DNA from: Dehalogenimonas etheniformans
GTDB lineage: Bacteria > Chloroflexota > Dehalococcoidia > Dehalococcoidales > Dehalococcoidaceae
Assembly (NCBI RefSeq): GCF_014672715.2
Contig: NZ_CP058566.2
Location: 434,001 to 498,000 of the forward strand
Reading direction: 5' to 3'
Length of the DNA: 64,000 bases
Under the pieces are notes generated by a model. The model saw nothing but the letters and a program-made list of their open reading frames with translations, did not search any database and had not been told where the DNA came from. A program made the translations under genes and the position numbers. Below are positions 1 through 64,000 of the stretch, in pieces (positions within the stretch are counted from its first letter, which is position 1; every line of letters starts with the position of its first letter).

Positions 1-546
1 ACTGAAGAATATATCTGGCATAAGAAAAACTGTTTCCCTGGAAAATGGCCTAATCGATTTAGGGACGCTTGGGAACGCTGTCTTCATTTTACAGTGTCAA
101 AAAAGTTTGAAATGAATCAAGATTCGGTGATGGTGCCCATGGGAAATTGGCGGCACTCAAGACTTAAAGCATTGAGCGCAACAGATCAAGCCAGGGATAA
201 TTCCCGGCTTCAAAGTGGTTTTGGCAAAAGAGTTGCCAATTGGGTTGGCAGGGAAAAAGCCTATCCGACGAATGTCCTAAATATGCCCACTGAATGCGGA
301 AATAAGGGCCACAGTGCAACATTTCCCGTCGAACTACCGACTTGGTTTATTAAGCTATTTACTAGTGAAGATGAAGTGGTTTTGGATCCTTTTGTTGGTT
401 CGGGGACTACTGCTATTGCCGCAAAAAACCTTAGTAGGCAATTCGTTGGGATTGATCTTAATGAAGAATATGTTAGGCTAGCTAAGAATAGGCTAGAGTT
501 GCCCGAAGAGCTCACGGTCCCAGTCCCAAAAGGCCCGTTGGTTTAA
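1..546 (+). CDS. DNA methyltransferase (N4/N6 type), C-terminal part
   Basis: The reading frame is open from the first base, so the 5' end lies outside the window; the GTG at 94 is probably internal. The C-terminal half carries DPFVGSGTTAIAA, the SAM-binding FxGxG motif in the permuted order typical of N4-cytosine/N6-adenine methylases, followed by the GIDLNEEYVRLA strand-helix. The catalytic (D/N/S)PP(Y/W) motif would lie upstream. It converges with the nuclease-helicase-ParB cluster, ending 15 bp from it, and is likely the modification arm of that system. Target base and sequence cannot be read from this part. Confidence 0.8.
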   Translation, partial: TEEYIWHKKNCFPGKWPNRFRDAWERCLHFTVSKKFEMNQDSVMVPMGNWRHSRLKALSATDQARDNSRLQSGFGKRVANWVGREKAYPTNVLNMPTECGNKGHSATFPVELPTWFIKLFTSEDEVVLDPFVGSGTTAIAAKNLSRQFVGIDLNEEYVRLAKNRLELPEELTVPVPKGPLV

Positions 547-560
547 TTCAAGTAATTGAG

Positions 561-1592
561 TTACTCGATGGTTATCACTTTGAAACCAGCTACACCTCCG
601 GGTGAAGTCTGATAGTTTCCAATTGCTCTGACTCGATATGATTCACACTCTTCGGTTAGCCGGGTACCGAGTAAACGGATTGGATCTTGAATTAATATTA
701 GACTAGGACTCAATTCTGGCAATTCCTGGCTTCTAGGAATGTAATATAGCCAATATGATTGGCATTTAACTGATGCAAAACGCCGTTCACTTGCTGTCCA
801 GTAGAAGATCAAAGTCGAATTCACCGAAGATTTCACTTCAATAAACCGCGGTGAAGCATCGGCGTTATACGATCTTATGTCATACGGTGATCTCGCGTTT
901 GTTGCGCTTGCTCTCGTAACAAGCTCAGCCAAGTCGGCATGACCTTCGCCGCCAAGTCTTAATTTTTCAAAACTAATAACATATTCCTCAGCTGCTTTGC
1001 TTCGTTTACTCGCCAGAGCCAAAGCGTCATGAAGCTCCTCCTCCGTAACAGCCCAAAACGGTCCCACTATTTCTCTAATAAATTCAATATCGGTTGAAGT
1101 TGAAATCACTTCTAAATTTCGGTAACAAGTCAGGTCGAATGCCTGTAAGACCTGTAAGCCAAGAGCTTCAACAGTGTTTATCTGGTTTTTCTTAAGAAGA
1201 TAGTTGTTATCGTGAATTGATTTCTCAAAACAATCAAGAGCTCCAACAACATGTTCCCGGAGGTCCGGGTGTCCTAGTATTTCAGGAGATAAGAGCTTTA
1301 ACTGAAGGTTTGTAAATCGGTCAATATTGTTCGTAGAAATGTTTTTCAATCTTCGACCTAATTGAGTCAGTTCGAGGTCGTGATTATTTTGTTCTAACAA
1401 ACCAATCTCTAGCGAAACATCAATATAGAGATTAGGTTTTGGGATTTGATCGGTCGCGCCAGAATATTGGTAGATTGCACTTGCGATTGTTTGACGATCT
1501 CGCGGTGTGTCAGTCATAACATGCAATACGAGATTAAGTTCTCCAAAATGAGACATGCCCAATTCCGCAAGGAGTTCGGCTAGATTGCTCAT
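561..1592 (-). CDS. DUF3883-like PD-(D/E)XK nuclease candidate
   Basis: 343 residues. The C-terminal third has PYDIRSY (about residue 236) followed by RFIEVKSS (about 249-256). The spacing D238...E251-V-K253 matches a PD-(D/E)XK nuclease core as found in DUF3883 (NOV_C) domains of restriction-type proteins. The N-terminal two thirds are helical and not recognised. Its start overlaps the stop of the helicase gene by 4 bp, so the two are translationally coupled. With a methylase converging on it, a DNA-cleaving role in host defence is the best inference; the sequence does not prove it. Confidence 0.6.
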   Translation of the reverse strand: MSNLAELLAELGMSHFGELNLVLHVMTDTPRDRQTIASAIYQYSGATDQIPKPNLYIDVSLEIGLLEQNNHDLELTQLGRRLKNISTNNIDRFTNLQLKLLSPEILGHPDLREHVVGALDCFEKSIHDNNYLLKKNQINTVEALGLQVLQAFDLTCYRNLEVISTSTDIEFIREIVGPFWAVTEEELHDALALASKRSKAAEEYVISFEKLRLGGEGHADLAELVTRASATNARSPYDIRSYNADASPRFIEVKSSVNSTLIFYWTASERRFASVKCQSYWLYYIPRSQELPELSPSLILIQDPIRLLGTRLTEECESYRVRAIGNYQTSPGGVAGFKVITIE

Positions 1593-3511
1593 GTCGGTGG
1601 ACTATTCTGTAGTTCGGTGGTAAGACTGAGGAAGGCTGAACCTATTTCATCGTTAGTATCCGCAATCTCTGCTTGGTCGTCTTCGTCAAAACCTAATATC
1701 GCTGTGCTGTCGTTTAGGAATTGATATAGGGTCTCCTGTCGTTTGGTTAATCGTTGATTAACCGATCTTTCAATCGCGCAATCCAAGTAAGGGATCCAGT
1801 ATCTAGTGATTGCATTTGGTGGAAGGCCAACGCGATGAATACGATTCATGGATTGCAGGAATTGCCCACAATTGTATGTTCTATCCAGATATATCGCATC
1901 GTGGCATTCTCGATGGAGTGAGATCGATTCGGCACAAGCAGCGGGGTTGGCAAGTAAAAGCATTCTATTCGGATCGTTCAAGAATTCAGATATATTCTTT
2001 TCTCTGCTAATTTCTTCCTTGTCATCCCAATCTTCTTGGAAAGGTTTGATATCGCCGTACACAACGAGTGGACTATAACCAGAAAAAAGATTAACAAGTA
2101 ATTGAAGATTCTCGACCCACCAGGTCCAAATAACAACTTTTTTACCTTCTGCAATAATTTCTTTTGCTTTCTCGACAGTCCAACTAATTTTCCCTGAGAG
2201 AAGCTCTCCACGTGCGAATTTTTCAATCTCAGACGAAAGATCTCCCGTTTCAAAATCACATAAATCATTACCTAGCCAACTAAGCGTCGTTGTAAGCAAA
2301 CCTGGGTTTGAAGCTGCTTGTAATAACCGGATAATTCTAGCTTTACGCCACCTCATGACGAGTTCCTGATTTGATCTGACTTCTTCCATTTTTCGAATTT
2401 CAGATTTTAGTCGGGCTTCAAGAAGGCGCAGTATTCTTGTTTGATTTTGTGGAACTTTTTCAGAACTGATTTTGACGAAGTGACTCTGGGGCGCAGGAAG
2501 TTGAAGTTCTGCTTGAGTAGTCCGATGAAAGAAGGGTTGGAGCCTTCTTCCCAAAGCTCCGGGAGAGTCATGTCCTTGTTCTATACGCGTTTGAAATGTC
2601 ACCCTCGTACCGAGCAACTCATTGACCTGTGTCGGCCATAGGAATGCGAATTGATTCCAAAGGTCAAGCAAAGAATGTGGAGCAGGAGTTCCAGTAAGAA
2701 TCATGCGCCGTTTGGCCAATGGGGCAAGTTTGGTTGCCATCTCAGCCCGCGCACCACCATCGAAATTTTTAATATAATGAGACTCATCCAACACAACTAA
2801 CGTTGGATATGTTTTTAGTAGATTTGATAACATTTCAACGTCTCGAATCGCGGTCTCGTATGTACACAAAATTATCTCCGTTCTACCGAAAAGAGATACT
2901 AGCCGCGTCCGATGCAAAGCTGATCCGGACCACCGCAAAACTTCAGTGTGATTGAGCCAACGATGAATCTCGTCTTCCCATGGTTTCCGGCTGCTCGTAG
3001 GTCCGATTACTATCATCTTGACTATCACGCCTTGGTGTTGCCAAACACGGAATGCCGCTAGCGTAATAAGTGTTTTGCCAGCCCCCTGTACGGAAAACTC
3101 CGCCATATTCTGCACAAATATAGTTTTTTTCAATCCTCTAGATTGATGTGGTAGTAACGCAACTCCTTTCAATAGGCCAGGTATCTGTTCAGGCAATTCT
3201 AATTGGTCTGGACATTCTGGAGCGGTGATACTTTTTATTATCTGGCGCTCGTGATGCTTACTTTGAGCAATTGTCTCAAGTGTTGAGCTCAATGTGTAAG
3301 GGATATTCGCTGCATCGAATGACTCAGTTAAAAACGTAATCGCCTCTATGATATCTGGAGAAGTGTCGATTGTTATCGAAGAAGTATCCTGGTCGATAAT
3401 CATGAAGGCCATGAGGGCTTCACGGAAGCTTGAATCAGTTATAAGGGTCGGCTTTGAGCTGATATCTAGACGAATCCTAGACGCCCCGACTTCATTGAGG
3501 AAAACGGTCAT
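1589..3511 (-). CDS. SNF2-family (SF2) DNA helicase/translocase
   Basis: 640 residues with a Walker A GAGKT at 143-147, a DESH Walker B box at 242-245, motif III-like LTGTPAP, and a C-terminal helicase lobe with the arginine-finger region QSMNRIHRVG. This is the SNF2/RapA layout used by DNA or nucleoprotein translocases. About 110 unassigned residues precede the ATPase. It lies between the ParB-like gene (4 bp upstream) and the nuclease candidate (4 bp overlap), so all three are probably one transcript. In such cassettes the helicase usually drives target search or DNA translocation; that role is inferred. Confidence 0.85.
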   Translation of the reverse strand: MTVFLNEVGASRIRLDISSKPTLITDSSFREALMAFMIIDQDTSSITIDTSPDIIEAITFLTESFDAANIPYTLSSTLETIAQSKHHERQIIKSITAPECPDQLELPEQIPGLLKGVALLPHQSRGLKKTIFVQNMAEFSVQGAGKTLITLAAFRVWQHQGVIVKMIVIGPTSSRKPWEDEIHRWLNHTEVLRWSGSALHRTRLVSLFGRTEIILCTYETAIRDVEMLSNLLKTYPTLVVLDESHYIKNFDGGARAEMATKLAPLAKRRMILTGTPAPHSLLDLWNQFAFLWPTQVNELLGTRVTFQTRIEQGHDSPGALGRRLQPFFHRTTQAELQLPAPQSHFVKISSEKVPQNQTRILRLLEARLKSEIRKMEEVRSNQELVMRWRKARIIRLLQAASNPGLLTTTLSWLGNDLCDFETGDLSSEIEKFARGELLSGKISWTVEKAKEIIAEGKKVVIWTWWVENLQLLVNLFSGYSPLVVYGDIKPFQEDWDDKEEISREKNISEFLNDPNRMLLLANPAACAESISLHRECHDAIYLDRTYNCGQFLQSMNRIHRVGLPPNAITRYWIPYLDCAIERSVNQRLTKRQETLYQFLNDSTAILGFDEDDQAEIADTNDEIGSAFLSLTTELQNSPPT

Positions 3512-3515
3512 TTAT

Positions 3516-4784
3516 TTATCCTTTAAGTCGAGATAAAGCCTCAGCCGCAAGTTTTGAACAATTTTGGATGCTTTGTATTATGGCTGTTTTTTTATCAGCA
3601 GGTATTTGCAGCTTTAAAATCAAATTACCTAAGCTTTCCAAGTTGGTTTCTGCAGTTTGAGCAAGAACCAACGGTGTTCGTTGGGCTTTTTTGGACTCAA
3701 CATCTGCGCGGAAACGATCTGCCAATTCTTCCGCAGCATCTTCAGTTTCATGTGTTGGTGGGGTTGTTAATGCGTCAACATTTGGAGCTGCAGAGAGTAA
3801 TAAATTTATGGCGGTTGGAGTGCCATTGACACCTTTTTTTCCACTTCCGATTGCATTTCGAATTGCACGGAGAAGGCGGTAATCAGCGGCTTTATTGGAT
3901 ATCAAGCTAAAAACAATTCGTTTGAGGCGGCTCTGGTCTGCCAATGGCATCCCAATCTTTCTCGCCGCGTCAAAAATGCCTGGAATTTCAGTGAAAATCT
4001 CAGTTAACTTATCTGCTCGCCACAATTCTCCAGGATAGCCGGTGAATTCCAGCCATTGAAGCATGGCACTATATGTGAGTAATTCGGTTCGAATATTCTC
4101 TGGTTTCGTTCCCCAATCAACCGCAACTCCTTTAATCGCGGCGTCTTCGGTGGATCCCGCCTTTGCTTCCAAAAGTTCCACACCTTGCTTAATCTTTGCA
4201 AGCCTGTTAACCGCTTTATAATCACGCGTGAGACGGGTAGCTCCGATTTGGGCAGACATTTCAAGGCGCCAGCGATCGACGGCGTCCATATTACCAGGGA
4301 CTATGAAGCCTTCGAACCTTTGGAATTTCGGTTCACTTTGTTCTCCGAAAAGTGTGATTAATGCCGCCAAACGGCGGTTGCCACCCATCACACCACCATT
4401 TTCAAGGACGACTCCAGGTCGCTCCTGGCCTCTAACCCGTAAATCTTCGACTAATTGAAGAAAATATTCTCTATCTTCGAAAGTATTGGCTCCTGTCTTT
4501 TTGTCGATCCAATTGCCATTCAGCATATTCAGAATTTCGTTTTTCCAACGAGGTTGTTTTGGATCAATATTTTCCCCAGGATAGGCGGATTGTAATAAAA
4601 GGAAGTTTGTGTGGTAACGACCATTTTCGATATTGAAATGCAAAGATTCGATAGGTATTCGGAAACATTTTCTAAGATTTTGTCTTCCAGAATAAGAAAG
4701 ATTCTCACTAACGCCTGTCCAATCGGATTGTTCACATAGGGTGCTTAAAGGTCCGGATTTTGGAATTTGAGGTAGTTCTTCCAT
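3516..4784 (-). CDS. ParB/Srx-like domain protein of defence cluster
   Basis: 422 residues. VMGGNRRLAALITLF (GNRR at 135-138) after a VLENGG strand is the ParB/sulfiredoxin-fold signature (GxxR(R/L)xA), a fold that binds nucleotides or cleaves DNA. The C-terminal half is helical and may be the DNA-binding or dimer part. It is the first gene of the minus-strand cluster, with a strong ribosome site (GGAGGTGA on the minus strand at 4788-4795) just before ATG 4784. Unlike chromosomal ParB it has no parA neighbour. A role in recognising DNA for the adjacent helicase and nuclease is a guess from context. Confidence 0.6.
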   Translation of the reverse strand: MEELPQIPKSGPLSTLCEQSDWTGVSENLSYSGRQNLRKCFRIPIESLHFNIENGRYHTNFLLLQSAYPGENIDPKQPRWKNEILNMLNGNWIDKKTGANTFEDREYFLQLVEDLRVRGQERPGVVLENGGVMGGNRRLAALITLFGEQSEPKFQRFEGFIVPGNMDAVDRWRLEMSAQIGATRLTRDYKAVNRLAKIKQGVELLEAKAGSTEDAAIKGVAVDWGTKPENIRTELLTYSAMLQWLEFTGYPGELWRADKLTEIFTEIPGIFDAARKIGMPLADQSRLKRIVFSLISNKAADYRLLRAIRNAIGSGKKGVNGTPTAINLLLSAAPNVDALTTPPTHETEDAAEELADRFRADVESKKAQRTPLVLAQTAETNLESLGNLILKLQIPADKKTAIIQSIQNCSKLAAEALSRLKG

Positions 4785-5028
4785 TTTTCACCTCCGGTTA
4801 ATTTTGGAAACTGCGTTTCACCAATTGCAAAACTTTACCACAATTGTGCAAATGCTTCTATGGGAAAATCTACATTTAAAAATTAAATTCAGAGTTTGAA
4901 TAAAAGTGCCGATGTCGGAAAAAGGCGGAGTTTGGTTAATCAATGAGAACTAAGTAGGTAAGGGCAGGCTATTTCCTTGCTCTAAGGTAATCTTAGTAAA
5001 TATTTATCGGAAAAACGACACGAAACGC

Positions 5029-5059
5029 TTGACATCCTCCTGAACAGCCGTGCTATAAT
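5029..5059 (+). promoter_or_regulatory. Sigma70-type promoter, probably leaderless
   Basis: TTGACA at 5029-5034 and TATAAT at 5054-5059 (extended by TGC) are separated by 19 bp. The ATG of the next gene starts 6 nt after the -10 box, where transcription would begin, and there is no room for a ribosome site. Confidence 0.7.
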
Positions 5060-5065
5060 ACCCGC

Positions 5066-5506
5066 ATGACTGAAAATAGAACAAATGTACAAACAAATAA
5101 CCCGCCAGAAATCCTTGGCGCGGGACACGGGAAACGCGGCGCACCGAAAGGGAATCTGAACGCTCGGCACCACGGACTCCGTTCGCCCCGCATCATCGAA
5201 GCCCAGCGCAGGATATTGAGGGAAGAGACGGATTACGGCCGGATTGACCGGGAGATCCTATTGGCCGTTTTCCAAACCGTCATGGTCAATTCCACTGGGG
5301 CCACCACCCGAGTTGTTCTGCGTCTGCAAGCCCGCCTCGCCCGTTTGATGCGCATCAAGTACGGCGTTCACCTCGATGACCTGGAAGCCCTTGAGAACGC
5401 CGCCAGGCGGGTAGCCGTGGACTTGCCGTTGACCAAAGAACTGGCCGCCAAACTCGCTGCGGCATCCAAGGAACCTCCGGCCGTTCTGACAACTGATGAC
5501 TGTTAA
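5066..5506 (+). CDS. Hypothetical protein with GAPKGNxNA-HG motif
   Basis: 146 residues. The N-terminal KRGAPKGNLNARHHG motif recurs in small uncharacterised proteins of Chloroflexota and phages and is probably a basic nucleic-acid-binding arm. The rest is a helical, arginine-rich segment (RVVLRLQARLARLMRIKYG) that could form a coiled coil. The perfect promoter ends 6 nt before the ATG, so the mRNA is likely leaderless. It stands alone between the defence cluster and hppA (convergent). No function can be assigned. Confidence 0.6.
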   Translation: MTENRTNVQTNNPPEILGAGHGKRGAPKGNLNARHHGLRSPRIIEAQRRILREETDYGRIDREILLAVFQTVMVNSTGATTRVVLRLQARLARLMRIKYGVHLDDLEALENAARRVAVDLPLTKELAAKLAAASKEPPAVLTTDDC

Positions 5507-5628
5507 CTGTACTATGAATTGTTTGAAATGAATGAATTGATCGAATTGTCCGCGCCAAACGACGCAATCGTGGGAAAAACCATTTTCAATCGTGTCGTTT
5601 CGGCAAATCATGAAAAAAGCGCCCAAAC

Positions 5629-5649
5629 AAAAAAGGCTCAGCCTTTTTT
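5629..5649. terminator. Bidirectional hairpin terminator
   Basis: A 9-bp stem (AAAAAAGGC / GCCTTTTTT) closes a TCA loop. The A-tract and T-tract on either side allow it to work for the 5066 gene and for minus-strand read-through. Confidence 0.65.
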
Positions 5650-5686
5650 CCCTACGCGAAGGCGAAGGGATACTTTTTCAGGAAAA

Positions 5687-5718
5687 AAAGCGAGCGGCTC
5701 ACAGGAGCCGCTCGCTTT
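5687..5718 (-). terminator. Rho-independent terminator of hppA
   Basis: A perfect 14-bp stem (AAAGCGAGCGGCTC with its complement) closes an ACAG loop, 19 bp beyond the hppA stop. Read on the minus strand it is followed by a run of T. Confidence 0.85.
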
Positions 5719-5737
5719 CAAAACCCTGTTGAGAGGG

Positions 5738-7864
5738 TTAGATGAACAGGGGGACGAGGACCAGGGTGATGGTGGACAGGAGCTTAATCAGGACGTGCAG
5801 GGAAGGTCCGGCGGTGTCCTTCAGGGGATCGCCGACGGTGTCGCCGACGACAGCAGCGGCATGAGCGAAGGTGCGCTTGCCCTGGACGACGCCCTTGTCA
5901 TCCTTGAGCTGTCCGTCTTCGATGTATTTTTTAGCATTGTCCCAGGCGCCGCCGGCGTTGTTCATGAAGGCGGCCATCATGATGCCGCCGATGGTGCCGA
6001 CCATCAGCATAGCGCCGACAGCCTGGGCGGCGTCATATTCCGGGATGAGGTTGAAACCGACACCCAGGGCCAGCGGGACGATCACCGGCAAAACGCCGGG
6101 CTTGATCATGCCGCGGAGGCCGGCGCGGGCGGTGATATCGACAGCGCGGGCGTAGTCCGGCTTGGCTTCCCAGGTCATGATCTTGGGATTCTCGCGGAAC
6201 TGTCGGCGGACTTCCTCGATGATCTTCTGGGCTGCGGCGCCGACAGCCTGGATAGCCCAGGCGCTGAACAGGAAGACCAGCATGACGGCGATCAGGCCGC
6301 CGACGAAGACCTCGGGGCGGGCCAGGTTGATAGCTTCAAAAGGCGTGCCGCGCAGGAACGAGACCTGGTCCATGTAAGCCTGGAACAGGAGGAAGGCGGC
6401 AAGACCGGCGGAGACCAGGGCGTAGCCCTTGGTCAGGGCCTTGGTAGTGTTGCCGACGGCGTCGAGGCGGTCGGTGATTTTCCGGACCTGGGGTCCGGCG
6501 CCGGCCATCTCGTTGATGCCGTTGGCGTTATCGGTGATGGGGCCGAAGGTATCCATGGCCAGGACGTAGGGGCAGGTCATCAGCATGCCCATGGTGGCGA
6601 CAGCAGTGCCGAAGGCGCCGGCGCCTTCAACTCCGGAAGCCTTGCCGAAGGCATAGGCGACCAGCAGGGCGATGCCGATGACGGCGGTGGTGGGGAAGGC
6701 GGTCTCGAAACCGATGCCGATACCGCCGACGATGTTGGTGGCGGAACCGGTGCGGGAGGCCTGGGCCAGGTCTTTAACCGGCTTATACTTGGTATCGGTG
6801 TAGTACTGGGTGATGTAGAGGATGGCGACCGAGGCGCCGATGCCGACGAGGCCAGCGGCGGCCAGCCAGGCGTTGCCCAGCATGATGGATACGGTGATGA
6901 CCATACCGACGGCGGACAGGATGATGGACACCCAGTAGCCGCGGTTCAAAGCGGCCATGGGGTCTTCTTCTTCCTTGGCCTTGACGATAAGCAGGCCGAT
7001 CATGCTGGCGACCAGGCCGAAGGCGCGGACGACCAGCGGGAAGATGATCCAGGCGACGTCCTGGGTGATGGCGTAGACGGTGGCGCCCAGGATCATGGCG
7101 CCGATGTTTTCAGCGGCGGTGGACTCGAAGAGGTCGGCACCGCGGCCGGCGCAGTCACCGACGTTGTCGCCGACCAGGTCAGCGATGACGGCGGCATTGC
7201 GGGCGTCGTCTTCAGGAATGCCGGCTTCAACCTTGCCGACGAGGTCGGCGCCCATGTCAGCGGCCTTGGTATAGATACCGCCGCCAAGTTGGGCGAAGAG
7301 GGCGACGAACGATGCGCCGAAGCCGAAGCCGACGATCAAATGGGGGGCGATTTCCGGGGTGTCGGCACCGCCGAAGGCGAAGAAGATGGCGGTAACGCCG
7401 ATGAGCGACAGGGTGGTGATGAGGAAGCCGGAAACGGCGCCGCCGCGCATGGCGACGTCGATGGCTTCACGCCAGCTCCTCTGGGCGGCCGCGGCGCAGC
7501 GGACGTTGGATTTGACGGCGATGTACATGCCGGCAAAGCCGGAGATGCCGGAGGCGATGGCGCCGGCCAGGAAGGCGACGCCGGTGCGCCACATGATGCC
7601 GAATTGTCCGACATTACCGGGGGTGGTGTCGCCGGACAGGAGGCCGACAACGACCCCGACGACTACGGCAGTGATGACCGCCAGCATAGCGATGGTGCGG
7701 TACTGGCGGTTGAGGAACGCCCAGGCGCCCTCGAAAATCATGTCCCCAACTTCTTTCATCTTGGGGGTTCCGGTGTCCTTGGCCAGGACGTAACGGGCCA
7801 GGTAGATAATGAACAGCACGGTTACTAGGCAGATCACGGGTACGATCCAGAAGATACCAGGCAT
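5738..7864 (-). CDS. hppA: Membrane proton-pumping pyrophosphatase
   Basis: 708 residues, normal family length, with about 16 hydrophobic segments. The substrate site is clear: GADLVGKVEAGIPEDDARN and DLVGDNVGDCAGRGADLF carry the acidic clusters that bind Mg-pyrophosphate. It hydrolyses PPi and pumps ions across the membrane. The motif GNTTKALTKG has lysine where K+-dependent enzymes have alanine, which points to the K+-independent, H+-pumping class. An AAGGAGGAG ribosome site lies just before ATG 7864. PPi from biosynthesis would add to the proton gradient, useful in an organism living on low-energy reductive dehalogenation. Confidence 0.97.
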   Translation of the reverse strand: MPGIFWIVPVICLVTVLFIIYLARYVLAKDTGTPKMKEVGDMIFEGAWAFLNRQYRTIAMLAVITAVVVGVVVGLLSGDTTPGNVGQFGIMWRTGVAFLAGAIASGISGFAGMYIAVKSNVRCAAAAQRSWREAIDVAMRGGAVSGFLITTLSLIGVTAIFFAFGGADTPEIAPHLIVGFGFGASFVALFAQLGGGIYTKAADMGADLVGKVEAGIPEDDARNAAVIADLVGDNVGDCAGRGADLFESTAAENIGAMILGATVYAITQDVAWIIFPLVVRAFGLVASMIGLLIVKAKEEEDPMAALNRGYWVSIILSAVGMVITVSIMLGNAWLAAAGLVGIGASVAILYITQYYTDTKYKPVKDLAQASRTGSATNIVGGIGIGFETAFPTTAVIGIALLVAYAFGKASGVEGAGAFGTAVATMGMLMTCPYVLAMDTFGPITDNANGINEMAGAGPQVRKITDRLDAVGNTTKALTKGYALVSAGLAAFLLFQAYMDQVSFLRGTPFEAINLARPEVFVGGLIAVMLVFLFSAWAIQAVGAAAQKIIEEVRRQFRENPKIMTWEAKPDYARAVDITARAGLRGMIKPGVLPVIVPLALGVGFNLIPEYDAAQAVGAMLMVGTIGGIMMAAFMNNAGGAWDNAKKYIEDGQLKDDKGVVQGKRTFAHAAAVVGDTVGDPLKDTAGPSLHVLIKLLSTITLVLVPLFI

Positions 7865-7988
7865 TACTCCTCCTTCTTATTTCCCTAAACTAAACAAACT
7901 CGGATAATATAGCACTTTTGCTAAAGGCGGGCAAACTGGGATTGAACCCACGTTCAACGAATTTTGTGAGTGAAATGAAGGAAGGCGC

Positions 7989-8663
7989 TTAGCGCCGGCG
8001 ACCCCGCTTGAAGAGTCGCCCGAACTGGCGCAGCCAAAAGGGGAGGGGCCTGACGGCCGTGCGGTCGAGGATGGCTTTTTCGGCCTCGCCGGGGCGGTGA
8101 TCGGCGCCCCTGGCGACCACCGGCAGGCCGAAACCCTTGAGGCCCCATAATACCTGGACGCCAAGCTTGGCGGGTGGAGTCTCGCCTTCTTCGATAAGAT
8201 AATACAGCTCTACTCGGGACTTGTCCGGGAGGAAGGTGTGGAAGGCGCCCTTGTCCGGCAGGCTGCCGAACCTCCGGAGGGTGGCCAGGGGTGGGGTGTC
8301 AGCCAGGCCGATGTGGTTGATGAGGGAGGCCGGATCGACTTTGAGTTTCTGTGGCGACCGTTTCAGCCGGTAAACGGCGTTCTTGACATAACAGAAGTCA
8401 TAAAGGGTGTCGCTGTCGATAGTTACCAGGCGGAGCTCTGGTTGAGGCGTGGATAAGCCCGATACGGCGACGGAAAGGTAGGAGGAGGACAATCCCAGGG
8501 GCGTGTCGAGCGTTTTCTCGACCGAAGACCAGACACCGGCCGGAAGGATGATGCCGCATAGCGCGCCATCGACATTCAGCGCCCAGTAGAGGACCCGTTT
8601 GGCCGACGATGGCGAAAGCGGCCCGCCCCAGAGGAGAAGATAAGTATCGGCTGCGCGTTTCAT
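7989..8663 (-). CDS. Conserved hypothetical protein, soluble
   Basis: About 224 residues, no signal peptide or membrane span, no motif I recognise. It is rich in beta-strand-like stretches in the first 150 residues and ends in a very basic tail (FKRGRRR). I prefer ATG 8663 over GTG 8666 because a minus-strand promoter (TTGACG, 18 bp, TAAAAT) ends 6 nt before that ATG, leaving no leader. It is divergent from rsmD and sits upstream of hppA on the same strand, about 125 bp away. Codon use is like the surrounding core genes, so it is probably real and native. Confidence 0.65.
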   Translation of the reverse strand: MKRAADTYLLLWGGPLSPSSAKRVLYWALNVDGALCGIILPAGVWSSVEKTLDTPLGLSSSYLSVAVSGLSTPQPELRLVTIDSDTLYDFCYVKNAVYRLKRSPQKLKVDPASLINHIGLADTPPLATLRRFGSLPDKGAFHTFLPDKSRVELYYLIEEGETPPAKLGVQVLWGLKGFGLPVVARGADHRPGEAEKAILDRTAVRPLPFWLRQFGRLFKRGRRR

Positions 8664-8669
8664 CACGTT

Positions 8670-8699
8670 ATTTTAGTTGGCAAAAGACACCCACGTCAA
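8670..8699 (-). promoter_or_regulatory. Sigma70-type promoter, probably leaderless
   Basis: On the minus strand TTGACG (8699-8694), an 18-bp spacer and TAAAAT (8675-8670) precede ATG 8663 by 6 nt, the same geometry as the promoter at 5029-5059. Confidence 0.55.
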
Positions 8700-8754
8700 A
8701 GCGGTTTTCGGTGCAGGGTTTGACGACGAGGGACTCTTCATTCAGAATGACGGC

Positions 8755-9318
8755 GTGGGTTATCTCAGAGTCATCGCCGGCGAATGCAAAGGCCGGCCGA
8801 TAAAAGTGCCTGACCGAAAAGCCACCCGCCCGGCGACGGAACTGGTGCGCGGGGCTATCTTTTCGATGCTGGCCTCGCTGACCGAGGACTGGGATGAAGT
8901 ACTTGATATGTTCTCGGGGTCGGGATCGCTGGGCATCGAGGCGCTGTCGCGGGGGGCGGGGCACGTCGATTTCGTCGAACAGGAACGGGTCTGCTGCGAC
9001 ATCATCAGGGACAACCTGGAAAAGTGCGGCTTGTCCGGCCGCGCCCGGGTTAACTGCTTGCCCGTCGAACGGTCGCTCTCGATGTTGGACAAAGAGTACG
9101 ACATCATCCTGATGGACCCGCCTTACCGGCGCGAGGACATCGGTGAGTTTTTGGGTAAGCTTGCCGCCACCCGGCTCGTGGGAATGAAAACCTGGCTGGT
9201 GATAACCCATTCACCGAGGGTGCCGCTGGAAGAAAAGTATGGTCAGTTGGCGCTGAAGAAGGAACGCCGCCACGGCGACAGCATCATCTCAATTTATCGC
9301 AAGGAGATTTCGGAATGA
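8755..9318 (+). CDS. rsmD: 16S rRNA (guanine966-N2)-methyltransferase
   Basis: This enzyme methylates G966 of 16S rRNA using SAM. It shows the family start LRVIAGECKGRPIKVP, the arginine-threonine segment ATRPATELVRGAIFSML, the SAM-binding DMFSGSGSLGIEALSRG and the catalytic DPPY. The frame is open further upstream (TTG at 8677), but homologues begin right at the RVIAG strand, so I place the start at GTG 8755. The stop overlaps the coaD start by 4 bp; rsmD-coaD is a classic bacterial pair. Confidence 0.9.
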   Translation: MGYLRVIAGECKGRPIKVPDRKATRPATELVRGAIFSMLASLTEDWDEVLDMFSGSGSLGIEALSRGAGHVDFVEQERVCCDIIRDNLEKCGLSGRARVNCLPVERSLSMLDKEYDIILMDPPYRREDIGEFLGKLAATRLVGMKTWLVITHSPRVPLEEKYGQLALKKERRHGDSIISIYRKEISE

Positions 9319-9794
9319 AGATAGCTTTATACCCCGGCTCGTTCGACCCGTTCACCTACGGGCATATCGACATCGTCCGCCGCACTTCGAAGCTATTCGA
9401 CAAGGTCATCGTCGGTGTCTTTGACACGCCGGAAAAGAAGCTCATGTTCACCACCGAAGAGAGGGTGAAGCTGGGCCGCGAGGCCGTCAAGGACCTGCCC
9501 AACGTCGAGGTCAAGGCGTTCTCGGGACTCATGGTTGAGTTTGCTCGACGCGAGGGCGTGACCACTGTCGTCCGGGGCTTGCGCGTCAACAACGATTTCG
9601 AATTCGAATTCGACATGGCGATGATCAACCGCAAGCTGGCGCCCGAGATCGAACTCGTTTGCCTGCTGGCCAGCCCGGAATACCAGTTCCTATCGTCGAG
9701 CATGCTGAAAGAGGTGGCGCGCCTGGGCGGGGATTTCGCCGACCTGGTGCCGCCGTTCGTCGCCAGAGCCGTCCTGGCAAAAGTGGGATGCTGA
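9315..9794 (+). CDS. coaD: Phosphopantetheine adenylyltransferase
   Basis: 159 residues, full length. It transfers AMP from ATP to 4'-phosphopantetheine, the next-to-last step of coenzyme A synthesis. The nucleotidyltransferase motif GSFDPFTYGH and the downstream VVRGLR and FLSSSMLKE stretches (the ISSTxxR-like ATP site) are intact. It overlaps rsmD by 4 bp and is followed by a separate ferredoxin gene with its own -10 box. Confidence 0.96.
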   Translation: MKIALYPGSFDPFTYGHIDIVRRTSKLFDKVIVGVFDTPEKKLMFTTEERVKLGREAVKDLPNVEVKAFSGLMVEFARREGVTTVVRGLRVNNDFEFEFDMAMINRKLAPEIELVCLLASPEYQFLSSSMLKEVARLGGDFADLVPPFVARAVLAKVGC

Positions 9795-9798
9795 AGGT

Positions 9799-9827
9799 TT
9801 ACCGGATTTAAATTATTCGTTATAATG
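9799..9827 (+). promoter_or_regulatory. Promoter of ferredoxin gene
   Basis: TATAAT at 9822-9827 with a weak -35 (TTTACC at 9799-9804), spacing 17 bp. An AGGAGG ribosome site follows before ATG 9867. Confidence 0.5.
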
Positions 9828-9866
9828 GTATAAAAGGATATAGTACTTTAGGAGGACAAACGATAC

Positions 9867-10130
9867 ATGGCTTTCAAGATCACCGATGAGTGCATTAGCT
9901 GCGGCGCGTGCGAGCCGGAGTGCCCTAACGCGGCTATCTCTGAGGGAGATAATATCTATATCATCGATCCGGCCAAATGTACCGAATGTGTCGGATCCTT
10001 TGCGACCAAACAATGCGCTGAGATTTGTCCTGTCGATTGCTGCGTCGCCGATGAAGCTCACGTGGAATCACGGGAAGCCTTGCTGGCCAAATGGCGCAAA
10101 TTACATCCTGGCAAAGAACCAAAGGTCTAA
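9867..10130 (+). CDS. 2[4Fe-4S] ferredoxin
   Basis: 87 residues with two cluster motifs: [12 protein letters not shown] near the N-terminus, and CTEC followed after an eight-residue loop by CAEICP. The enlarged second loop is typical of YfhL/bacterial 2[4Fe-4S] ferredoxins of the Allochromatium type, which have one cluster at very low potential. It is a small soluble electron carrier, monocistronic with its own promoter and terminator. It could deliver electrons to biosynthesis or respiration; the partner cannot be told from context. Confidence 0.95.
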
Positions 10131-10154
10131 CGAGCCCGCTGATCCGTTAATTTA

Positions 10155-10181
10155 AAGGGCGACCTAAATGGGGTCGCCCTT
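10155..10181 (+). terminator. Rho-independent terminator of ferredoxin gene
   Basis: A 10-bp GC-rich stem (AAGGGCGACC with GGTCGCCCTT) and a 7-nt loop, followed by TTGTTGG. Confidence 0.85.
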
Positions 10182-10250
10182 TTGTTGGACTAACCTTCGA
10201 CTCTGTTGTTAATATGCCGCGCGAAGGTATGTTATAATATTCGCCTGCAC

Positions 10251-10326
<76 letters not shown>

Positions 10327-10381
10327 TTGAAGACTATTCCACACTCAAAATGTGAAGTATTTCTTGAGCTAAACTGTTAGG

Positions 10382-10415
10382 AAAAGGGGCAGACGAATTT
10401 TCGTCTGCCCCTTTT
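10382..10415 (+). terminator. Rho-independent terminator after tRNA-Ala
   Basis: A perfect 15-bp stem (AAAAGGGGCAGACGA with its complement), ATTT loop, then TTTTGTTTTT. Confidence 0.9.
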
Positions 10416-10510
10416 GTTTTTGCTGGAATTCGATAGGACGATATCGAGTCCTTGCATTCGGCCCTTACAAGTAACAAAAGCAGATGTTAGTATATTGGCT
10501 AACAGTAAGA

Positions 10511-10575
10511 GATAGCTCCGGCTAAAATAGAAACGGTGGTCTCCCAAACACCGAATCTAAATAGGAGGAGCTATC
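10511..10575 (+). promoter_or_regulatory. Leader inverted repeat covering the transposase ribosome site
   Basis: GATAGCTCC (10511-10519) is exactly complementary to GGAGCTATC (10567-10575), which overlaps the AGGAGG ribosome site of the transposase. In RNA the 9-bp stem would hide the site and keep transposase translation low. Confidence 0.5.
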
Positions 10576-10578
10576 AAA

Positions 10579-11847
10579 ATGCAGAATACCGCTGCCAGGA
10601 AAGTTCGGCAAGTCCCTGAGGGTTACCTCGTGATCGGAATCGACCCCCATAAAAGCAAACATGCTGCAGTCGCCATTACACAAGACTTCACCATTCGTGA
10701 CAAGTTCAAGTTTGAAAATGCAATGGAAGGGTTTGAATTGTTACTACGCCGTGTCAGGACTGAAATGGTTCGGGCAGATTGCCGCGGCGTAATGTTCGCG
10801 ATCGAAACAGGTGGCCATTACTGGCGGAATATCGCCTATTACCTCGATGCGAAAGGTATTCCATTTCGTTTCATCAATCAATACACATTGAAGCGAAGGC
10901 GCGAAGGGAAGGATTTGAACCACAGGAAGAATGATTACCGGGACAGCGAGGTTGCAGCTCAACTCCTGTGCACCGGTGAGTTCGTCGAAAGCGGTCTCCC
11001 CCAAGGCGTATATGCAGACCTACGTTCCTCTCATAACGCTTATCGGCGGTTGGTCAAGGAGCGGACCAGGATAACAAACCTCATAAAGGGTCTTCTGGAC
11101 GGAGTGTTTCCGGAATTCGTTCATGTCTTCAAAGATCCATGTGCGGTTACGGCGCAAGGCGTTTTGTCGTGTTGTCTTACACCATGGGACGTTGCTGGCA
11201 TGGACATTGAGAATTTCATTGCCAAAGTAGAAGCCAATTACCATGGACACCGGTTAATGCGTAGAAAGCTGGCGGACCTTCATGAAGCAGCGAAGATGAC
11301 CATAGGCATTTCATCCGGGGCTCGATCAGTGGTCTCCGAGATGGGCTTTCTAGTGGAAAAGCTCGAATTAATTAAAAAACACATCAAAGAAATAGACCAA
11401 ACACTAACCAGACTCGTTGACCAAACCGAAGAGGGTAAATATCTGCTGTCGATCACCGGCCTCAGTTACATCGCCGTTGCTGGCCTAATCGCGGAACTGG
11501 GCTGCTTCAAGGCATATCGGACCGCAAAACAGATGATAAAGATGGCGGGTAGCAATCCAACTGAGTCAGAATCAGCTGGAAAGAAGAGCGCCCATACTCC
11601 GATGAGCAAGCAGGGGCGCCCGGTCTTACGATACTGCGCTTGGACTTCTGTTATCCCGATGCTACGTTTCAATGCCGATTTTCGTGAGTGGGCGAAAAAG
11701 AGAAGGGAACGACCGATCCACGAAAATCCGCTGTGCGGTAGGGAAATCGTCGGTGCTGCTTTAAACAAGCTCTTACGTTTAGCTTTTTCGATGGTGAAAA
11801 ACCAGACGTTTTACGGGTCACCTCAATTGGTGTCGGTGGCCAGCTAG
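10579..11847 (+). CDS. IS110-family DEDD transposase/recombinase
   Basis: 422 residues. The N-terminal RuvC-like domain shows the acidic residues in GIDPHKSKHAAV (D22), FAIETGG and NHRKNDYRDSEVAA. The C-terminal Tnp_20 domain has GLSYIAVAGLIAELG and AGSNPTESESAGK with the candidate catalytic serine. Both halves are intact, so it may be active. ATG 10579 follows an AGGAGG site that is predicted to be masked by a leader stem. In characterised members (IS621 and relatives) the enzyme works with an element-encoded bridge RNA; the 3' non-coding end here is the best candidate. Confidence 0.93.
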   Translation: MQNTAARKVRQVPEGYLVIGIDPHKSKHAAVAITQDFTIRDKFKFENAMEGFELLLRRVRTEMVRADCRGVMFAIETGGHYWRNIAYYLDAKGIPFRFINQYTLKRRREGKDLNHRKNDYRDSEVAAQLLCTGEFVESGLPQGVYADLRSSHNAYRRLVKERTRITNLIKGLLDGVFPEFVHVFKDPCAVTAQGVLSCCLTPWDVAGMDIENFIAKVEANYHGHRLMRRKLADLHEAAKMTIGISSGARSVVSEMGFLVEKLELIKKHIKEIDQTLTRLVDQTEEGKYLLSITGLSYIAVAGLIAELGCFKAYRTAKQMIKMAGSNPTESESAGKKSAHTPMSKQGRPVLRYCAWTSVIPMLRFNADFREWAKKRRERPIHENPLCGREIVGAALNKLLRLAFSMVKNQTFYGSPQLVSVAS

Positions 11848-11868
11848 GAGGATTATTCCTTAACATCA

Positions 11869-12056
11869 GGTGGGCAGGGAGACACCGGTGTCAGATTTTG
11901 GGAGCTTATATCAAGCTAACCCGTGTACACAACATGGTGCCCCTGCCCTCCTGGCCAACCCCGCATGAGGTATGATGGGCCTTCGCTTTTGCGGACGAGC
12001 CCGTATCTAAAAGCTAAGTTGGGAGCCAGGAAACCAGAGGCTGGGATCTGCCCACC
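11869..12056 (+). ncRNA. Candidate bridge RNA of the IS110-family element
   Basis: This non-coding stretch after the transposase folds well by eye. GGTGGGCAG (11869-11877) is complementary to CTGCCCACC (12048-12056) at the far end, and GGGCAGGG (11872-11879) is alternatively complementary to CCCTGCCC (11941-11948). A further hairpin lies around 11978-12003 (GGGC..TTCGC-TTTT-GCG..GCCC). A 3' position fits the IS1111 subgroup. No loop-to-target match has been verified, so the call rests on position and structure. Confidence 0.5.
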
Positions 12057-12370
12057 GGTGTGGAAATAACAAAAAACCTAAAAGGAGCTATTGACCTTAT
12101 CGAATATAGTATGTTGTACATTCACCCTTGATATCTGCAGTAAACTTGTGTCCTCCCAACAAAAAACTAAAGAACCGCTGGCTAACAAAGTTATTCGTCT
12201 AAGTTCTGAGGATACCTATCTGCGGTCATCGGGGATATCAGGAACTCGTTGTTGCGGCTGGATTTGGCTTGTTGATAGTTTGCTCAACCTTACGCAGTGG
12301 ACTATGATGTAATCATTCGTAATAGTTGCCCCACCTATTGCTTGGTTTCTATCTATGCAAAGGAGACGTG
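12057..12370. other. Non-coding gap between IS element and sensor operon
   Basis: About 310 bp. It probably contains the right end of the insertion element (roughly up to 12090) and the promoter of the sensor operon. AAGGAG at 12359-12364 is the ribosome site for ATG 12371. No convincing gene was seen. Confidence 0.4.
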
Positions 12371-14029
12371 ATGGTTGAGCACAGAAAGTTCTCCCCCAAC
12401 CCCGATTCTTCAAAGGATATTCAATCCGCAGCCACCTACGCTCGAAGTCTCATCGAAGCCAGCCTTGACCCCCTGGTCACCATCTCAGCCACCGGTAAAA
12501 TCACCGACGTCAACGAAGCTACAATCAAAGCCACCGGTGTAGCTCGGGAAAAACTTATCGGCGCCGATTTCTCCAATTACTTCACTGAACCGGAGAAAGC
12601 TCGGGAGGGTTACAAGCAGGTCTTTGCCAAGGGGTCGGTGACCGATTATCCGCTCACTATCCGTAACAAGGACGGCAGGCTAATCGATGTCCTCTATAAT
12701 GCCTCCGTTTATAAGGACGTTGGCGGTAAGGTCCTGGGCGTGTTCGCCGCCGCCCGTGACGTCACTGACTCCAAAGCCGTTAACCGCAACTTCATAGAGA
12801 CCAAGAACTTCCTGGATAACATCCTGCAAAGCTCAACTAAATATTCCATTATCGGGAAAGATCTGGACCACCGGATTCTGTCCTGGAATGAAGGTGCCCA
12901 GCGGAACTACGGCTATTCAGCGGAAGAAATCATCGGCCGGGATTCGAGTATTCTGCATACCCCGGAGGATATCGCCTCGGGGGCGGTCGATCGATTGCTG
13001 TCGGAAGCCTATGAAAACGGCCTAGCTGAAGGGGAATTCCAGCGCGTCAGGAAAGACGGGACGCGTTTCATGGCCAGCGTCGTCGTCACCCGGCGTAACG
13101 ATGCCTTTGGCCATCCGATTGGTTACCTACTGATGAGCAACGATATCTCGGAGAAGAAACGTGCAGAAGAACAACTGAGGCAGGCTTCTCACTACGCCAG
13201 GAGCCTGATCGAGTCATCGCTTGATCCGCTGGTAACCATTTCTCCCGACGGCAAGATCACCGACGTAAATGAAGCGACCATAAAAGTCACCGGCATCCCC
13301 AGGGAGAAGCTGATCGGCACCGACTTCTCTAATTACTTTACTGAGCCGCAGAAAGCCCGGGAAGGTTACCTGCAGGTTTTTGCCAAAGGTTTCGTCACTG
13401 ACTATCCCCTCACCATCCGCCATCGCGGAGGACAGCTGACCGACGTGCTGTACAACGCTTCCGTTTATAAAGACAGCGCCGGTAAAGTCATCGGCATCTT
13501 CGCCGCCGCCCGGGACGTCACCGCCCAGAAACAGGCGTCCCAATACGCCCGCAGCCTGATTGAAGCTTCGCTGGATCCCCTAGTGACCATCTCGCCTGAA
13601 GGCAAGATCACCGACGTCAATGAGGCAACCATCAAGGTCACCGGCGTCAGCCGAGAGCAACTGATTGGCACAGATTTCTCCAACTATTTCACCGAGCCGC
13701 AAAAAGCCCGGGAAGGTTACCAGCAGGTATTTGCCCTCGGATCGGTAACGGACTATCCTCTTACCATTCGCAATTCCAACGGGACGCTTACCGATGTTCT
13801 TTATAATGCCTCAGTCTACAAGGACATTTCAGGAAAGGTATTGGGTGTCTTTGCTGCAGCTCGCGATATCACCGCTCAGCGCCAGGCCGAAGCCCAGGTT
13901 GCGGAGCAGCGCACCAAGGAACTGGAAAGGCTCGCCGAGCTTGAACGGTTCCAGCGTCTCACCGTTGGCCGTGAACTCAAGATGATCGAGCTTAAAAAAG
14001 AGATTGAGGAACTCAAACGACAACGATAG
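12371..14029 (+). CDS. Four-PAS sensory protein without kinase domain
   Basis: 552 residues, four PAS domains and a C-terminal coiled coil. Domains 1, 3 and 4 (about residues 23-132, 275-384 and 392-501) are near copies of one another, each running from YARSLIE to FAAARDVT with SNYFTEPxKAREGY inside. Domain 2 is a divergent PAS (SKAVNRNF to ISEKKRAEEQ). There is no kinase, output or membrane domain. ATG 12371 has AAGGAG 6 nt upstream. Its stop overlaps the GTG start of the histidine kinase by one base, so it likely acts as a detached sensor for that kinase. The ligand is unknown. Confidence 0.85.
   Translation: MVEHRKFSPNPDSSKDIQSAATYARSLIEASLDPLVTISATGKITDVNEATIKATGVAREKLIGADFSNYFTEPEKAREGYKQVFAKGSVTDYPLTIRNKDGRLIDVLYNASVYKDVGGKVLGVFAAARDVTDSKAVNRNFIETKNFLDNILQSSTKYSIIGKDLDHRILSWNEGAQRNYGYSAEEIIGRDSSILHTPEDIASGAVDRLLSEAYENGLAEGEFQRVRKDGTRFMASVVVTRRNDAFGHPIGYLLMSNDISEKKRAEEQLRQASHYARSLIESSLDPLVTISPDGKITDVNEATIKVTGIPREKLIGTDFSNYFTEPQKAREGYLQVFAKGFVTDYPLTIRHRGGQLTDVLYNASVYKDSAGKVIGIFAAARDVTAQKQASQYARSLIEASLDPLVTISPEGKITDVNEATIKVTGVSREQLIGTDFSNYFTEPQKAREGYQQVFALGSVTDYPLTIRNSNGTLTDVLYNASVYKDISGKVLGVFAAARDITAQRQAEAQVAEQRTKELERLAELERFQRLTVGRELKMIELKKEIEELKRQR
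12437..13873 (+). repeat. Three near-identical 330-bp PAS repeats
   Basis: Units at 12437-12766, 13193-13522 and 13544-13873 encode PAS domains that differ at only a modest number of residues. The last two are adjacent (21-bp link); a divergent PAS separates the first. Confidence 0.85.
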
Positions 14030-15360
14030 TGTCTCACCAATCGGAAGTTTTCCCCGACCCTAGGAATAGACTGACCGCCGATTCGGACAACGTCCGTCTC
14101 GAGGACACCCAGCGGGCAGTGTTGAACATCTTGGAGGATTTCGACGCTGAGAAGGAGCAGATGCATGATACTTCAAAGGCGCTGCTCAACATCCTGGAAG
14201 ACCTGAACGTATCGAACGAAGAACTTCAACAATCCCGTGATGTCCTCGAAGAACGGGTAATCGAGCGCACCGCTGAGCTGACACGCGAAAAAAACATTTC
14301 CGACACCACCATTGAAAGCCTCCCGGGAGTTTTCTATCTCTTCGACACCCAGGGCAAATTCCTCAAGTGGAATAAAAACTGGGAACTGGTCACTGGGGTC
14401 ACCGCTGAGGAAATGCCATCAAAAACCGTCCTTGAATTTTTTGAGGGTGAAGACAGGACGCTCATTGAACAAAGGATCGGTGAAGTCTTTGAAAAAGGAC
14501 AATCTACGGCTGAAGCTAATTTTGTTTCCCGGGATGGCCGCAGGACCCCTTATTATTTTACTGGCAGACTGGTCGTGCTCGATGGCAAAGAGTGCCTGAT
14601 CGGTGTCGGCATGGATATCTCCGAACGGAAATTGGCGGAAGAGGCCATCAAGAGCCGGACCGAAGAGCTGGCCCGCTCCAACGCTGAGCTGGAGCAGTTC
14701 GCCTATATCGCCTCCCACGACCTCCAGGAACCGCTCCGCATGGTTTCAAGTTACGTGCAACTCTTGGGTAAACGATACCAGGGCAAACTTGATGCTGACG
14801 CCGACGAGTTCATCCACTATGCCGCCGACGGGGCTAACCGGATGCAACGCCTGATCAATGACCTCCTGGCTTATTCCCGGGTTGGTACCAGGGGTGGCAC
14901 TTTTGAACCAACCCCTCTCGAAAGCATTCTGAATCAGGCCCTGGACAACCTCAAGATGCTGGTCTCCGATAGCGGCGTCATCATCACCCATGACGCTCTG
15001 CCGATGGTATACGGCGATGCCGGCCAACTGTCGCAAGTTTTCCAAAACCTGATCGACAACGCCATCAAGTTCCGTGGTGATGATGTTCCAAGGGTCCACA
15101 TTTCGGCAGAAATCCGCGGCAACGAATGTGTCTGTTCGGTCCAGGATAACGGTATCGGCATCGCTCCCGAGTACCGAGAGAGGATCTTCTTAATATTCCA
15201 ACGGCTGCACACCAGGTCCAAATACCCCGGTACTGGCATCGGTTTAGCTATCTGCAAACGTATCGTTGAGCGTCACGGCGGCCGCATCTGGGTGGAATCT
15301 GCTCCTGAAGGTGGCTCGGTCTTCCATTTCACCTTGCCCATCTCGCCTAAGAAAGGATAA
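14029..15360 (+). CDS. PAS histidine kinase (HisKA/HATPase)
   Basis: 443 residues. An N-terminal coiled coil ([20 protein letters not shown]) leads to a PAS domain (about 95-205), then a HisKA domain with the phospho-acceptor in [19 protein letters not shown] and a complete HATPase_c domain (N-box [25 protein letters not shown]). No membrane segment, so it is cytoplasmic. It starts with GTG overlapping the stop of the PAS protein; the CheY-like regulator follows 7 bp downstream. The set resembles phytochrome-type kinases paired with Rcp1-like receivers. Signal and output are unknown. Confidence 0.92.
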
Positions 15361-15367
15361 GAAAAAG

Positions 15368-15820
15368 ATGGATGCTGACGTTTTAAAGCCTGTTGATATT
15401 TTGCTCGTCGAAGACAATCCTGGTGACGCTCGTTTGACTCGGGAGGCGCTCAAAGACAGCAAGATCCGGAACAACCTTTGGGTTGTCGAAGATGGTGTGG
15501 AAGCAATGGATTTTGTGAGACGCACGGGTAAGCACACCGAAGCGCCTCGGCCAGACCTTATCCTGTTGGATTTGAATCTACCGCGCAAAAGCGGGCGTGA
15601 AGTTTTGGCTGAGATTAAGGCGGATGAGGATCTGAAGTCGATCCCGGTGGTCGTCTTGACCATCTCCAAAGCCGACGAGGACATCTGCCGGGCTTACAAG
15701 TTGCACGCTAATTGCTATGTCACCAAACCCCTGGACTTCAACCAGTTCCTCACCATTACTAAATCGATTGAAGATTTTTGGCTGACCATCGTCAGGTTGC
15801 CACCAAAAACGGGCTGTTAA
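15368..15820 (+). CDS. Rcp1/CheY-like single-domain response regulator
   Basis: 150 residues, one receiver domain only. LLVEDNPGD gives the acidic pocket, LILLDLNLP the phosphorylated aspartate, VVLTIS the threonine and VTKPLD the lysine, so it should accept phosphate. The [14 protein letters not shown] start is typical of Rcp1-type regulators. The start is ATG 15368; the frame is open upstream only inside the kinase gene. It lies between two kinases and is the probable partner of the first. There is no DNA-binding output. Confidence 0.92.
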
Positions 15821-15863
15821 AAGTCGCCGTCAGATGTTAATTGACAATGAAAGAGTCTGTTGC

Positions 15864-17366
15864 ATGAAAGTGTTTCTTCTTGAAGACAATCCGGGTGACG
15901 TTCGCCTGATAAAAGAATATTTCAAAGACATGCCTGGAATATCTCTGGGAGGCACGGCAGAACTTTTGGATAAAGCGATCAACTTCCTTAACGAAAATGA
16001 AACGGAAGTAGCCCTGATAGATCTGAATGTGCCGGACAGCCCTGGCTTGGAAACGCTTAAAACATTGCGTGCGAAATTCCCAGATCTGCCCATTGTGGTA
16101 CTTACGTCTAACTCAGATGAAGAGCTTGGATCCCGGGCGATTCATTTTGGTGCCCAGGACTATCTTGTGAAAGGCCAAGTGGAATCTGGTTTGTTACGCC
16201 GCGTTTTGTTTTATGCAGTTGAGCGGAAGAAATCGGAAGAAGCCATCAACGCCGCCGTGAGGGAATGGCAATCCACATTCGATTCGATCACTGATATCAT
16301 AATTCTGCTTGACCGGAACCATCGTATCATCCGGGCTAACAAGGCTTTCACCGATACGTTCAAACTGAAGCATGACGCTGCGGTGGGCAGGCATTGTTAT
16401 GAAATTGTCCATAACGCTCTCGAACCGCCTGTGTTCTGTCCCCATTCACGGACGTTAAGTACCTGCCAGGCGGCACGCGAGGAATTTTTCGAACCCAATT
16501 TGGGCATATATATCGAGGCAACCACCCTGCCAACATTCGATCAATTAGGAAATTGTACCGGCAGTGTCCATATCGTCAAAGACATAAATGAGCGCAAACA
16601 AGCCGAGCAATCGCTTCAGAATCTTAACGTTGAACTAGAAAATCGAGTCAAAGCTCGGACCAGCGAATTGGAGACAGCTTATCACCAATTGCAAGAGCAA
16701 TTAGAACTCAGATCTAAAGCGGAAGATTCTTTACGCTCTCTATCGAATCGATTACTCAAGATACAAGAAGAAGAGCGGCGAACGATGGCCAAAGAGCTCC
16801 ATGATGAGGTTGGTCAAAGCCTTACGGTTTTGAAATTGTTATTGGGTCGAATCGAACGCATGTCACCGGCTGATACAAAGCTCTTGGTCAAAGAGGCTTC
16901 AGATGATGTCACTGGATTGATTAGTCAGGTCAGAAATATGTCCCTCTCTTTACGGCCTAGTTCCCTTGATGAGCTAGGGTTGGCACCTACTCTGGAGGCG
17001 CTTTTTAAGCAATTACATAATCAGGCTAGATTGGAAGTTCATTTCGATGATGGGGAGATCGGAGTGCTTCACCAAAACACCAGGATTACAGCTTACCGCA
17101 TTATTCAAGAAGCCTTAACCAATATTATGCGTCATTCAGGGACAAACGAAGCCTGGGTAAGCCTTCATAGATCTGATAACCGTCTTCAATTTAGTGTTAA
17201 AGACAGGGGACGTGGCATTGACCTTATGGAAATCGAAGCAACAAAATCTACCGGCCTTTCGGCGATGAAGGAAAGAGCCGGGCTTGTTAATGGATCCTTT
17301 GAAATTGAGTCAATGCTTGGGTTGGGGACAACCATTCAGGTGTCCCTCCCTTGTGGACTTACATGA
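15864..17366 (+). CDS. Hybrid REC-PAS-HisKA_3 histidine kinase
   Basis: About 500 residues. A receiver domain begins at once (FLLEDNPGDVRLIKEYF, phospho-aspartate in VALIDLNVP, lysine in YLVKG), then PAS with a cysteine pair (CPHSRTLSTC), a coiled coil, HisKA_3 (ERRTMAKELHDEVGQSLT, NarL-type) and HATPase. The N-terminal receiver makes it a likely integrator of the upstream kinase signal. ATG 15864 starts directly at the receiver strand; ATG 15834 is possible. HisKA_3 kinases normally pair with LuxR-type regulators, none of which is nearby. Its C-terminal half is a paralogue of the kinase at 52157-53332. Confidence 0.9.
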   Translation: MKVFLLEDNPGDVRLIKEYFKDMPGISLGGTAELLDKAINFLNENETEVALIDLNVPDSPGLETLKTLRAKFPDLPIVVLTSNSDEELGSRAIHFGAQDYLVKGQVESGLLRRVLFYAVERKKSEEAINAAVREWQSTFDSITDIIILLDRNHRIIRANKAFTDTFKLKHDAAVGRHCYEIVHNALEPPVFCPHSRTLSTCQAAREEFFEPNLGIYIEATTLPTFDQLGNCTGSVHIVKDINERKQAEQSLQNLNVELENRVKARTSELETAYHQLQEQLELRSKAEDSLRSLSNRLLKIQEEERRTMAKELHDEVGQSLTVLKLLLGRIERMSPADTKLLVKEASDDVTGLISQVRNMSLSLRPSSLDELGLAPTLEALFKQLHNQARLEVHFDDGEIGVLHQNTRITAYRIIQEALTNIMRHSGTNEAWVSLHRSDNRLQFSVKDRGRGIDLMEIEATKSTGLSAMKERAGLVNGSFEIESMLGLGTTIQVSLPCGLT

Positions 17367-17480
17367 CCATATGTTGCTGCACTCAATATTTAATTTGGAT
17401 TACCATAATTAGAATAATTATCTGGAAAAGGCAAGTACTAAGTCGGAATTGGGTGTGGTGGTATAAACTGGAGTTAAAAA

Positions 17481-17511
17481 AAGGGAGCCAGTCTGATTCA
17501 CTGGCTCCCTT
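17481..17511 (-). terminator. Terminator downstream of rdhA1
   Basis: A 12-bp stem (AAGGGAGCCAGT and complement) with a 7-nt loop. The A-run at 17475-17482 gives a U-tract on the minus strand, so it serves rdhA1; it may also block the sensor operon. Confidence 0.75.
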
Positions 17512-17546
17512 CAGGGTTCCCGCAACGCGTTAAGCTTCGCTATTTC

Positions 17547-18932
17547 CTAGGTTTTTTTACTCACATCAAAGTTGAACGCGGGCAATTCAAGATCCCACCA
17601 ATCAGTAGCTTTTGCGTTGAAAACGCCTGTAGTGGGATTTTCAGTCGAACTTATCTTTGCTCCATACCCAAAGGCGTTGTCCATAGTCCTAAAGAAACTA
17701 TTAAAGATGGGAGTAGAAGAACTCGTCGCTTTAACTAGTTGGTGAACAACGGAATATTCGACCTTGGTAAAAACACAGGAAGCCTGGCAGGTTATGCAGT
17801 TCGGAGCCAGTGTACTGAAGGCACGACATTTAGGAATATCATTCTTATATTGCCTATGGCCAGGGCAATTGTACGCTGCAGTTTCCCAACTCGGATCTTT
17901 GTCGTACGTCAGTGCACCGCTGGGACAGACCTCGGCGCATTTTGCACAGTCATGACAGAACCGGAAAATTCCTGCATCGATCGGAGATGTCGGTGCAATC
18001 GGAAGATCGGTCAGTGCCTCGTTGGAATGCATGGGCATACCATATTCAGGTGAGATCACCTGACCGGAATCTCGGCTACCCTCACCGACCCCGTTCAAGG
18101 CGTTAAAAGCAGGCTGCGGCGCCATATGATTTTTGCCACCCCACATGCATTGGTAACCTAATTGAACAAGGAATCGCTGTGTTGAATTGCCAATATTATC
18201 GCTAAGATTATCAGCATAACTCTTGCCCGCATTAGCGATCTTCGATGGCGCAGCGCGTGTAGTCCCTAAAGGATATCGTACTGACCAAGTGAACATAGAT
18301 AGATCGGCTTTACTTGGAATAACATAAGCGCCGCTCGATTTCATATAACCCTTGTCTGTGTCTTCAAAAGTCAGTTCTTTGAACACCAACTTCTTAGAGT
18401 TGCTGTCAAGCGGTGCGTACCCCAACATGAAGGTACCGTACAACTTCATCGCGGATCGAAGCATCCTGGCATTCTCCTCTGGAGTACCCTCCCATTTGGG
18501 AATGCCTAAGGTCGTAGGCGTGGTAGCTTTTGAGTCCAGCACCCATGGTTTAGCTTGGGAACCACCGGCGCTATCGTCTAAAGCCCAGTCTCGAGCCGAG
18601 TATCCGGGTTTGTTTGCTGCCAACCATTCAGCCTTTAAGGCCTTAGCTTGAGCTTGAACATCTGCATAATTGGGATTGTATCTGGCAGGGTTTGAGTTGT
18701 TATTGTCCTTATTGCTCCAAGGTTGGATCAAGGACCAATCAACCTCCAAGGTTGTCTTTTCGACTTCTTTGATCCACCATGGACGCTGTATTCCAGCTTG
18801 AGGAGACGCGATCAATTCATCAAGATCATGAAAAACCGGAGCTACCAACGCTGCCCCACCTAACCCAGCTCCAGCCAGGCCAAGTGTTTTCATAAACTGT
18901 CTGCGACTTAATGTGCTGTGAAACGTAGACAT
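17547..18932 (-). CDS. rdhA: Reductive dehalogenase catalytic subunit, copy 1
   Basis: 461 residues. The TAT signal SRRQFMK at the N-terminus is followed by a hydrophobic stretch, so the enzyme is exported folded. CHDCAKCAEVCP (about 326-336) is the first [4Fe-4S] site; the second uses cysteines near 369, 379, 382 and 386. It should hold a corrinoid and cleave carbon-halogen bonds as terminal reductase. The start is ATG 18932, next to the TAT motif. There is no rdhB beside it. It is a close paralogue of copy 3 (both carry APVFHDLDE and end in a WWDL/WWDM-x-LP segment). Its substrate cannot be predicted. Confidence 0.95.
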   Translation of the reverse strand: MSTFHSTLSRRQFMKTLGLAGAGLGGAALVAPVFHDLDELIASPQAGIQRPWWIKEVEKTTLEVDWSLIQPWSNKDNNNSNPARYNPNYADVQAQAKALKAEWLAANKPGYSARDWALDDSAGGSQAKPWVLDSKATTPTTLGIPKWEGTPEENARMLRSAMKLYGTFMLGYAPLDSNSKKLVFKELTFEDTDKGYMKSSGAYVIPSKADLSMFTWSVRYPLGTTRAAPSKIANAGKSYADNLSDNIGNSTQRFLVQLGYQCMWGGKNHMAPQPAFNALNGVGEGSRDSGQVISPEYGMPMHSNEALTDLPIAPTSPIDAGIFRFCHDCAKCAEVCPSGALTYDKDPSWETAAYNCPGHRQYKNDIPKCRAFSTLAPNCITCQASCVFTKVEYSVVHQLVKATSSSTPIFNSFFRTMDNAFGYGAKISSTENPTTGVFNAKATDWWDLELPAFNFDVSKKT

Positions 18933-18970
18933 TTCTTCTCTTTCATGATCTATATTGGGTCTTTCCCCTC

Positions 18971-18996
18971 GCCATCCGGTCTTTCTCCCGGATGCC
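18971..18996 (-). promoter_or_regulatory. Leader hairpin shared by rdhA genes (rdhA1 copy)
   Basis: In the RNA sense the arms GGCATCCGG and CCGGATGGC pair at 8 of 9 positions around the loop GAGAAAGA. It lies between the promoter and the rdhA1 start, so it acts in the 5' leader. Similar hairpins precede the other two rdhA genes. Confidence 0.6.
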
Positions 18997-19057
18997 ATAA
19001 GAACATTGGCCCTCCCAAACATCTTAAACCAGGCGTCGATAGCCTAGTTATATTAAT

Positions 19058-19085
19058 ATTATAAATCCTATTATTAAAATGTCAA
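19058..19085 (-). promoter_or_regulatory. Promoter of rdhA1
   Basis: On the minus strand TTGACA (19085-19080), a 16-bp spacer and TATAAT (19063-19058), both consensus. A start near 19051 gives a leader of about 120 nt that includes the hairpin at 18971-18996. Confidence 0.7.
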
Positions 19086-19357
19086 TACGCCATCATACGT
19101 ATTTAGTGTTAGCATATGTTAACGAATAAGTTTCAAAAGATAACCTCACCCATCAATAATAACGATCTCAATTAACGAAGTTGGGAATCGGGCGAGGATG
19201 GGTATTCCTCAACAATCCTGACTTTTATGATCATCGATGCCGTTCATGATGCTTCTGTTATATAAAAGGTATTGACTTCAGAACCCCGCAGATCTAATAT
19301 CGGCTTCGCAAGACTCGGTCAAGGATTAGAACTAGGGGATTAAAAGAAACGATCCTA

Positions 19358-19807
19358 TTGCACGACAAAGAATGGTCTGCCGTTGACGGTGAGGTATGTA
19401 AAGTCATCGAATTCAGCCCATTAGTTACGAGCATCAATGAAAGCAACCAAGTTCAAAATGGTTCGAAGTCGCTACCCTACGCTGTTATCACGATCGAATG
19501 CAAAAAACTGGACAGCATAACAAGAGGATACATCACTCATAAAATAGACTTTGGGAACCTCTGGGTTGCTTTTAACGAACGCTATTTGGATGCCAATGAA
19601 GAAATAATAGTCGTGTGGTCCAAAAACAACTATAAACGAGGTGTGAAGCTACTTTCAGGTTTTATGCCTAAGCTTTGGGTGATGATTTGCCCAAAAGGTG
19701 CATACGAACTCATGAGTGACTCGAATTATAAGCCAGAGTTATCGGGATTAGCGCGATGGAACGCGATGAAACCGATCATCGATTGGAAACCAGGAGTCTT
19801 TAAATAA
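19358..19807 (+). CDS. Hypothetical protein upstream of rdhA1, divergent
   Basis: 149 residues; TTG start at 19358 with only a weak ribosome site, so the true start is uncertain. The protein is soluble, of mixed charge, with beta-strand-like stretches (AVITIECKK, EIIVVWSKNN, KLWVMICPKG). I recognise no family. It is divergent from rdhA1 over a 425-bp gap. Base composition is AT-rich like the rest of the rdh region and unlike the core. Confidence 0.5.
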   Translation: MHDKEWSAVDGEVCKVIEFSPLVTSINESNQVQNGSKSLPYAVITIECKKLDSITRGYITHKIDFGNLWVAFNERYLDANEEIIVVWSKNNYKRGVKLLSGFMPKLWVMICPKGAYELMSDSNYKPELSGLARWNAMKPIIDWKPGVFK

Positions 19808-19955
19808 TTGGCTGCCAATAGTGAGGGAAATAAGTCGATTATACAATCTAACAATTAGTTGATATCAACGGATATTTTTTGGGGAACGGTTCTAGGCAGA
19901 GTGGTAAGGACAACAATGTACTGACCAATTGGATAGATTAAGTGAACCTTTTTTG

Positions 19956-20903
19956 TTAATGCTCTACCAACCAGGGCAGTTCCTGAGCCCGTTTTACCCA
20001 ATCAGTTACCGCTGACGTAAAGGGCATGCGCCTGACCAGTTTTTTCTGCATATTGATCTCGATCAATTTTTCAAGCAGGTTTTCCGGCTTGCGCTGGGCA
20101 AGTTCTTTCACGGTATCGACGCCGGCGGCTTTAAGCAGGTCGCTGAATTCCTCGCCAACCCCCTTGATCCGGAACAGGTCAGCCCGGTTTACCCATTCCA
20201 GAATCAGCGCATCACTGATCATAGTCATTTCGGCGAGTTCTTTCCGGCCTGTGCGGGTCGCGCCCTTTTCTAAAAGCCCCTCAACCGTTTTGATACCCAC
20301 GGCATTGAGTTTCTCGGCCAACGTGGGGTCGATGCATTCTATCTTAGACAAGCGGGTGACCTTGTTAGCCGTTTTATGTTCTAGCATTTCCGGAACGAAT
20401 TTCGTGCCGCGAATCGGTGTAGTTAATAGGTTTCCTATTGAAACCCCTAGTTGTTCAGCCATAGCCTGAAGCGTACTGAACCTCGGCGAAAACTGACCAT
20501 TTTCGATCCTAATCTCGGTTTGTCTGCTTATATGAGCCCTTTTGGCGAACTCGGCTTGACTTAATCCAAGTGCTTTTCGTTGACTACGAATTCTCTCACC
20601 CAAAGACTCTCGGCCTTCTTGAGCAATGATTTCAGATCTATGCCGATAGGTTGTGTCGCAGAAATTGCGCACGAAGTCCCATGGGAGTTCTATAGAATCG
20701 TTAATAATTATCTCGAATGGTGTTTTTAACTCAACTTTGTGAACATCTTTTAGACCATTGATTTCGGGAATCTCTCGGAAGGGTATAATACCTGTACACC
20801 CATCTGCAAAGGTGCACAAGATTCCCTCTTCATTTACCAAGGCTCTTACGATAATACGTTCAGACTTATCAAAGGTAGCCACCGATTTCGCAATTTTCAT
20901 CAT
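19956..20903 (-). CDS. DUF2442-HTH(XRE)-DUF4332 fusion regulator
   Basis: 315 residues in three parts. Residues 1-75 resemble DUF2442 (IIPFREIPEINGLKD, IELPWDF). Residues 100-160 are an XRE helix-turn-helix (LGLSQAEFAKRAHISRQTEIRIENGQFSP). Residues 185-315 are DUF4332, a helix-hairpin-helix domain (ADLFRIKGVGEEFSDLLKAAG). The gene directly upstream, 4 bp away, encodes DUF4160, the usual partner of DUF2442 in toxin-antitoxin-like pairs. It probably represses its own operon. Tail and head domains may bind DNA ends or the partner; that is inference. Confidence 0.75.
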   Translation of the reverse strand: MMKIAKSVATFDKSERIIVRALVNEEGILCTFADGCTGIIPFREIPEINGLKDVHKVELKTPFEIIINDSIELPWDFVRNFCDTTYRHRSEIIAQEGRESLGERIRSQRKALGLSQAEFAKRAHISRQTEIRIENGQFSPRFSTLQAMAEQLGVSIGNLLTTPIRGTKFVPEMLEHKTANKVTRLSKIECIDPTLAEKLNAVGIKTVEGLLEKGATRTGRKELAEMTMISDALILEWVNRADLFRIKGVGEEFSDLLKAAGVDTVKELAQRKPENLLEKLIEINMQKKLVRRMPFTSAVTDWVKRAQELPWLVEH

Positions 20904-20907
20904 CTAC

Positions 20908-21138
20908 TTACCTCTTGTGAATGGAGTCCCATTGTTGTCTAATCGTTATTACATGTTTCGCATAGGCTGAACAGATATCGCTACGCTCTCCTGAAGGAGG
21001 GGTTTCCATGAAGTTACCTCCGTTAAGTTCGATTCTGACTTGATCGTCATCGAATTTGATGTGTACGTGCGGCGGTTCATAAGCGAGTTCCCTAGTGTGA
21101 ATGATAAAGGTGTATTTACCTTCTCGGGCAATAATCAT
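20908..21138 (-). CDS. DUF4160 family protein
   Basis: 76 residues with the family signature YEPPHVHIKFDDDQVRIEL. DUF4160 proteins are small, act in pairs with DUF2442 proteins and have been proposed as toxin-antitoxin components; the biochemical role is not established. It is the first gene of a two-gene operon with the DUF2442-HTH-DUF4332 fusion. The start is ATG 21138 with a weak AAAGAA site. Confidence 0.8.
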   Translation of the reverse strand: MIIAREGKYTFIIHTRELAYEPPHVHIKFDDDQVRIELNGGNFMETPPSGERSDICSAYAKHVITIRQQWDSIHKR

Positions 21139-21251
21139 TTCTTTGTTAATGTACCACTAATGTTACACCGAATCAAGACGAAAACGATATATTCTTGCTT
21201 ATCCGCGTGAACAATCGTCAGAATTGTTGGATGCTTTTCTTTGAACGACCT

Positions 21252-21310
21252 CTGGTACCCCGGTGCGATTCGAACACGTGACAGAATCCCAGCATATTGA
21301 TGCCGGTAAA
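21252..21310 (-). pseudogene. Decayed tRNA-like remnant
   Basis: On the minus strand the segment ends in CACGTG-TTCGAAT-CGCACCGGGGTACCA, which reads as a T-arm, acceptor strand and CCA end, but the T-stem is poorly paired and no matching 5' acceptor half or anticodon arm is visible. It may be a relic of a tRNA-targeted integration. No gene was seen in the surrounding gap (21139-21514). Confidence 0.3.
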
Positions 21311-21462
21311 CTACAACCTTGACGATGGGTTGTCAATACTAACGAATTAATCCTGCGATTACTACGGAGAAATGTATTTGGGTACCGCTGACGTCTCTAC
21401 TTAAAACTTCTTCGCGAAAAAGTTTGTCCACTTTGATGGGACTGTTTTGCCCCCTTGCACGT

Positions 21463-21486
21463 CTTATACTTGTGTCACAGTATAAG
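21463..21486. promoter_or_regulatory. Inverted repeat upstream of small acidic gene
   Basis: CTTATACT (21463-21470) and AGTATAAG (21479-21486) are perfect inverted copies around TGTGTCAC. They overlap possible -10 sequences and may be an operator. Confidence 0.4.
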
Positions 21487-21514
21487 GGGCTTGACCCTAA
21501 AAAAGGAGAGGACG

Positions 21515-21682
21515 ATGAGCCATCACAGTGACATGGACAACCACGCGGACCAGATGAACCCGAACAACGACGCTTATTGGGAATCAAGGGGGTACGATGA
21601 GCGCCCGGATGATTGGGAGGACCGCATCGCCGAAGACGAAAGCCACCAGAACGACAATGATACCTCGGCTCTGAACCACTAA
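21515..21682 (+). CDS. Small acidic hypothetical protein
   Basis: 55 residues, rich in Asp, Glu, His and Asn. The core MNPNNDAYWESRGYDERPDD matches a motif seen in small uncharacterised bacterial proteins. ATG 21515 follows an AGGAGAGG site. The inverted repeat at 21463-21486 may control it. It precedes the TPR gene on the same strand (81 bp gap). No function known. Confidence 0.65.
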   Translation: MSHHSDMDNHADQMNPNNDAYWESRGYDERPDDWEDRIAEDESHQNDNDTSALNH

Positions 21683-21763
21683 CAATCGGATGGCGGCGGA
21701 GTCCGTTCGCAATTGCCTGCAGCGGACTCTGCCGCTATCATTAAACCCAACGGAGTTTTCAAT

Positions 21764-23512
21764 ATGAAAGATTCCTACCATCTCCCATACAGCGGCCAGA
21801 TCATCGGCGAGGTTTTCAAAGCGCTTCGGGCGCCTTATCCGAGGTTTATCAAAAAGGAGGCGCAGCGATTATTCCGCGGGGAAAGGATTGATGACGCACC
21901 GAGGAAGGACATCCTCTTCACCCTTGCGGAAGCAATGGTCGATAGTAACCTCATCCCTTATCCTGAGATCTTTAAAGAAGCCTTTGTCTGCCGGTGGGGA
22001 ACTAAAAACATGCTCGTTCAGGGCATATCTGAATACGCCGGGCGATGGGATGCCCTTTGTTCGAAGCTGAGATATTGGGTTATTCCAAAGTCCAAGAAGG
22101 ACGCAGTGTTGTTGGGTTGCTTCCGGCTGGCAACGGTTGACCTGGCACTGCGTTTGGCATCATTTCGCCATCTATCCAAACTACCGCCCTTGGAACAAGT
22201 TATTCCCCTTTGGGCAAAGCGCGGCGGAAACATCTTATTCCTTAAAAGGTTGAAAGAACGTTGTATCGAATGGCCATCAAACGACGAGTTATTCAAGGAT
22301 GTAGGCGCGGCAAACGAAAAAACCAAGGTCAATTGGTTCTATCATGGCCGCAGGCCATCCCAGGAATACATCATCGGTTTGGCCGCAGCCTTTTCGAAGC
22401 GAATTCCAGGTGCCAGCGTAGAAGATATCGCAATCGAGATCAACAGGCATTATGCCCTCTCGGCTTTATGTGAACGCATAGCTTTTCAAATCGGTTGGGA
22501 CAGGGTGTTGGAGTTGGTCGGCGCTTTGTACCACCAAACCGCACGCATCCAAAGGCTTTTCGCCGAGGATCCCAAACCTATTGAAGAATACTACACAAGA
22601 CATGTCATCCATCTCTTCTCCGGCGCACAGCAATCTTGTCGGGCACCCTGGCTCAAGCGATTATGGGAAACCGAAAAAGACCGCGAGTGGAAAAAGGACT
22701 ACATATTCGTTGAGCGCGATTGGGCTTCGCGACTAATCCAAGTGAATTTCCGTTTTGTCGGCGAAAGTGTTTTGGATCGGAGTGATTGGGGATCAGTTTT
22801 CAATAGCGCTCCCGATGAAGTCACGCCCGTCGCCACACATTTCTCCGCTCTGGCGGTTGACCAGACAATAGACGATGAATTCCTGTATTGGGAAAAATCA
22901 GAATTTAACGAAATACCGGTCGAACGACGTCTGGAGAGAAAACTCAGGAAACAAATCGAAGCGCATCCCGAAAGCGCTAAAGCCCATCTACACCTCGGCG
23001 TGGTGCTGGGAGATAACCCATGGGCTTCTGACCGCATCTCCGAGGGCTTTAAAGAGTGTTTGAAAGCTATTCAACTGCGCCCCACCTGGGATTTGCCCAG
23101 AATCGAAGCAGCGATAATGTTCCTTAACTGCAAGCAATATAACGAAGCACTGGCTATTGTGGAAGAAGCGGCTGCCGTTTTATCAAAGATGACCTCGCGA
23201 TTGGCTTATGCAACGGCTTTCTGCCTGATGGCTAAAAAGGAATTTCTCGCTGCACTAGAAAAATTTGAACTAGCAATAGCATTGAAGCCCGATCTTGCTT
23301 TGGCGCTCGATAATGCCGCTTTTTGCGCGTTCCACTCAGGTCTCGCGGGTAAAGGTAGAACACTCGCCAGGCGTGCCCGTCAACATGGGATTTCAGATAC
23401 TTACGACCTGTATGATGTGGGCGGTTGGAAGCGTAGGTTCCAACAAAGAGGGATCGAGCCTCTATGTAGGACCATCCCTTGTCCCGAGAAGAATTGCGCG
23501 TTTCGGGATTAG
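21764..23512 (+). CDS. TPR-repeat protein, function unknown
   Basis: About 582 residues; the start at ATG 21764 follows a weak CGGAG site. The C-terminal 220 residues hold tetratricopeptide-like helical pairs (AHLHLGVVLGDNP, EALAIVEEAAAVL, ALEKFELAIALKPDLALALDNAA), a protein-protein interaction scaffold. The N-terminal 350 residues are helical and not recognised; one stretch (WFYHGRRPSQEYIIGLAAAF) resembles a helix-turn-helix. No signal peptide or membrane span. It lies between the DUF4160/DUF2442 operon and rdhC and is probably accessory. Confidence 0.7.
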   Translation: MKDSYHLPYSGQIIGEVFKALRAPYPRFIKKEAQRLFRGERIDDAPRKDILFTLAEAMVDSNLIPYPEIFKEAFVCRWGTKNMLVQGISEYAGRWDALCSKLRYWVIPKSKKDAVLLGCFRLATVDLALRLASFRHLSKLPPLEQVIPLWAKRGGNILFLKRLKERCIEWPSNDELFKDVGAANEKTKVNWFYHGRRPSQEYIIGLAAAFSKRIPGASVEDIAIEINRHYALSALCERIAFQIGWDRVLELVGALYHQTARIQRLFAEDPKPIEEYYTRHVIHLFSGAQQSCRAPWLKRLWETEKDREWKKDYIFVERDWASRLIQVNFRFVGESVLDRSDWGSVFNSAPDEVTPVATHFSALAVDQTIDDEFLYWEKSEFNEIPVERRLERKLRKQIEAHPESAKAHLHLGVVLGDNPWASDRISEGFKECLKAIQLRPTWDLPRIEAAIMFLNCKQYNEALAIVEEAAAVLSKMTSRLAYATAFCLMAKKEFLAALEKFELAIALKPDLALALDNAAFCAFHSGLAGKGRTLARRARQHGISDTYDLYDVGGWKRRFQQRGIEPLCRTIPCPEKNCAFRD

Positions 23513-23727
23513 AAGCCAAATATCAAATTGACTCCGAAAATGTTCCTTTGTCGGGACCCTCAGCTTTGATGATATCTAGCTTTGAAGGAGAGGGACCTTT
23601 ATTGCACAATACGTCAATAGGTATAAATTTATAACAACGATTGGAATTGTTATCCGTCCCAGAAGATTTCATCATCGACGTAATGACACTCGAATATTCG
23701 ATGGTGCAACATAAAATCGAGAACAAA

Positions 23728-23853
23728 TTATGTCAGCGCCACCAGCTTGTTGACTATCACCACCAGCACCATGATCGCACCGAGAGTAACTAGAGAAATT
23801 ACTAAGATGTTTGCAAAGGTTCTGGGTTTTTTGTCATTTTGCGTTTCGGCCAT
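23728..23853 (-). CDS. Small single-span membrane protein next to rdhC
   Basis: 41 residues: a charged N-terminus (MAETQNDKKPRT) then one hydrophobic helix (ILVISLVTLGAIMVLVVIV). It overlaps the 3' end of rdhC by 52 bp in another frame and has an AAAGGA site 11 nt upstream. Translational coupling and the single span suggest a small subunit or anchor for the RdhC-like protein. It is much shorter than RdhB (about 90 residues, three spans), so I do not call it rdhB. Confidence 0.5.
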   Translation of the reverse strand: MAETQNDKKPRTFANILVISLVTLGAIMVLVVIVNKLVALT

Positions 23854-25034
23854 ATTCCAAGGAGTCCTTTCCGAACTTTGAGAACAATTTCCATGACGGC
23901 GCCGACTGGACACAGGTAATGGCACCAGAAATTATAGATAAACATTGATGCTGTTAAAGCGAAAATCATCAACACCCACTGATCTGCTGTGCCTCTTAAG
24001 CTGAACAAAACGTTCCAAGGTTCAAAAACCGATACAGATGGGGTTTTAAGCGCCAAAACCAGGAACAGGGCGACAAATAAAAGGACATAACGAGTGTTAT
24101 GCAAAATCTTGAACAATTTTGGGTTTGGATGAACGCTAGCGCCAAAGGCTAAATGAAATAACTCCTGAACTGCCACATAAGGACACAACCAGAAGCAGTA
24201 GTAGTTTTTACCCAAGATAACTGCCAGACCAATAACACCGAAAACCATAACATAGATGATAAAAAAGGTTTGAATGTGGGGCGAATAACCTACGAGCCAT
24301 GAGGCAATGTTGGTTAGAGACAGCGGTACCGACAACCAAAGCCCGACCACCACGAAACCATAGGTAAGAGTAAGGACGCGCGGCCAACTGTGTTTCCGTA
24401 ATTTTGGCAGAGTTCTGGCGAGTACTACCGCAAACAAGCCAAGAAATAAGCCAATATCTGGAAGTCCGATTTGAATGGGTTCGGCGGGACCAGTATAAGG
24501 GTTCCCCAGATAATCAGCTAAAACGAAGCGCCCACTACGTACCCCGATTGCCACACCATTTGAGGAGACCGTGGATCCGGTGGCCGCATCGACATCGGAA
24601 GAAATTTGCAGGGGTTCGCTATAAGAGCGCCCGATGTATTGTTTGAAAAAGCCTGTCTTACCAAGAACTTTCCACCAGGGTAAGTCTTCGTGGTGTTGGG
24701 GTACGGTAACCGATGTGATCACACCGCTGGCAGTCCAGCCAACCATCACTGTCATCGGACCGCCATAGCCAGGGCTGGTGGCTCCAGTAATCAGACCTAA
24801 GGTCTTGCCGGAGTTATCTTTTGCATCATATAGAATGGTATCTGCTGACGTCTGTAATACGGTAAATGTTTTGGCCCCTGGAATGACCCCCGGGAGAAAA
24901 CGTTCATAGCCGGATAACCCCCGGCTTAGCTGCCCGTAAAATCCTGCACTGATGAGGGCAATGACTGCACCTGCAACGAGTAATTTCTTGCCATGTTGCA
25001 ACCAGAAACTCTTCCGAGAAGGAGGGTTATCCAA
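23802..25034 (-). CDS. rdhC: RdhC/NosR-like membrane FMN-binding protein
   Basis: 410 residues. After one N-terminal helix comes a periplasmic FMN-binding domain with VDAATGSTVSS, where a threonine would bind FMN covalently. Then about five helices with two CxxxCP motifs (CFWLCPYVA and CHYLCPVGA), as in PceC/NosR/VprC proteins that pass electrons across the membrane. In organohalide respirers these genes sit in rdh operons; here no rdhA is adjacent, the nearest being over 4.8 kb away. The start appears to be TTG 25034. It ends in a 41-residue membrane protein gene that overlaps it. Confidence 0.88.
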   Translation of the reverse strand: MDNPPSRKSFWLQHGKKLLVAGAVIALISAGFYGQLSRGLSGYERFLPGVIPGAKTFTVLQTSADTILYDAKDNSGKTLGLITGATSPGYGGPMTVMVGWTASGVITSVTVPQHHEDLPWWKVLGKTGFFKQYIGRSYSEPLQISSDVDAATGSTVSSNGVAIGVRSGRFVLADYLGNPYTGPAEPIQIGLPDIGLFLGLFAVVLARTLPKLRKHSWPRVLTLTYGFVVVGLWLSVPLSLTNIASWLVGYSPHIQTFFIIYVMVFGVIGLAVILGKNYYCFWLCPYVAVQELFHLAFGASVHPNPKLFKILHNTRYVLLFVALFLVLALKTPSVSVFEPWNVLFSLRGTADQWVLMIFALTASMFIYNFWCHYLCPVGAVMEIVLKVRKGLLGIWPKRKMTKNPEPLQTS

Positions 25035-25574
25035 TAACTCTTCTATCCATACGTCTTCGCCAACAATAGCACCTCTAAATCGCCAGAGTAAAATGGTTGT
25101 GATGCTCGGCTTTGGTCGAGGTAGCCGGTGAGGTCTTTTAAGCCCAGTTTAAATGTTTTCATAAGGCGAAGAGAGCGTCTAGCGTCACAACTGCCGGTCT
25201 TGGATCCCGCCGAATCGGTGAAGCCTTGGAAGATCGATCGCATCCTGACATTCCATTCAGGACTGACTTATGGGTGGTAAAAACACGGTTCTTATCCATT
25301 TGGGCACATCTCGCTGATTGGTATGATAGTTGTGACGTCGTAGGAGATCGATAGACAGGACGTAGGCTTGACGCGCCCCAGTCTCAAAATGGGATTGACG
25401 TCGAGGAGACTGTGTTCGCTCTTGAAAGCATTCTGGATAAAAATGGTGCCGAATGATGGACGAGGACGCATGCGCAACTGAACCCAATCTCAATGCCACA
25501 TTGATGAATCAATGCCGCTTATTCTCGGCAACGCAGGAAATTGTACTTCAATTCCAAACAAAAAGAGGGGCACG
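25035..25574. other. Gap of 540 bp, no supported gene
   Basis: Between rdhC and the OmpR-type regulator. Short minus-strand frames exist but have no ribosome sites or recognisable motifs; the stretch DLTGYLDQSRASQPF near 25060-25120 could be a worn coding remnant. It probably contains the rdhC promoter. Confidence 0.3.
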
Positions 25575-26264
25575 TTACACAGAATGGGGAGGCGTTACAG
25601 TATATCCTATCCCGCGATGATTAAGAATAATCTTGGGGAGGTCTGAATCATACTCTATTTTTTTTCGTAACCGGCAGATATAATTTTTTATATTATCTGA
25701 GGTCTCTGGAACTGATTCACCCCAAAGTATCTCAGCGAGTTCGTTTTTTGTAACCACTTTGCCTGCTTTTTGTATTAAATGGTAAAAGAGCCTTCCTTCG
25801 AAAGACGTCAGCATTATTTTTTTTGATCTTACAAATAGTTCATTAATAGAAGCGCCAAAATGAATGTCGCCACAAGTTATTGTTAAATCCTCCCCATTTA
25901 ACGTTCGTTTCTTTAAACACGCCTTTATTCTCGCTATTAATTCCATTTGTCTGAATGGTTTGATAAGATAATCGTTTGCGTCTAATTGAAAAGCTTTGAC
26001 CAAAGCCGTTTCTTCTGCGCGTACAGTAATAATAATAACGGGGATACTTGAAAATAGCCGTATCTGCCGTAGAACATCGTAACCATCTAGATCGGGTAGC
26101 CCAAGATCCAATAATATTATATCGGGAGATTGGGTTTCTACTAATTCTATGCCCTTCCGGCCTTGTGGTGTCGATATGACCTTAATATCAGCCCAGACAA
26201 GGCGTAGAACGCAATTAAGCGTATCAACAATATTTGGGTCATCTTCAATGATTAGGATCTTCAT
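25575..26264 (-). CDS. OmpR/KdpE-type response regulator
   Basis: 229 residues. The receiver has IIEDDPN, phospho-aspartate in IILLDLGLPDLDG, threonine in IIIT and lysine in YLIKPF; the winged-helix output (about 130-225) includes LTSFEGRLFYHLIQKAGKVVTKNELAEILWG. It starts 2 bp before... the end of the DUF1638-PAS kinase gene, so it is that kinase's partner and likely a DNA-binding activator. Candidate targets are the nearby rdhA2-rdhB or rdhC genes. Confidence 0.93.
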   Translation of the reverse strand: MKILIIEDDPNIVDTLNCVLRLVWADIKVISTPQGRKGIELVETQSPDIILLDLGLPDLDGYDVLRQIRLFSSIPVIIITVRAEETALVKAFQLDANDYLIKPFRQMELIARIKACLKKRTLNGEDLTITCGDIHFGASINELFVRSKKIMLTSFEGRLFYHLIQKAGKVVTKNELAEILWGESVPETSDNIKNYICRLRKKIEYDSDLPKIILNHRGIGYTVTPPHSV

Positions 26265-26266
26265 TC

Positions 26267-28033
26267 TTATTTTACTATCAGAGCATTACTGATAATGGGT
26301 AAAGTAAAATATAATGCAAAACCATTATTTTCCTGGCTTACGACCCAGATTTTACCCCCATGTAGTTGGATGATTGACTTAGCGAGTGATAATCCAATAC
26401 CTAAACCACTTGATAAATGGTTGCGTGCAGATTTGTAGGGTTGAAATATATCTTGATGTTTTTGTTGAGGGATACCCAGCCCATTATCTTTTATACTAAA
26501 AATTAATTTTTTTTCTAAAAGACTGGTTTCTATTGCTATTTCGGAATCGATGCCCGAATATTTTATGGCATTGTCCAATAAATTCATTATCACTTGTTTT
26601 ATGCGCTGTTTATCGCCGACTACATTAATATAATTGTTAGAAAGGTTTGTCTTAATGATTTGCCCATTCTTTTCTGCAGCTGATTTAAAATATTTTACTG
26701 CCTCTCCAATTGTCTTGTTTAAGTCGAATGGTTCTATCTTAAGGGTTAAGACCCCTGCCTCACCTCGAGCAAGATCTAATAACTCCTCTATCCTGCCGCT
26801 CAAGTCATCCACGCCGCGATGGATACAGTTTATCAATGGAAGCATTTCTTTCCCACTTCGGTGGTTTACCAGGGCATCAGATGCTAAAATTATTGGTGTC
26901 AATGGGGTTTTCAATTCATGTACTAGTGCATGAGTAAACTCTATTCTATTCTTGAGTTCTCTTTCAAGGGCGGCTCGATATTTCATCTCTTTTTGATACA
27001 TTATGGCCAATTTATCTTCTGTACGTTTTCTTTCCGTAATATTCTCCAATTTTCCCAAAAAGAAGGCATTTACTGCACCATATTTTGTGTATTTAGGAAA
27101 GATGCTCTCTTTTATCCAAATGTAGCTACCGCTCTTGTTTTTAATTTTGTACTCCATGGTTAAAGGAAGTTGAATTCCTTGCGTTAAACACCGAGAAATA
27201 TACGTAAAGCGTTGTTGCGTAATCTTTTGAAATACATCCTTGTCAGGATACATAATATTGTCGGGATCAGAATGATATAATTCGCAGAATCTACTTTGGT
27301 GAAAACCAATAAAATCATAAATACTTGGGCTCACAAATGCTAGTTTATTTTGAAATATATCGATTTGAAATTCTACTTCATTAGTATTACGAATTGATTT
27401 AATTTCTCTTTTATCGGTGTTGTCAATTTGAGTACTAATGATACTTTTGGACTGCGAATTTGCAGTATTAATACCGTTTAACAAAAGTTGTTTAAATTCA
27501 TTCAGATTGCAATCAACAATATCATATGGAACATGAAATTCTTCCGCAAAAGAAGCAACCTCCGAATCGAGTGGCTTATCCTTCTCGAATCTGCAAGCAA
27601 CGATTTTATCGGTATGACAATAATTTACGATATTGTAATTCGGCGAATATGCGCCATAAGATATAAATGTCTCGTTACGCCAGGTATTGCATAGTGCATT
27701 CCTCAGTAACCAACAACCATTTTTTATATAACTGATAGCCTTCTGTTTGCCCAGCAACATCTCCCAGCAATTATCGCCTTCAAGTTTAGAAACGCGCCCA
27801 GAATAATCTTCAAGAATTTTAGGAATTTCAGAATGACAGTATCCATATGCAATTAAAGTCATCTTGTTTTCTAAACATGATTGATCAAACACATGTCTAA
27901 TTAGTTCAGGTGACACATTGAAGAGACAGGCAGGAACGAGTGGGTATATTTTATATTCATATTGGTTGCCAAGACTCTGTTTAACGTGGTTGAGTATAAA
28001 AGCACAACTTATTATTCCGATGCGGTCATTCAT
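26267..28033 (-). CDS. Histidine kinase with DUF1638-like sensor and PAS domain
   Basis: 588 residues. The N-terminal 195 residues resemble DUF1638 (IAYGYCHSEIPKILEDY, LEGDNCWEMLLG, with many cysteines), a domain otherwise found beside corrinoid methyltransferases. Then PAS (about 220-335), HisKA with the histidine in LVHELKTPLTPI, and HATPase (LLDNAIKYSG, DNGLGI, GLGIGLSLAK). No membrane helix, so it senses in the cytoplasm. It overlaps the upstream B12-domain-like gene by 4 bp. The suggestion that it reads corrinoid or methyl/halo-alkyl status is inference from domain origin. Confidence 0.82.
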   Translation of the reverse strand: MNDRIGIISCAFILNHVKQSLGNQYEYKIYPLVPACLFNVSPELIRHVFDQSCLENKMTLIAYGYCHSEIPKILEDYSGRVSKLEGDNCWEMLLGKQKAISYIKNGCWLLRNALCNTWRNETFISYGAYSPNYNIVNYCHTDKIVACRFEKDKPLDSEVASFAEEFHVPYDIVDCNLNEFKQLLLNGINTANSQSKSIISTQIDNTDKREIKSIRNTNEVEFQIDIFQNKLAFVSPSIYDFIGFHQSRFCELYHSDPDNIMYPDKDVFQKITQQRFTYISRCLTQGIQLPLTMEYKIKNKSGSYIWIKESIFPKYTKYGAVNAFFLGKLENITERKRTEDKLAIMYQKEMKYRAALERELKNRIEFTHALVHELKTPLTPIILASDALVNHRSGKEMLPLINCIHRGVDDLSGRIEELLDLARGEAGVLTLKIEPFDLNKTIGEAVKYFKSAAEKNGQIIKTNLSNNYINVVGDKQRIKQVIMNLLDNAIKYSGIDSEIAIETSLLEKKLIFSIKDNGLGIPQQKHQDIFQPYKSARNHLSSGLGIGLSLAKSIIQLHGGKIWVVSQENNGFALYFTLPIISNALIVK

Positions 28034-28620
28034 TGTACATCTACTCCTAGTGAATCGATCAAATTGGGCAAATCCTGAGGGAAAATAAAACCCGGCAATT
28101 TATCAGCCAATGTGGGCTTCAAAGTGAATACTATTCCTCCAGCATAATAACGAGTGTTAATTAATTCCAATTCAGGAATCCTTTTTTGTATCAGATCAAC
28201 GTAACAAAATGTGGAAAAACTAAATATAACCGCGGGCGAATTAGTTAAGTTTAATTCTTTGATTAACGTATCAATATCGACATCAGAATTGATATTTATT
28301 AGTGTTGTTTCAAGCATGCGTGTTTTGAGAAAAACCTGGGTCAAGAAAGCACCCATTGTGAGAACAGGAGAAAAGTAACATATTAGGATAGGCTTCTTGT
28401 TAGTTGCGGTAACCATGGCACTGTTTAATCGCTTGTTAATCGCATCAACGATTATAAAAAGGTGATACGGAATTAGCGATTTATTTTGCCAAGTTTCAAT
28501 AGCCATATCTAAAAGTGATCGTAACTCTAATAGCGTATACGTCTCATTTTCAGGGAGATCTTCGACTAATCTTGAAAAAGGCTCGGCCAAAGAGTTGTTA
28601 GTATTTGCTAGATCAAACAT
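28030..28620 (-). CDS. Corrinoid-protein-like (degenerate B12-binding fold)
   Basis: 196 residues. An N-terminal helical part (about 20-75) is followed by a Rossmann-like part: KPILICYFSPVLTMGAFLTQ, ETTLININSDVD, NSPAVIFSFSTF and RYYAGGIVF. These follow the strand-helix order of MtaC/MtbC-type cobalamin proteins, including the late GG turn, but DxHxxG is replaced (SPVLTMG), so histidine coordination of cobalt is not expected. First gene of an operon with the DUF1638 kinase and the regulator. It is probably a sensory partner. The family call is by eye and moderate. Confidence 0.55.
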   Translation of the reverse strand: MFDLANTNNSLAEPFSRLVEDLPENETYTLLELRSLLDMAIETWQNKSLIPYHLFIIVDAINKRLNSAMVTATNKKPILICYFSPVLTMGAFLTQVFLKTRMLETTLININSDVDIDTLIKELNLTNSPAVIFSFSTFCYVDLIQKRIPELELINTRYYAGGIVFTLKPTLADKLPGFIFPQDLPNLIDSLGVDVQ

Positions 28621-28853
28621 AAACTCTCGTCTGAAAAACTAAACTGAGTTGGATTATAATCCCTGGCACTAACAGGAGCAAGTATTTGAATTCATAATTG
28701 GCTAGCTATAATCGCTTAACTCAGTGTCGTTGTACCTATGAATGATACGAAATGCAAGGAATAATTGGAATTAAGAAAGCTGGAATGCACCCCGTTTTAA
28801 CTGGACAGATGTATAAGCTATAGTCAGGCCACTGGAAAGGTGGCCAAAGTGGC

Positions 28854-29057
28854 ATGAATCGGAGAATCTGATCCACCGAGGAAAAGGTAGCTATTGTTCT
28901 AGAGATGGCCAAGGGGGAGGACCCTGAAGAGGCCGTCTGCGCGCGACATAGAGTAAGCGCCACCCATGCCTATCGCTAGCAGGAGCAGTTCTTGGCCGGC
29001 GTCCGCGCCGCCCTGGCTGACAAGCGCATCAAAGAGATTTCAGAACCGAGTGCTTGA
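28854..29057 (+). pseudogene. Decayed transposase N-terminal part
   Basis: The frame reads MNRRI-stop-STEEKVAIVLEMAKGED, then PEEAVCARHRVSATHAYR-stop-QEQFLAGVRAALADKR and ends at 29055-29057. The helix-turn-helix of IS3/IS66-type OrfA proteins is recognisable, but two internal stops disable it. No orfB follows. The rest of the 28621-29368 gap shows no gene; it probably holds promoters for the 28620 operon and for the 29369 transporter. Confidence 0.7.
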
Positions 29058-29368
29058 ATGAAAGCTGGTTTTATCCTTGGATAATGCCACACAGAGAGGT
29101 GAAACCTGGAAAGATGAGTAAAGCAGGTGCCGGTCAGGTAGATCTTTGGGAGCATTCTACCAGTTGAGTTTGCCAGTTGGCGGAACTAATAATCGGAAAA
29201 CATCCTTTTATAACTGCGCCAAAGACGGAGTTACAAAAATAAAGACTAAACAAAGAATAATTATTAACCTATCCATTTCGGTTGTGTGGGGCATATCCGT
29301 AATGTATAATCCAGACTATTAAAGCATTATATCCATTTGGACAGAATTATGCATAATATTGATGTCAT

Positions 29369-30310
29369 ATGAAGTTATTGTGGGACATTTTGGTGCATCA
29401 GGATAATTATCCACTTGTTATCGCTATTATCGCTGGGTTTTTATTAGCACCTTTAGCAACATACACCCAGCCATTCATCGTACCATTTCTTGTCATAACC
29501 TTAACATTATCTATTAGTAATGTGGACTTATCCAAATTGGTTTTAAAATCATTGGTTAAGCCTATCACAATGGCACTTTTCCTTAACTTCATCGTCCTCG
29601 GCGGTGCGATTGTTCTATTCGGGCATTTGTTTACTGACGACTACAACTTGAGGGCCGGTTTTTTGGTACTTGCTGTTGCTCCCGCTTCGTTAGCAATACC
29701 ATTATTCACACATAAATTGAAGGGAAACTCCTTCTATTCTTTCGTGGGAATAGCAAGCTGTTTTTTAGCCTCAATAATTTTACTCCCATTAATTATCAAG
29801 GCTAGATTTGGGAATGAGATAGATTCCAGAGATCTTCTCATTACGCTAGGACAATTAATTGTCCTACCATTGATTCTCTCTCAGTTGCGTTATTTAAGTA
29901 ATATTTGGAAGCGGACCGAAAGTTACCATCGACAGATTATTAATTGGTGCATCGCAATTATATGTTTTTCCATGATTGGTATTAATAGGGATATGATATT
30001 CACCTTTCCCAAATACGTGGTTGCCCCTTTCCTTGTTGCAGTAATAACAACATTTGGCTTGGGGTACCTTATACTAACTTTCGGTAAAAAGTTATTGATT
30101 AATGAATCCAGTATTGTCAGCATGGTGCTATTAGGTACTATGAAAAAATGGGCTTTGGCTAGTGTAATAGCTTTTAAATTATTCGAACCTATAGCTACGT
30201 TACCTGCGGTGTTTGGGATTGTGATAGGATTTATATTCTTTATCTGGCTTAATATTCGAAAAGCATGGGTAGAACAATACAATAAAATCCAGACACCCGG
30301 GTTAAAATAA
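29369..30310 (+). CDS. BASS-like (bile acid:Na+ symporter superfamily) permease
   Basis: 313 residues with about ten hydrophobic helices (for example IIAGFLLAPLATY, FIVPFLVITLTLS, FLVLAVAPASLAIPLF). The repeated inverted layout and the LLGTMKKWALAS segment in the second half resemble BASS/arsenite-permease-fold transporters, although the Na+-site motifs are weak. The substrate may be an organic anion. AT-rich and divergent from the transposase remnant and rdhAB. Its stop codon lies within the terminator stem. Confidence 0.65.
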   Translation: MKLLWDILVHQDNYPLVIAIIAGFLLAPLATYTQPFIVPFLVITLTLSISNVDLSKLVLKSLVKPITMALFLNFIVLGGAIVLFGHLFTDDYNLRAGFLVLAVAPASLAIPLFTHKLKGNSFYSFVGIASCFLASIILLPLIIKARFGNEIDSRDLLITLGQLIVLPLILSQLRYLSNIWKRTESYHRQIINWCIAIICFSMIGINRDMIFTFPKYVVAPFLVAVITTFGLGYLILTFGKKLLINESSIVSMVLLGTMKKWALASVIAFKLFEPIATLPAVFGIVIGFIFFIWLNIRKAWVEQYNKIQTPGLK

Positions 30311-30323
30311 CCCGGGTGTCTGG
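30289..30323. terminator. Perfect hairpin at permease stop
   Basis: A 16-bp perfect stem (CCAGACACCCGGGTTA and complement) with an AAA loop overlapping the TAA stop. It can end transcription from the permease and possibly from rdhB on the other strand, though T-runs are lacking. Confidence 0.7.
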
Positions 30324-30345
30324 ATGTCTACACGAATGATTAAGA

Positions 30346-30624
30346 CTAATCTGATGTTCTTTTACGCCGCGATATCGAATTGTAAAGAGAATAGGCAACG
30401 AGCATTGCGATTACACCAAAGAATACAGCGGCAATCCATGTACCAGATGACACCCTCTCAATCGCAAAATCGAATGTGAGAAGAGTGCCGAACCCAATCC
30501 ACACTAGTAACATCACAATCGTTAAGTAATGCCACCAAGAAACATAGAACCTTTTATTAACCACATATAGTCCAGCCGCAACTGAAACAAGAATCATTCC
30601 GCCGAGGAATAATATTGCACTCAT
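30346..30624 (-). CDS. rdhB: Reductive dehalogenase membrane anchor
   Basis: 92 residues with three hydrophobic helices (ILFLGGMILVSVAAGLYVV, WHYLTIVMLLVWIGFG, WIAAVFFGVIAMLVAY) and a basic C-terminus, the normal RdhB form. It lies 27 bp downstream of rdhA2, with AAAGGGGAG before its ATG. It tethers the exported RdhA to the outer face of the membrane. This is the only rdhB in the window. Confidence 0.93.
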   Translation of the reverse strand: MSAILFLGGMILVSVAAGLYVVNKRFYVSWWHYLTIVMLLVWIGFGTLLTFDFAIERVSSGTWIAAVFFGVIAMLVAYSLYNSISRRKRTSD

Positions 30625-30651
30625 TTTAAACTCCCCTTTCGTTATTCAAAT

Positions 30652-32097
30652 CTAAGCTCTCCATGGAGCCCATTCATCGCTTGAATGCCATGGTTGCCAT
30701 GGCGGAGCATCTTTTCCTCTGGGGTACTCCCCATAACTCATCTCTGCTATTTTTACCATGGCAGGTGCTAAAGCCGGTATGCTAGCAAAAAAACGGCCAA
30801 AATCATGCGCAGGTGTATTTGGAGCGCTCCAGGGGCACACGCTAACGCAAAATTGGCAGCCATAAGAAGTCCTTTGTTGCATGCATTTTAGCCCGTCGTA
30901 TTCCCACTTATATGACCCGTTTATCAAAGTTGGTTCAGCATCGTTACCGATTACTTGGGCGACACAGTTCTTCGAGCATCTTCCACAGACCTTACAGAAT
31001 TCTAGAAGACCAAAATCTATGGGTTTATCAGGCATTAAGGGGGCATTTGTCACAACGATTACGGTACGCAAGCCAGCCCCCCAAGGAGCAATCGCTAAAC
31101 CAATGCGGCCTGCTTCAGCTAGGCCTGCCCGGACGGCAAAGGGTGTTTCACAACAATCTTCATCGGCAATGATCATGCCATAGGCTTCATAACCTAAGCC
31201 CCGGATAGTCGATTCCATATATTTCGCAAAAACATCTTGATCACTGCACGTCGTTGCTGTTGAAGCATTAGCAAGAGGTCCAACGCCAGCTCTGTGTGTT
31301 GGCAAACTAACGAAGATACTCATTACGATGGCATATTTATAAGGGTATGGCCAAGCAACTGGTCTGCCTGGGTCGACCCAACCTTTTGGTCGATAACCGC
31401 GTAACGTACCGGAGGTGGCAGCTATTTTGTAGAAAAATGGCTTCATCTTGTCATCAATTGCACAGACCCGAGCTTGATCTACCCCAAACCAATGTGCAAC
31501 ATTTTTTAACTTGATTGTCATTTCTTCGGCGCTCAACTCGACCTTTGTTGCCGCGACGGGTAGCTTGATCCAGTTATTTTCGGACGTGTTTACGTGCCAA
31601 TGATCTGAAGCCATCACCATGGCTGTTCCAAATCGATAGTCATACATTTGATCTGGGGTTAATGTGGCTAACCATTTGTTTTTATTGTCAACAGCATCTT
31701 TGGCAATTTGTCCCCATTCCCCTGTCCAATCCTGATTTGTCACGGCGTTACCAACAGCTTGAAAACCGTCTTGTCGTCCATCAGTAAACGCCTGATATTT
31801 GCCATAAATCTTGGTTGCCCCCAAAACAAGTTCAGATGGCACTATTTCCGTTGTCCCTAAGGAGTTGGGAGTATCATCGATTTCCTTGACCCACCAAGGG
31901 TAATCGGATGGGTATTGCGGAAGGTATGGGTCCTTAAGCCTGCTGCCAATCATGTCTTGATTGCTACCTGGAACCTCTGTCATTGCTGTCGTTGTGGCAA
32001 ATACCGCACCAGCTATTCCTGCCCCACCCGCAATTTTTAAAAAATCTCTGCGACTGAAAGACTTCTGCCTTTCATTTAGCTTTTCCTTGACGAGCAT
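30652..32097 (-). CDS. rdhA: Reductive dehalogenase catalytic subunit, copy 2
   Basis: 481 residues from ATG 32097, which has a GGAAGGAA site; ATG 32121 upstream is less likely. TAT motif FSRRDFLK. First cluster CKVCGRCSKNC (about 368-378), lacking the usual proline after the fourth cysteine; second CMQQRTSYGC followed by QFCVSVCP (about 405-422). The only rdhA here that is paired with rdhB. It is clearly a different subfamily from copies 1 and 3 (no APVFHDLDE, tryptophan-rich C-terminus). It may be served by the DUF1638 kinase operon nearby. Substrate unknown. Confidence 0.96.
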   Translation of the reverse strand: MLVKEKLNERQKSFSRRDFLKIAGGAGIAGAVFATTTAMTEVPGSNQDMIGSRLKDPYLPQYPSDYPWWVKEIDDTPNSLGTTEIVPSELVLGATKIYGKYQAFTDGRQDGFQAVGNAVTNQDWTGEWGQIAKDAVDNKNKWLATLTPDQMYDYRFGTAMVMASDHWHVNTSENNWIKLPVAATKVELSAEEMTIKLKNVAHWFGVDQARVCAIDDKMKPFFYKIAATSGTLRGYRPKGWVDPGRPVAWPYPYKYAIVMSIFVSLPTHRAGVGPLANASTATTCSDQDVFAKYMESTIRGLGYEAYGMIIADEDCCETPFAVRAGLAEAGRIGLAIAPWGAGLRTVIVVTNAPLMPDKPIDFGLLEFCKVCGRCSKNCVAQVIGNDAEPTLINGSYKWEYDGLKCMQQRTSYGCQFCVSVCPWSAPNTPAHDFGRFFASIPALAPAMVKIAEMSYGEYPRGKDAPPWQPWHSSDEWAPWRA

Positions 32098-32180
32098 TTT
32101 ATTGTTCCTTCCATTATTCATTAACTAGATGTACCCCTTGAATTTCTCTGGTCCTATCCAAACGTGCGTATCATTTGTAC

Positions 32181-32230
32181 AACATCTTTAGTATTTCATT
32201 AGATGTTGTTCCGGTCTCTCCCGGATGCCA
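32181..32230 (-). promoter_or_regulatory. Leader hairpins upstream of rdhA2
   Basis: Two inverted repeats: AACATCT/AGATGTT (32181-32207) and CCGG-TCTCTC-CCGGATGCCA (32211-32230). The second is nearly identical over 20 nt to the rdhA1 leader motif at 18979-18996. In the RNA sense it folds TCCGG-GAGAGA-CCGGA. The region to 32434 shows no gene and should contain the rdhA2 promoter. Confidence 0.55.
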
Positions 32231-32434
32231 CTTGCATATCTTCCTCGCTTTAAAATATATTTGGCATTCTTATCATAGGAAGTAGCTGATAAATGTAGCC
32301 TCTTTAATCTCCACGCGTTGAATGTATATCTTTAACGTGTAATCTCCTCCTTCTTATTACTTGAGTCGAAATTTTGTGGGTCTCTCCTGTAATCATTTTC
32401 ATTTGGCCTCACTTTTTGTTTAACATCTGAATTT

Positions 32435-32698
32435 TCAAACCAGAAAATATTCCCAGGCCATGAACACAATCTGCGATGAATGGTTGCATTTCCCTTCAGG
32501 TAAGAGATTGAGGAACTTCACCGTATCACTTGAAGCTCCATCGAGTTTCGCTTGATGGACCAACTCAAGGTTGTTGATCGGGTAGGTCATGTCTCTGGCG
32601 CAGGCTTCGATATCACCAAAACTCAGGTCCGTAAATTTAACCGCTTTCGTAATATTTCCACTTACGTCCCCCTTTTGTCTCGCCAGTAGCATTGTCAT
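32435..32698 (-). CDS. DUF2795-like small protein after RNR
   Basis: 87 residues from ATG 32698 (AGGAGA site upstream). The stretch TYPINNLELVHQAKLDGASS with the following LLPEG matches DUF2795 (small helical domain, typically YPaskeeLvehAxxxGA...LPdrxY). It overlaps the RNR stop by 4 bp, so it is coupled to it. A second member sits immediately upstream of the RNR. Function unknown. Confidence 0.7.
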   Translation of the reverse strand: MTMLLARQKGDVSGNITKAVKFTDLSFGDIEACARDMTYPINNLELVHQAKLDGASSDTVKFLNLLPEGKCNHSSQIVFMAWEYFLV

Positions 32699-34500
32699 AT
32701 CGCTGCTCTCCTCTCTTTCTCTGCATCGAACCAACAATCTACCAGTTGAATTCCGGTTTCACTCATGCTCAAAGGCTGCAAATCCCGGCTCCTATCCCTG
32801 TAAACAGTGATTCCTTTGAGACCTTGTTCAAAAGCCATGTTGAACACTCGCGCAATATCATCTCTGGTGGCGTTTTTGGGGAAATTGACTGTTTTTGATA
32901 CGGCGCTATCAGTATGTCGCTGAAAGGCGGCCTGAATCCGCACGTGCCAGTCAGGAGTAACCCTATGGGCGGTAACGAAGATCTTCCTGACATCCTCTGG
33001 GATCTCGGTACGGCTGTGGAGGTGATTATTAGTCACTAGCTGCTCTATGAGCTCTTGGGTGAAGAAACCCCTGGCTTTAGCCACCTCTTCGAAGTAGGGG
33101 TTGATCTCAAGCAGGTTCTCTCCGTCTAAAATGTTCCGGACGAAAACCGAAGCGAAGATCGGCTCTATGCCACTGGACACACCGGCGATGATCGAGAGAG
33201 TACCGGTGGGGGCAATGGTAGTGCAGCAGGCATTCCGCATAAGGATGTTGTGTCTGGCATAAAGGCTATCACCCCAGGCGGGGAAGTTACCGCGTTCCTT
33301 GGCTAATTGCTGGGAGGTTTCGTGGGCGGTGTCGGTGACAAACTCCATTAAACTCTCAGCCACGGCGATGGCTTTAGTGGAGTTGTAGGGGATACCCAGC
33401 CGCAAGAGCATATCGGCAAAACCCATGACCCCCAAGCCAATTTTCCTGGTGCGTTTGGTGGCACACTCTATTTCAGGTACTGGGAAACGGTTGATGTCAA
33501 TAACATTATCGAGAAATCTGACCGCTAGGGGTACGATATGTGCTAGCTTATCGAAGTCGATCTCTAGGCCATCACCCGAATCTTTCAACATTTTGACAAG
33601 GTTAATTGAACCGAGATTAGTCGATTCATAGGAGAGGAGAGACTGCTCACCACAACCGGTGATAGCCGAGAGTTGGCCAAGGCTGGGAGTTGGGTTGTCG
33701 CGGTTAATCCGGTCGATGAAAGCTAATCCTGGATCTCCGGTTCTCCATGCCTGATCCACAATCCGACCAAATACTTCCCTGGCTGAGAGCCAACGGGTAA
33801 TCTTATGGGTGTGGGGATCGATAAGCGGATAGTCACCATTAGCTTTCACCTGAGCCATAAAGTGATCGGAAACAGCAACCGAGTTGTAGAAGTTGGTAAG
33901 GGTATTGGGGTCAGCTTTAGCGATGACGAAATCAAGGATGTCCGGATGATCGACTGATAGGACCATCGAATTGCAGCCGCGCCTGACTCCCCCTTGGCGA
34001 ATATAGTCAGCCGAGCTTGAGAGGACATTCGCCAGGGCTACCGGACCGCCAGCTGCATATGGCCGCCCGTTTACACTGCTACCCTTTGGCCTAAGAGCCG
34101 AGAGGTCGAAACCGATGCCCCCGCCACTTTTATGAATGATGGCGGTGTGCTTAACTGTATCAAACGTCTCTTCAACCGAATCTGGCACAGGCAATACGAA
34201 ACAGGACGACAGTGTACCGGATCGTGTGCCAGCATTAAGTATGGTTGGTGAGTTCGGGAGAAATTCCATGGATGCCATCAGGTCGAAGAATTCGTTTTCT
34301 ATTGTTTGAACATTTGCAGCTGTATCGTAGAAGAGTTCGGCTCGGGTTACTGAGTGGGCAACTCTCCTGAACATCTCCTCCGAGGTTTCAGTGACTTCAC
34401 CTCGATTGTTTCGACGTAGATAACGTTTTTCCAATACCCTAAGAGCATTAGTAGAGAGATTCGGTTTAACTTTGCAGGCAGGTTCAAAGACTTCAAGCAT
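32695..34500 (-). CDS. nrdJ: Adenosylcobalamin-dependent (class II) ribonucleotide reductase
   Basis: 601 residues. It reduces ribonucleotides to deoxyribonucleotides with an adenosylcobalamin radical. The N-terminal LSSCFVLP carries the first redox cysteine and GCGEQSLLSYE the radical cysteine. Two oddities: the position expected as N-P-C is T-G-C, and the second redox cysteine of the ESCNLGSINL motif is threonine (ESTNLGSINL, checked in the DNA near 33610-33630). The zinc-finger C-terminus of long NrdJ is also absent. So it is either a divergent clade or has altered chemistry. Flanked tightly by two DUF2795 genes. Confidence 0.9.
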   Translation of the reverse strand: MLEVFEPACKVKPNLSTNALRVLEKRYLRRNNRGEVTETSEEMFRRVAHSVTRAELFYDTAANVQTIENEFFDLMASMEFLPNSPTILNAGTRSGTLSSCFVLPVPDSVEETFDTVKHTAIIHKSGGGIGFDLSALRPKGSSVNGRPYAAGGPVALANVLSSSADYIRQGGVRRGCNSMVLSVDHPDILDFVIAKADPNTLTNFYNSVAVSDHFMAQVKANGDYPLIDPHTHKITRWLSAREVFGRIVDQAWRTGDPGLAFIDRINRDNPTPSLGQLSAITGCGEQSLLSYESTNLGSINLVKMLKDSGDGLEIDFDKLAHIVPLAVRFLDNVIDINRFPVPEIECATKRTRKIGLGVMGFADMLLRLGIPYNSTKAIAVAESLMEFVTDTAHETSQQLAKERGNFPAWGDSLYARHNILMRNACCTTIAPTGTLSIIAGVSSGIEPIFASVFVRNILDGENLLEINPYFEEVAKARGFFTQELIEQLVTNNHLHSRTEIPEDVRKIFVTAHRVTPDWHVRIQAAFQRHTDSAVSKTVNFPKNATRDDIARVFNMAFEQGLKGITVYRDRSRDLQPLSMSETGIQLVDCWFDAEKERRAAI

Positions 34501-34506
34501 GCAGTA

Positions 34507-34713
34507 TCACAACCCTCCGGAAATAAATCTGCTGGGGAACGTGACCATAAAGTTCACATCAGAAGCGGTATAACAGCCCTGGGGTAGGCAATATAGTAGG
34601 TGCAAAAGGTCAGTAGGTATTCCGTTGGATTCTGCACGGTGGACTAGGCAATCCTTCGTTATCGGAGCCTGAACCCGTTCAAAGATCGATTCAATTTCCT
34701 TAACATCCTTCAT
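34507..34713 (-). CDS. DUF2795-like small protein before RNR
   Basis: 68 residues from ATG 34713 (AGAGGGAA site). DCLVHRAESNGIPTD and LPQGCYTASDV fit DUF2795. It is 6 bp upstream of nrdJ and is a divergent paralogue of the gene at 32435-32698. Together they bracket the reductase in one operon. Confidence 0.7.
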   Translation of the reverse strand: MKDVKEIESIFERVQAPITKDCLVHRAESNGIPTDLLHLLYCLPQGCYTASDVNFMVTFPSRFISGGL

Positions 34714-34938
34714 CGATTCCCTCTGCCCAACTTTTTCAATATGGCAAGCGCTGCAATGAACCCCGATTACACCCAGGGAGCCCACGGGAGGGGTTTCACA
34801 GCTATTAAGCCGGGTTGGTCGCAACAACCCGACACCCTGGTTTCCCCCACCGCGGCACTTGCAATATCTCCGATGGTTAAATACGAATATCGGAAAGTCT
34901 TACAAATCATCATTATCTAAGATCGTTTGTCTTTCGCT

Positions 34939-35166
34939 TCAACCATCTATTTCCTGTTTAAAGTTTGAGGTTGTTCTATCAGAGGCTATTGCATCCATAC
35001 GGTTAAATTGCATATTCAAGATAAACTGTCTAAGTTTAGACAGATTATTCAACCATGATGAATTATGCCGATAATTCAATTTTAGTTCAGATAAAATTGT
35101 TAGAGAGGCTGGTCTCAGAGTTTCGTTTTCAAGCCTGAGCATAAATTTTTTTCGATTCATCATGCC
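34939..35166 (-). CDS. Doubtful small hypothetical protein
   Basis: About 75 residues from ATG 35166, with a GGAG about 11 nt upstream. Basic, asparagine- and leucine-rich, AT-rich DNA, no recognised motif. It may be non-coding; it lies in a worn stretch between the RNR operon and an IS3 remnant. Confidence 0.2.
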   Translation of the reverse strand, partial: GMMNRKKFMLRLENETLRPASLTILSELKLNYRHNSSWLNNLSKLRQFILNMQFNRMDAIASDRTTSNFKQEIDG

Positions 35167-35371
35167 GAGTGCTCCAAACCGTGGAATTAACTTAGCTGCT
35201 AGTATCATAACAAATGAATGTGTTATTACAGGTAAACAAAAGTACTAATTAAGTAAGAATAGGCAAGATAAAGGTAAATTGAATAACGATAACCGATGTC
35301 GAGGTCGAACATCGTTAGGTATCCAAATGCTATTGTCTTTTATCACTGGAAGGAGAGACGATACGGTAGCC

Positions 35372-35547
35372 TGGGAGCCATCTAAAGTGCGTTGCTTGAA
35401 ACAACTCTGGGAGGAAAACAGGCGATGGAATCAGATGACGGCAGATCTTTCAAGTGATAATCATATATTGCAAGATTAACTCTCAGGAAATTATTGAAGC
35501 CTGCTCACAAGCGCGCTCTGAAAGTTCATCTGCGCGAGGATAATTAG
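35372..35547 (+). pseudogene. IS3-family orfA remnant (frameshifted)
   Basis: The first part reads VRCLKQLWEENRRWNQ then MTADLSSDNHILQD, the leucine-zipper end of IS3 OrfA. A frameshift near 35480 leads to LRKLLKPAHKRALKVHLRED and a stop at 35545-35547. Faint OrfB-like traces (GICRMVMIRGASCC) continue to about 35620. The element is dead. Confidence 0.7.
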
Positions 35548-36167
35548 GTTGGCGAAAGGAATCTGTCGAATGGTTATGATCAGAGGGGCTTCTTGTTGCA
35601 TCGGGCTAGGGGTAGGTTTTCATAGAATTCGACCCAATAGCACGAAGGTTAGTAAAAGCAGGAATGGCGGTCCGCGTCTTAATGATAACATCAAACTTGG
35701 CATCTCGTCCCATCTCACATCCAACAATCTTTGATTGAACAAAATCTGCTTTTGTTCAACTTGCTTACCATAGACTGGTTCACGGGCGACAACGGACAAT
35801 AGGCCTACGCAGGGTCTACTCCGTGATAAAAGGGGAAATTGGTGAAGCTGGGAAGGTAGGTCGTACCAGGTCACTCCGGTGTGGTCAAAATGGTCAATAC
35901 TTTTAGTTGCCTGGAGATGGTAAGTAGTCCCCACGTTAAAGGTTGAAACTTAATTTTAGGACACCAGGAAAGTGGTTGCCAGGACGGTGGATTTACAGGT
36001 CATTTGAAAGCACACGGTTGAACACCGACCGAATTTTGACTAAAAAATGACCAGCGGGAAATAATGGCTGGTTGAATGAAATATTCTACTTCTGTTTAGT
36101 TTCAGTTACGGGATATGAGAACAGCGCCTGCTGTGTAGTCGCTTTGTGGATCGATGCGAAATGGGTT
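35548..36167. other. Gap of 620 bp with IS debris
   Basis: Contains the possible OrfB trace and short frames without ribosome sites; nothing else convincing. It ends just past the stop side of the 36168-36749 gene. Confidence 0.3.
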
Positions 36168-36749
36168 TCAGGGGATTATCAGATTGGTTGTACCTGTGAG
36201 AAATCGCCTGATGAATTTCAGCAATTTGGTTTCCATCAACGATTCGGTAATGTTGTTTAGATCACCTAAAGGTACGCCATTTTCAGCCCGGTTTTTTAGA
36301 AGGTGGAGAGCGGCGAAAAGACCAGGCCATTTTACCCACCCCGGTCCAGTGGGCATCTCGGATTCGGGAATAATGGAAAAGGTAGAAATGTTCACAACCC
36401 AATCGACTTCTCCTCGTGCCTGGACGCCCTGGTGGGCAACACCTAATCCGGCGGAGAAAGCTCCATTCTTATTATGGGTGATCAAAGCCGTACCTACGAA
36501 TCCAATCCCGGATTCGAGAAGAACAGGCCCTAATCCTATGCCATCTTTCCAAAAAGCCCGCAAACCGCGCCCCGCAGCGATTGTTTTGCGCCTGCTTTCC
36601 AGAACTTTAATCAGGATTGTGACCTTGGCAACTTCAGCCTGTTTTCGGGTTAAAGATAACACCTGGGAGTTGGTGGCCGCCCGTTCCCTGATCTGGGTCA
36701 GGTTCTTTTTAAAACCAGATAGCTCACTTTCCCAGACCTCCAGAGTCAC
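36168..36749 (-). CDS. Hypothetical protein of mobile module
   Basis: 193 residues. It starts 4 bp inside the end of the coiled-coil gene (ATGA overlap) and so is translated with it. N-terminal charged helix, then glycine-rich segments (GIGLGPVLLESGIGFVGTALI). The family is not recognised. Its pairing with the coiled-coil protein, together with the recombinase module nearby, suggests an element-borne function. Confidence 0.55.
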   Translation of the reverse strand: MTLEVWESELSGFKKNLTQIRERAATNSQVLSLTRKQAEVAKVTILIKVLESRRKTIAAGRGLRAFWKDGIGLGPVLLESGIGFVGTALITHNKNGAFSAGLGVAHQGVQARGEVDWVVNISTFSIIPESEMPTGPGWVKWPGLFAALHLLKNRAENGVPLGDLNNITESLMETKLLKFIRRFLTGTTNLIIP

Positions 36750-37975
36750 GGTTGTTGGCCCATCCGGCGTTTTACTTCATCGACCAGTTTAGCCAGTTCA
36801 GTGGCTGATTGTTCACTCGTCTTCTGAATAGCAGTTTCCTCACCGACAGCGATGCCGGTCACAATCGCATTCTCCATCAGTAACATGAGGTCTTTCCCTA
36901 CACCGTTAACGTAACCTTCAATCGTAGACGCGGCTTTTTCGGCGGACTGGGTGATCAAACCCGATGCGTTAGCACAACTTGCTTTAATTTCCCCGTTCAG
37001 GGTAGCCTTTTGGGATTCAAGCGAGGCGATCTCACCAGTCAGAGTGGAAGCCTGAATATGTAATTCTTTCAGGTGCTGCTGTTTGCTTTCCATCGCCGAC
37101 TTAAGACCGGATAGACCCCCGAACTCGTGCAAGGTTTCAAAAAAAATGGCCTTGATTTCTTCCGGGCCTAGGTTTTGTTCGGCGGCCAGGTCTTTAACAA
37201 GGTCCTTGATTTGGAGGAGGTGAGTCTCCGACAGCCCGATCTGCTTGAGCGTTTGAAGCGTTGCTTCCCGCCCACCGATCTCAGATACCAGTTGGGCATT
37301 TTTAGTCATGAGGCCGGCATTCTCCTTCAGGAGATAGTCTCGAATGCCCTTTTCAGCGCATGCCAACTCATTCATCTTTTTTAAATCAGCCTGGGATTTG
37401 GCTATCTGGGTGTTTAATTTGGCTTCATTGGCCTGTGAAACCTTAAGGGTGGATTCAAGTGACGCCATGTTGGTAACGAGGTTGACCTTTTGTTGCTCCA
37501 AAGATTGAATTTCAACTTCAAGTTTTTTCTTGTTGGCAGCAAGATCGGAATATTTCTTGATGAGCTCGGGGAATGACAGGTTCTCGGTTTTCTCCAGGTC
37601 GTGAAGATGTAGTGCCGCCAGGAGAAACTCATCGGCCGGAAACCCGTTTTGGGAGTGCTTTTTTACCAGGTTAGCCCACTCGTTCAATTGCGTCATGCCA
37701 ATGCCTAGTTCGTAGCATCGCTGAAATAGAAGTGTTCCCAGGTAAGCCTGAGCAGGACCAAGATTGTTTTTCTTTAACTGCAGGGAAAGTTGGCGCAGAG
37801 TGCCGATTTCTTCGGTTGGTAAACCCGGTATTTGAAGTTTTCCGGTAACAAGGTCATCGGTGACACCGACGATGCTGCCATGCGAGAACGTGGTCTTGTT
37901 CTTAATTTCATCTACAGTGTCGCCCAATAGGTAATGTTTAGCGACGTCGAGTTTTTCTTCTAAGGTATGCGCCAT
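36746..37975 (-). CDS. Long coiled-coil protein with N-terminal HTH-like region
   Basis: 409 residues. The first 60 residues resemble a helix-turn-helix of resolvase/sigma type (LEEKLDVAKHYLLGDTVDEI, KTTFSHGSIVGV). Residues about 130-240 and 290-350 form heptad-rich coiled coils (KKKLEVEIQSLEQQKVNL, KQQHLKELHIQASTLTGEI). No membrane segment. Proteins of this form occur on integrated elements; the role could be DNA tethering or segregation, which is speculation. A winged-helix gene lies 34 bp upstream on the same strand. Confidence 0.65.
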   Translation of the reverse strand: MAHTLEEKLDVAKHYLLGDTVDEIKNKTTFSHGSIVGVTDDLVTGKLQIPGLPTEEIGTLRQLSLQLKKNNLGPAQAYLGTLLFQRCYELGIGMTQLNEWANLVKKHSQNGFPADEFLLAALHLHDLEKTENLSFPELIKKYSDLAANKKKLEVEIQSLEQQKVNLVTNMASLESTLKVSQANEAKLNTQIAKSQADLKKMNELACAEKGIRDYLLKENAGLMTKNAQLVSEIGGREATLQTLKQIGLSETHLLQIKDLVKDLAAEQNLGPEEIKAIFFETLHEFGGLSGLKSAMESKQQHLKELHIQASTLTGEIASLESQKATLNGEIKASCANASGLITQSAEKAASTIEGYVNGVGKDLMLLMENAIVTGIAVGEETAIQKTSEQSATELAKLVDEVKRRMGQQP

Positions 37976-38009
37976 AATCGTCCTCCGTCACGAAATCGTT
38001 CATTATCAT

Positions 38010-38276
38010 CTAGTCTGTTCCCTCGAGTTCGAACAATCCCTGCAGGTATATCAGGCGCCGATATCCGGCGTCGGTGATTTGGTACCAGAAGCCCTTCGGC
38101 ACCGCCTGATTGCGGTGCCTTGCGAGCAAGCCCTGCCGGTGGTAGCGCCGTAGAAGCTCAGAGGCGTTGGTGATGCTCAGGTCACAAGCGATGGCGACTT
38201 CCCACGACACATACCAGGAGTAAGCTCCACCGTTGTAGAGAAATTCCAGGACCTGTACTTTGCGGTAGTTTCGCAT
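38010..38276 (-). CDS. Winged-helix DNA-binding protein
   Basis: 88 residues that are essentially one winged helix: VLEFLYNGGAYSWYVSWEVA, then a recognition helix ITNASELLRRYHRQGLL and a wing ending FWYQITDAGYRRL. It is the first gene of the minus-strand part of the module and is divergent from 38385 over about 108 bp that holds tandem AT-rich TATAATG-like promoters. It likely represses the divergent region. Confidence 0.75.
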   Translation of the reverse strand: MRNYRKVQVLEFLYNGGAYSWYVSWEVAIACDLSITNASELLRRYHRQGLLARHRNQAVPKGFWYQITDAGYRRLIYLQGLFELEGTD

Positions 38277-38384
38277 TTGATTTGACTAGGCTCCAAGAAA
38301 TGGCAATACTTGGTCTTGACAAGTATGTATAATGTATAATACATTGATGTACATGTAGTGTCAATATAACGAAAGAGGTCAAAG

Positions 38385-38846
38385 ATGCAAGAAATCCCAT
38401 TCAGCGTGCCCGTATCCGGTACCGTCAAAATTGACGGCAGTTCGATCACCATCACCATCAACAGATCGGAAACCTTCATTTCGTTCGAACCCGAAACCCC
38501 GGCCGGGGCCAGGCATTCTGCCCTGGAGCGGGGCAGAACAACTTATGACGTTATTCTTGAGAGCGCAAGGGAGTTTATTCGAAGAAATGGCTACAACCGG
38601 TTTTTAGCCCCTGAACTCTACGATATCGCCCATGAAAAATACCCGGAACTGAAAAAGAATTCGTTCTTAACCCGGGTGATCTCAAGCTCACCAAACCATC
38701 CTTCCTACAAATACTACAGTTCGCGGCGGGATTATTTCGTTCATATGATTAATGGGATTTATCAGCTTGATGCGAAATATGTGGTGAAGGACAACGGTGA
38801 AACAGGGAATCCGAATGGAGCCTCGTTATTTATGAACCGAGATTGA
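38385..38846 (+). CDS. Hypothetical protein, HTH-like C-terminal domain
   Basis: 153 residues. N-terminal beta strands (TVKIDGSSITITIN), then a helical domain (YDVILESAREFIRRNGYNRF, LYDIAHEKYPELKKNSFLTR) with the look of a HARE/winged-helix fold ending FVHMINGIYQLD. ATG 38385 follows an AAAGAGG site. First gene of the plus-strand operon leading to the recombinase. Confidence 0.6.
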   Translation: MQEIPFSVPVSGTVKIDGSSITITINRSETFISFEPETPAGARHSALERGRTTYDVILESAREFIRRNGYNRFLAPELYDIAHEKYPELKKNSFLTRVISSSPNHPSYKYYSSRRDYFVHMINGIYQLDAKYVVKDNGETGNPNGASLFMNRD

Positions 38847-38884
38847 TGATGTTGTATTCAGAGCAAGGAGGAGGTTTGTTTGAA

Positions 38885-39154
38885 ATGCCACAAGATGAAA
38901 ATATGGTCAGTGAATTAGGCGCAGGCATACTCAAAATACAGGACAAGGAAATCCGCAAAGCCGTTCACAAGGCTGTTCATTCCCTTTTTAGGCAAATCGA
39001 GAGTGAGCCCACGATCGTTGGAGTAGCGTTTGACGGCAAGCATGGTGCAGAAGAACAGGCCGGCACCTTAACTGAGGTGGGGGCATGGCTGTTCCACAGG
39101 AGGCAGGAAGATGAGCACTCCGGCGACTTGTCCGGTGACCCCGGAAGCACTTAA
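38885..39154 (+). CDS. Hypothetical protein upstream of serine recombinase
   Basis: About 89 residues. I choose ATG 38885 because AAGGAGGAGG lies 10 nt before it; the frame is open back to 38843. A helical middle (KIQDKEIRKAVHKAVHSLF) and a hydrophilic tail. It overlaps the recombinase start by 44 bp. No known family. Confidence 0.5.
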   Translation: MPQDENMVSELGAGILKIQDKEIRKAVHKAVHSLFRQIESEPTIVGVAFDGKHGAEEQAGTLTEVGAWLFHRRQEDEHSGDLSGDPGST

Positions 39155-41003
39155 TGGATATATCCAAGACGCAGCCAAAGCGGCTGGATATTCCCAGGGT
39201 TTCGGCGTCAAGGGTTGCGATCTAAAACAGCCTTTCTGGTGGGCTGGTTACTGCCGCCAGAGCTTGGATGCGCAAGGCTTGAATAACAGATTACCTGAAT
39301 ATTTACTTAGTTTAGCCAAAATGGCGAAAGCCCAAGGTGCGATAGTTCCATTAGAATATGTGCTGTATGATCACGTATCAGGTGAACATCTCGACCGCCC
39401 GGCGATGCAATTCCTACGGCACGATCTTGTTGACCACGGTAAGGTGCTAGGGATATTCTTTGCCGACCTGAGGTGCCTGTCCCGCGAGCCCGCGCCGCAG
39501 CAAGTCTTTGAACGTGAATGCGAAATTCGCGGCATAAAACTAATCTTCGGCGATGCTCCGTCCGGTATGGACACCGCGTCCCAGTTCGTACGTTCAGCAC
39601 TCACCTACAGTAATAAATTAACTAGGTTGGCAACACATAACAACGCTCGAGCCGGCAACATCGGGCGGGTTCTCAAGGGCTTAGTACCAGCCTGCAAGGC
39701 TCCGTACGGTTACAGGTACCGCCGCGACGCTGAAATCACCAGCGCTGGCAAAATACTTATCAAGAAAGCATGGTGGGAAATCGATAATCTGGATGAAAAC
39801 TCCGAGATTATCGAGCATAGCCCAGCCTGGGTTGTGCAGGCGATTTTCAGGTGGACCGGGCGGGAAAACCGGACAACCCATTGGGTGGCAAAAACACTCA
39901 ACGAAATTGGAATTCCCAAACCGGGAGGAGGGGTCTGGAGGCCAAACACAGTGTGTGGCCTGTTGGGTAATCGTTGCTACACGGGTCAGCACTTCTACAA
40001 CGCCGCCTCCATGGTGCCCAATCCGGCGCGTCCGCTGGGTGATGTCACTGGCAAAGTCAGAAGAACCATTTTGCGGCCAAAGCCAAAAGAGGAATGGATA
40101 GAGTTCTCAGTACCCCAGATAATCACTCAGGATTTATGGCAAAGTGCGATGGATACAGTCGCAAAAAGAGGTAGGGGAAGGGGTAAACAGGGTAAGGCTA
40201 TTCAGGCTTTGTTACGGGGGCGGATCTTTTGCCCAGTATGTTCTCTTCCAATGGTGGTCAGACGCGACGGGCGGGATCACAAAGTCTTTTACCATTGCAC
40301 CCGCCGATACCGGGCTTGGGATGAGAAAAACGCCTGCAGCAACCGAAAATTCATTCCCGGAAGCTGGGACGAGTCGGTTTGGGATATTGTGTATGCTCTT
40401 CTGTGGGATGATGTTTGGCTCGAGCAACAGGTTGAAGTGGAACGATCCAATCACCAGGCTTCAACAAAGTTGATAGATTCGGAACTGCGAAAAATTAACA
40501 TTATGCGATCAAAAATCGCTAAAGTTCAGGTGGGTTACGAAGAAGGTGTCTACGACGCTGTCGAGGCTAAGAACCGAATCAAAGGTTGCCAAGCAGGGAT
40601 TCTGGTTGCTGAAAAAGAAATCCAAAAGCTCAGCAGCCAAAATAACGGCGATTGTGTTCTAGGAAGCGTAGAATCGCTAAAACGTCAACTTGAAGAACTG
40701 CGGCACATTAATCTAGAGTCAGCCAGTTTTGAAGACAAATTTAACATCATAAGGTTGTTAAATGTTCGGGTATTCCCTTCCGAAGATTTAAAGACGATGA
40801 GGATTAAGGTAGGCCTGGATACTCATCAATACGGGGAGGATGGCACTCAAAATGCGTGTGGGAAAGTCCTATATGCCCCACCAAGAATCCCAATACGTAA
40901 AACGGTTTCTCTGAATTATTTTACAGCTATCTCCCACTACCCTGAATACAACAATCCCTCCAATGTTTCAGTTGGTATCAGATCTCAACCTATAGATATA
41001 TAA
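39111..41003 (+). CDS. Large serine recombinase (integrase-type)
   Basis: 630 residues. The resolvase domain has the catalytic serine in YCRQSLDAQ, an unusual form of YxRVSxxxQ, and the arginine region DLRCLSREPAPQQVF. Then a recombinase domain (APYGYRYRR, ENRTTHWVAKTLNEIGIPKP), a zinc ribbon (CPVCSLPM, later YHCTRRYRAWDEKNAC) and a coiled coil. It would insert and excise the module at short att sites. The start is ATG 39111 with AGGAGG. The cargo behind it appears to be the winged-helix and coiled-coil genes. Confidence 0.9.
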   Translation: MSTPATCPVTPEALNGYIQDAAKAAGYSQGFGVKGCDLKQPFWWAGYCRQSLDAQGLNNRLPEYLLSLAKMAKAQGAIVPLEYVLYDHVSGEHLDRPAMQFLRHDLVDHGKVLGIFFADLRCLSREPAPQQVFERECEIRGIKLIFGDAPSGMDTASQFVRSALTYSNKLTRLATHNNARAGNIGRVLKGLVPACKAPYGYRYRRDAEITSAGKILIKKAWWEIDNLDENSEIIEHSPAWVVQAIFRWTGRENRTTHWVAKTLNEIGIPKPGGGVWRPNTVCGLLGNRCYTGQHFYNAASMVPNPARPLGDVTGKVRRTILRPKPKEEWIEFSVPQIITQDLWQSAMDTVAKRGRGRGKQGKAIQALLRGRIFCPVCSLPMVVRRDGRDHKVFYHCTRRYRAWDEKNACSNRKFIPGSWDESVWDIVYALLWDDVWLEQQVEVERSNHQASTKLIDSELRKINIMRSKIAKVQVGYEEGVYDAVEAKNRIKGCQAGILVAEKEIQKLSSQNNGDCVLGSVESLKRQLEELRHINLESASFEDKFNIIRLLNVRVFPSEDLKTMRIKVGLDTHQYGEDGTQNACGKVLYAPPRIPIRKTVSLNYFTAISHYPEYNNPSNVSVGIRSQPIDI

Positions 41004-41043
41004 AAGTAATAATTACGATTTAATAACCATTAATAACATTATA

Positions 41044-41099
41044 TTGACACTGTGCTTACTAAGTGATACCATCAGTACTAAGACCTGTATCCTGGATAC
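41044..41099 (+). promoter_or_regulatory. Promoter and palindrome before pseudo-receiver gene
   Basis: TTGACA (41044-41049), 17 bp, TACCAT (41067-41072). Directly downstream is a near-perfect palindrome GTATCC-T-GGATAC (about 41087-41099) framed by GTACTA/TAGTAC, a likely regulator site in the leader. Confidence 0.5.
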
Positions 41100-41230
41100 T
41101 AGTACCTTCCCTTTACGTCGGTCAGACTGAGCGTTGCCGGATACGATCAAAGGCAAACCAATGAAAACGCATCCTAACGACGAGGCTTATTCCTGCCACC
41201 CCGAAACAATGGCCACGGTGGAGGCTGTGA

Positions 41231-42010
41231 ATGGATGTCCTGATCTTCAATCCTTCCCAAAAAGATACTGAAACAATAACATCAGTATTCGACAGCTTGT
41301 GGCCTGGGTCGTGTACCAAGGTGGCTACGACAACCGAACATGCCCTCTCAGTATTTGAGAAATCTCGTTTCGATCTCGTCATAATCGTCGTTAATCTTCG
41401 AGACATATGTTTTGATTTAGTTAAAGATCTGAGACGGTTCTCAGATGTACCGGTGGTGGTGATAGATGGCAATCCCAACGAATATGCGTTAATGAAGTTT
41501 ATCGATCTAGGTGCTGATGACTATCTCGTGAGTCCATTCAAACCGTTGGAACTGCTATATCACTGTAAGGCAATAGTACGCCGGGCATTCGGGATGGACT
41601 CAGATAACGAACCTCTCGAGGTTGGCCTGCTAAGACTTGACGCCCTGCTACACCGAGCGGAGATGGGCGGTCAACAAATCCCGCTATCACGTACAGAAAG
41701 TATCGTCCTAAGCCATTTGATGAAAAATGCCGGGCGGGTGGTCAGCCACAACAGTTTGGCACGAGCTATATGGGGTGATGAAACTGTTGAAGCTAACGGT
41801 ACGATTCGAACATACATTGAACGCCTCCGAAAAAAGCTCGGTGATAATCCCAGGAATCCATCTTTAATCTTGACTGAAACAGGGTATGGCTATAGACTGG
41901 CTAAACCCTTCAAGCTCCATCTCAATCCTGTTTTGTCACTAATTGTCACGGTTATTAACATGATTGCTGCGTTACCCCTCTTTTCAGTCATAGATTGCGA
42001 CGCTCTTTAG
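41231..42010 (+). CDS. OmpR-type regulator with pseudo-receiver and C-terminal hydrophobic tail
   Basis: 259 residues. The receiver has lost its phosphorylation site: the acidic pair is MDVLIFNPSQ, the aspartate position is valine (LVIIVVNLRD) and the lysine position is serine (YLVSPF). The winged helix is intact (LSRTESIVLSHLMKNAGRVV, TIRTYIERLRKKLGDN). After the domain a hydrophobic tail (LSLIVTVINMIAALPLF) could touch the membrane. It must work without phosphorylation, perhaps by ligand or membrane contact. First of three receiver proteins before rdhA3; no kinase nearby. Confidence 0.85.
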   Translation: MDVLIFNPSQKDTETITSVFDSLWPGSCTKVATTTEHALSVFEKSRFDLVIIVVNLRDICFDLVKDLRRFSDVPVVVIDGNPNEYALMKFIDLGADDYLVSPFKPLELLYHCKAIVRRAFGMDSDNEPLEVGLLRLDALLHRAEMGGQQIPLSRTESIVLSHLMKNAGRVVSHNSLARAIWGDETVEANGTIRTYIERLRKKLGDNPRNPSLILTETGYGYRLAKPFKLHLNPVLSLIVTVINMIAALPLFSVIDCDAL

Positions 42011-42092
42011 ACGGGATCTGTTACCCCGATGGATTAATATTTATCCAGGCTGAAAAATCTTCCATTTTTCGATTTAGAAGCTTGGTGGAAAA

Positions 42093-42767
42093 ATGAAGGC
42101 ATTGCTGGTTGAATCTGAGCAAAAGACCGCCGAAATTCTCGGCTCCACTCTTAGATTACCTTTTCCCGATATTGACCTAATCTGTTCTGACAAAGGTGAG
42201 CCAGGACTAGATTTGTTGTTCAAGGAAATTTTTGATTTTGCGATCATCGATCTGAAATTAGCGGATATTTCCGGGTTTGAATTCCTAAAACGAATGAGAT
42301 TATTTTCTCAAGTCCCTGTTTTGGCAATTCAATCCGGGCTGGAAGACATAGACCTAGTGCGAGCGATCGACTACGGGGCCGACGACTGCCTGCCAAAACC
42401 GGTGAATCCAATAATTCTTATCGCAAGGGCAAAAGCCTTGATCAGGCGTGTCAACGGCTTTCTGAACCGGGAAGAAACAGTCGCTGGAATGCTCCGTCTC
42501 GATTCGCTTATCCATAAAGCCTATTTCAAAGGCCAAGAAATATACCTAACCCGTACAGAAAATATCGTTTTACACCACCTGATGAACAATGCCGGGCATG
42601 TCGCTTCTTACCGGAGCCTCGCGTGTCAACTCTGGGGCGACGATTATCCCGGTTCCAATAAGGCCATCCGTAAATGCATCGATCGATTAAAAGTGAAACT
42701 CGGCACCGTCGCAGCCTCTCCCGAGTTGATAAATGAAAGAGGCGTCGGTTTTCGGCTAGTCCCCTGA
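42093..42767 (+). CDS. OmpR-type response regulator
   Basis: 224 residues. Receiver with phospho-aspartate in AIIDLKLADISG and lysine in CLPKPV; the acidic pocket is changed to VESEQ. The winged helix LTRTENIVLHHLMNNAGHVA and KAIRKCIDRLKVKLG closely resembles that of the preceding gene, so the pair arose by duplication. No cognate kinase lies within 5 kb. It probably regulates the downstream rdhA3 operon. Confidence 0.88.
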   Translation: MKALLVESEQKTAEILGSTLRLPFPDIDLICSDKGEPGLDLLFKEIFDFAIIDLKLADISGFEFLKRMRLFSQVPVLAIQSGLEDIDLVRAIDYGADDCLPKPVNPIILIARAKALIRRVNGFLNREETVAGMLRLDSLIHKAYFKGQEIYLTRTENIVLHHLMNNAGHVASYRSLACQLWGDDYPGSNKAIRKCIDRLKVKLGTVAASPELINERGVGFRLVP

Positions 42768-42791
42768 TAGAAAGCCAGACATTGTAGATCT

Positions 42792-42813
42792 GACCCGGGA
42801 AGGGTCTTTTTTT
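42792..42813 (+). terminator. Rho-independent terminator
   Basis: GACCC-GGGAA-GGGTC followed by seven T. Confidence 0.75.
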
Positions 42814-42920
42814 ATTGCTTTTTTGTCGCTCTCCGTCGTTATCGAGGCATCAAATTGTCCCTTTAAGTCGTCTGTTTCGGGCGTTTCATTCTCTAAACTA
42901 CAAGTAAAAAGGTTGTTGCA

Positions 42921-43343
42921 GTGCAAATTTTATGTGTAGGAGGCGATTCCACAACTCTTCAAGAGATTACCTGCATTTTGAAATACGACACCGGAATTTT
43001 ATTCCAAAATTGCAGTCTTTCCAATATCGAAAATGCCCAATATTTTTCAAATGACCTCCCCATTTTGATCCTATTGGATCTGGAGACTCTTGGCATTGCG
43101 AACCTGAAAAAAATCCTGGCTCTGATCCACGATCGAATTTGTACGATTATCCTGGCTGACAGTTCCATCGACCCAAAATTGTTGCTTAATGCACTTGATT
43201 CAGGAGCCAGCGATTATCTGTTCAAACCAATAAACAAATCAGAATTATTGCAGTTGATTAAACACCGAAAAGAGGAGGAACGCCGTGCCGATCGAATTGA
43301 TAATCTTCTTTCTAATGATCGTAGTGTCTTTGATTGCGGCTAG
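42921..43343 (+). CDS. Stand-alone receiver domain protein
   Basis: 140 residues, GTG start. Phospho-aspartate in LILLDLETLG, serine in ILADSS and lysine in YLFKPIN are present; the acidic pair is reduced to one aspartate (CVGGDS). A charged C-terminal helix (KEEERRADRIDNL) replaces an output domain. It follows the two OmpR-type regulators and precedes the radical SAM/rdhA3 genes, perhaps as a phosphate sink or a partner of the pseudo-receiver. Confidence 0.8.
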   Translation: MQILCVGGDSTTLQEITCILKYDTGILFQNCSLSNIENAQYFSNDLPILILLDLETLGIANLKKILALIHDRICTIILADSSIDPKLLLNALDSGASDYLFKPINKSELLQLIKHRKEEERRADRIDNLLSNDRSVFDCG

Positions 43344-43437
43344 GAAGATCCGCACTTCCCATTACTAAAACCTGTAACAGGTCTAATAAGTACAGGTGAA
43401 AAAACGGCGAGATTGTGCCGGAGGACGGAGGGCAACA

Positions 43438-43791
43438 GTGAAATATTTCGCGAGTGGTAAGCAGACAGTTTATCCGGAGGATTATAAGACAAAAGTCGAA
43501 TTCTTGCGCAAGTCGCAAGAATGGCTCAAGCGAAAAGAAGCAGAAGGGATAGTAGAGAGCGCATACAGTTTCACAGCCGGCGGCGGGTTCATCGTCTTTG
43601 ACGTCAGTTCACACAACGAGTTAGTGGAGAACTTGATCGATTTTCCGATGTATTGCCTGTGCGAGTTCACTGTCCAACCCCTTGTCACGTTTCATGACAA
43701 TGCGGATTTCATTATCAATGAATTCAGAAAGTGTGGAGCCTACCGTGAAGAGAACCCCGACGAATATCTATCACATTGCGTATACGCCTGA
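43438..43791 (+). CDS. Ferredoxin-fold barrel protein (muconolactone isomerase-like)
   Basis: 117 residues from GTG 43438, which has a GGAGG...GGAGGG site; the frame is open back to 43396. The order beta (MKYFASGKQTV), helix (EFLRKSQEWLKRKEAEG), beta (SAYSFTAGGGFIVFDV), helix (NELVENLIDF), beta (CEFTVQPL) is that of dimeric alpha-beta barrels like muconolactone isomerase. It overlaps the next gene, a radical SAM enzyme, so they probably act together; the reaction is unknown. Confidence 0.6.
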   Translation: MKYFASGKQTVYPEDYKTKVEFLRKSQEWLKRKEAEGIVESAYSFTAGGGFIVFDVSSHNELVENLIDFPMYCLCEFTVQPLVTFHDNADFIINEFRKCGAYREENPDEYLSHCVYA

Positions 43792-44590
43792 CACGAATGA
43801 AGTCTGCCTGTTTTTTTGGGGCTGCAACCTGGAATGCCGCGGCTGCTATTGCCGTCGGCGCATCTACAGCCCGATGCTTCAAGATTTCAACCATGATGGA
43901 CCTAACGTCCTCAAGGACCCAACGAGGTTGGCGGAGCCACCAAACAAATTCTTAACGCTTGAGGAAGTTATGGAGATTCTGGATCCCTTCGAACTCAAAC
44001 AGGTTGTTCTCGAAGGCCAAGAAGCCGGGCTCGATCCTGCTTACCCACTAGTGGCAGAGGCTTTGCATAATCGATTCGGCTCCAACAACGTACTACTCAC
44101 AAACGGATATCAATTGCCCGATCTGACCCACACCGACAAAGTCGAATTCGGTATCAAAGCCATTTCGGAGACCCTCAATATTCACTATACCGGCAGATCC
44201 AACAAGCCTGTGCTTGAGAACCTCATAAAAACATATCGTATGGGAAAAAAGATCATCGTCGAGTCAGTGCTTATCCCGGAATATATCGGCGTTGAAGAAA
44301 TCGAGCGGATAGCCCGGTTCGTGGCGAGCGTGAGCAATGAGATTCCTTTCATTATCCTGCCGTACTTTAAGTCCGGAGAAAATCCCTGGCGCAGGCCGAC
44401 TAAACAGGAATTGGAAAGCGCCGCATTGGCCGCAAAGCAACACTTAAGCACGGTTTATCACTTCACCGGGGAAGAGAAGCTTGAATGGAAGGTCGAAAGC
44501 TTATTCCCACCTGGTTTAGGACGAGCGGACCTAGAATATCTGCCTGTTCTAAAGTCAATGGACGAACGCAGAGAACTGGTCGGAGTCTGA
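43745..44590 (+). CDS. Radical SAM protein beside rdhA3
   Basis: About 281 residues from GTG 43745 (an upstream ATG at 43682 is also possible). CNLECRGCYC gives the CxxxCxxC motif for the SAM-cleaving [4Fe-4S] cluster. The remaining barrel is of activating-enzyme type (VVLEGQEAGLDP, VLLTNGYQLPD). No SPASM-like cysteine cluster. It overlaps the barrel protein and ends 87 bp before rdhA3. It could modify a cofactor, a peptide or RdhA; I cannot tell which. Confidence 0.85.
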   Translation: MKRTPTNIYHIAYTPDTNEVCLFFWGCNLECRGCYCRRRIYSPMLQDFNHDGPNVLKDPTRLAEPPNKFLTLEEVMEILDPFELKQVVLEGQEAGLDPAYPLVAEALHNRFGSNNVLLTNGYQLPDLTHTDKVEFGIKAISETLNIHYTGRSNKPVLENLIKTYRMGKKIIVESVLIPEYIGVEEIERIARFVASVSNEIPFIILPYFKSGENPWRRPTKQELESAALAAKQHLSTVYHFTGEEKLEWKVESLFPPGLGRADLEYLPVLKSMDERRELVGV

Positions 44591-44633
44591 AGGAGGGTTA
44601 ATGTATTTGGCTTTCAGGAGAGACTGAATGACA

Positions 44634-44648
44634 TCGGAAAGAGACCGA
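44634..44648 (+). promoter_or_regulatory. Leader hairpin upstream of rdhA3
   Basis: TCGG-AAAGAGA-CCGA, a weaker copy of the hairpin in the rdhA1 and rdhA2 leaders, preceded by the shared ATGACA/ATGGCA-type stretch. It lies 30 nt before ATG 44678. Confidence 0.4.
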
Positions 44649-44677
44649 GGAGAAAAACGAAAGGAAGAAAAAATAGG

Positions 44678-46183
44678 ATGTCAAAGTTCCACAGCAATGT
44701 AAGTCGTCGCGATTTTATGAAGATCCTCGGTATGAGTAGTGTCGGAATAGGAGGTGCGGCGCTGGTTGCACCGGTGTTCCACGATCTAGATGAAATGATG
44801 TCATCCACCTCCGCTATCCAGAAACGGCCCTGGTACGTTAAAGAAAGGCCGCTAATGAATCCAACGGTTGAAATCGACTGGGGCATGATGAACCGCTTCG
44901 ACAGACGCAATAATGCCCAGGTTGCTCATTCCCAGGCAGTTTACTATGGCAGGGACAGGGTATTAGCCATGGCCGCCAAAGGGGCTGCGGTTGTCGAGAA
45001 CCTAAAGAAAACCCAAGGGAAAAACTATTCGCTCAGGTTCCAGGCATTAGGGAATGGATTAACCCCAGGTTCGAGCGCATCCCAAGCCTGGGAAGGTCTC
45101 GCTACTCCCAAAAAAGGCATTACCCCTGCTGAGACTGGGCTCCCCAAATGGAATGGCACCCCTGAGGAAAACAGCAAGGTTCTTACAGCTGCGCTAAGGT
45201 ATTTCGGCTCTGCGCTAAATGGTTATGCAGAGCTCGATAATACTTGGCGAACAAAATTGGTGCTTACTTACACACGCGGTTCAATAAGTGGGACTAACTA
45301 TATCGATTCCCCCTGGCCACCTCCGGACACCGCTTCTAAACCGACAGTATTCGAGAATGTCGATCGAGGTTATGCGACTTCAAACAAACAGGTCATCCCG
45401 AACAAAAATATGTGGGTTATCCATGTTGACACCATCGAATCTCAGTCGATCATAAAACTTGGTCAGCCGCAAGAGTGGCAGGCTAATGACTCACAATTAA
45501 CACGGCACGTCGGTCTTGAACCATCCATGATCAACTTCCTTAAGGCGCTTGGCGATTATCAAGTGCTCGATTCGTACAACCACGGAGGTTCTACACTGAA
45601 CTGGGGTGCCACCGCCGTCCTCACGGGGACCGGCGAACAGTCCAGGCAGGATGGTTACACGTTGACTCCCGAGTTTGCCTGCAATCATAATCCAGGTACC
45701 AGCTACACCGACTTCCCCCTTGCCCCGACTAATCCCATCGATGCCGGCATGTGGAAGTTCTGCGCCTCATGCGGCAAGTGCGCAATTACTTGCCCATCGG
45801 GATCTATCTCCTCAGACAAACAACCTTCATGGGAGATACCTCCCGTCAATGGCAAGGAGGATGTATCTCACAATAAAGGTGTCAAAGCCTTTTGGTCCAA
45901 CATGTTCACGTGCCGTATCTGGTCGGCTGAAAATACTACCATGCATGGCTGTGGCATCTGTCACGGCGAATGCATGTTTGCCCAGGACTCAGCGGCCATG
46001 GTGCATACCGTAATCAAATCAACCATTCCTACCATCGGTATCTTCAACAGTTTCTTCGCCAAAATGGGTGAGCAGTTTGGTTATGGTAATTTCGCGGATT
46101 CTGAATCATGGTGGGATATGTCGTTGCCAGTTTACGGTATCGACACGGCGAGAGTGGCGTATACCAGTCGCAAACCTTTCTAA
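44678..46183 (+). CDS. rdhA: Reductive dehalogenase catalytic subunit, copy 3
   Basis: 501 residues. TAT motif VSRRDFMK and hydrophobic stretch, then APVFHDLDE as in copy 1. First cluster CASCGKCAITCP (about 362-372); second uses cysteines near 412, 425, 428 and 432 (GCGICHGEC). The C-terminus SWWDMSLPVYGID is typical of the family. No rdhB follows. It is enclosed by two radical SAM genes and preceded by three receiver proteins. About 40 residues longer than copy 1. Substrate not predictable from sequence alone. Confidence 0.96.
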   Translation: MSKFHSNVSRRDFMKILGMSSVGIGGAALVAPVFHDLDEMMSSTSAIQKRPWYVKERPLMNPTVEIDWGMMNRFDRRNNAQVAHSQAVYYGRDRVLAMAAKGAAVVENLKKTQGKNYSLRFQALGNGLTPGSSASQAWEGLATPKKGITPAETGLPKWNGTPEENSKVLTAALRYFGSALNGYAELDNTWRTKLVLTYTRGSISGTNYIDSPWPPPDTASKPTVFENVDRGYATSNKQVIPNKNMWVIHVDTIESQSIIKLGQPQEWQANDSQLTRHVGLEPSMINFLKALGDYQVLDSYNHGGSTLNWGATAVLTGTGEQSRQDGYTLTPEFACNHNPGTSYTDFPLAPTNPIDAGMWKFCASCGKCAITCPSGSISSDKQPSWEIPPVNGKEDVSHNKGVKAFWSNMFTCRIWSAENTTMHGCGICHGECMFAQDSAAMVHTVIKSTIPTIGIFNSFFAKMGEQFGYGNFADSESWWDMSLPVYGIDTARVAYTSRKPF

Positions 46184-46204
46184 TCTCACTAGATTCTCGG
46201 TGCG

Positions 46205-46229
46205 CCGGGGGAGTTTCAAACTCCCCCGG
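46205..46229 (+). terminator. Hairpin after rdhA3
   Basis: A 12-bp perfect stem CCGGGGGAGTTT/AAACTCCCCCGG around one base, 22 bp after the stop. The T-run is weak. Confidence 0.65.
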
Positions 46230-46435
46230 ATTGTAACACTGCGCAGATAGATTTCGGAGCCTAAATTTGATAATTAATTCAAAAGAAGCTGGTCAAACAA
46301 ATATACTCAAGGATCCATCAAACTTCTTTGAGTGCCGCATACCATTTCTATTAGATCCCTTTGAAGACTTCCAGCGAGATTGGACGGTTTTCATCGATTT
46401 AAGGAAACACACGAACGTTTTAGTGGGTGTTTGAG

Positions 46436-47908
46436 ATGAAGATCCTTTTAAGCATCCCATTGCGTGATGGGATGTACACCAAGTTCCCTGACGAACTGCT
46501 GTCCATCGCGGCGGTGCTTGAGAAGAACGGTCATCACGTGATGCTCCATGATGCCAATCTTGGAGACAGGACCGCCGAATCGTTCAGGGATTTTGGTCCT
46601 GATATTGTGGGTTTTTCGGTATCCACAGGCTGCGTTGCCGATTCGATCAAAAAGGCTATTGATTTCAAGAAGACCTTCCCGGGAATCAAGACTGTGTGGG
46701 GTTTCCGCCATCCTTCTGCTTTACCGGAGCAGACTCTAGCTGAAGAGTATGTCGATTACGTCATCATCGGCGCCGGGGAGTATACCCTCCTTGAACTGGC
46801 AGAATATCTCGAAAAAGGCACGGGTTCCCTTGCCGAGATCAAAGGACTGGCATGGAAAAACGGCAACGACATCGTCATCAATGAACCCCGAGCGTTCCTC
46901 AATGACCTTGACGAGTTGCCTGATCCGGCCTGGCACATGGTACACCCGAAAAAATACTGGGACGTCTCGATCATTACCAGCCGTGGCTGCCCCTTCTCCT
47001 GCACCTTCTGTTCCGATGCAACATTCTACAAGGGGAATGTGAGCGACCTGTCTGCGGAACGCATCGCCTCCCAGTCAGAACGCCTGCGCAGGGAATTCGG
47101 AATCAACTACATTATGTACACCGGTGATAACTTCGGGATCAACAAGGAGCGGCTGCACGAGTTTTGCCGCATTATGATCAAGAAGAAACTGAAGCTCAAG
47201 TGGAATTGCCAGATCTCAGGCTATGTGACTGAAGAAGACGCAAGGCTCATGGCTAAGGCGGGTTGCACCGCGGTCATTCTGGGTACCGAGAGCGGCAGCC
47301 AGAAGATACTTGACCTTCTGACCAAGGGCAATGTCCAGGAGTTTGAGAAGACCTTCTGGAACCTGGTCAGGCAGCGCATCATCCCGACTCTCTTCATCCA
47401 GTACGCCTTCCCCACCGAGACGGCCGAAGATTTCAAAGAGACTCTTGAGTTCATTAAACGATTGGACAATCCGCCCTATCTCTTCATGAAGTTTGTGCCT
47501 TACCCCAAGACGGTTCTTTTTGATCGTTGCGCCAAAGACAAACTCATATCAGTACCTGAGAAACTGGCAGACTGGTCCGGGTTCCAGCTGCACTATGCTA
47601 CCCAGGGCAACCTCTCGGCAATACCACAGCGCTTAATGGACGATACCCTATCCAGGTTTAGGGCGACTTTTGCTTCGAGGCGCCTTTTCTTCATGCTGCG
47701 TCACAACCCAGTTTATTTCATCAATGCCGTTAGAGAACCAAAGCAATTTTTCAGTTCGCTCCTTTACCTCATAAAGAACTTCCTGAACGCTTTGTTCGAT
47801 GGTTCTAACGGAAAGGAATCTTGGCTAGTTAAACTGAGAAGGATCTTAGAAATGACGCCGAGTTTGGAGCTACAAAAGAATAACGTGAACATCAATTTAA
47901 GTAATTAA
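46436..47908 (+). CDS. B12-binding domain radical SAM protein
   Basis: About 490 residues. The N-terminal Rossmann-like B12 domain (LLSIPLRDGMY, HHVMLHDANLGD, DIVGFSVSTG) is followed by radical SAM with CPFSCTFC (CxxxCxxC) and a C-terminal helical domain. Class: BchE/P-methylase-like cobalamin-dependent radical SAM enzymes, which often methylate unreactive carbon or phosphorus atoms. ATG 46436 or GTG 46427 could start it. It follows rdhA3 by about 250 bp across a terminator. The substrate is unknown. Confidence 0.88.
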   Translation: MKILLSIPLRDGMYTKFPDELLSIAAVLEKNGHHVMLHDANLGDRTAESFRDFGPDIVGFSVSTGCVADSIKKAIDFKKTFPGIKTVWGFRHPSALPEQTLAEEYVDYVIIGAGEYTLLELAEYLEKGTGSLAEIKGLAWKNGNDIVINEPRAFLNDLDELPDPAWHMVHPKKYWDVSIITSRGCPFSCTFCSDATFYKGNVSDLSAERIASQSERLRREFGINYIMYTGDNFGINKERLHEFCRIMIKKKLKLKWNCQISGYVTEEDARLMAKAGCTAVILGTESGSQKILDLLTKGNVQEFEKTFWNLVRQRIIPTLFIQYAFPTETAEDFKETLEFIKRLDNPPYLFMKFVPYPKTVLFDRCAKDKLISVPEKLADWSGFQLHYATQGNLSAIPQRLMDDTLSRFRATFASRRLFFMLRHNPVYFINAVREPKQFFSSLLYLIKNFLNALFDGSNGKESWLVKLRRILEMTPSLELQKNNVNINLSN

Positions 47909-47932
47909 GTCCGGAAGGAAAGAGTAAAAGCA

Positions 47933-48091
47933 ATGTGCAGTTACCTGGGGACTGAGCTAATGGACAACGATAGCGCAAAATCATTTTTTCGAATAACAGG
48001 AGTTCGGAGAGCAATCAATCTAGACAGAATAATTGGGGAAGTATTGAACCTTTTCCAAAGTACTATCAAATGCTTAACAAGCTTGTTCTAA
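47933..48091 (+). CDS. 52-residue ORF after B12-radical SAM gene
   Basis: A short frame with a good AAGGAAAGAG site 9 nt before ATG 47933. The protein starts MCSYLGTELMDNDSAK and ends LNLFQSTIKCLTSLF; two cysteines, one amphipathic helix. It lies 24 bp behind the radical SAM gene and overlaps the galU stop (convergent) by 4 bp. It could be a peptide substrate or small partner of the radical SAM enzyme, or chance. Confidence 0.4.
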   Translation: MCSYLGTELMDNDSAKSFFRITGVRRAINLDRIIGEVLNLFQSTIKCLTSLF

Positions 48092-48936
48092 TACGGCCCA
48101 GGATGTCCCGCAAACCCAGCTTTGGCTGCCCAAGCCACGTTAGCTTTTAACCAACCTTCAGGGGTTCCTGCATCGTATCGTGTGCCCTCGAATTTGCATG
48201 CATAAACCGGTTGGGTTTTTAGCAACTGCTTGATAGCATCGGTAAGCTGTATCTCGCCACCCTTGCCAGCCTTGACGACGGCTATGGTGTCGAAAATCTC
48301 CGGCATCAGAATGTATCTGCCGACGATAGCAAGGTTCGAAGGGGCATCCTCGGGACGAGGTTTTTCGACCAGATCTTTTACCCTGTAAATGCCTTCCTCA
48401 AGGCCTTCAGCATCGATAATCCCGTACCTGTTAGTGTCTCCGGGTTTACACTCCTCGACAAGGAGAATGTTGCCGGGATGCCTTTCGTAAACATCGATCA
48501 TTTGCAGAAGGACGGGGATGGCCGAATCGATAATGTCGTCTGGCAATATAGCGGCGAAGGGCTGACGCCCGATGGCATCCCGGGCGGCGCCAATGGCGTG
48601 TCCCAGACCTAAGGGAGCGGACTGGAAGACGTGACTGAACTTATCGGCTCTAGGCAGAGAATGCAGGTCCCGAAGGCCGGAGCTGTCGCCTTTGCCTGCC
48701 AGAAATGTTTCGAGTTTCGGCGAGGGAAGAAAGTAATCGACGATCATTTCCTTGCCCTGCGAAATCACGAATATGATGTCGCGAACGTCCGAAGCAATAA
48801 TTTCATCGACAATGTACTGGATCAGCGGTTTGGATAGCAGGGGAAGCATTTCCTTGGGGATGCTCTTGGTGATGGGCAGGAACCGGGTGCCGTACCCCGC
48901 GGCAACAATCACGGCTTTTTTCACCGGGATGTTCAA
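48088..48936 (-). CDS. galU: UTP-glucose-1-phosphate uridylyltransferase
   Basis: 282 residues from TTG 48936. It makes UDP-glucose from UTP and glucose-1-phosphate. The nucleotide-binding start AAGYGTRFLPITKSIPKEML and the VEKPRPEDAPS and KGGEIQLTDAI motifs are intact. I prefer TTG 48936 to GTG 48963 because GGAGG lies 6 nt before it and a TATAAT on the minus strand (48971-48966) sits only 2 nt before the GTG. It supplies envelope glycans or osmolyte synthesis. Confidence 0.95.
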   Translation of the reverse strand: MNIPVKKAVIVAAGYGTRFLPITKSIPKEMLPLLSKPLIQYIVDEIIASDVRDIIFVISQGKEMIVDYFLPSPKLETFLAGKGDSSGLRDLHSLPRADKFSHVFQSAPLGLGHAIGAARDAIGRQPFAAILPDDIIDSAIPVLLQMIDVYERHPGNILLVEECKPGDTNRYGIIDAEGLEEGIYRVKDLVEKPRPEDAPSNLAIVGRYILMPEIFDTIAVVKAGKGGEIQLTDAIKQLLKTQPVYACKFEGTRYDAGTPEGWLKANVAWAAKAGFAGHPGPY

Positions 48937-49007
48937 AAAATCCTCCGGAGAGGCAAAGTCCACTAATTATAATGGAGGAAGAACCCAGACGCGAAATTGG
49001 CGCAAAG

Positions 49008-49043
49008 ATCCTCCGGCACGGAATTGAATCCGTGCCGGAGGAT
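49008..49043 (-). terminator. Hairpin terminator of CsbD-like gene
   Basis: A 15-bp stem (ATCCTCCGGCACGGA and complement) with a 6-nt loop; weak T-run on the minus strand. Confidence 0.6.
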
Positions 49044-49084
49044 TCTGATTGATGAATATCGAAAGGCCTGGGCCGGTTTGCAGC

Positions 49085-49348
49085 TTAAGTTAGCTTCTTA
49101 GCAGCTTGGCCGACCTTCTTTTGAGCCTTGGCAACCGTTTTCTTCGCCTTGACCGCAGTTTTTGCGGCGCTTTTTTCGGCTTTAGCCATGGAACCCTGGA
49201 TTTTTCCGACGGTCTCCTGGGCTTTGCCAACCACCTGTTCACCCTTGCCTTCAAATTCCAGAGGTTTGCTGCCGATAACTTTGCCGGCGGTTTCGTGGAC
49301 CTTGCCCTTAGCCTGCATCATTTTTCCCTTGACTTCATTCTTTTCCAT
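49085..49348 (-). CDS. CsbD-like stress protein
   Basis: 87 residues from ATG 49348 (GAGGAAT site). KNEVKGKMMQAKGKVHETAG matches the CsbD family start, and the tail is lysine- and alanine-rich (KAKKTVAKAQKKVGQAAKK), histone-H1-like. CsbD-like proteins are small, abundant and induced in stress; the function is unknown. Monocistronic, with its own hairpin. Confidence 0.85.
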   Translation of the reverse strand: MEKNEVKGKMMQAKGKVHETAGKVIGSKPLEFEGKGEQVVGKAQETVGKIQGSMAKAEKSAAKTAVKAKKTVAKAQKKVGQAAKKLT

Positions 49349-49438
49349 GATCAATTCCTCCATTTTTGATACGCAATTCATTTATACACCCAAATTCGGC
49401 GAGCACAAAACAAACCGAGTATTGTCTTCAGATAAAAA

Positions 49439-49464
49439 AACTGGTGGGCATTTGCCCACCAGTT
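49439..49464 (-). terminator. Rho-independent terminator of membrane protein gene
   Basis: Stem AACTGGTGGGCA with TGCCCACCAGTT, TT loop; on the minus strand it is followed by seven T. Confidence 0.85.
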
Positions 49465-49487
49465 TCAGTAGTACGTAAACGTGATTT

Positions 49488-49847
49488 CTATCTGGGGCTT
49501 CGTAAAATGCGGATAGCCTGAATGGCGGGGATCATGATGATGAAGACGAACATAATGATAATGAGCGCTTTATTATCGCTGACCGTGTCGATGATTCCGA
49601 CTTTGATCAGGGCGGCTACTACCGCGATATAGAGAGCGACTGATGTAACCGTTTCAACTCCGATTATCCAGCGGGGAATATAGTCAAATGCCGTCGAAAT
49701 AGCCACCAGAAAGCCTATTACGATGAAAATCAGCCCTGCCAGAAGGGCAAAAGCTCCATAAGTCTGATCCGAAGCAACCACCAGAGCCCCACCGACAGCA
49801 ACATAAGCGATGGACTGTGTCACCCGGCTGAATATGTTCTCTCTCAT
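49488..49847 (-). CDS. Four-helix membrane protein
   Basis: 119 residues from ATG 49847 (AGGAGG 5 nt upstream). Four hydrophobic helices (IAYVAVGGALVVAS, FALLAGLIFIVIGFLVAI, SVALYIAVVAALI, ALIIIMFVFIIMIPAI) and short loops. The look is of small phosphate-starvation-inducible PsiE-like or DUF-type membrane proteins, but I cannot name the family. Confidence 0.7.
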   Translation of the reverse strand: MRENIFSRVTQSIAYVAVGGALVVASDQTYGAFALLAGLIFIVIGFLVAISTAFDYIPRWIIGVETVTSVALYIAVVAALIKVGIIDTVSDNKALIIIMFVFIIMIPAIQAIRILRSPR

Positions 49848-50030
49848 AGGGCCTCCTATTTGGGGATTATAGTACCATGTGAATACATTCAAGTCTATAA
49901 TTTTAATCGGAAAATTAGACAAAACGGTGTGATGACTCAAGCTCGACGCCAAGCCTCGAAAGGAAAAAATTGAAGAGTTGATCCGGGGACTGTTAGAATT
50001 ATCAGGCAGTTTTAAGATCGGGGAAAGCGA

Positions 50031-50282
50031 TTGAGCGATTCGTTTGAAAGCATGCAACAAGCCCTGACTTTATGGACCAACATTGCCCATAAACTATGGG
50101 AGGCCAAATCGACATTATTGCCTAAGAATTACGATCACAGTCACGGCGAGGACGGAGATTCACCGGTCTTTTCGAAAGAGATACTAGCTGTCTACGACGG
50201 ACTTGATGCCCTCTACATGGAAGCTGAAAGAAAGAAGAGGGAAATTCTGGCCTGCATTGCTACCGTTCAATCCGGGCGATAA
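50031..50282 (+). CDS. Small hypothetical protein
   Basis: 83 residues, TTG start behind GGGGAAA. Helical and charged, with a histidine/aspartate stretch (YDHSHGEDGDSP) and a C-terminal helix (LDALYMEAERKKREILACI). Lies between two minus-strand genes. Probably expressed; no known family. Confidence 0.5.
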   Translation: MSDSFESMQQALTLWTNIAHKLWEAKSTLLPKNYDHSHGEDGDSPVFSKEILAVYDGLDALYMEAERKKREILACIATVQSGR

Positions 50283-50349
50283 ACCCGGCACACTTCGCCG
50301 ATAACTGGGCTCTCAAGCTCTAGAAACCTCGAGTTGGGCTATCAGCCTA

Positions 50350-50694
50350 TCAGTTCTTCAAGTAATTGGAGAGTGCGGTCAGTTGTTCCGGAGTCAGGTG
50401 TAAACCGGCCCGATGGAATGCGATCAAAGTGGAGAGTTGATCTACCGTGCTGTTAGCTATCGTGGAGTTTGCCGCGGTAATGCCTTTCCCATATACAGTC
50501 CCCGTCCTGTCATCGGCATGACATCTGGCGCAGTTGTTGGTGTAGAGTTCGAGCCCGGTCACGCCGGCTGTGTTTGCGGGGGTGTCGGTGGTTTTCGTCG
50601 CCGCTTCGCTGCCATTTCCGCAACCGGTCACAGTTGCCAATACAATAACGGTCAGCAAAGTGTATATCGCGGCACCCTTCAACAGCTTCTTCAT
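50350..50694 (-). CDS. Lipoprotein cytochrome c (single haem)
   Basis: 114 residues from ATG 50694 (AAGGAA upstream). Signal peptide with the lipobox TVTGC, a Ser/Thr-rich linker, then a class I cytochrome c domain with CARCH for covalent haem and a C-terminal helix (LTPEQLTALSNYLKN). The sixth ligand is not obvious (no Met in the usual place; H in FHRAGLH is possible). It would sit on the outer face of the membrane. c-type cytochromes are rare in organohalide-respiring Dehalococcoidia; no ccm genes are in this window. Confidence 0.85.
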   Translation of the reverse strand: MKKLLKGAAIYTLLTVIVLATVTGCGNGSEAATKTTDTPANTAGVTGLELYTNNCARCHADDRTGTVYGKGITAANSTIANSTVDQLSTLIAFHRAGLHLTPEQLTALSNYLKN

Positions 50695-50941
50695 CGTCCA
50701 GTTATTCCTTTTCATAATGATGATGTGATTTTAAGAAACGTAATGGAATTTTTATCATAAATGGAACTGGGGGTTCAACCCTGGGGTGGATAACCTGAAA
50801 TTGGAGAAGACGATCGTACTGGGGGAGGTGATTACCAGAACATAAGAAAACACACGCACATTTCCAATTGGCCTAGAGAAATACACGCTTAGCAAGCGCT
50901 AAAATACGCAATACGCGTGTTTTAAGCGCTCAATTGAACAT

Positions 50942-51571
50942 TTATATTGGTTGCAAAAATGTTGCTGCAGATTTGGAAGTGGGGTGATTGATGTCTTTGT
51001 GATAAAAAATGCTACCTCCAAATCCAGCTTCCTTTACTCTGAGAATCAAAAAATCAGGCTTAATGTGTTTCAAATGAGAATAATCAGAAAGAGTGTCGCA
51101 AACATGATGGATAAATTTGCTTGGTTGGCCGCCCTTAAACACAGAAAAAGCTATCTTATCAATCCCTGAGTGGTCAAGAGCTTCAAAAATATGCTTGTCT
51201 TGATCGCTGGCAGACCAACCATAAAACACTATGTTTCCTTTAATTTGCTTCAAATCATTGTAAACTGACCCCAAGTAATGGCTTCTTTTAATTGAACGCA
51301 GTTTATCTGTCGATGATCCTTCGCTCACAAAAACTGGTATATGATCGGATTCGACCCAGTGTCGAAGAACATTTTCTAACAGGGATACTCCGTCTCTTGA
51401 AACTTTCTGCTCATCACCAAATATGCTTCGTGAAATGGCCAAATTTCCGTGAGGATAAAATACCAGGACGACTTTTTCTTCATCTTCACCTCTTGTTTGA
51501 CGAAGAAAATCATAGTCGGTTTCGAAAAGTCCGACGTCCTCACGGGAAAGAGTATGTAATGCCAGGTACAT
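50942..51571 (-). pseudogene. DUF4917-family gene, 5'-truncated
   Basis: The recognisable part (VLVFYPHGNLAIS, VSEGSSTDKLRSIKRSHYLG, VFYGWSASDQDKHIFEAL) matches the second half of DUF4917 proteins, which are about 320 residues. Upstream of about 51571 the frame runs antisense through a recombinase fragment, so the N-terminal half has been replaced. Probably non-functional. DUF4917 genes are common defence-associated or island cargo. Confidence 0.65.
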
Positions 51572-52151
51572 TAAGGCAGATTGGCTTGAAGGTGTTGTTT
51601 GGGATAAGGTCAAGGAAGTGTTGAGCCAGCCTGAACTATTGCTTGCTGAACTACGCAAGCAAACCGAAGTCGAAAATGAAGCCCTTACGTCTGGTGATCT
51701 GGACAAGGATATAAGAGAAATATCCCGAAGGCTCAAAGGTTATGCCGGACAGGAACGTAGGCTAATGAACGCTCTGAGGATGGAAGTAGCTACTCCTGAC
51801 GTTATTCTGGACGAACTAAATCAAATGAAGCGGGAAAGAGCGGCTGACGAAAACCGTCTCGCCAGTCTCAACGATATGAAGGAACACATCTTAAAGACTA
51901 TCGATCTCGAAACCAAACTCAAAGAACTAAGCTCGCTTGTCGTTGGGGATTTAGATAATTGCACGGCTGCGGACAAGAAAGAAGCCTTCACCTATTTAGA
52001 CCTCAAGGTAAAGGCTTCTCCTGAAAGCGTTGATATCAAGGGTTACGTTGATCTAAAGCTAATCACCACTGGACAAACATCGGGATGTCTGATTCAAAGG
52101 ACGTACGAATGGCCTACCGGAAATGAGACAATTGACCTATTTGATAAGTGA
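51557..52151 (+). pseudogene. Serine recombinase C-terminal fragment
   Basis: The plus frame reads CNARYIKADWLEGVVWDKVK then coiled coil to the stop at 52151, with the zinc-ribbon end, helix and C-terminal strands (AFTYLDLKVKASPES) of a large serine recombinase. The resolvase and recombinase domains are missing; the break abuts the truncated DUF4917 gene. The sequence differs from both complete recombinases in the window, so it is a third element's relic. Confidence 0.8.
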
Positions 52152-52156
52152 TAACA

Positions 52157-53332
52157 CTAACCGGGTAAGGGCACAGAGACGTTAACGCTAGTACCTTTTC
52201 CAATTATTGATTCAATGTTACATTCACCACCAACTAAGGTCGCGCGTTCTCGCATTGCCAATAGTCCGGTAGAACGGTTCACCCTAATTGAGTCAATATC
52301 AAAGCCTTGTCCTCGATCCTTGACACTTAGGAACAATTGACCATCAAGTCTCAATAACCGCACCCATGCCTCTTTGGTTTCCCCGTGGCGCATGATATTA
52401 GTTAGCGATTCCTGAACGATACGATATATGGTGATACGAACCTCCGGTGAAAATTGGACTATGTCCTGCGATTCGAAATGAACTTTCAGCCCCGCCTGAG
52501 AATTCAGATTATCAAATAGTGATTCTAATGCTGGGATGAGACCTAGTTCGTCTAAACCACCAGGTCTAAGAGACATCGACAGATTCCGTACTTGCCGTAC
52601 GACTTCATTGACCGCGTCCGAGAGTTCGCCGAAGACTGGTTTAAGTTCTTCTGGTGCTTTTACTTTAGCCCTTCCTAACATCAGTTTGAGCACCGTGAGA
52701 TTTTGCCCTACCTCGTCATGAAGTTCACGAGCTACAGACCGGCGCTCTTCTTCTTGGGCATTTAAAAGCCGTTTTGATAGGGAACGTAATGATTCTGCAT
52801 CTCGTGACCGATATTCCAATTGCTCAACCAGTTTCGCGTTTGTTGACGACAGTTCTTTGGTTTGTTCTTTGATCCGATCTTCTAATTGGGCATTTAGTTT
52901 CTTGAGCGCCTTCTGAATACTGGCAACCTTTTTTTTGGCTTTTATTGTGTCCGTAATGTCACGGATGTTGCATTGTATGACCCTATCTCCGTCCACCATG
53001 TAAACATTGCTGACAAACTCAACCTGGGATAACCGCCCTTCTTTGGTTACCAGAGGCAAGTTTGTGTATCTGACGTATTTCTTGGATTGGAGCGTAGCAT
53101 ATGCCTGCTGGCTCGCAGCGACATCTTTGAAGGCTCCGATTTCCCACAGCTTTTTACCTATGATTTCTTCCTTGGAATAACCGAGGATCCGTAACAGGAA
53201 TGGGTTCACTTCTGTGATGTTGCCGCTATCGCCATCTAAAATGAGAATTCCGTCCTGCGCTGTTTCGAACAAGCGACGGTAGCGAAGTTCCGACACTTCG
53301 AGGTTATGTTGTTTTTGTTGTTTGCTATCCAA
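52157..53332 (-). CDS. PAS-HisKA_3 histidine kinase
   Basis: 391 residues. PAS domain (RRLFETAQDGILILDGDSG, about 15-135), coiled coil, HisKA_3 (EERRSVARELHDEVGQNLT) and HATPase (QESLTNIMRHG, DRGQGFD, GLLAMRERA). No membrane helix. Orphan: no LuxR-type regulator nearby. Its kinase half is a close paralogue of the hybrid kinase at 15864-17366, so the signalling gene was probably duplicated between regions. Confidence 0.92.
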   Translation of the reverse strand: MDSKQQKQHNLEVSELRYRRLFETAQDGILILDGDSGNITEVNPFLLRILGYSKEEIIGKKLWEIGAFKDVAASQQAYATLQSKKYVRYTNLPLVTKEGRLSQVEFVSNVYMVDGDRVIQCNIRDITDTIKAKKKVASIQKALKKLNAQLEDRIKEQTKELSSTNAKLVEQLEYRSRDAESLRSLSKRLLNAQEEERRSVARELHDEVGQNLTVLKLMLGRAKVKAPEELKPVFGELSDAVNEVVRQVRNLSMSLRPGGLDELGLIPALESLFDNLNSQAGLKVHFESQDIVQFSPEVRITIYRIVQESLTNIMRHGETKEAWVRLLRLDGQLFLSVKDRGQGFDIDSIRVNRSTGLLAMRERATLVGGECNIESIIGKGTSVNVSVPLPG

Positions 53333-53529
53333 CCGATTTCTTCTTGATCGGGTATTTCAATTATCGGGCGATTAGAATGAGGTTACAAATACACATTTTA
53401 TCCTTTTATTTTCACGACTGCAATTGCTTTAGTGTTTTTGTGAAAAAACGGACTCCTTGGTTTGTCCTTGTTTTTGAAATTTGAACCTATTTATGGTGTT
53501 GGCGACCCCCCTGTTAGTGAGTGAGGGGG

Positions 53530-54021
53530 TTAACCTAGCGATTGGATGAATGAGATAGTTAACAAAACGATTCCGATTATCGGAATGATCGGCAACTCAT
53601 CCAATTTAATGGTGCGTATGACTTTAGCTTCATGCTTGGGGTTCCTATCTCCTGCAGCGTCCAAGATTAACCGAGCACTTTTTTTCACATAAGGGTCGTA
53701 CTCTTTGTAGAGCTTAAATCTATATTTATTTACTGAGTTGTGGAATGCATTCAGAGTTAGAGTAATCACCCAAATTATTTTTAACAGAGTGCTTATCACT
53801 AGGGTTAAAGCACCAAATATTGTTAAGACTATAAGTACCCCGAGCCAGAATATTATTTCCTTGACAGGATTGCCTTTGACCCAGCTATCATGCTTCTTGA
53901 CTAATGAAGTAACCGGATACATGAAGCTCATTCCTAATACTGCGTCAAGATTCGATACCTTTCGAACTATATCAAAAGCAATTAGAAGAGTTCCTATATA
54001 TGCCAAAGTACTTTCAAACAT
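53530..54021 (-). CDS. Hypothetical membrane protein
   Basis: 163 residues from ATG 54021 (GGGGAGAAA site). Hydrophobic helices at STLAYIGTLLIAFDIV, IIFWLGVLIVLTIFGALTLV and the C-terminal IIPIIGIVLLTISFI; polar middle with a basic loop. Family unknown. It lies 65 bp after the ribbon-helix-helix gene and is likely co-transcribed. Confidence 0.6.
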   Translation of the reverse strand: MFESTLAYIGTLLIAFDIVRKVSNLDAVLGMSFMYPVTSLVKKHDSWVKGNPVKEIIFWLGVLIVLTIFGALTLVISTLLKIIWVITLTLNAFHNSVNKYRFKLYKEYDPYVKKSARLILDAAGDRNPKHEAKVIRTIKLDELPIIPIIGIVLLTISFIQSLG

Positions 54022-54086
54022 ACTTTCTCCCCATTTTGGTCGACCTTTTTTGACCTTTGTGCGCCCCAACGGTAGTCAACGGGTTT

Positions 54087-54239
54087 CTATTTTGGGGAAA
54101 GCCCTAGTTCTTTGTACATCAGATGCCGGATAAGGACGGTATAGGGCAGCCCCTTCTTGGCTGCCTTCTCTTTGAACTTCGCCAAAAGTTCGTCCTGGAC
54201 TCGGACAGTAACCGGAGTAGTGCTGCGGCCTTTTGTCAT
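54087..54239 (-). CDS. Ribbon-helix-helix DNA-binding protein (50 aa)
   Basis: MTKGRSTTPVTVRVQDELLA gives the beta ribbon and first helix, and KKGLPYTVLIRHLMYKELG the second helix, the CopG/Arc fold. AAGGAGATTCC precedes ATG 54239. It fits an autoregulator, perhaps acting on its own short operon (membrane gene downstream) or on the divergent recombinase region. Confidence 0.75.
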   Translation of the reverse strand: MTKGRSTTPVTVRVQDELLAKFKEKAAKKGLPYTVLIRHLMYKELGLSPK

Positions 54240-54581
54240 GGAATCTCCTTATTGTATTACACTATACGCCAAACGTGGAGACCGAGTCCACAAAACAGGC
54301 ACTCCCTTGAAATATGCGCCTAGTGTCAAGGTGTTTATACGTAAACCCGTCCTATTTAGCTTTATTCTTCTAATATGCGGCTAATGACAAGCCCCAATAA
54401 AACAGGCATTTTTACAACCACACGGCCCCAGCTTCTCGCCTCGATTCACCAGCCATCGGCGCGGTGGCATCCGGTGCTCGGTTGGAAATCCTGCGCGCCG
54501 GTGCCGCCAGATCGCGCCGGTTTGCTGATGCTCTCAAGGGGAGGCATTCAACGTTAGAATGAGTCCGATGGTCCGACCTTG
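54240..54581. other. Non-coding gap before structured RNA
   Basis: About 340 bp, becoming GC-rich after 54430, unlike the flanking rdh-region DNA. Contains a short inverted repeat GTTTA-TACG-TAAAC (54333-54346). No gene seen. It may include the promoter of the recombinase transcript and an att site. Confidence 0.35.
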
Positions 54582-54717
54582 TTTTCCTTTCGAACGGGAC
54601 AGCCTAGCACACGCGCGCAGCCCGTCAAGGCAAGCTGCTTCGCAGCCGCATTTCATGCGTCCTTGACCGCCTGCTTATCCGCGTGCGCTCCTTCCGGATG
54701 GCTGTCCGAAAGGAAAA
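54582..54717 (+). ncRNA. Branched structured RNA in recombinase leader
   Basis: Nested helices by eye: TTTTCCTTTC (54582-54591) with 54708-54717; GGACAGCC (54597-54604) with GGCTGTCC (54700-54707); GCACACGCG (54607-54615) with CGCGTGCGC (54680-54688, one wobble); GTCAAGG (54624-54630) with CCTTGAC (54661-54667). Inside sit two hairpins, GCTGC-TTC-GCAGC (54634-54646) and CGCAT-TTC-ATGCG (54647-54659). The ribosome site GGAGGG at 54726 follows at once. It does not match the riboswitches I know (no cobalamin box). Confidence 0.6.
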
Positions 54718-54735
54718 ATCAATTTGGAGGGAACG

Positions 54736-56532
54736 ATGGCAAACGAGACTTGCGGAATAAAAAGTTCTTGCCTTATTTCTGAAAGGGATGTAGAGTGCCG
54801 CAATATTTCCTTGAAGGAGTCGCCCATGCCCCAAGCCTTGAAGGCGGCCATCTATTGTCGGGTTAGCACCGATGACCAAGAAAGGGAAGGGACGAGCCTG
54901 CAGACCCAGCAAGCGGCTTGTGAGACCTACTGCCAGCAGAAAGGCTTTAACGTCACCCATCGGTTTATCGAGACTTTCTCCGGCCTGACTTTAGATCGTT
55001 TGAAACTCCGAGACCTTCAAGGAAAAGCGAGAGCACGCGAGTTTGATGTCATTGTCATTTACTGCCTTGACCGCCTGACCCGTAACCCCACCCATGGAGT
55101 TATCCTGGGCGAGGACTTCAATAAACTGGGAATTAAACTTGAGGCTGTCACTGAGACGATTGAGAGCAGCGAACTAGGGAAGCTGATTAGCTACGTTAAA
55201 GGTTATGCTTCGAACCTTGAAGCCGAGCGTATTAAAGAGAGAACCATGCGCGGCAAGATGGCACATGCAAAGGCCGGAAAGCTACCACAGGGAACAGGCA
55301 TCGGTATCTATGGCTACCAATGGAACAAGGACACCGGATGCCGGACGATCATCGAGCATGAGGCGAAGGTGGTACTCCGAATCTTTGCCGATATTGTCGC
55401 CGGAAAGAGTGTTAATAGCATTGCCTTATCTTTGAACAAAGACGAGATACCGACGAAATCGGGTTCTCTTTGGTTTCCCTTGACCGTGAGAAGAATTGCG
55501 CTCAATCAAACTTATACTGGTAACACCTATTACGGGCAGACTAAACGAGTTGGCAAGAACAAAGTCATAGGGCAACCGAAAGAGAGTTGGATACTTTTAC
55601 CGGATGTCACCCCGCCCATTATCACCCAAGAGATGTTCGACAAGGCACAGGACGCCATCAAGAATAGACTTACAGTAAGGCCACTAAAACCCAATGCGGC
55701 TTATTTGCTCACGGGCTTTATGAAGTGTCCAAAATGCGGTTCAACCATCGGGGGCACCATGCTGTCGGGGAAGTACCGCTACTACCAATGCCGAGGTTCC
55801 AAGCCTACAGCGACCAGAGGCAAGATTTGCGATGCTGGATACATCAAAGCCGATGAGATTGAGGCCAAAATTTGGGACAGGATTGTAGGTGTAGCTTCCG
55901 ACCCGCTTCAAACTCTTGCTTTCGGCAATTCGGACAAAGACCAACGAGAATTACTGCCGATGCTTGAGAAGCAGATCACAGAGCTAAGAACGAAACTCAA
56001 AGCCTACCCACAGAAAGAAAAGAACCTGTACGGACTCTTAAACCATGAGCAAGTCACACCGGAATATGTACTTGAAGCAGTGAGCAAACTCAAAGAGAAA
56101 AAGGCCGAGGAAGAGCAGCAGTTAAAGGGACTCATTGAGACCCGCAACAGGGCAGGCAAGGCCGCGAGTATTCATCTTAGCGACGAACAGATAGCGAATA
56201 TGGTAGACAAGAAGCTGTCGGCAACTTCAAGCCTTGAGGACAGACGTAAATGGCTTGAGGCCTTAAGAGTAAAGATTATCGCCCAGCCGGGCAGCTTCAA
56301 GCTGATTTGCTTTTACGACGCCAACATTGACTATACGGATTTCCTTGAGGAGATGCCGTACGTTGACACGAGCGCGGGCGAACTATGCCCTAATACCGAT
56401 GACCCGATGTACAGTGACTACGCTAAAGGTGTTAAGGATTTAGTCACCATTGAACGAACATCGGCATCACAACATGGACATAGTTGTCAGTTCCGACTGG
56501 TCTTAACACACCGGGTGAAGAAGGACCGGTGA
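54736..56532 (+). CDS. Large serine recombinase at dnaN junction
   Basis: 598 residues from ATG 54736 (GGAGGG); ATG 54826 (AAGGAG) starts exactly at the domain and is a good alternative. Resolvase domain IYCRVSTDDQEREGTSLQ with the catalytic serine, recombinase domain (KLPQGTGIGIYGYQW, SGSLWFPLTVRRIALNQ), zinc ribbon (CPKCGSTIGG ... YYQCRG) and coiled coil. The last 29 codons run antisense into dnaN, so the gene has captured host sequence at its integration site. Probably the integrase of the island that ends here. Confidence 0.92.
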   Translation: MANETCGIKSSCLISERDVECRNISLKESPMPQALKAAIYCRVSTDDQEREGTSLQTQQAACETYCQQKGFNVTHRFIETFSGLTLDRLKLRDLQGKARAREFDVIVIYCLDRLTRNPTHGVILGEDFNKLGIKLEAVTETIESSELGKLISYVKGYASNLEAERIKERTMRGKMAHAKAGKLPQGTGIGIYGYQWNKDTGCRTIIEHEAKVVLRIFADIVAGKSVNSIALSLNKDEIPTKSGSLWFPLTVRRIALNQTYTGNTYYGQTKRVGKNKVIGQPKESWILLPDVTPPIITQEMFDKAQDAIKNRLTVRPLKPNAAYLLTGFMKCPKCGSTIGGTMLSGKYRYYQCRGSKPTATRGKICDAGYIKADEIEAKIWDRIVGVASDPLQTLAFGNSDKDQRELLPMLEKQITELRTKLKAYPQKEKNLYGLLNHEQVTPEYVLEAVSKLKEKKAEEEQQLKGLIETRNRAGKAASIHLSDEQIANMVDKKLSATSSLEDRRKWLEALRVKIIAQPGSFKLICFYDANIDYTDFLEEMPYVDTSAGELCPNTDDPMYSDYAKGVKDLVTIERTSASQHGHSCQFRLVLTHRVKKDR

Positions 56533-57574
56533 CCTCGAGGGCGACCTGGTCTTCCGAGAGCACACTCAGGACATCCAGCAAGTATTTGCCGTTGAAGGCG
56601 ATCTTTGATTCTTCACCGGAAACCGCGGCGTCCAATTCCGCCTGGTCATCGCCGATCTCTTCACTTCTGGCGGTTATCGACAAACGGCCGGGCGTCTTGC
56701 CTCCACCCGGGGTCATGATGAGGCGGACGATACCGCCGCCGTCCCGGGCAAAAATCTGGGCGGTCTTGGCGGCCATCAGGAACTGCGCAACCTCGATGAC
56801 GGAACGTGTGGTGTGGGACTGAGGAATAATCTGGTTGTATTGCGGGAAGGATCCCTGCAGCAGTTGAGACACCAACTCGATGTTCTTAAGACGGAAGAGT
56901 ATCTGGCTCTTTTGCGAGTCTACGGTTATGCCGATGGATTCCTCGCCATCGGTGATCAACCTCGAAACCTCGGACAGGGTCTTGGAGGGGATGATCGCCT
57001 TAACTTTTTGCGAGGCTGGTTCGGTCAAGGCCATCTTATAAACGGCCAGCCTGAAGCCGTCGGCGGCGGCCAGGGTCAGGACCCCGCCTTCAAACTCGGC
57101 ATTGATGCCGGTCAAGACGGGGCGGCTCTCATCGGTGGCGGCCGCAAAAACGACCCGGGCGATGCCTTTTTTGAATTCATTGACATCGATCTTGACCGAG
57201 ACGCCGCCCTCCACCTTAGGAATCGGCGGAAAATCCTTGGCGTCGACACCGGTCATGCGGGCTTCAAACCGGCGGCATTTCAGAGTCAGTATCTTTTTGG
57301 CGGAAAGGGCCATTTCGATCTTGTCATTGGGCAGGGTGGCGACGAAGTCGGTGAGGAGCTTGGCGGGAACGGTGGTGGCGCCCTCTTCTTCTACCTTGGC
57401 CCCGATCCAGCAGGATACGGCCATTTCAAGGTTGGTGGCCGACAACTTCAGCCTTCCCTCGTCGGTGGACAGAAGCACATTATTGGTTATCGGCAGGGTC
57501 GAACGCGACGCAGCGGCGCGTCCAACGATCGCCAGCCCTTTAGAAAGGTTCTCTTGCAAGCAGGATAAACGCAT
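56444..57574 (-). CDS. dnaN: DNA polymerase III beta sliding clamp
   Basis: 376 residues from ATG 57574 (GGAGGA upstream). The ring-forming clamp that ties polymerase to DNA; three similar domains are visible, with AADGFRLAVYKM in the middle one. The C-terminal GTDNYVHVVMPM matches the conserved clamp end, followed by FVQW in place of the usual one or two residues. That tail lies inside the recombinase overlap. It is not beside dnaA here. Confidence 0.96.
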   Translation of the reverse strand: MRLSCLQENLSKGLAIVGRAAASRSTLPITNNVLLSTDEGRLKLSATNLEMAVSCWIGAKVEEEGATTVPAKLLTDFVATLPNDKIEMALSAKKILTLKCRRFEARMTGVDAKDFPPIPKVEGGVSVKIDVNEFKKGIARVVFAAATDESRPVLTGINAEFEGGVLTLAAADGFRLAVYKMALTEPASQKVKAIIPSKTLSEVSRLITDGEESIGITVDSQKSQILFRLKNIELVSQLLQGSFPQYNQIIPQSHTTRSVIEVAQFLMAAKTAQIFARDGGGIVRLIMTPGGGKTPGRLSITARSEEIGDDQAELDAAVSGEESKIAFNGKYLLDVLSVLSEDQVALEVTGPSSPGVLRPVGTDNYVHVVMPMFVQW

Positions 57575-57678
57575 TTCGGGGTCCTCCGGTTTCACTAGGT
57601 AGTGACAGATTATATACCGCCAACTGGCACTAGGCAATCATTTTTTTGGGCGATTCCCAAAGATTTTATTAGCGGACG

Positions 57679-58953
57679 TTATTCGTACCGCAAAGCTTCA
57701 ACAGGGTCGAGCCGGGCGGCGCGTCCGGCGGGATACAACCCGGCCAGAAGAGAAATGACGGTGGTCAGGGCGATGACGCCGGGGATTAGCCAGAAACTGA
57801 ATACCGAGAGTTCGAACCCGGGGAAGTTAGACAGAAACGTACGGGCGCCGATCACGTTCAGCGCCTGCCCAAGCATGAGAGCCAGTAAGCCGCCGGCGGC
57901 TCCGCCCAGGAAACCGAGAGCCGCTCCTTCGGCGGTGAAAAGCGCCCTGATATTGCCGCGGGTGGCCCCGACGGCTTTCATGACACCGATCTCCCGGGTG
58001 CGTTCGTGGATAGCCATGAGCAGAGTGTTGATGATGCCGATGGCGGCGACGACGAGAGCGATGATGCCGAAAGCCGAGAGGCCGACCTGGATAACGCTGA
58101 ACACCCTGTTGATCTCGGCCAGGATGTCATCCGCGGTCAGGGCGTTGAAGCCCAGCGATTTAACCGTGGCGGCAACCGAGGCGACCTCGGCGGCGCTCCG
58201 GGCCTTGACCTGGACGGTGAAACCCGGTTGCTGTTCGGAATAGCGCAAGGGGTTGTCCTGGTAGTAGCGCGCCATCTCTATGGCATCGGTTTGGGTGATG
58301 ATCACTTCGGCTGAGGAGACTTTTTTGTCGATTACTCCTACGATGGTGAAGGTGAAATTACGGGTGTCGGTGTTGTAGGCAAACTGCTTGCCGACGGACA
58401 CAGTAACCGTTTTACCGATAACCGATTGATCGACACTCCAGCCGAAGGCCGTCAGGTAGTCATAGGAGATGAGACATTTCCCGACGTCGGCGTCAGCGAT
58501 AGTCGAACCGAGAAACAGGGGCCGGATAGCGGCCTCATAGGCCGGGACGCCGCTTACATCGACAGTGTACATCTTGTCGCTGCCTTCGGGCTGGACGTAA
58601 CGTGCTTGAACGCTGACCAGGTAATCCACCCGTTCGACGCCGGGAACCGATTTTATCTTCGAAATATCTTCAGCGGTGAAAGGCTGCACCACGGTGCTGA
58701 CGCTGGTAATCTCCTGAGGTCCGCCGTTGCCTCGAAAGACGTTAATGTCCCGGCCGGAAGAGACGATAACGGCGTCCTCTGGGAAGGTCTGGCCGAACTG
58801 GCCGACGATGAAGCCTTTCAAGCCGTCGCCGAGAGAAGCCATCAGGGCGATGAGGGTGGCGCCGATAACCACCGCTGCAACGGTCAGGACGGTGCGGAGC
58901 TTGCGCCGCCAGAGGTTGGAAAAAGCCATCGATAAAATTTCGCTAAACCGCAC
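57679..58953 (-). CDS. MacB/FtsX-type ABC transporter permease
   Basis: 424 residues from GTG 58953 (ATG 58977 possible; it overlaps the ATPase gene). One N-terminal helix (TVAAVVIGATLIALMASLG), a large external MacB-like domain (about 55-260), then three helices (FGIIALVVAAIGIINTLLMA and others) with FtsX motifs TREIGVMKAVGAT and PVEALRYE. It works with the adjacent ATPase as a MacB/LolCDE-type mechanotransmitter or exporter. Substrate unknown. Confidence 0.9.
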   Translation of the reverse strand: MRFSEILSMAFSNLWRRKLRTVLTVAAVVIGATLIALMASLGDGLKGFIVGQFGQTFPEDAVIVSSGRDINVFRGNGGPQEITSVSTVVQPFTAEDISKIKSVPGVERVDYLVSVQARYVQPEGSDKMYTVDVSGVPAYEAAIRPLFLGSTIADADVGKCLISYDYLTAFGWSVDQSVIGKTVTVSVGKQFAYNTDTRNFTFTIVGVIDKKVSSAEVIITQTDAIEMARYYQDNPLRYSEQQPGFTVQVKARSAAEVASVAATVKSLGFNALTADDILAEINRVFSVIQVGLSAFGIIALVVAAIGIINTLLMAIHERTREIGVMKAVGATRGNIRALFTAEGAALGFLGGAAGGLLALMLGQALNVIGARTFLSNFPGFELSVFSFWLIPGVIALTTVISLLAGLYPAGRAARLDPVEALRYE

Positions 58954-59632
58954 GAGTGTCCCCGATAAATAAACCATCGCGAAGGGTGACGACTCTCCGG
59001 GCGCGCCTGGCAAGTTCGGCGTCGTGGGTGGCCACGATCAGGGTGATGCCGTGTTCCCGGTTCAGGCTGCCGAGAAGCTCCATGATACGAACGCCGTTGA
59101 CCGAGTCAAGGTTACCGGTAGGCTCATCAGCGACAATGATGCTGGGGTTGGTCACCAAGGCCCTGGCGATGGAAACACGTTGACGCTCACCGCCGGAAAG
59201 CTGGTTGGGGCGGTGATCCGTTCTCTGGCTCAAATCCACGGCTTCCAGGGCTATCCGCGCCCGGGACAGCCTTTCGGTTTTGTCAGTACCGCTGAACAGG
59301 AGCGGAATGGCCACGTTTTCCAGGGCGGTGTAGGTGGGGTGGAGATGGAAGGCCTGGAAGACGAAACCGATGTTGCGATTGCGATAGACGGCAAGTTCTT
59401 TGTCCGAGGCGCGGCTCAAATCATGCCCGTCCACGGTGATACTGCCCGATGAGGGTGTATCCAGGCCGCCGATAAGGTGGAGGAGGGTGCTTTTGCCCGA
59501 ACCCGAGGGTCCGACGAAGGCGGCGAACTCACCCTTCGGAATATCGATGCTGACGCCGGCCAGGGCGTGAACGAACTCTTCCCCCAGGTGGTAGTCTTTT
59601 TTAAGTTCGCGGACTTCAATGAAAGCGGTCAT
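58943..59632 (-). CDS. ABC transporter ATP-binding protein (MacB/LolD type)
   Basis: 229 residues. Walker A GPSGSGKST, signature LSGGERQRVSIARAL, Walker B IIVADEPTGNLDS, H-loop VATHD. The EPTGNLDS form is typical of LolD/MacB/FtsE-class ATPases. Its 3' end overlaps the permease start; pyk lies 19 bp upstream, so it is in the same transcript region. Confidence 0.95.
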   Translation of the reverse strand: MTAFIEVRELKKDYHLGEEFVHALAGVSIDIPKGEFAAFVGPSGSGKSTLLHLIGGLDTPSSGSITVDGHDLSRASDKELAVYRNRNIGFVFQAFHLHPTYTALENVAIPLLFSGTDKTERLSRARIALEAVDLSQRTDHRPNQLSGGERQRVSIARALVTNPSIIVADEPTGNLDSVNGVRIMELLGSLNREHGITLIVATHDAELARRARRVVTLRDGLFIGDTRAV

Positions 59633-59650
59633 GTTTGGTAAGAGTATGAT

Positions 59651-61099
59651 CTAATCGATTTCCTGGACCTTGAGCAGGTTGGTCGTCCCGGCTTTACCGA
59701 GCGGAATGCCGCCGGTCACGATGATATTTTCCCCGCTTTTGGCGAGCTCGATCTTTTTGCAGATATCGACCGCGGTTGAAAAGAGGTTGTCAACAGTTTT
59801 CGGGGTGGAAATTTGATGCGCCTGGACGCCCCAGTTGAGGATGAGCCGCCGGCAGGTATCGATGTTGGGAGAAATGGCCAGGATCGGGGTGCTGGGTCGA
59901 TATTTGGAGACCCGGCCCGCGGTGGATCCGGATGAGGTGAAGGCGACGATAGCAGCAGATCCCAACCGTCTGGCGGTGAGGCAGGCATTGTAGGAAATGA
60001 GCTCCTCAGTCTGGTTCGAGAGCCAACTGTCGCGCTCGGCGATCCATTGATCGTAGGGCAAATCCTTTTCGGTCTCGACGGCTACCGCCGCCATCATCGC
60101 CAGCGCCTGGACCGGGTATTTGCCGATCGAGGTCTCGGCGGAGAGCATCACCGCGTCGGTGCCATCGAAAATGGCGTTGGAGACATCGCTGACCTCAGCC
60201 CGGGTGGGGCGGGGCGAGTTGATCATGGATTCAAGCATTTGGGTTGCCGTTATCACCGGCTTGCCGGCGCGATTGGACTTGTGAATGATCTCTTTTTGAA
60301 CCAGGGGGAGCTTTTCCAGGGGGATGTCGACGCCCAGGTCGCCACGGGCGACCATTATGGCATCCGATTCCGCGAGGATGGCATCAAAGGCCTTGACAGC
60401 GGTGCCGCGCTCAATCTTGGCGACCAGAGGGATGTCGGCGTTTTTCTTTTTAAGGAGTTCCCGTACCTGGATCATGTCGTTGGCTTTACTGACAAAGGAA
60501 AGGGCGATGAAATCCGGTTTTTGGCTGACGGCGAAGTCAATATAGCTTTCAAGCTGTCCGGTCAGGAATGGCATGCTCGATGTCTTGCCGGGCACAGCGA
60601 TGCCCCGACCGGGAGTTAGCTTGCCGCCGACAAGGACGGTACAGCCGACTTCTGTCTGTTCGACAGTATCACATCTCAGTTGGAGGGCACCATCGTCCAG
60701 AAGAATGATATCGCCGGGTTTGACGTCATCGGTGAAGGTAGGCAAATTGACTGAAACCAGCGACCCGTCTCCCAGAACTTGCCTCGTGGTTAAGGTAATC
60801 GGATCGCCTTTTTTAAGCTGGACTGAAGGGGCTTTGAGCGGTCCGGAGCGGTATTTGGGTCCGGGAATATCGATGAGGACGGCGACGGGGATGCCCAGTT
60901 TGGCGCTCTCCGAACGAACCCTGGTGATATATCCGGTGTGATCATCAAGAGTACCGTGGGAGAGGTTCAGCCGAGCAACGTTCATTCCGGCCTTGATCAG
61001 ATCAGCCACTACTTCCGGCGTACCGGTGGCCGGACCGATGGTGGCGACGATCTTGGTGCGTCTAAATATTCGGATTTTCGTGTTCGGCATATCTGGCAT
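59651..61099 (-). CDS. pyk: Pyruvate kinase
   Basis: About 482 residues from ATG 61099 (ATG 61090 also possible). It converts phosphoenolpyruvate and ADP to pyruvate and ATP. Signature TKIVATIGPATGTPE, LNLSHG, active-site motif FIALSFVSKANDM, LVAKIERGTAV and MVARGDLGVDIPLEK are intact; the C-terminal domain is complete. It lies 36 bp after mutS. Confidence 0.96.
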   Translation of the reverse strand: MPDMPNTKIRIFRRTKIVATIGPATGTPEVVADLIKAGMNVARLNLSHGTLDDHTGYITRVRSESAKLGIPVAVLIDIPGPKYRSGPLKAPSVQLKKGDPITLTTRQVLGDGSLVSVNLPTFTDDVKPGDIILLDDGALQLRCDTVEQTEVGCTVLVGGKLTPGRGIAVPGKTSSMPFLTGQLESYIDFAVSQKPDFIALSFVSKANDMIQVRELLKKKNADIPLVAKIERGTAVKAFDAILAESDAIMVARGDLGVDIPLEKLPLVQKEIIHKSNRAGKPVITATQMLESMINSPRPTRAEVSDVSNAIFDGTDAVMLSAETSIGKYPVQALAMMAAVAVETEKDLPYDQWIAERDSWLSNQTEELISYNACLTARRLGSAAIVAFTSSGSTAGRVSKYRPSTPILAISPNIDTCRRLILNWGVQAHQISTPKTVDNLFSTAVDICKKIELAKSGENIIVTGGIPLGKAGTTNLLKVQEID

Positions 61100-61134
61100 T
61101 ATCACACATCGACAAATCGCGCTCAAAGAAACGA

Positions 61135-63702
61135 TTAATTTTCATCTGCCATACGCTTGATTTCGTACAGGCGGTCGAGGGCTTCCTTGGGGGTCATAGA
61201 ATCAGGATCAAGCTTTTTGATTTCATCGACGACTTTAGGTGGTCGGCTGAAGAACGAGAGTTGGGGCGCTTCTTCAATTCCTGCCACCTTGCGGGTTGCC
61301 GGCACCACCCTGGCGGTTTCCAGTTCGAGCAGGATGCGGTTGGCGCGGTTGATGATGGCCTTGGGAAGCCCGGCCAGCTTGGCAACGTGGATTCCATAGC
61401 TGCGGTCAACCCCTCCGGGCTGGACCCTGTGGAGGAAGACCACGTTACCTTTGTCCTCGGTTACGGCTACGTTGAAGTTCCGGACGCGAGGCAATTTTTC
61501 GGATAGTTCAACGAGTTCGTGGTAGTGGGTCGCAAACAGCGTCCGGGCACCGATCCGGTCGTGGATGAATTCCACCACGGCGCGCGCTATAGCTAGCCCG
61601 TCATAAGTAGAGGTGCCACGGCCGATCTCGTCGAGGATCAGGAGGCTTCTGCGCGTTGCGCTCGATAGAATTGCCGCCGTTTCCACCATCTCGACCATGA
61701 ATGTGGACTGCCCCGAAGCCAGGTCTTCGCGGGCGCCGATTCGGGTGAAAATCCGGTCGCAAATGCCGATTTCAGCCCTGGCAGCGGGCACGAACGAGCC
61801 CACCTCTGCCATCAGAACGATGATCGCGGTTTGCTTCAGGTAGGTGGATTTGCCAGCCATGTTGGGGCCGGTGAGGATTATCACCTGACTTCCCTCGTTC
61901 TCGAGGGTCAGGTCGTTGCTGATAAAGTTGCCCGGGCCAACGCACAGTTCGACCACCGGATGACGACCGGCGGTTATCGCGATGGGCCCCTGGTCCCTAA
62001 TCTCGGGTTTAACATATGAATTGGCGGCAGCGGTTGCGGCAAATGACGTGAAAACGTCCAACCGGGCGACGGCATCCGCCAGGGTGAGGAGGGCATCCGC
62101 TGATTGGCCGATCTGGCCAAGAATTTGGCGATAAAGGGAACTCTCGATTTCAGCCAAGCGTTCTTTTGAACTCAGGATTTGCGCTTCGTATTCCTTGAGC
62201 TCAGGGGTTACGTAACGCTCGGCGTTGGCCAGGGTCTGCTTGCGGATGAAACGGTCGGGGACCTGGGCTAAGTTTGCCTGAGACACTTCCAGATAGTAGC
62301 CGAAAACCTGGTTATAGCCGACCTTCAAATTCTTGATGCCGGTTTTGACTCTTTCCTCAGCCTCCAGCCTGGCAATGAAGCTTTTGGCATTTGTGGCCAG
62401 GTCCTTGATCTGATCGAGGTCGGCGGAAAAACCGGAGCGGATGACGCCGCCTTCACCGACGGCGGAGGAGGGTTCGGGTTCGACGGATTTTTCGATCAAA
62501 GAGATGAGATCGGGGTGTTCTTTCAGTTCGGACCTTAATCCCTCGAGCGGTGCCCCGCGGAGCGCCCGCGCCAGTTCCGGGACGGCCTCCAGGCTGCGCT
62601 TTAAGGCAATCAGTTCTCTCGGCAAAGCGGCAAAGTTGCGAATTCGGTTGGCCAACCTTTCGATGTCGGCGACGGGCTTTAACCACCGGGAGATTTCCTC
62701 ACGGGCGGCGTTGTTGCTCAGGATAGCCTCGACGATCATGTGCCGTTCGATAATTTTCTTCGAGTCGAGCAGGGGCTGCCCAAGCCACCGGCGCAACAGA
62801 CGGGCACCCATCGGTGATTTGGTGGAATCAAGGACCCCGAGCAAAGAACCGGCGATGGCACCGGTGGTGGCGTTTTTGAATATCTCAAGGTTGTTTACTG
62901 TGTTCTCGTCAAGAGCCATGTATTCGCCGGTCGAATAGGCTGAAAGATGGCTTAAGCCTGCGATTGAATCTTTATTAGTCTCTTTTAGATATGCGACGAT
63001 AGCCTCGGCAGCGGAAACAGCCAGAGGCCAGTGTCCTACACCGTAACCTTCGAGGGTGGCGACGCCGAAATGCTCTTTAAGCAGATCGGCTGCCGTGGCA
63101 TTATCGAATCGATAAGAATCGAGTTCAGAAACCGGTACGGGCGATGAAGGCCGGTAGCCGCAACCTTTGGGCACGATAATCTCGGCGGGGGCGAGACGCT
63201 CGATTTCGCTTTCGAGTCGGGCGGCTGGGAACTGCGTGGCTGCAAATTGCCCCGTCGAGATGTCGATATAGGCCAGTCCAGACTGTTCCTCCCCTGGGAC
63301 TACGGCCACCAGGTAGTTGTTAGTTTTGATGTCGAGGAGCCCGGGCTCGATGACCGTGCCTGGGGTGACCAGGCGTACTACTTCGCGGTCCATGAGTCCC
63401 TTGGTATCGCCGGGGCGAGCGGTCTGCTCGCAGATGGCTACTTTATGGCCGCGGTTGATGAGGCGGGCGAGGTAGTTGTCGACCGCATGATATGGGATGC
63501 CCGCCATTGGTACTTTAACGCCTTTACCCATTTCACGAGCAGTGAGGACGATCTCGAGTTCACGTGCCGTGAGTTCGGCATCGGAGTCGAACGTCTCGTA
63601 GAAATCACCGAGGCGAAAGAAGACTATCGCTTCGGGATAGCGACGCTTGATGCGCAGGTACTGGGAGCGGAGGGGGGTAAGGCTTTCGGTCACAGCGGTC
63701 AT
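61135..63702 (-). CDS. mutS: DNA mismatch repair protein MutS
   Basis: 855 residues, full length. N-terminal mismatch-reading domain with FFRLGDFYETF (the Phe-x-Glu wedge), core and clamp domains, then ATPase with Walker A TGPNMAGKSTYLKQ, STFMVEM and DEIGRGTSTYDG, and ATHYHEL. It detects mismatches; mutL is not in the window. Same strand as pyk and thiE. Confidence 0.98.
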   Translation of the reverse strand: MTAVTESLTPLRSQYLRIKRRYPEAIVFFRLGDFYETFDSDAELTARELEIVLTAREMGKGVKVPMAGIPYHAVDNYLARLINRGHKVAICEQTARPGDTKGLMDREVVRLVTPGTVIEPGLLDIKTNNYLVAVVPGEEQSGLAYIDISTGQFAATQFPAARLESEIERLAPAEIIVPKGCGYRPSSPVPVSELDSYRFDNATAADLLKEHFGVATLEGYGVGHWPLAVSAAEAIVAYLKETNKDSIAGLSHLSAYSTGEYMALDENTVNNLEIFKNATTGAIAGSLLGVLDSTKSPMGARLLRRWLGQPLLDSKKIIERHMIVEAILSNNAAREEISRWLKPVADIERLANRIRNFAALPRELIALKRSLEAVPELARALRGAPLEGLRSELKEHPDLISLIEKSVEPEPSSAVGEGGVIRSGFSADLDQIKDLATNAKSFIARLEAEERVKTGIKNLKVGYNQVFGYYLEVSQANLAQVPDRFIRKQTLANAERYVTPELKEYEAQILSSKERLAEIESSLYRQILGQIGQSADALLTLADAVARLDVFTSFAATAAANSYVKPEIRDQGPIAITAGRHPVVELCVGPGNFISNDLTLENEGSQVIILTGPNMAGKSTYLKQTAIIVLMAEVGSFVPAARAEIGICDRIFTRIGAREDLASGQSTFMVEMVETAAILSSATRRSLLILDEIGRGTSTYDGLAIARAVVEFIHDRIGARTLFATHYHELVELSEKLPRVRNFNVAVTEDKGNVVFLHRVQPGGVDRSYGIHVAKLAGLPKAIINRANRILLELETARVVPATRKVAGIEEAPQLSFFSRPPKVVDEIKKLDPDSMTPKEALDRLYEIKRMADEN

Positions 63703-63751
63703 TTTACCCGATGTATTGGGAGGGTGTCACCCGGTAGTAGGTTGAGTATTT

Positions 63752-64000
63752 TTATACGGAAAAGGCACTCCGGAGGTCGAAAACGCGCTGAATGAGATCT
63801 TCAGCTCCAATCAAATCCGAGACAATGGCAAAGCATTTACATTCCCTTTCTGCCAGCGATCCGATATTCTCCCTGTTAATGCCGCCAATGGCGACGACCG
63901 GCAGGTGAGAACGTTTAAGGGCATATTCTAGCAAGGCAACTCCGCCAGGGGGCGCTGCATCTGGCTTGGTGGAGGTGGCGAACACGGGGCCAACGCCGAG
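63752..64000 (-). CDS. thiE: Thiamine phosphate synthase, C-terminal part
   Basis: The frame runs off the window's right edge. GPVFATSTKPDA (the phosphate/thiazole site), LPVVAIGGINRENI and a C-terminal helix are those of ThiE, which joins the pyrimidine and thiazole halves of thiamine phosphate. The 50-bp gap to mutS suggests shared transcription. Confidence 0.88.
   Translation of the reverse strand, partial: LGVGPVFATSTKPDAAPPGGVALLEYALKRSHLPVVAIGGINRENIGSLAERECKCFAIVSDLIGAEDLIQRVFDLRSAFSV

Follow-up and report, generated by a model that had tools for sequence, protein, structure and literature searches.

Three adjoining genes on the minus strand of the window, the whole 64,000-nucleotide stretch of Dehalogenimonas etheniformans DNA that was analysed, most likely encode a cytoplasmic sensor that switches on the adjacent dehalogenase gene rdhA. 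They specify a small protein of 196 amino acids, for which the name CorL is coined here, a soluble histidine kinase with an N-terminal DUF1638 domain, and an OmpR-type response regulator. The best explanation of their gene anatomy, folds, residue conservation, recurrence, linkage to rdhA and co-variation, put at about an even chance of being right, is that the three genes form a signalling unit dedicated to the rdhAB operon beside them, in which CorL and DUF1638 sense together. In these bacteria, which respire chlorinated pollutants, it may set the timing of dehalogenase gene expression. The features are located in Table 1.

Table 1. The trio, its surroundings and URO-D genes of related operons (window coordinates unless a locus is named).
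Feature	Position	Strand	Basis or remark
NosR/RdhC-like protein	23802-25034		FMN_bind, Fer4_5
OmpR-type response regulator, 229 aa	25575..26264	-	receiver and winged helix, D53 conserved
Sensor histidine kinase, soluble, DUF1638-PAS-HisKA-HATPase_c, 588 aa	26267..28033	-	ORF, Pfam
HATPase_c domain of kinase	26294..26617	-	Pfam
HisKA phospho-acceptor domain of kinase	26753..26947	-	Pfam; HELKTPLTP motif
PAS domain of kinase	27083..27337	-	PAS_3 1.4e-5, 25.7 bits, cut-off 25.6
DUF1638 sensor domain of kinase	27449..28033	-	C10, C36, C66, C89 invariant
CorL, 196 aa	28030..28620	-	ORF, AF2 model, PDB fold matches, PF02310 in relatives
Rossmann (B12-binding) domain of CorL, about residues 70-194	28039..28413	-	
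Intergenic region, presumed trio promoter	28621..29368		weak lead
SBF-family (sodium/bile acid symporter) transporter gene, between trio and rdhB	29369-30310	+	
rdhB, membrane anchor of likely target operon	30346..30624	-	position and length only
rdhA adjoining trio, DcpA-like, likely target gene	30652..32121	-	TIGR02486 7.8e-37
URO-D protein, L051	6400-7539		
URO-D protein, L052	4956-5999		
URO-D protein, L054	5861-6919		
URO-D protein, L094	1983-3032		

The sequence-only reading of this DNA had described three tightly coupled minus-strand genes, and open reading frames were found at exactly those positions, with recomputed spacings of a 4-bp overlap (ATGA) between the CorL and kinase genes and a 2-bp gap between the kinase and regulator genes. 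Its description of the kinase N-terminus as DUF1638-like and followed by PAS was borne out by Pfam, in which kinase residues 56-184 match DUF1638 (PF07796, E 6.7e-12, 46.0 bits against a cut-off of 27), followed by PAS_3 (233-317), HisKA (363-427) and HATPase_c (473-580); the regulator, called OmpR-type, has the Response_reg and Trans_reg_C domains. The setting between rdhC and rdhA-rdhB was likewise as described, although the rdhB product had no family match. With TIGR02486 the adjoining DcpA-like RdhA reaches 127.8 bits where the curated cut-off is 160.35, and PF13486 does not match it at 1e-3; automated annotation and counts of rdhA may therefore overlook it. A gene similar in length to the SBF-family transporter gene adjoins rdhA in locus L045, and the legend of the published dcpA-island figure lists a Na-bile cotransporter. 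Upstream of rdhA in the window is a ribonucleotide reductase large-chain gene (32695-34500), as in dcpA islands and in L037.

The small protein had been read as B12-binding-fold-like but lacking the DxHxxG lower-ligand motif, and both parts of that description hold. The AlphaFold model of CorL (pLDDT 84, from an alignment with 13 relatives) has an N-terminal helical cap at residues about 12-67 (helices 12-20, 30-45 and 51-67) and then an alternating Rossmann domain. Its best PDB folds by Foldseek and VIA-align are B12-binding proteins matched over residues 9-196 with Z of 12-14 (photocobilin 14.4, AerR 13.5, methionine synthase (MetH) 13.2, a Desulfitobacterium cobalamin protein 12.9, MtmC 12.3, MttC 12.2 and MtaC 12.1), CarH also being among the PDB matches. 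The expected similarity to PF02310 was found in seven of the 14 CorL family members (best 5.4e-6; in another scan, four of 14, best 3.1e-5) but not in the window's own CorL, which taken alone has no significant match in Pfam, PF02310 included, or in NCBIfam. The CorL family profile, as opposed to the single sequence, aligns with corrinoid proteins of the sister operons described below (hhalign 94.8%, E 5e-8), while searches of PDB sequences with the CorL and DUF1638 profiles gave chance-level matches only. By family profile and predicted structure, CorL is a B12-binding fold composed of cap and Rossmann parts. None of the 14 sequences contains DxHxxG, in place of which the window's CorL has FSPVLTMGA; GG (161-162), F165 and P181 are invariant among them. 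Having no cobalt-ligating histidine, CorL may bind no corrinoid.

If CorL does bind a salvaged cobamide, the trio could report corrinoid availability, the kinase withholding rdhA expression while the cofactor is lacking. Corrinoid auxotrophy prevails in Dehalogenimonas (PMC13390414), the GG loop and the cap are kept in CorL, and the B12-dependent regulators AerR, CarH and photocobilin are among its best structural matches; yet DxHxxG is gone from every copy, and one sensor would suffice where there are several diverged copies that track RdhA. This reading is judged decidedly unlikely. AerR, CarH/LitR and photocobilin share with CorL a regulatory cap and Rossmann B12 module, in a near whole-length structural match (Z 12-14), but they bind cobalamin, mostly to sense light, and need no kinase to act on DNA or partners, whereas the likeness of CorL to them is one of fold.

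DUF1638 is, to our knowledge, a family of no known function. The domain of the window's kinase is modelled with confidence (AF2, pLDDT 92.6), a fold search with it gave weak matches to two-lobed alpha/beta proteins (LacI/PurR and Asp/Glu racemase, Z 7-10), and all 17 kinase-type DUF1638 sensors match PF07796 at E 0.1 or better. C10, C66 and C89 are invariant in all 38 sequences compared, 17 of kinase type and 21 stand-alone. At the fourth ligand-type position all 17 kinases have Cys36, while stand-alone DUF1638 proteins have a histidine one column later, giving a set of four cysteines in the former against Cys-His-Cys-Cys in the 21 latter. In the AF2 model the four cysteines lie at or just past the ends of successive beta-strands, an arrangement that suggests a probable metal site. 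The two findings that could have overturned the sequence-only reading were the opposite of what emerged, DUF1638 being significant by Pfam and the small protein a B12-binding fold by family profile and structure.

The same cysteines, invariant in 17 of 17 kinase sensors and placed at or after successive strands of a confident model, could instead hold an iron-sulphur cluster or form a thiol switch, either of which would let the kinase respond to low potential or to oxygen, with CorL serving only as a structural or specificity partner. Soluble iron-sulphur kinases do exist, NreB being an example. Redox sensing has been raised as an option for kinases of this kind (PMC13390414, PMC7755780), but for a single cue the several diverged copies in a genome, every one with its own rdhA neighbour, would be redundant, and a strictly linked, fast-evolving B12-fold partner is left unexplained. 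It is considered possible though unlikely, and among candidate signals it is placed after an organohalide-dependent state of a corrinoid or metal centre, which is the most likely, and before cobamide supply.

The trio recurs. When 151 relatives were scanned with PF07796 and the loci read, intact CorL-kinase-regulator trios were found at 13 loci in nine genomes of Dehalogenimonas and Dehalococcoides, always in the same gene order and with overlapping or near-zero spacing; the window's own genome holds a second copy (L003) besides that of the window, and L045 is a further copy beyond the 13 tabulated, with an RdhA 100% identical to that of L044. At intact loci the nearest rdhA is 101-2871 bp away. 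In three of the 13, rdhA follows the trio codirectionally after 101-122 bp, and in five the two diverge from a shared intergenic region of 239-374 bp. A rough estimate of the chance that six distinct locus types would all lie less than 3 kb from rdhA is 1e-5 to 6e-4, and chance is excluded because the same trio recurs at 13 intact loci. These genomes are rich in rdhA, and the gene served by each trio is inferred from proximity.

Pairwise identities of CorL and of DUF1638 are correlated with r=0.90 in a set without near-duplicates; the two are, to judge from these identities, inherited together. Correlation with RdhA is 0.51 for CorL, 0.46 for DUF1638 and 0.26 for the kinase core, across nine loci of partly shared ancestry. 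The tight correlation of CorL with DUF1638, and the closer tracking of RdhA by both than by the kinase core, argue for a joint sensor that has a degree of substrate specificity. The trio might still be an ordinary rdhPS system in which the PAS domain senses the signal and DUF1638 and CorL are vestigial, since the kinase does possess PAS and the other rdhA-linked kinases of the trio genomes have no DUF1638 match. Vestigial parts would be lost or eroded, however, whereas the ligand-type residues of DUF1638 are invariant across very distant relatives and no intact locus lacks CorL, which also occurs in two other phyla; the idea is accordingly rated quite improbable. In one Dehalococcoides genome the DUF1638 kinase is broken into two reading frames (L041:5572-7413). 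In the genomes G004 and G007, CorL and DUF1638 genes without a kinase adjoin an rdhA-like gene (L049:5455-7754 and L050); their interpretation as a kinase-free variant was rejected, since the DUF1638 frame of L049 runs at its end into a transposase ORF, and both are read as truncated trios. A plasmid search returned only generic kinases.

Outside Dehalococcoidia, a CorL gene overlapping a DUF1638-PAS sensor gene was found in one Desulfobacterales and two Neomarinimicrobiota MAGs. The full kinase part is visible in one of them (L057), the other two loci ending or being masked before it, and these pairs carry other output domains, with a NarL-like regulator in one. The CorL-DUF1638 family is rare, occurring in one of 85 and two of 245 genomes in wider searches. 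No rdhA was found in the three MAGs by PF13486, a profile that detects 11 of 11 Dehalococcoidia genomes but misses DcpA-like RdhA; the presence of the pair in genomes without detectable rdhA suggests that an organohalide is not a necessary signal and that the range of the sensor extends beyond such compounds.

The likely ancestry of the trio is marked by operons of other Chloroflexota (L051, L052 and L054) in which a corrinoid protein, a URO-D methyltransferase and a DUF1638 histidine kinase are encoded together; L094 shows the same operon start, its sequence ending within DUF1638. The corrinoid proteins of the three complete operons have a B12 domain and keep DxHxxG as DYHALG or DYHFLG; the DYHALG form goes with PF02607 and PF02310. 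As in the trio, a corrinoid-fold protein stands beside a DUF1638 histidine kinase (the DUF1638 gene of L094 being incomplete), but here DxHxxG is kept, a URO-D protein is present and no link to rdhA was seen. These operons strengthen the earlier proposal that components of corrinoid methyl transfer were built into a signalling system. The URO-D proteins of all four loci have HLAS or HVAS where MtaA has HIC; HxC is the zinc motif of MtaA, and this usual motif may be missing from them.

The joint sensor is proposed because DUF1638 proteins are associated with corrinoid proteins in methyl transfer that depends on B12. In Phaeobacter, B12-dependent methionine synthesis requires a DUF1638 gene, and the split methionine synthase set there, like the trio, encodes B12-fold and DUF1638 proteins together (PMC5764234). 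Compared with such MtbC/MttC-type sets, the trio has its DUF1638 fused to a kinase, a CorL without DxHxxG and no adjoining methyltransferase gene (PMC5764234). In the favoured mechanism, the degenerate corrinoid protein CorL would contact the kinase's DUF1638, and a metal centre on the four cysteines would read the state of a ligand that CorL presents, either a corrinoid or a compound derived from one; most likely the substrate organohalide of the neighbouring RdhA would alter that state. The kinase would then phosphorylate the OmpR-type regulator, which would activate rdhAB and probably the trio too. It is plausible, as originally suggested, that the trio responds to corrinoid, methyl or halo-alkyl compounds. 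A more direct version is a long shot: a corrinoid on CorL would itself react with the substrate as the cofactor of RdhA does, and the product state (an alkyl group or an oxidised corrinoid) would pass to the Cys4 metal centre, alkylation or oxidation of which would switch the kinase, an Ada-like device assembled from methyltransferase parts.

Several of the trios lie, or probably lie, at loci of dehalogenase genes with an assigned function, of which Dehalogenimonas has three, dcpA, tdrA and cerA (PMC13390414). The window's RdhA is 77.5-80.5% identical to those of the dcpA-type loci L043-L045. By its coordinates L045 belongs to the dcpA island published for D. formicexedens NSZ-14 (1,384,297-1,407,259), and its rdhA measures 1,449 bp, as does the published dcpA (PMC13390414). 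L037 is adjoined by IS21-like genes, which fits the tdrA locus of strain WBC-2, and is probably that locus. The RdhA of L003 is 85% identical, and L003 is probably the cerA locus if the genome is that of D. etheniformans GP; these strain names are inferred. The trio is found in the published dcpA island and probably at tdrA and cerA, beside dehalogenases relevant to clean-up.

Not all of this is undescribed, as the sequence-only reading had proposed. Two-component systems beside rdhA (rdhPS), soluble kinases included, are well known in Dehalococcoidia (PMC13390414, PMC7755780), and those of Dehalococcoides and Dehalogenimonas resemble the trio in having a soluble histidine kinase and an OmpR-type regulator beside rdhAB; the published system of the NSZ-14 dcpA island is L045 by coordinates, and those of tdrA and cerA are probably L037 and L003. 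As far as the literature searched shows, the new elements are the DUF1638 sensor domain, the gene for its B12-fold partner and the conserved set of three genes, none of which is mentioned there for rdhPS. Mentions of DUF1638 are rare, and the accessible passages on it do not concern kinases. A search for kinases with corrinoid or B12-binding sensing found none in the literature within reach, some subscription papers lying beyond it. PceS/PceP of Sulfurospirillum is another two-component control of organohalide respiration, but its kinase PceS is membrane-bound, with seven transmembrane helices, and has a different sensor (PMC7755780). Two papers describe it as an open question whether the soluble kinases of Dehalococcoidia read organohalides directly or redox state (PMC7755780, PMC13390414); named sensor parts turn this question into tests on small soluble proteins, and DUF1638 would gain a second role.

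When a shared operator was sought in the regions upstream of the trio and of rdhA at dcpA-type loci, no common repeat and no clear operator emerged. Upstream of the trio in two sister loci there is a direct repeat with a 10-bp period, TGGTACATAGTGGTAC in L043 (about 7793-7808, minus strand) and TTGGTACATATTGGTAC in L044 (about 6397-6414, plus strand; TTGGTACATATTGGTA); it is kept only in part in the presumed trio promoter of the window and is a weak lead to a possible regulator site. A second OmpR-type regulator without a kinase of its own is encoded between the trio and rdhB in L003 (13388-14074), and likewise in L037.
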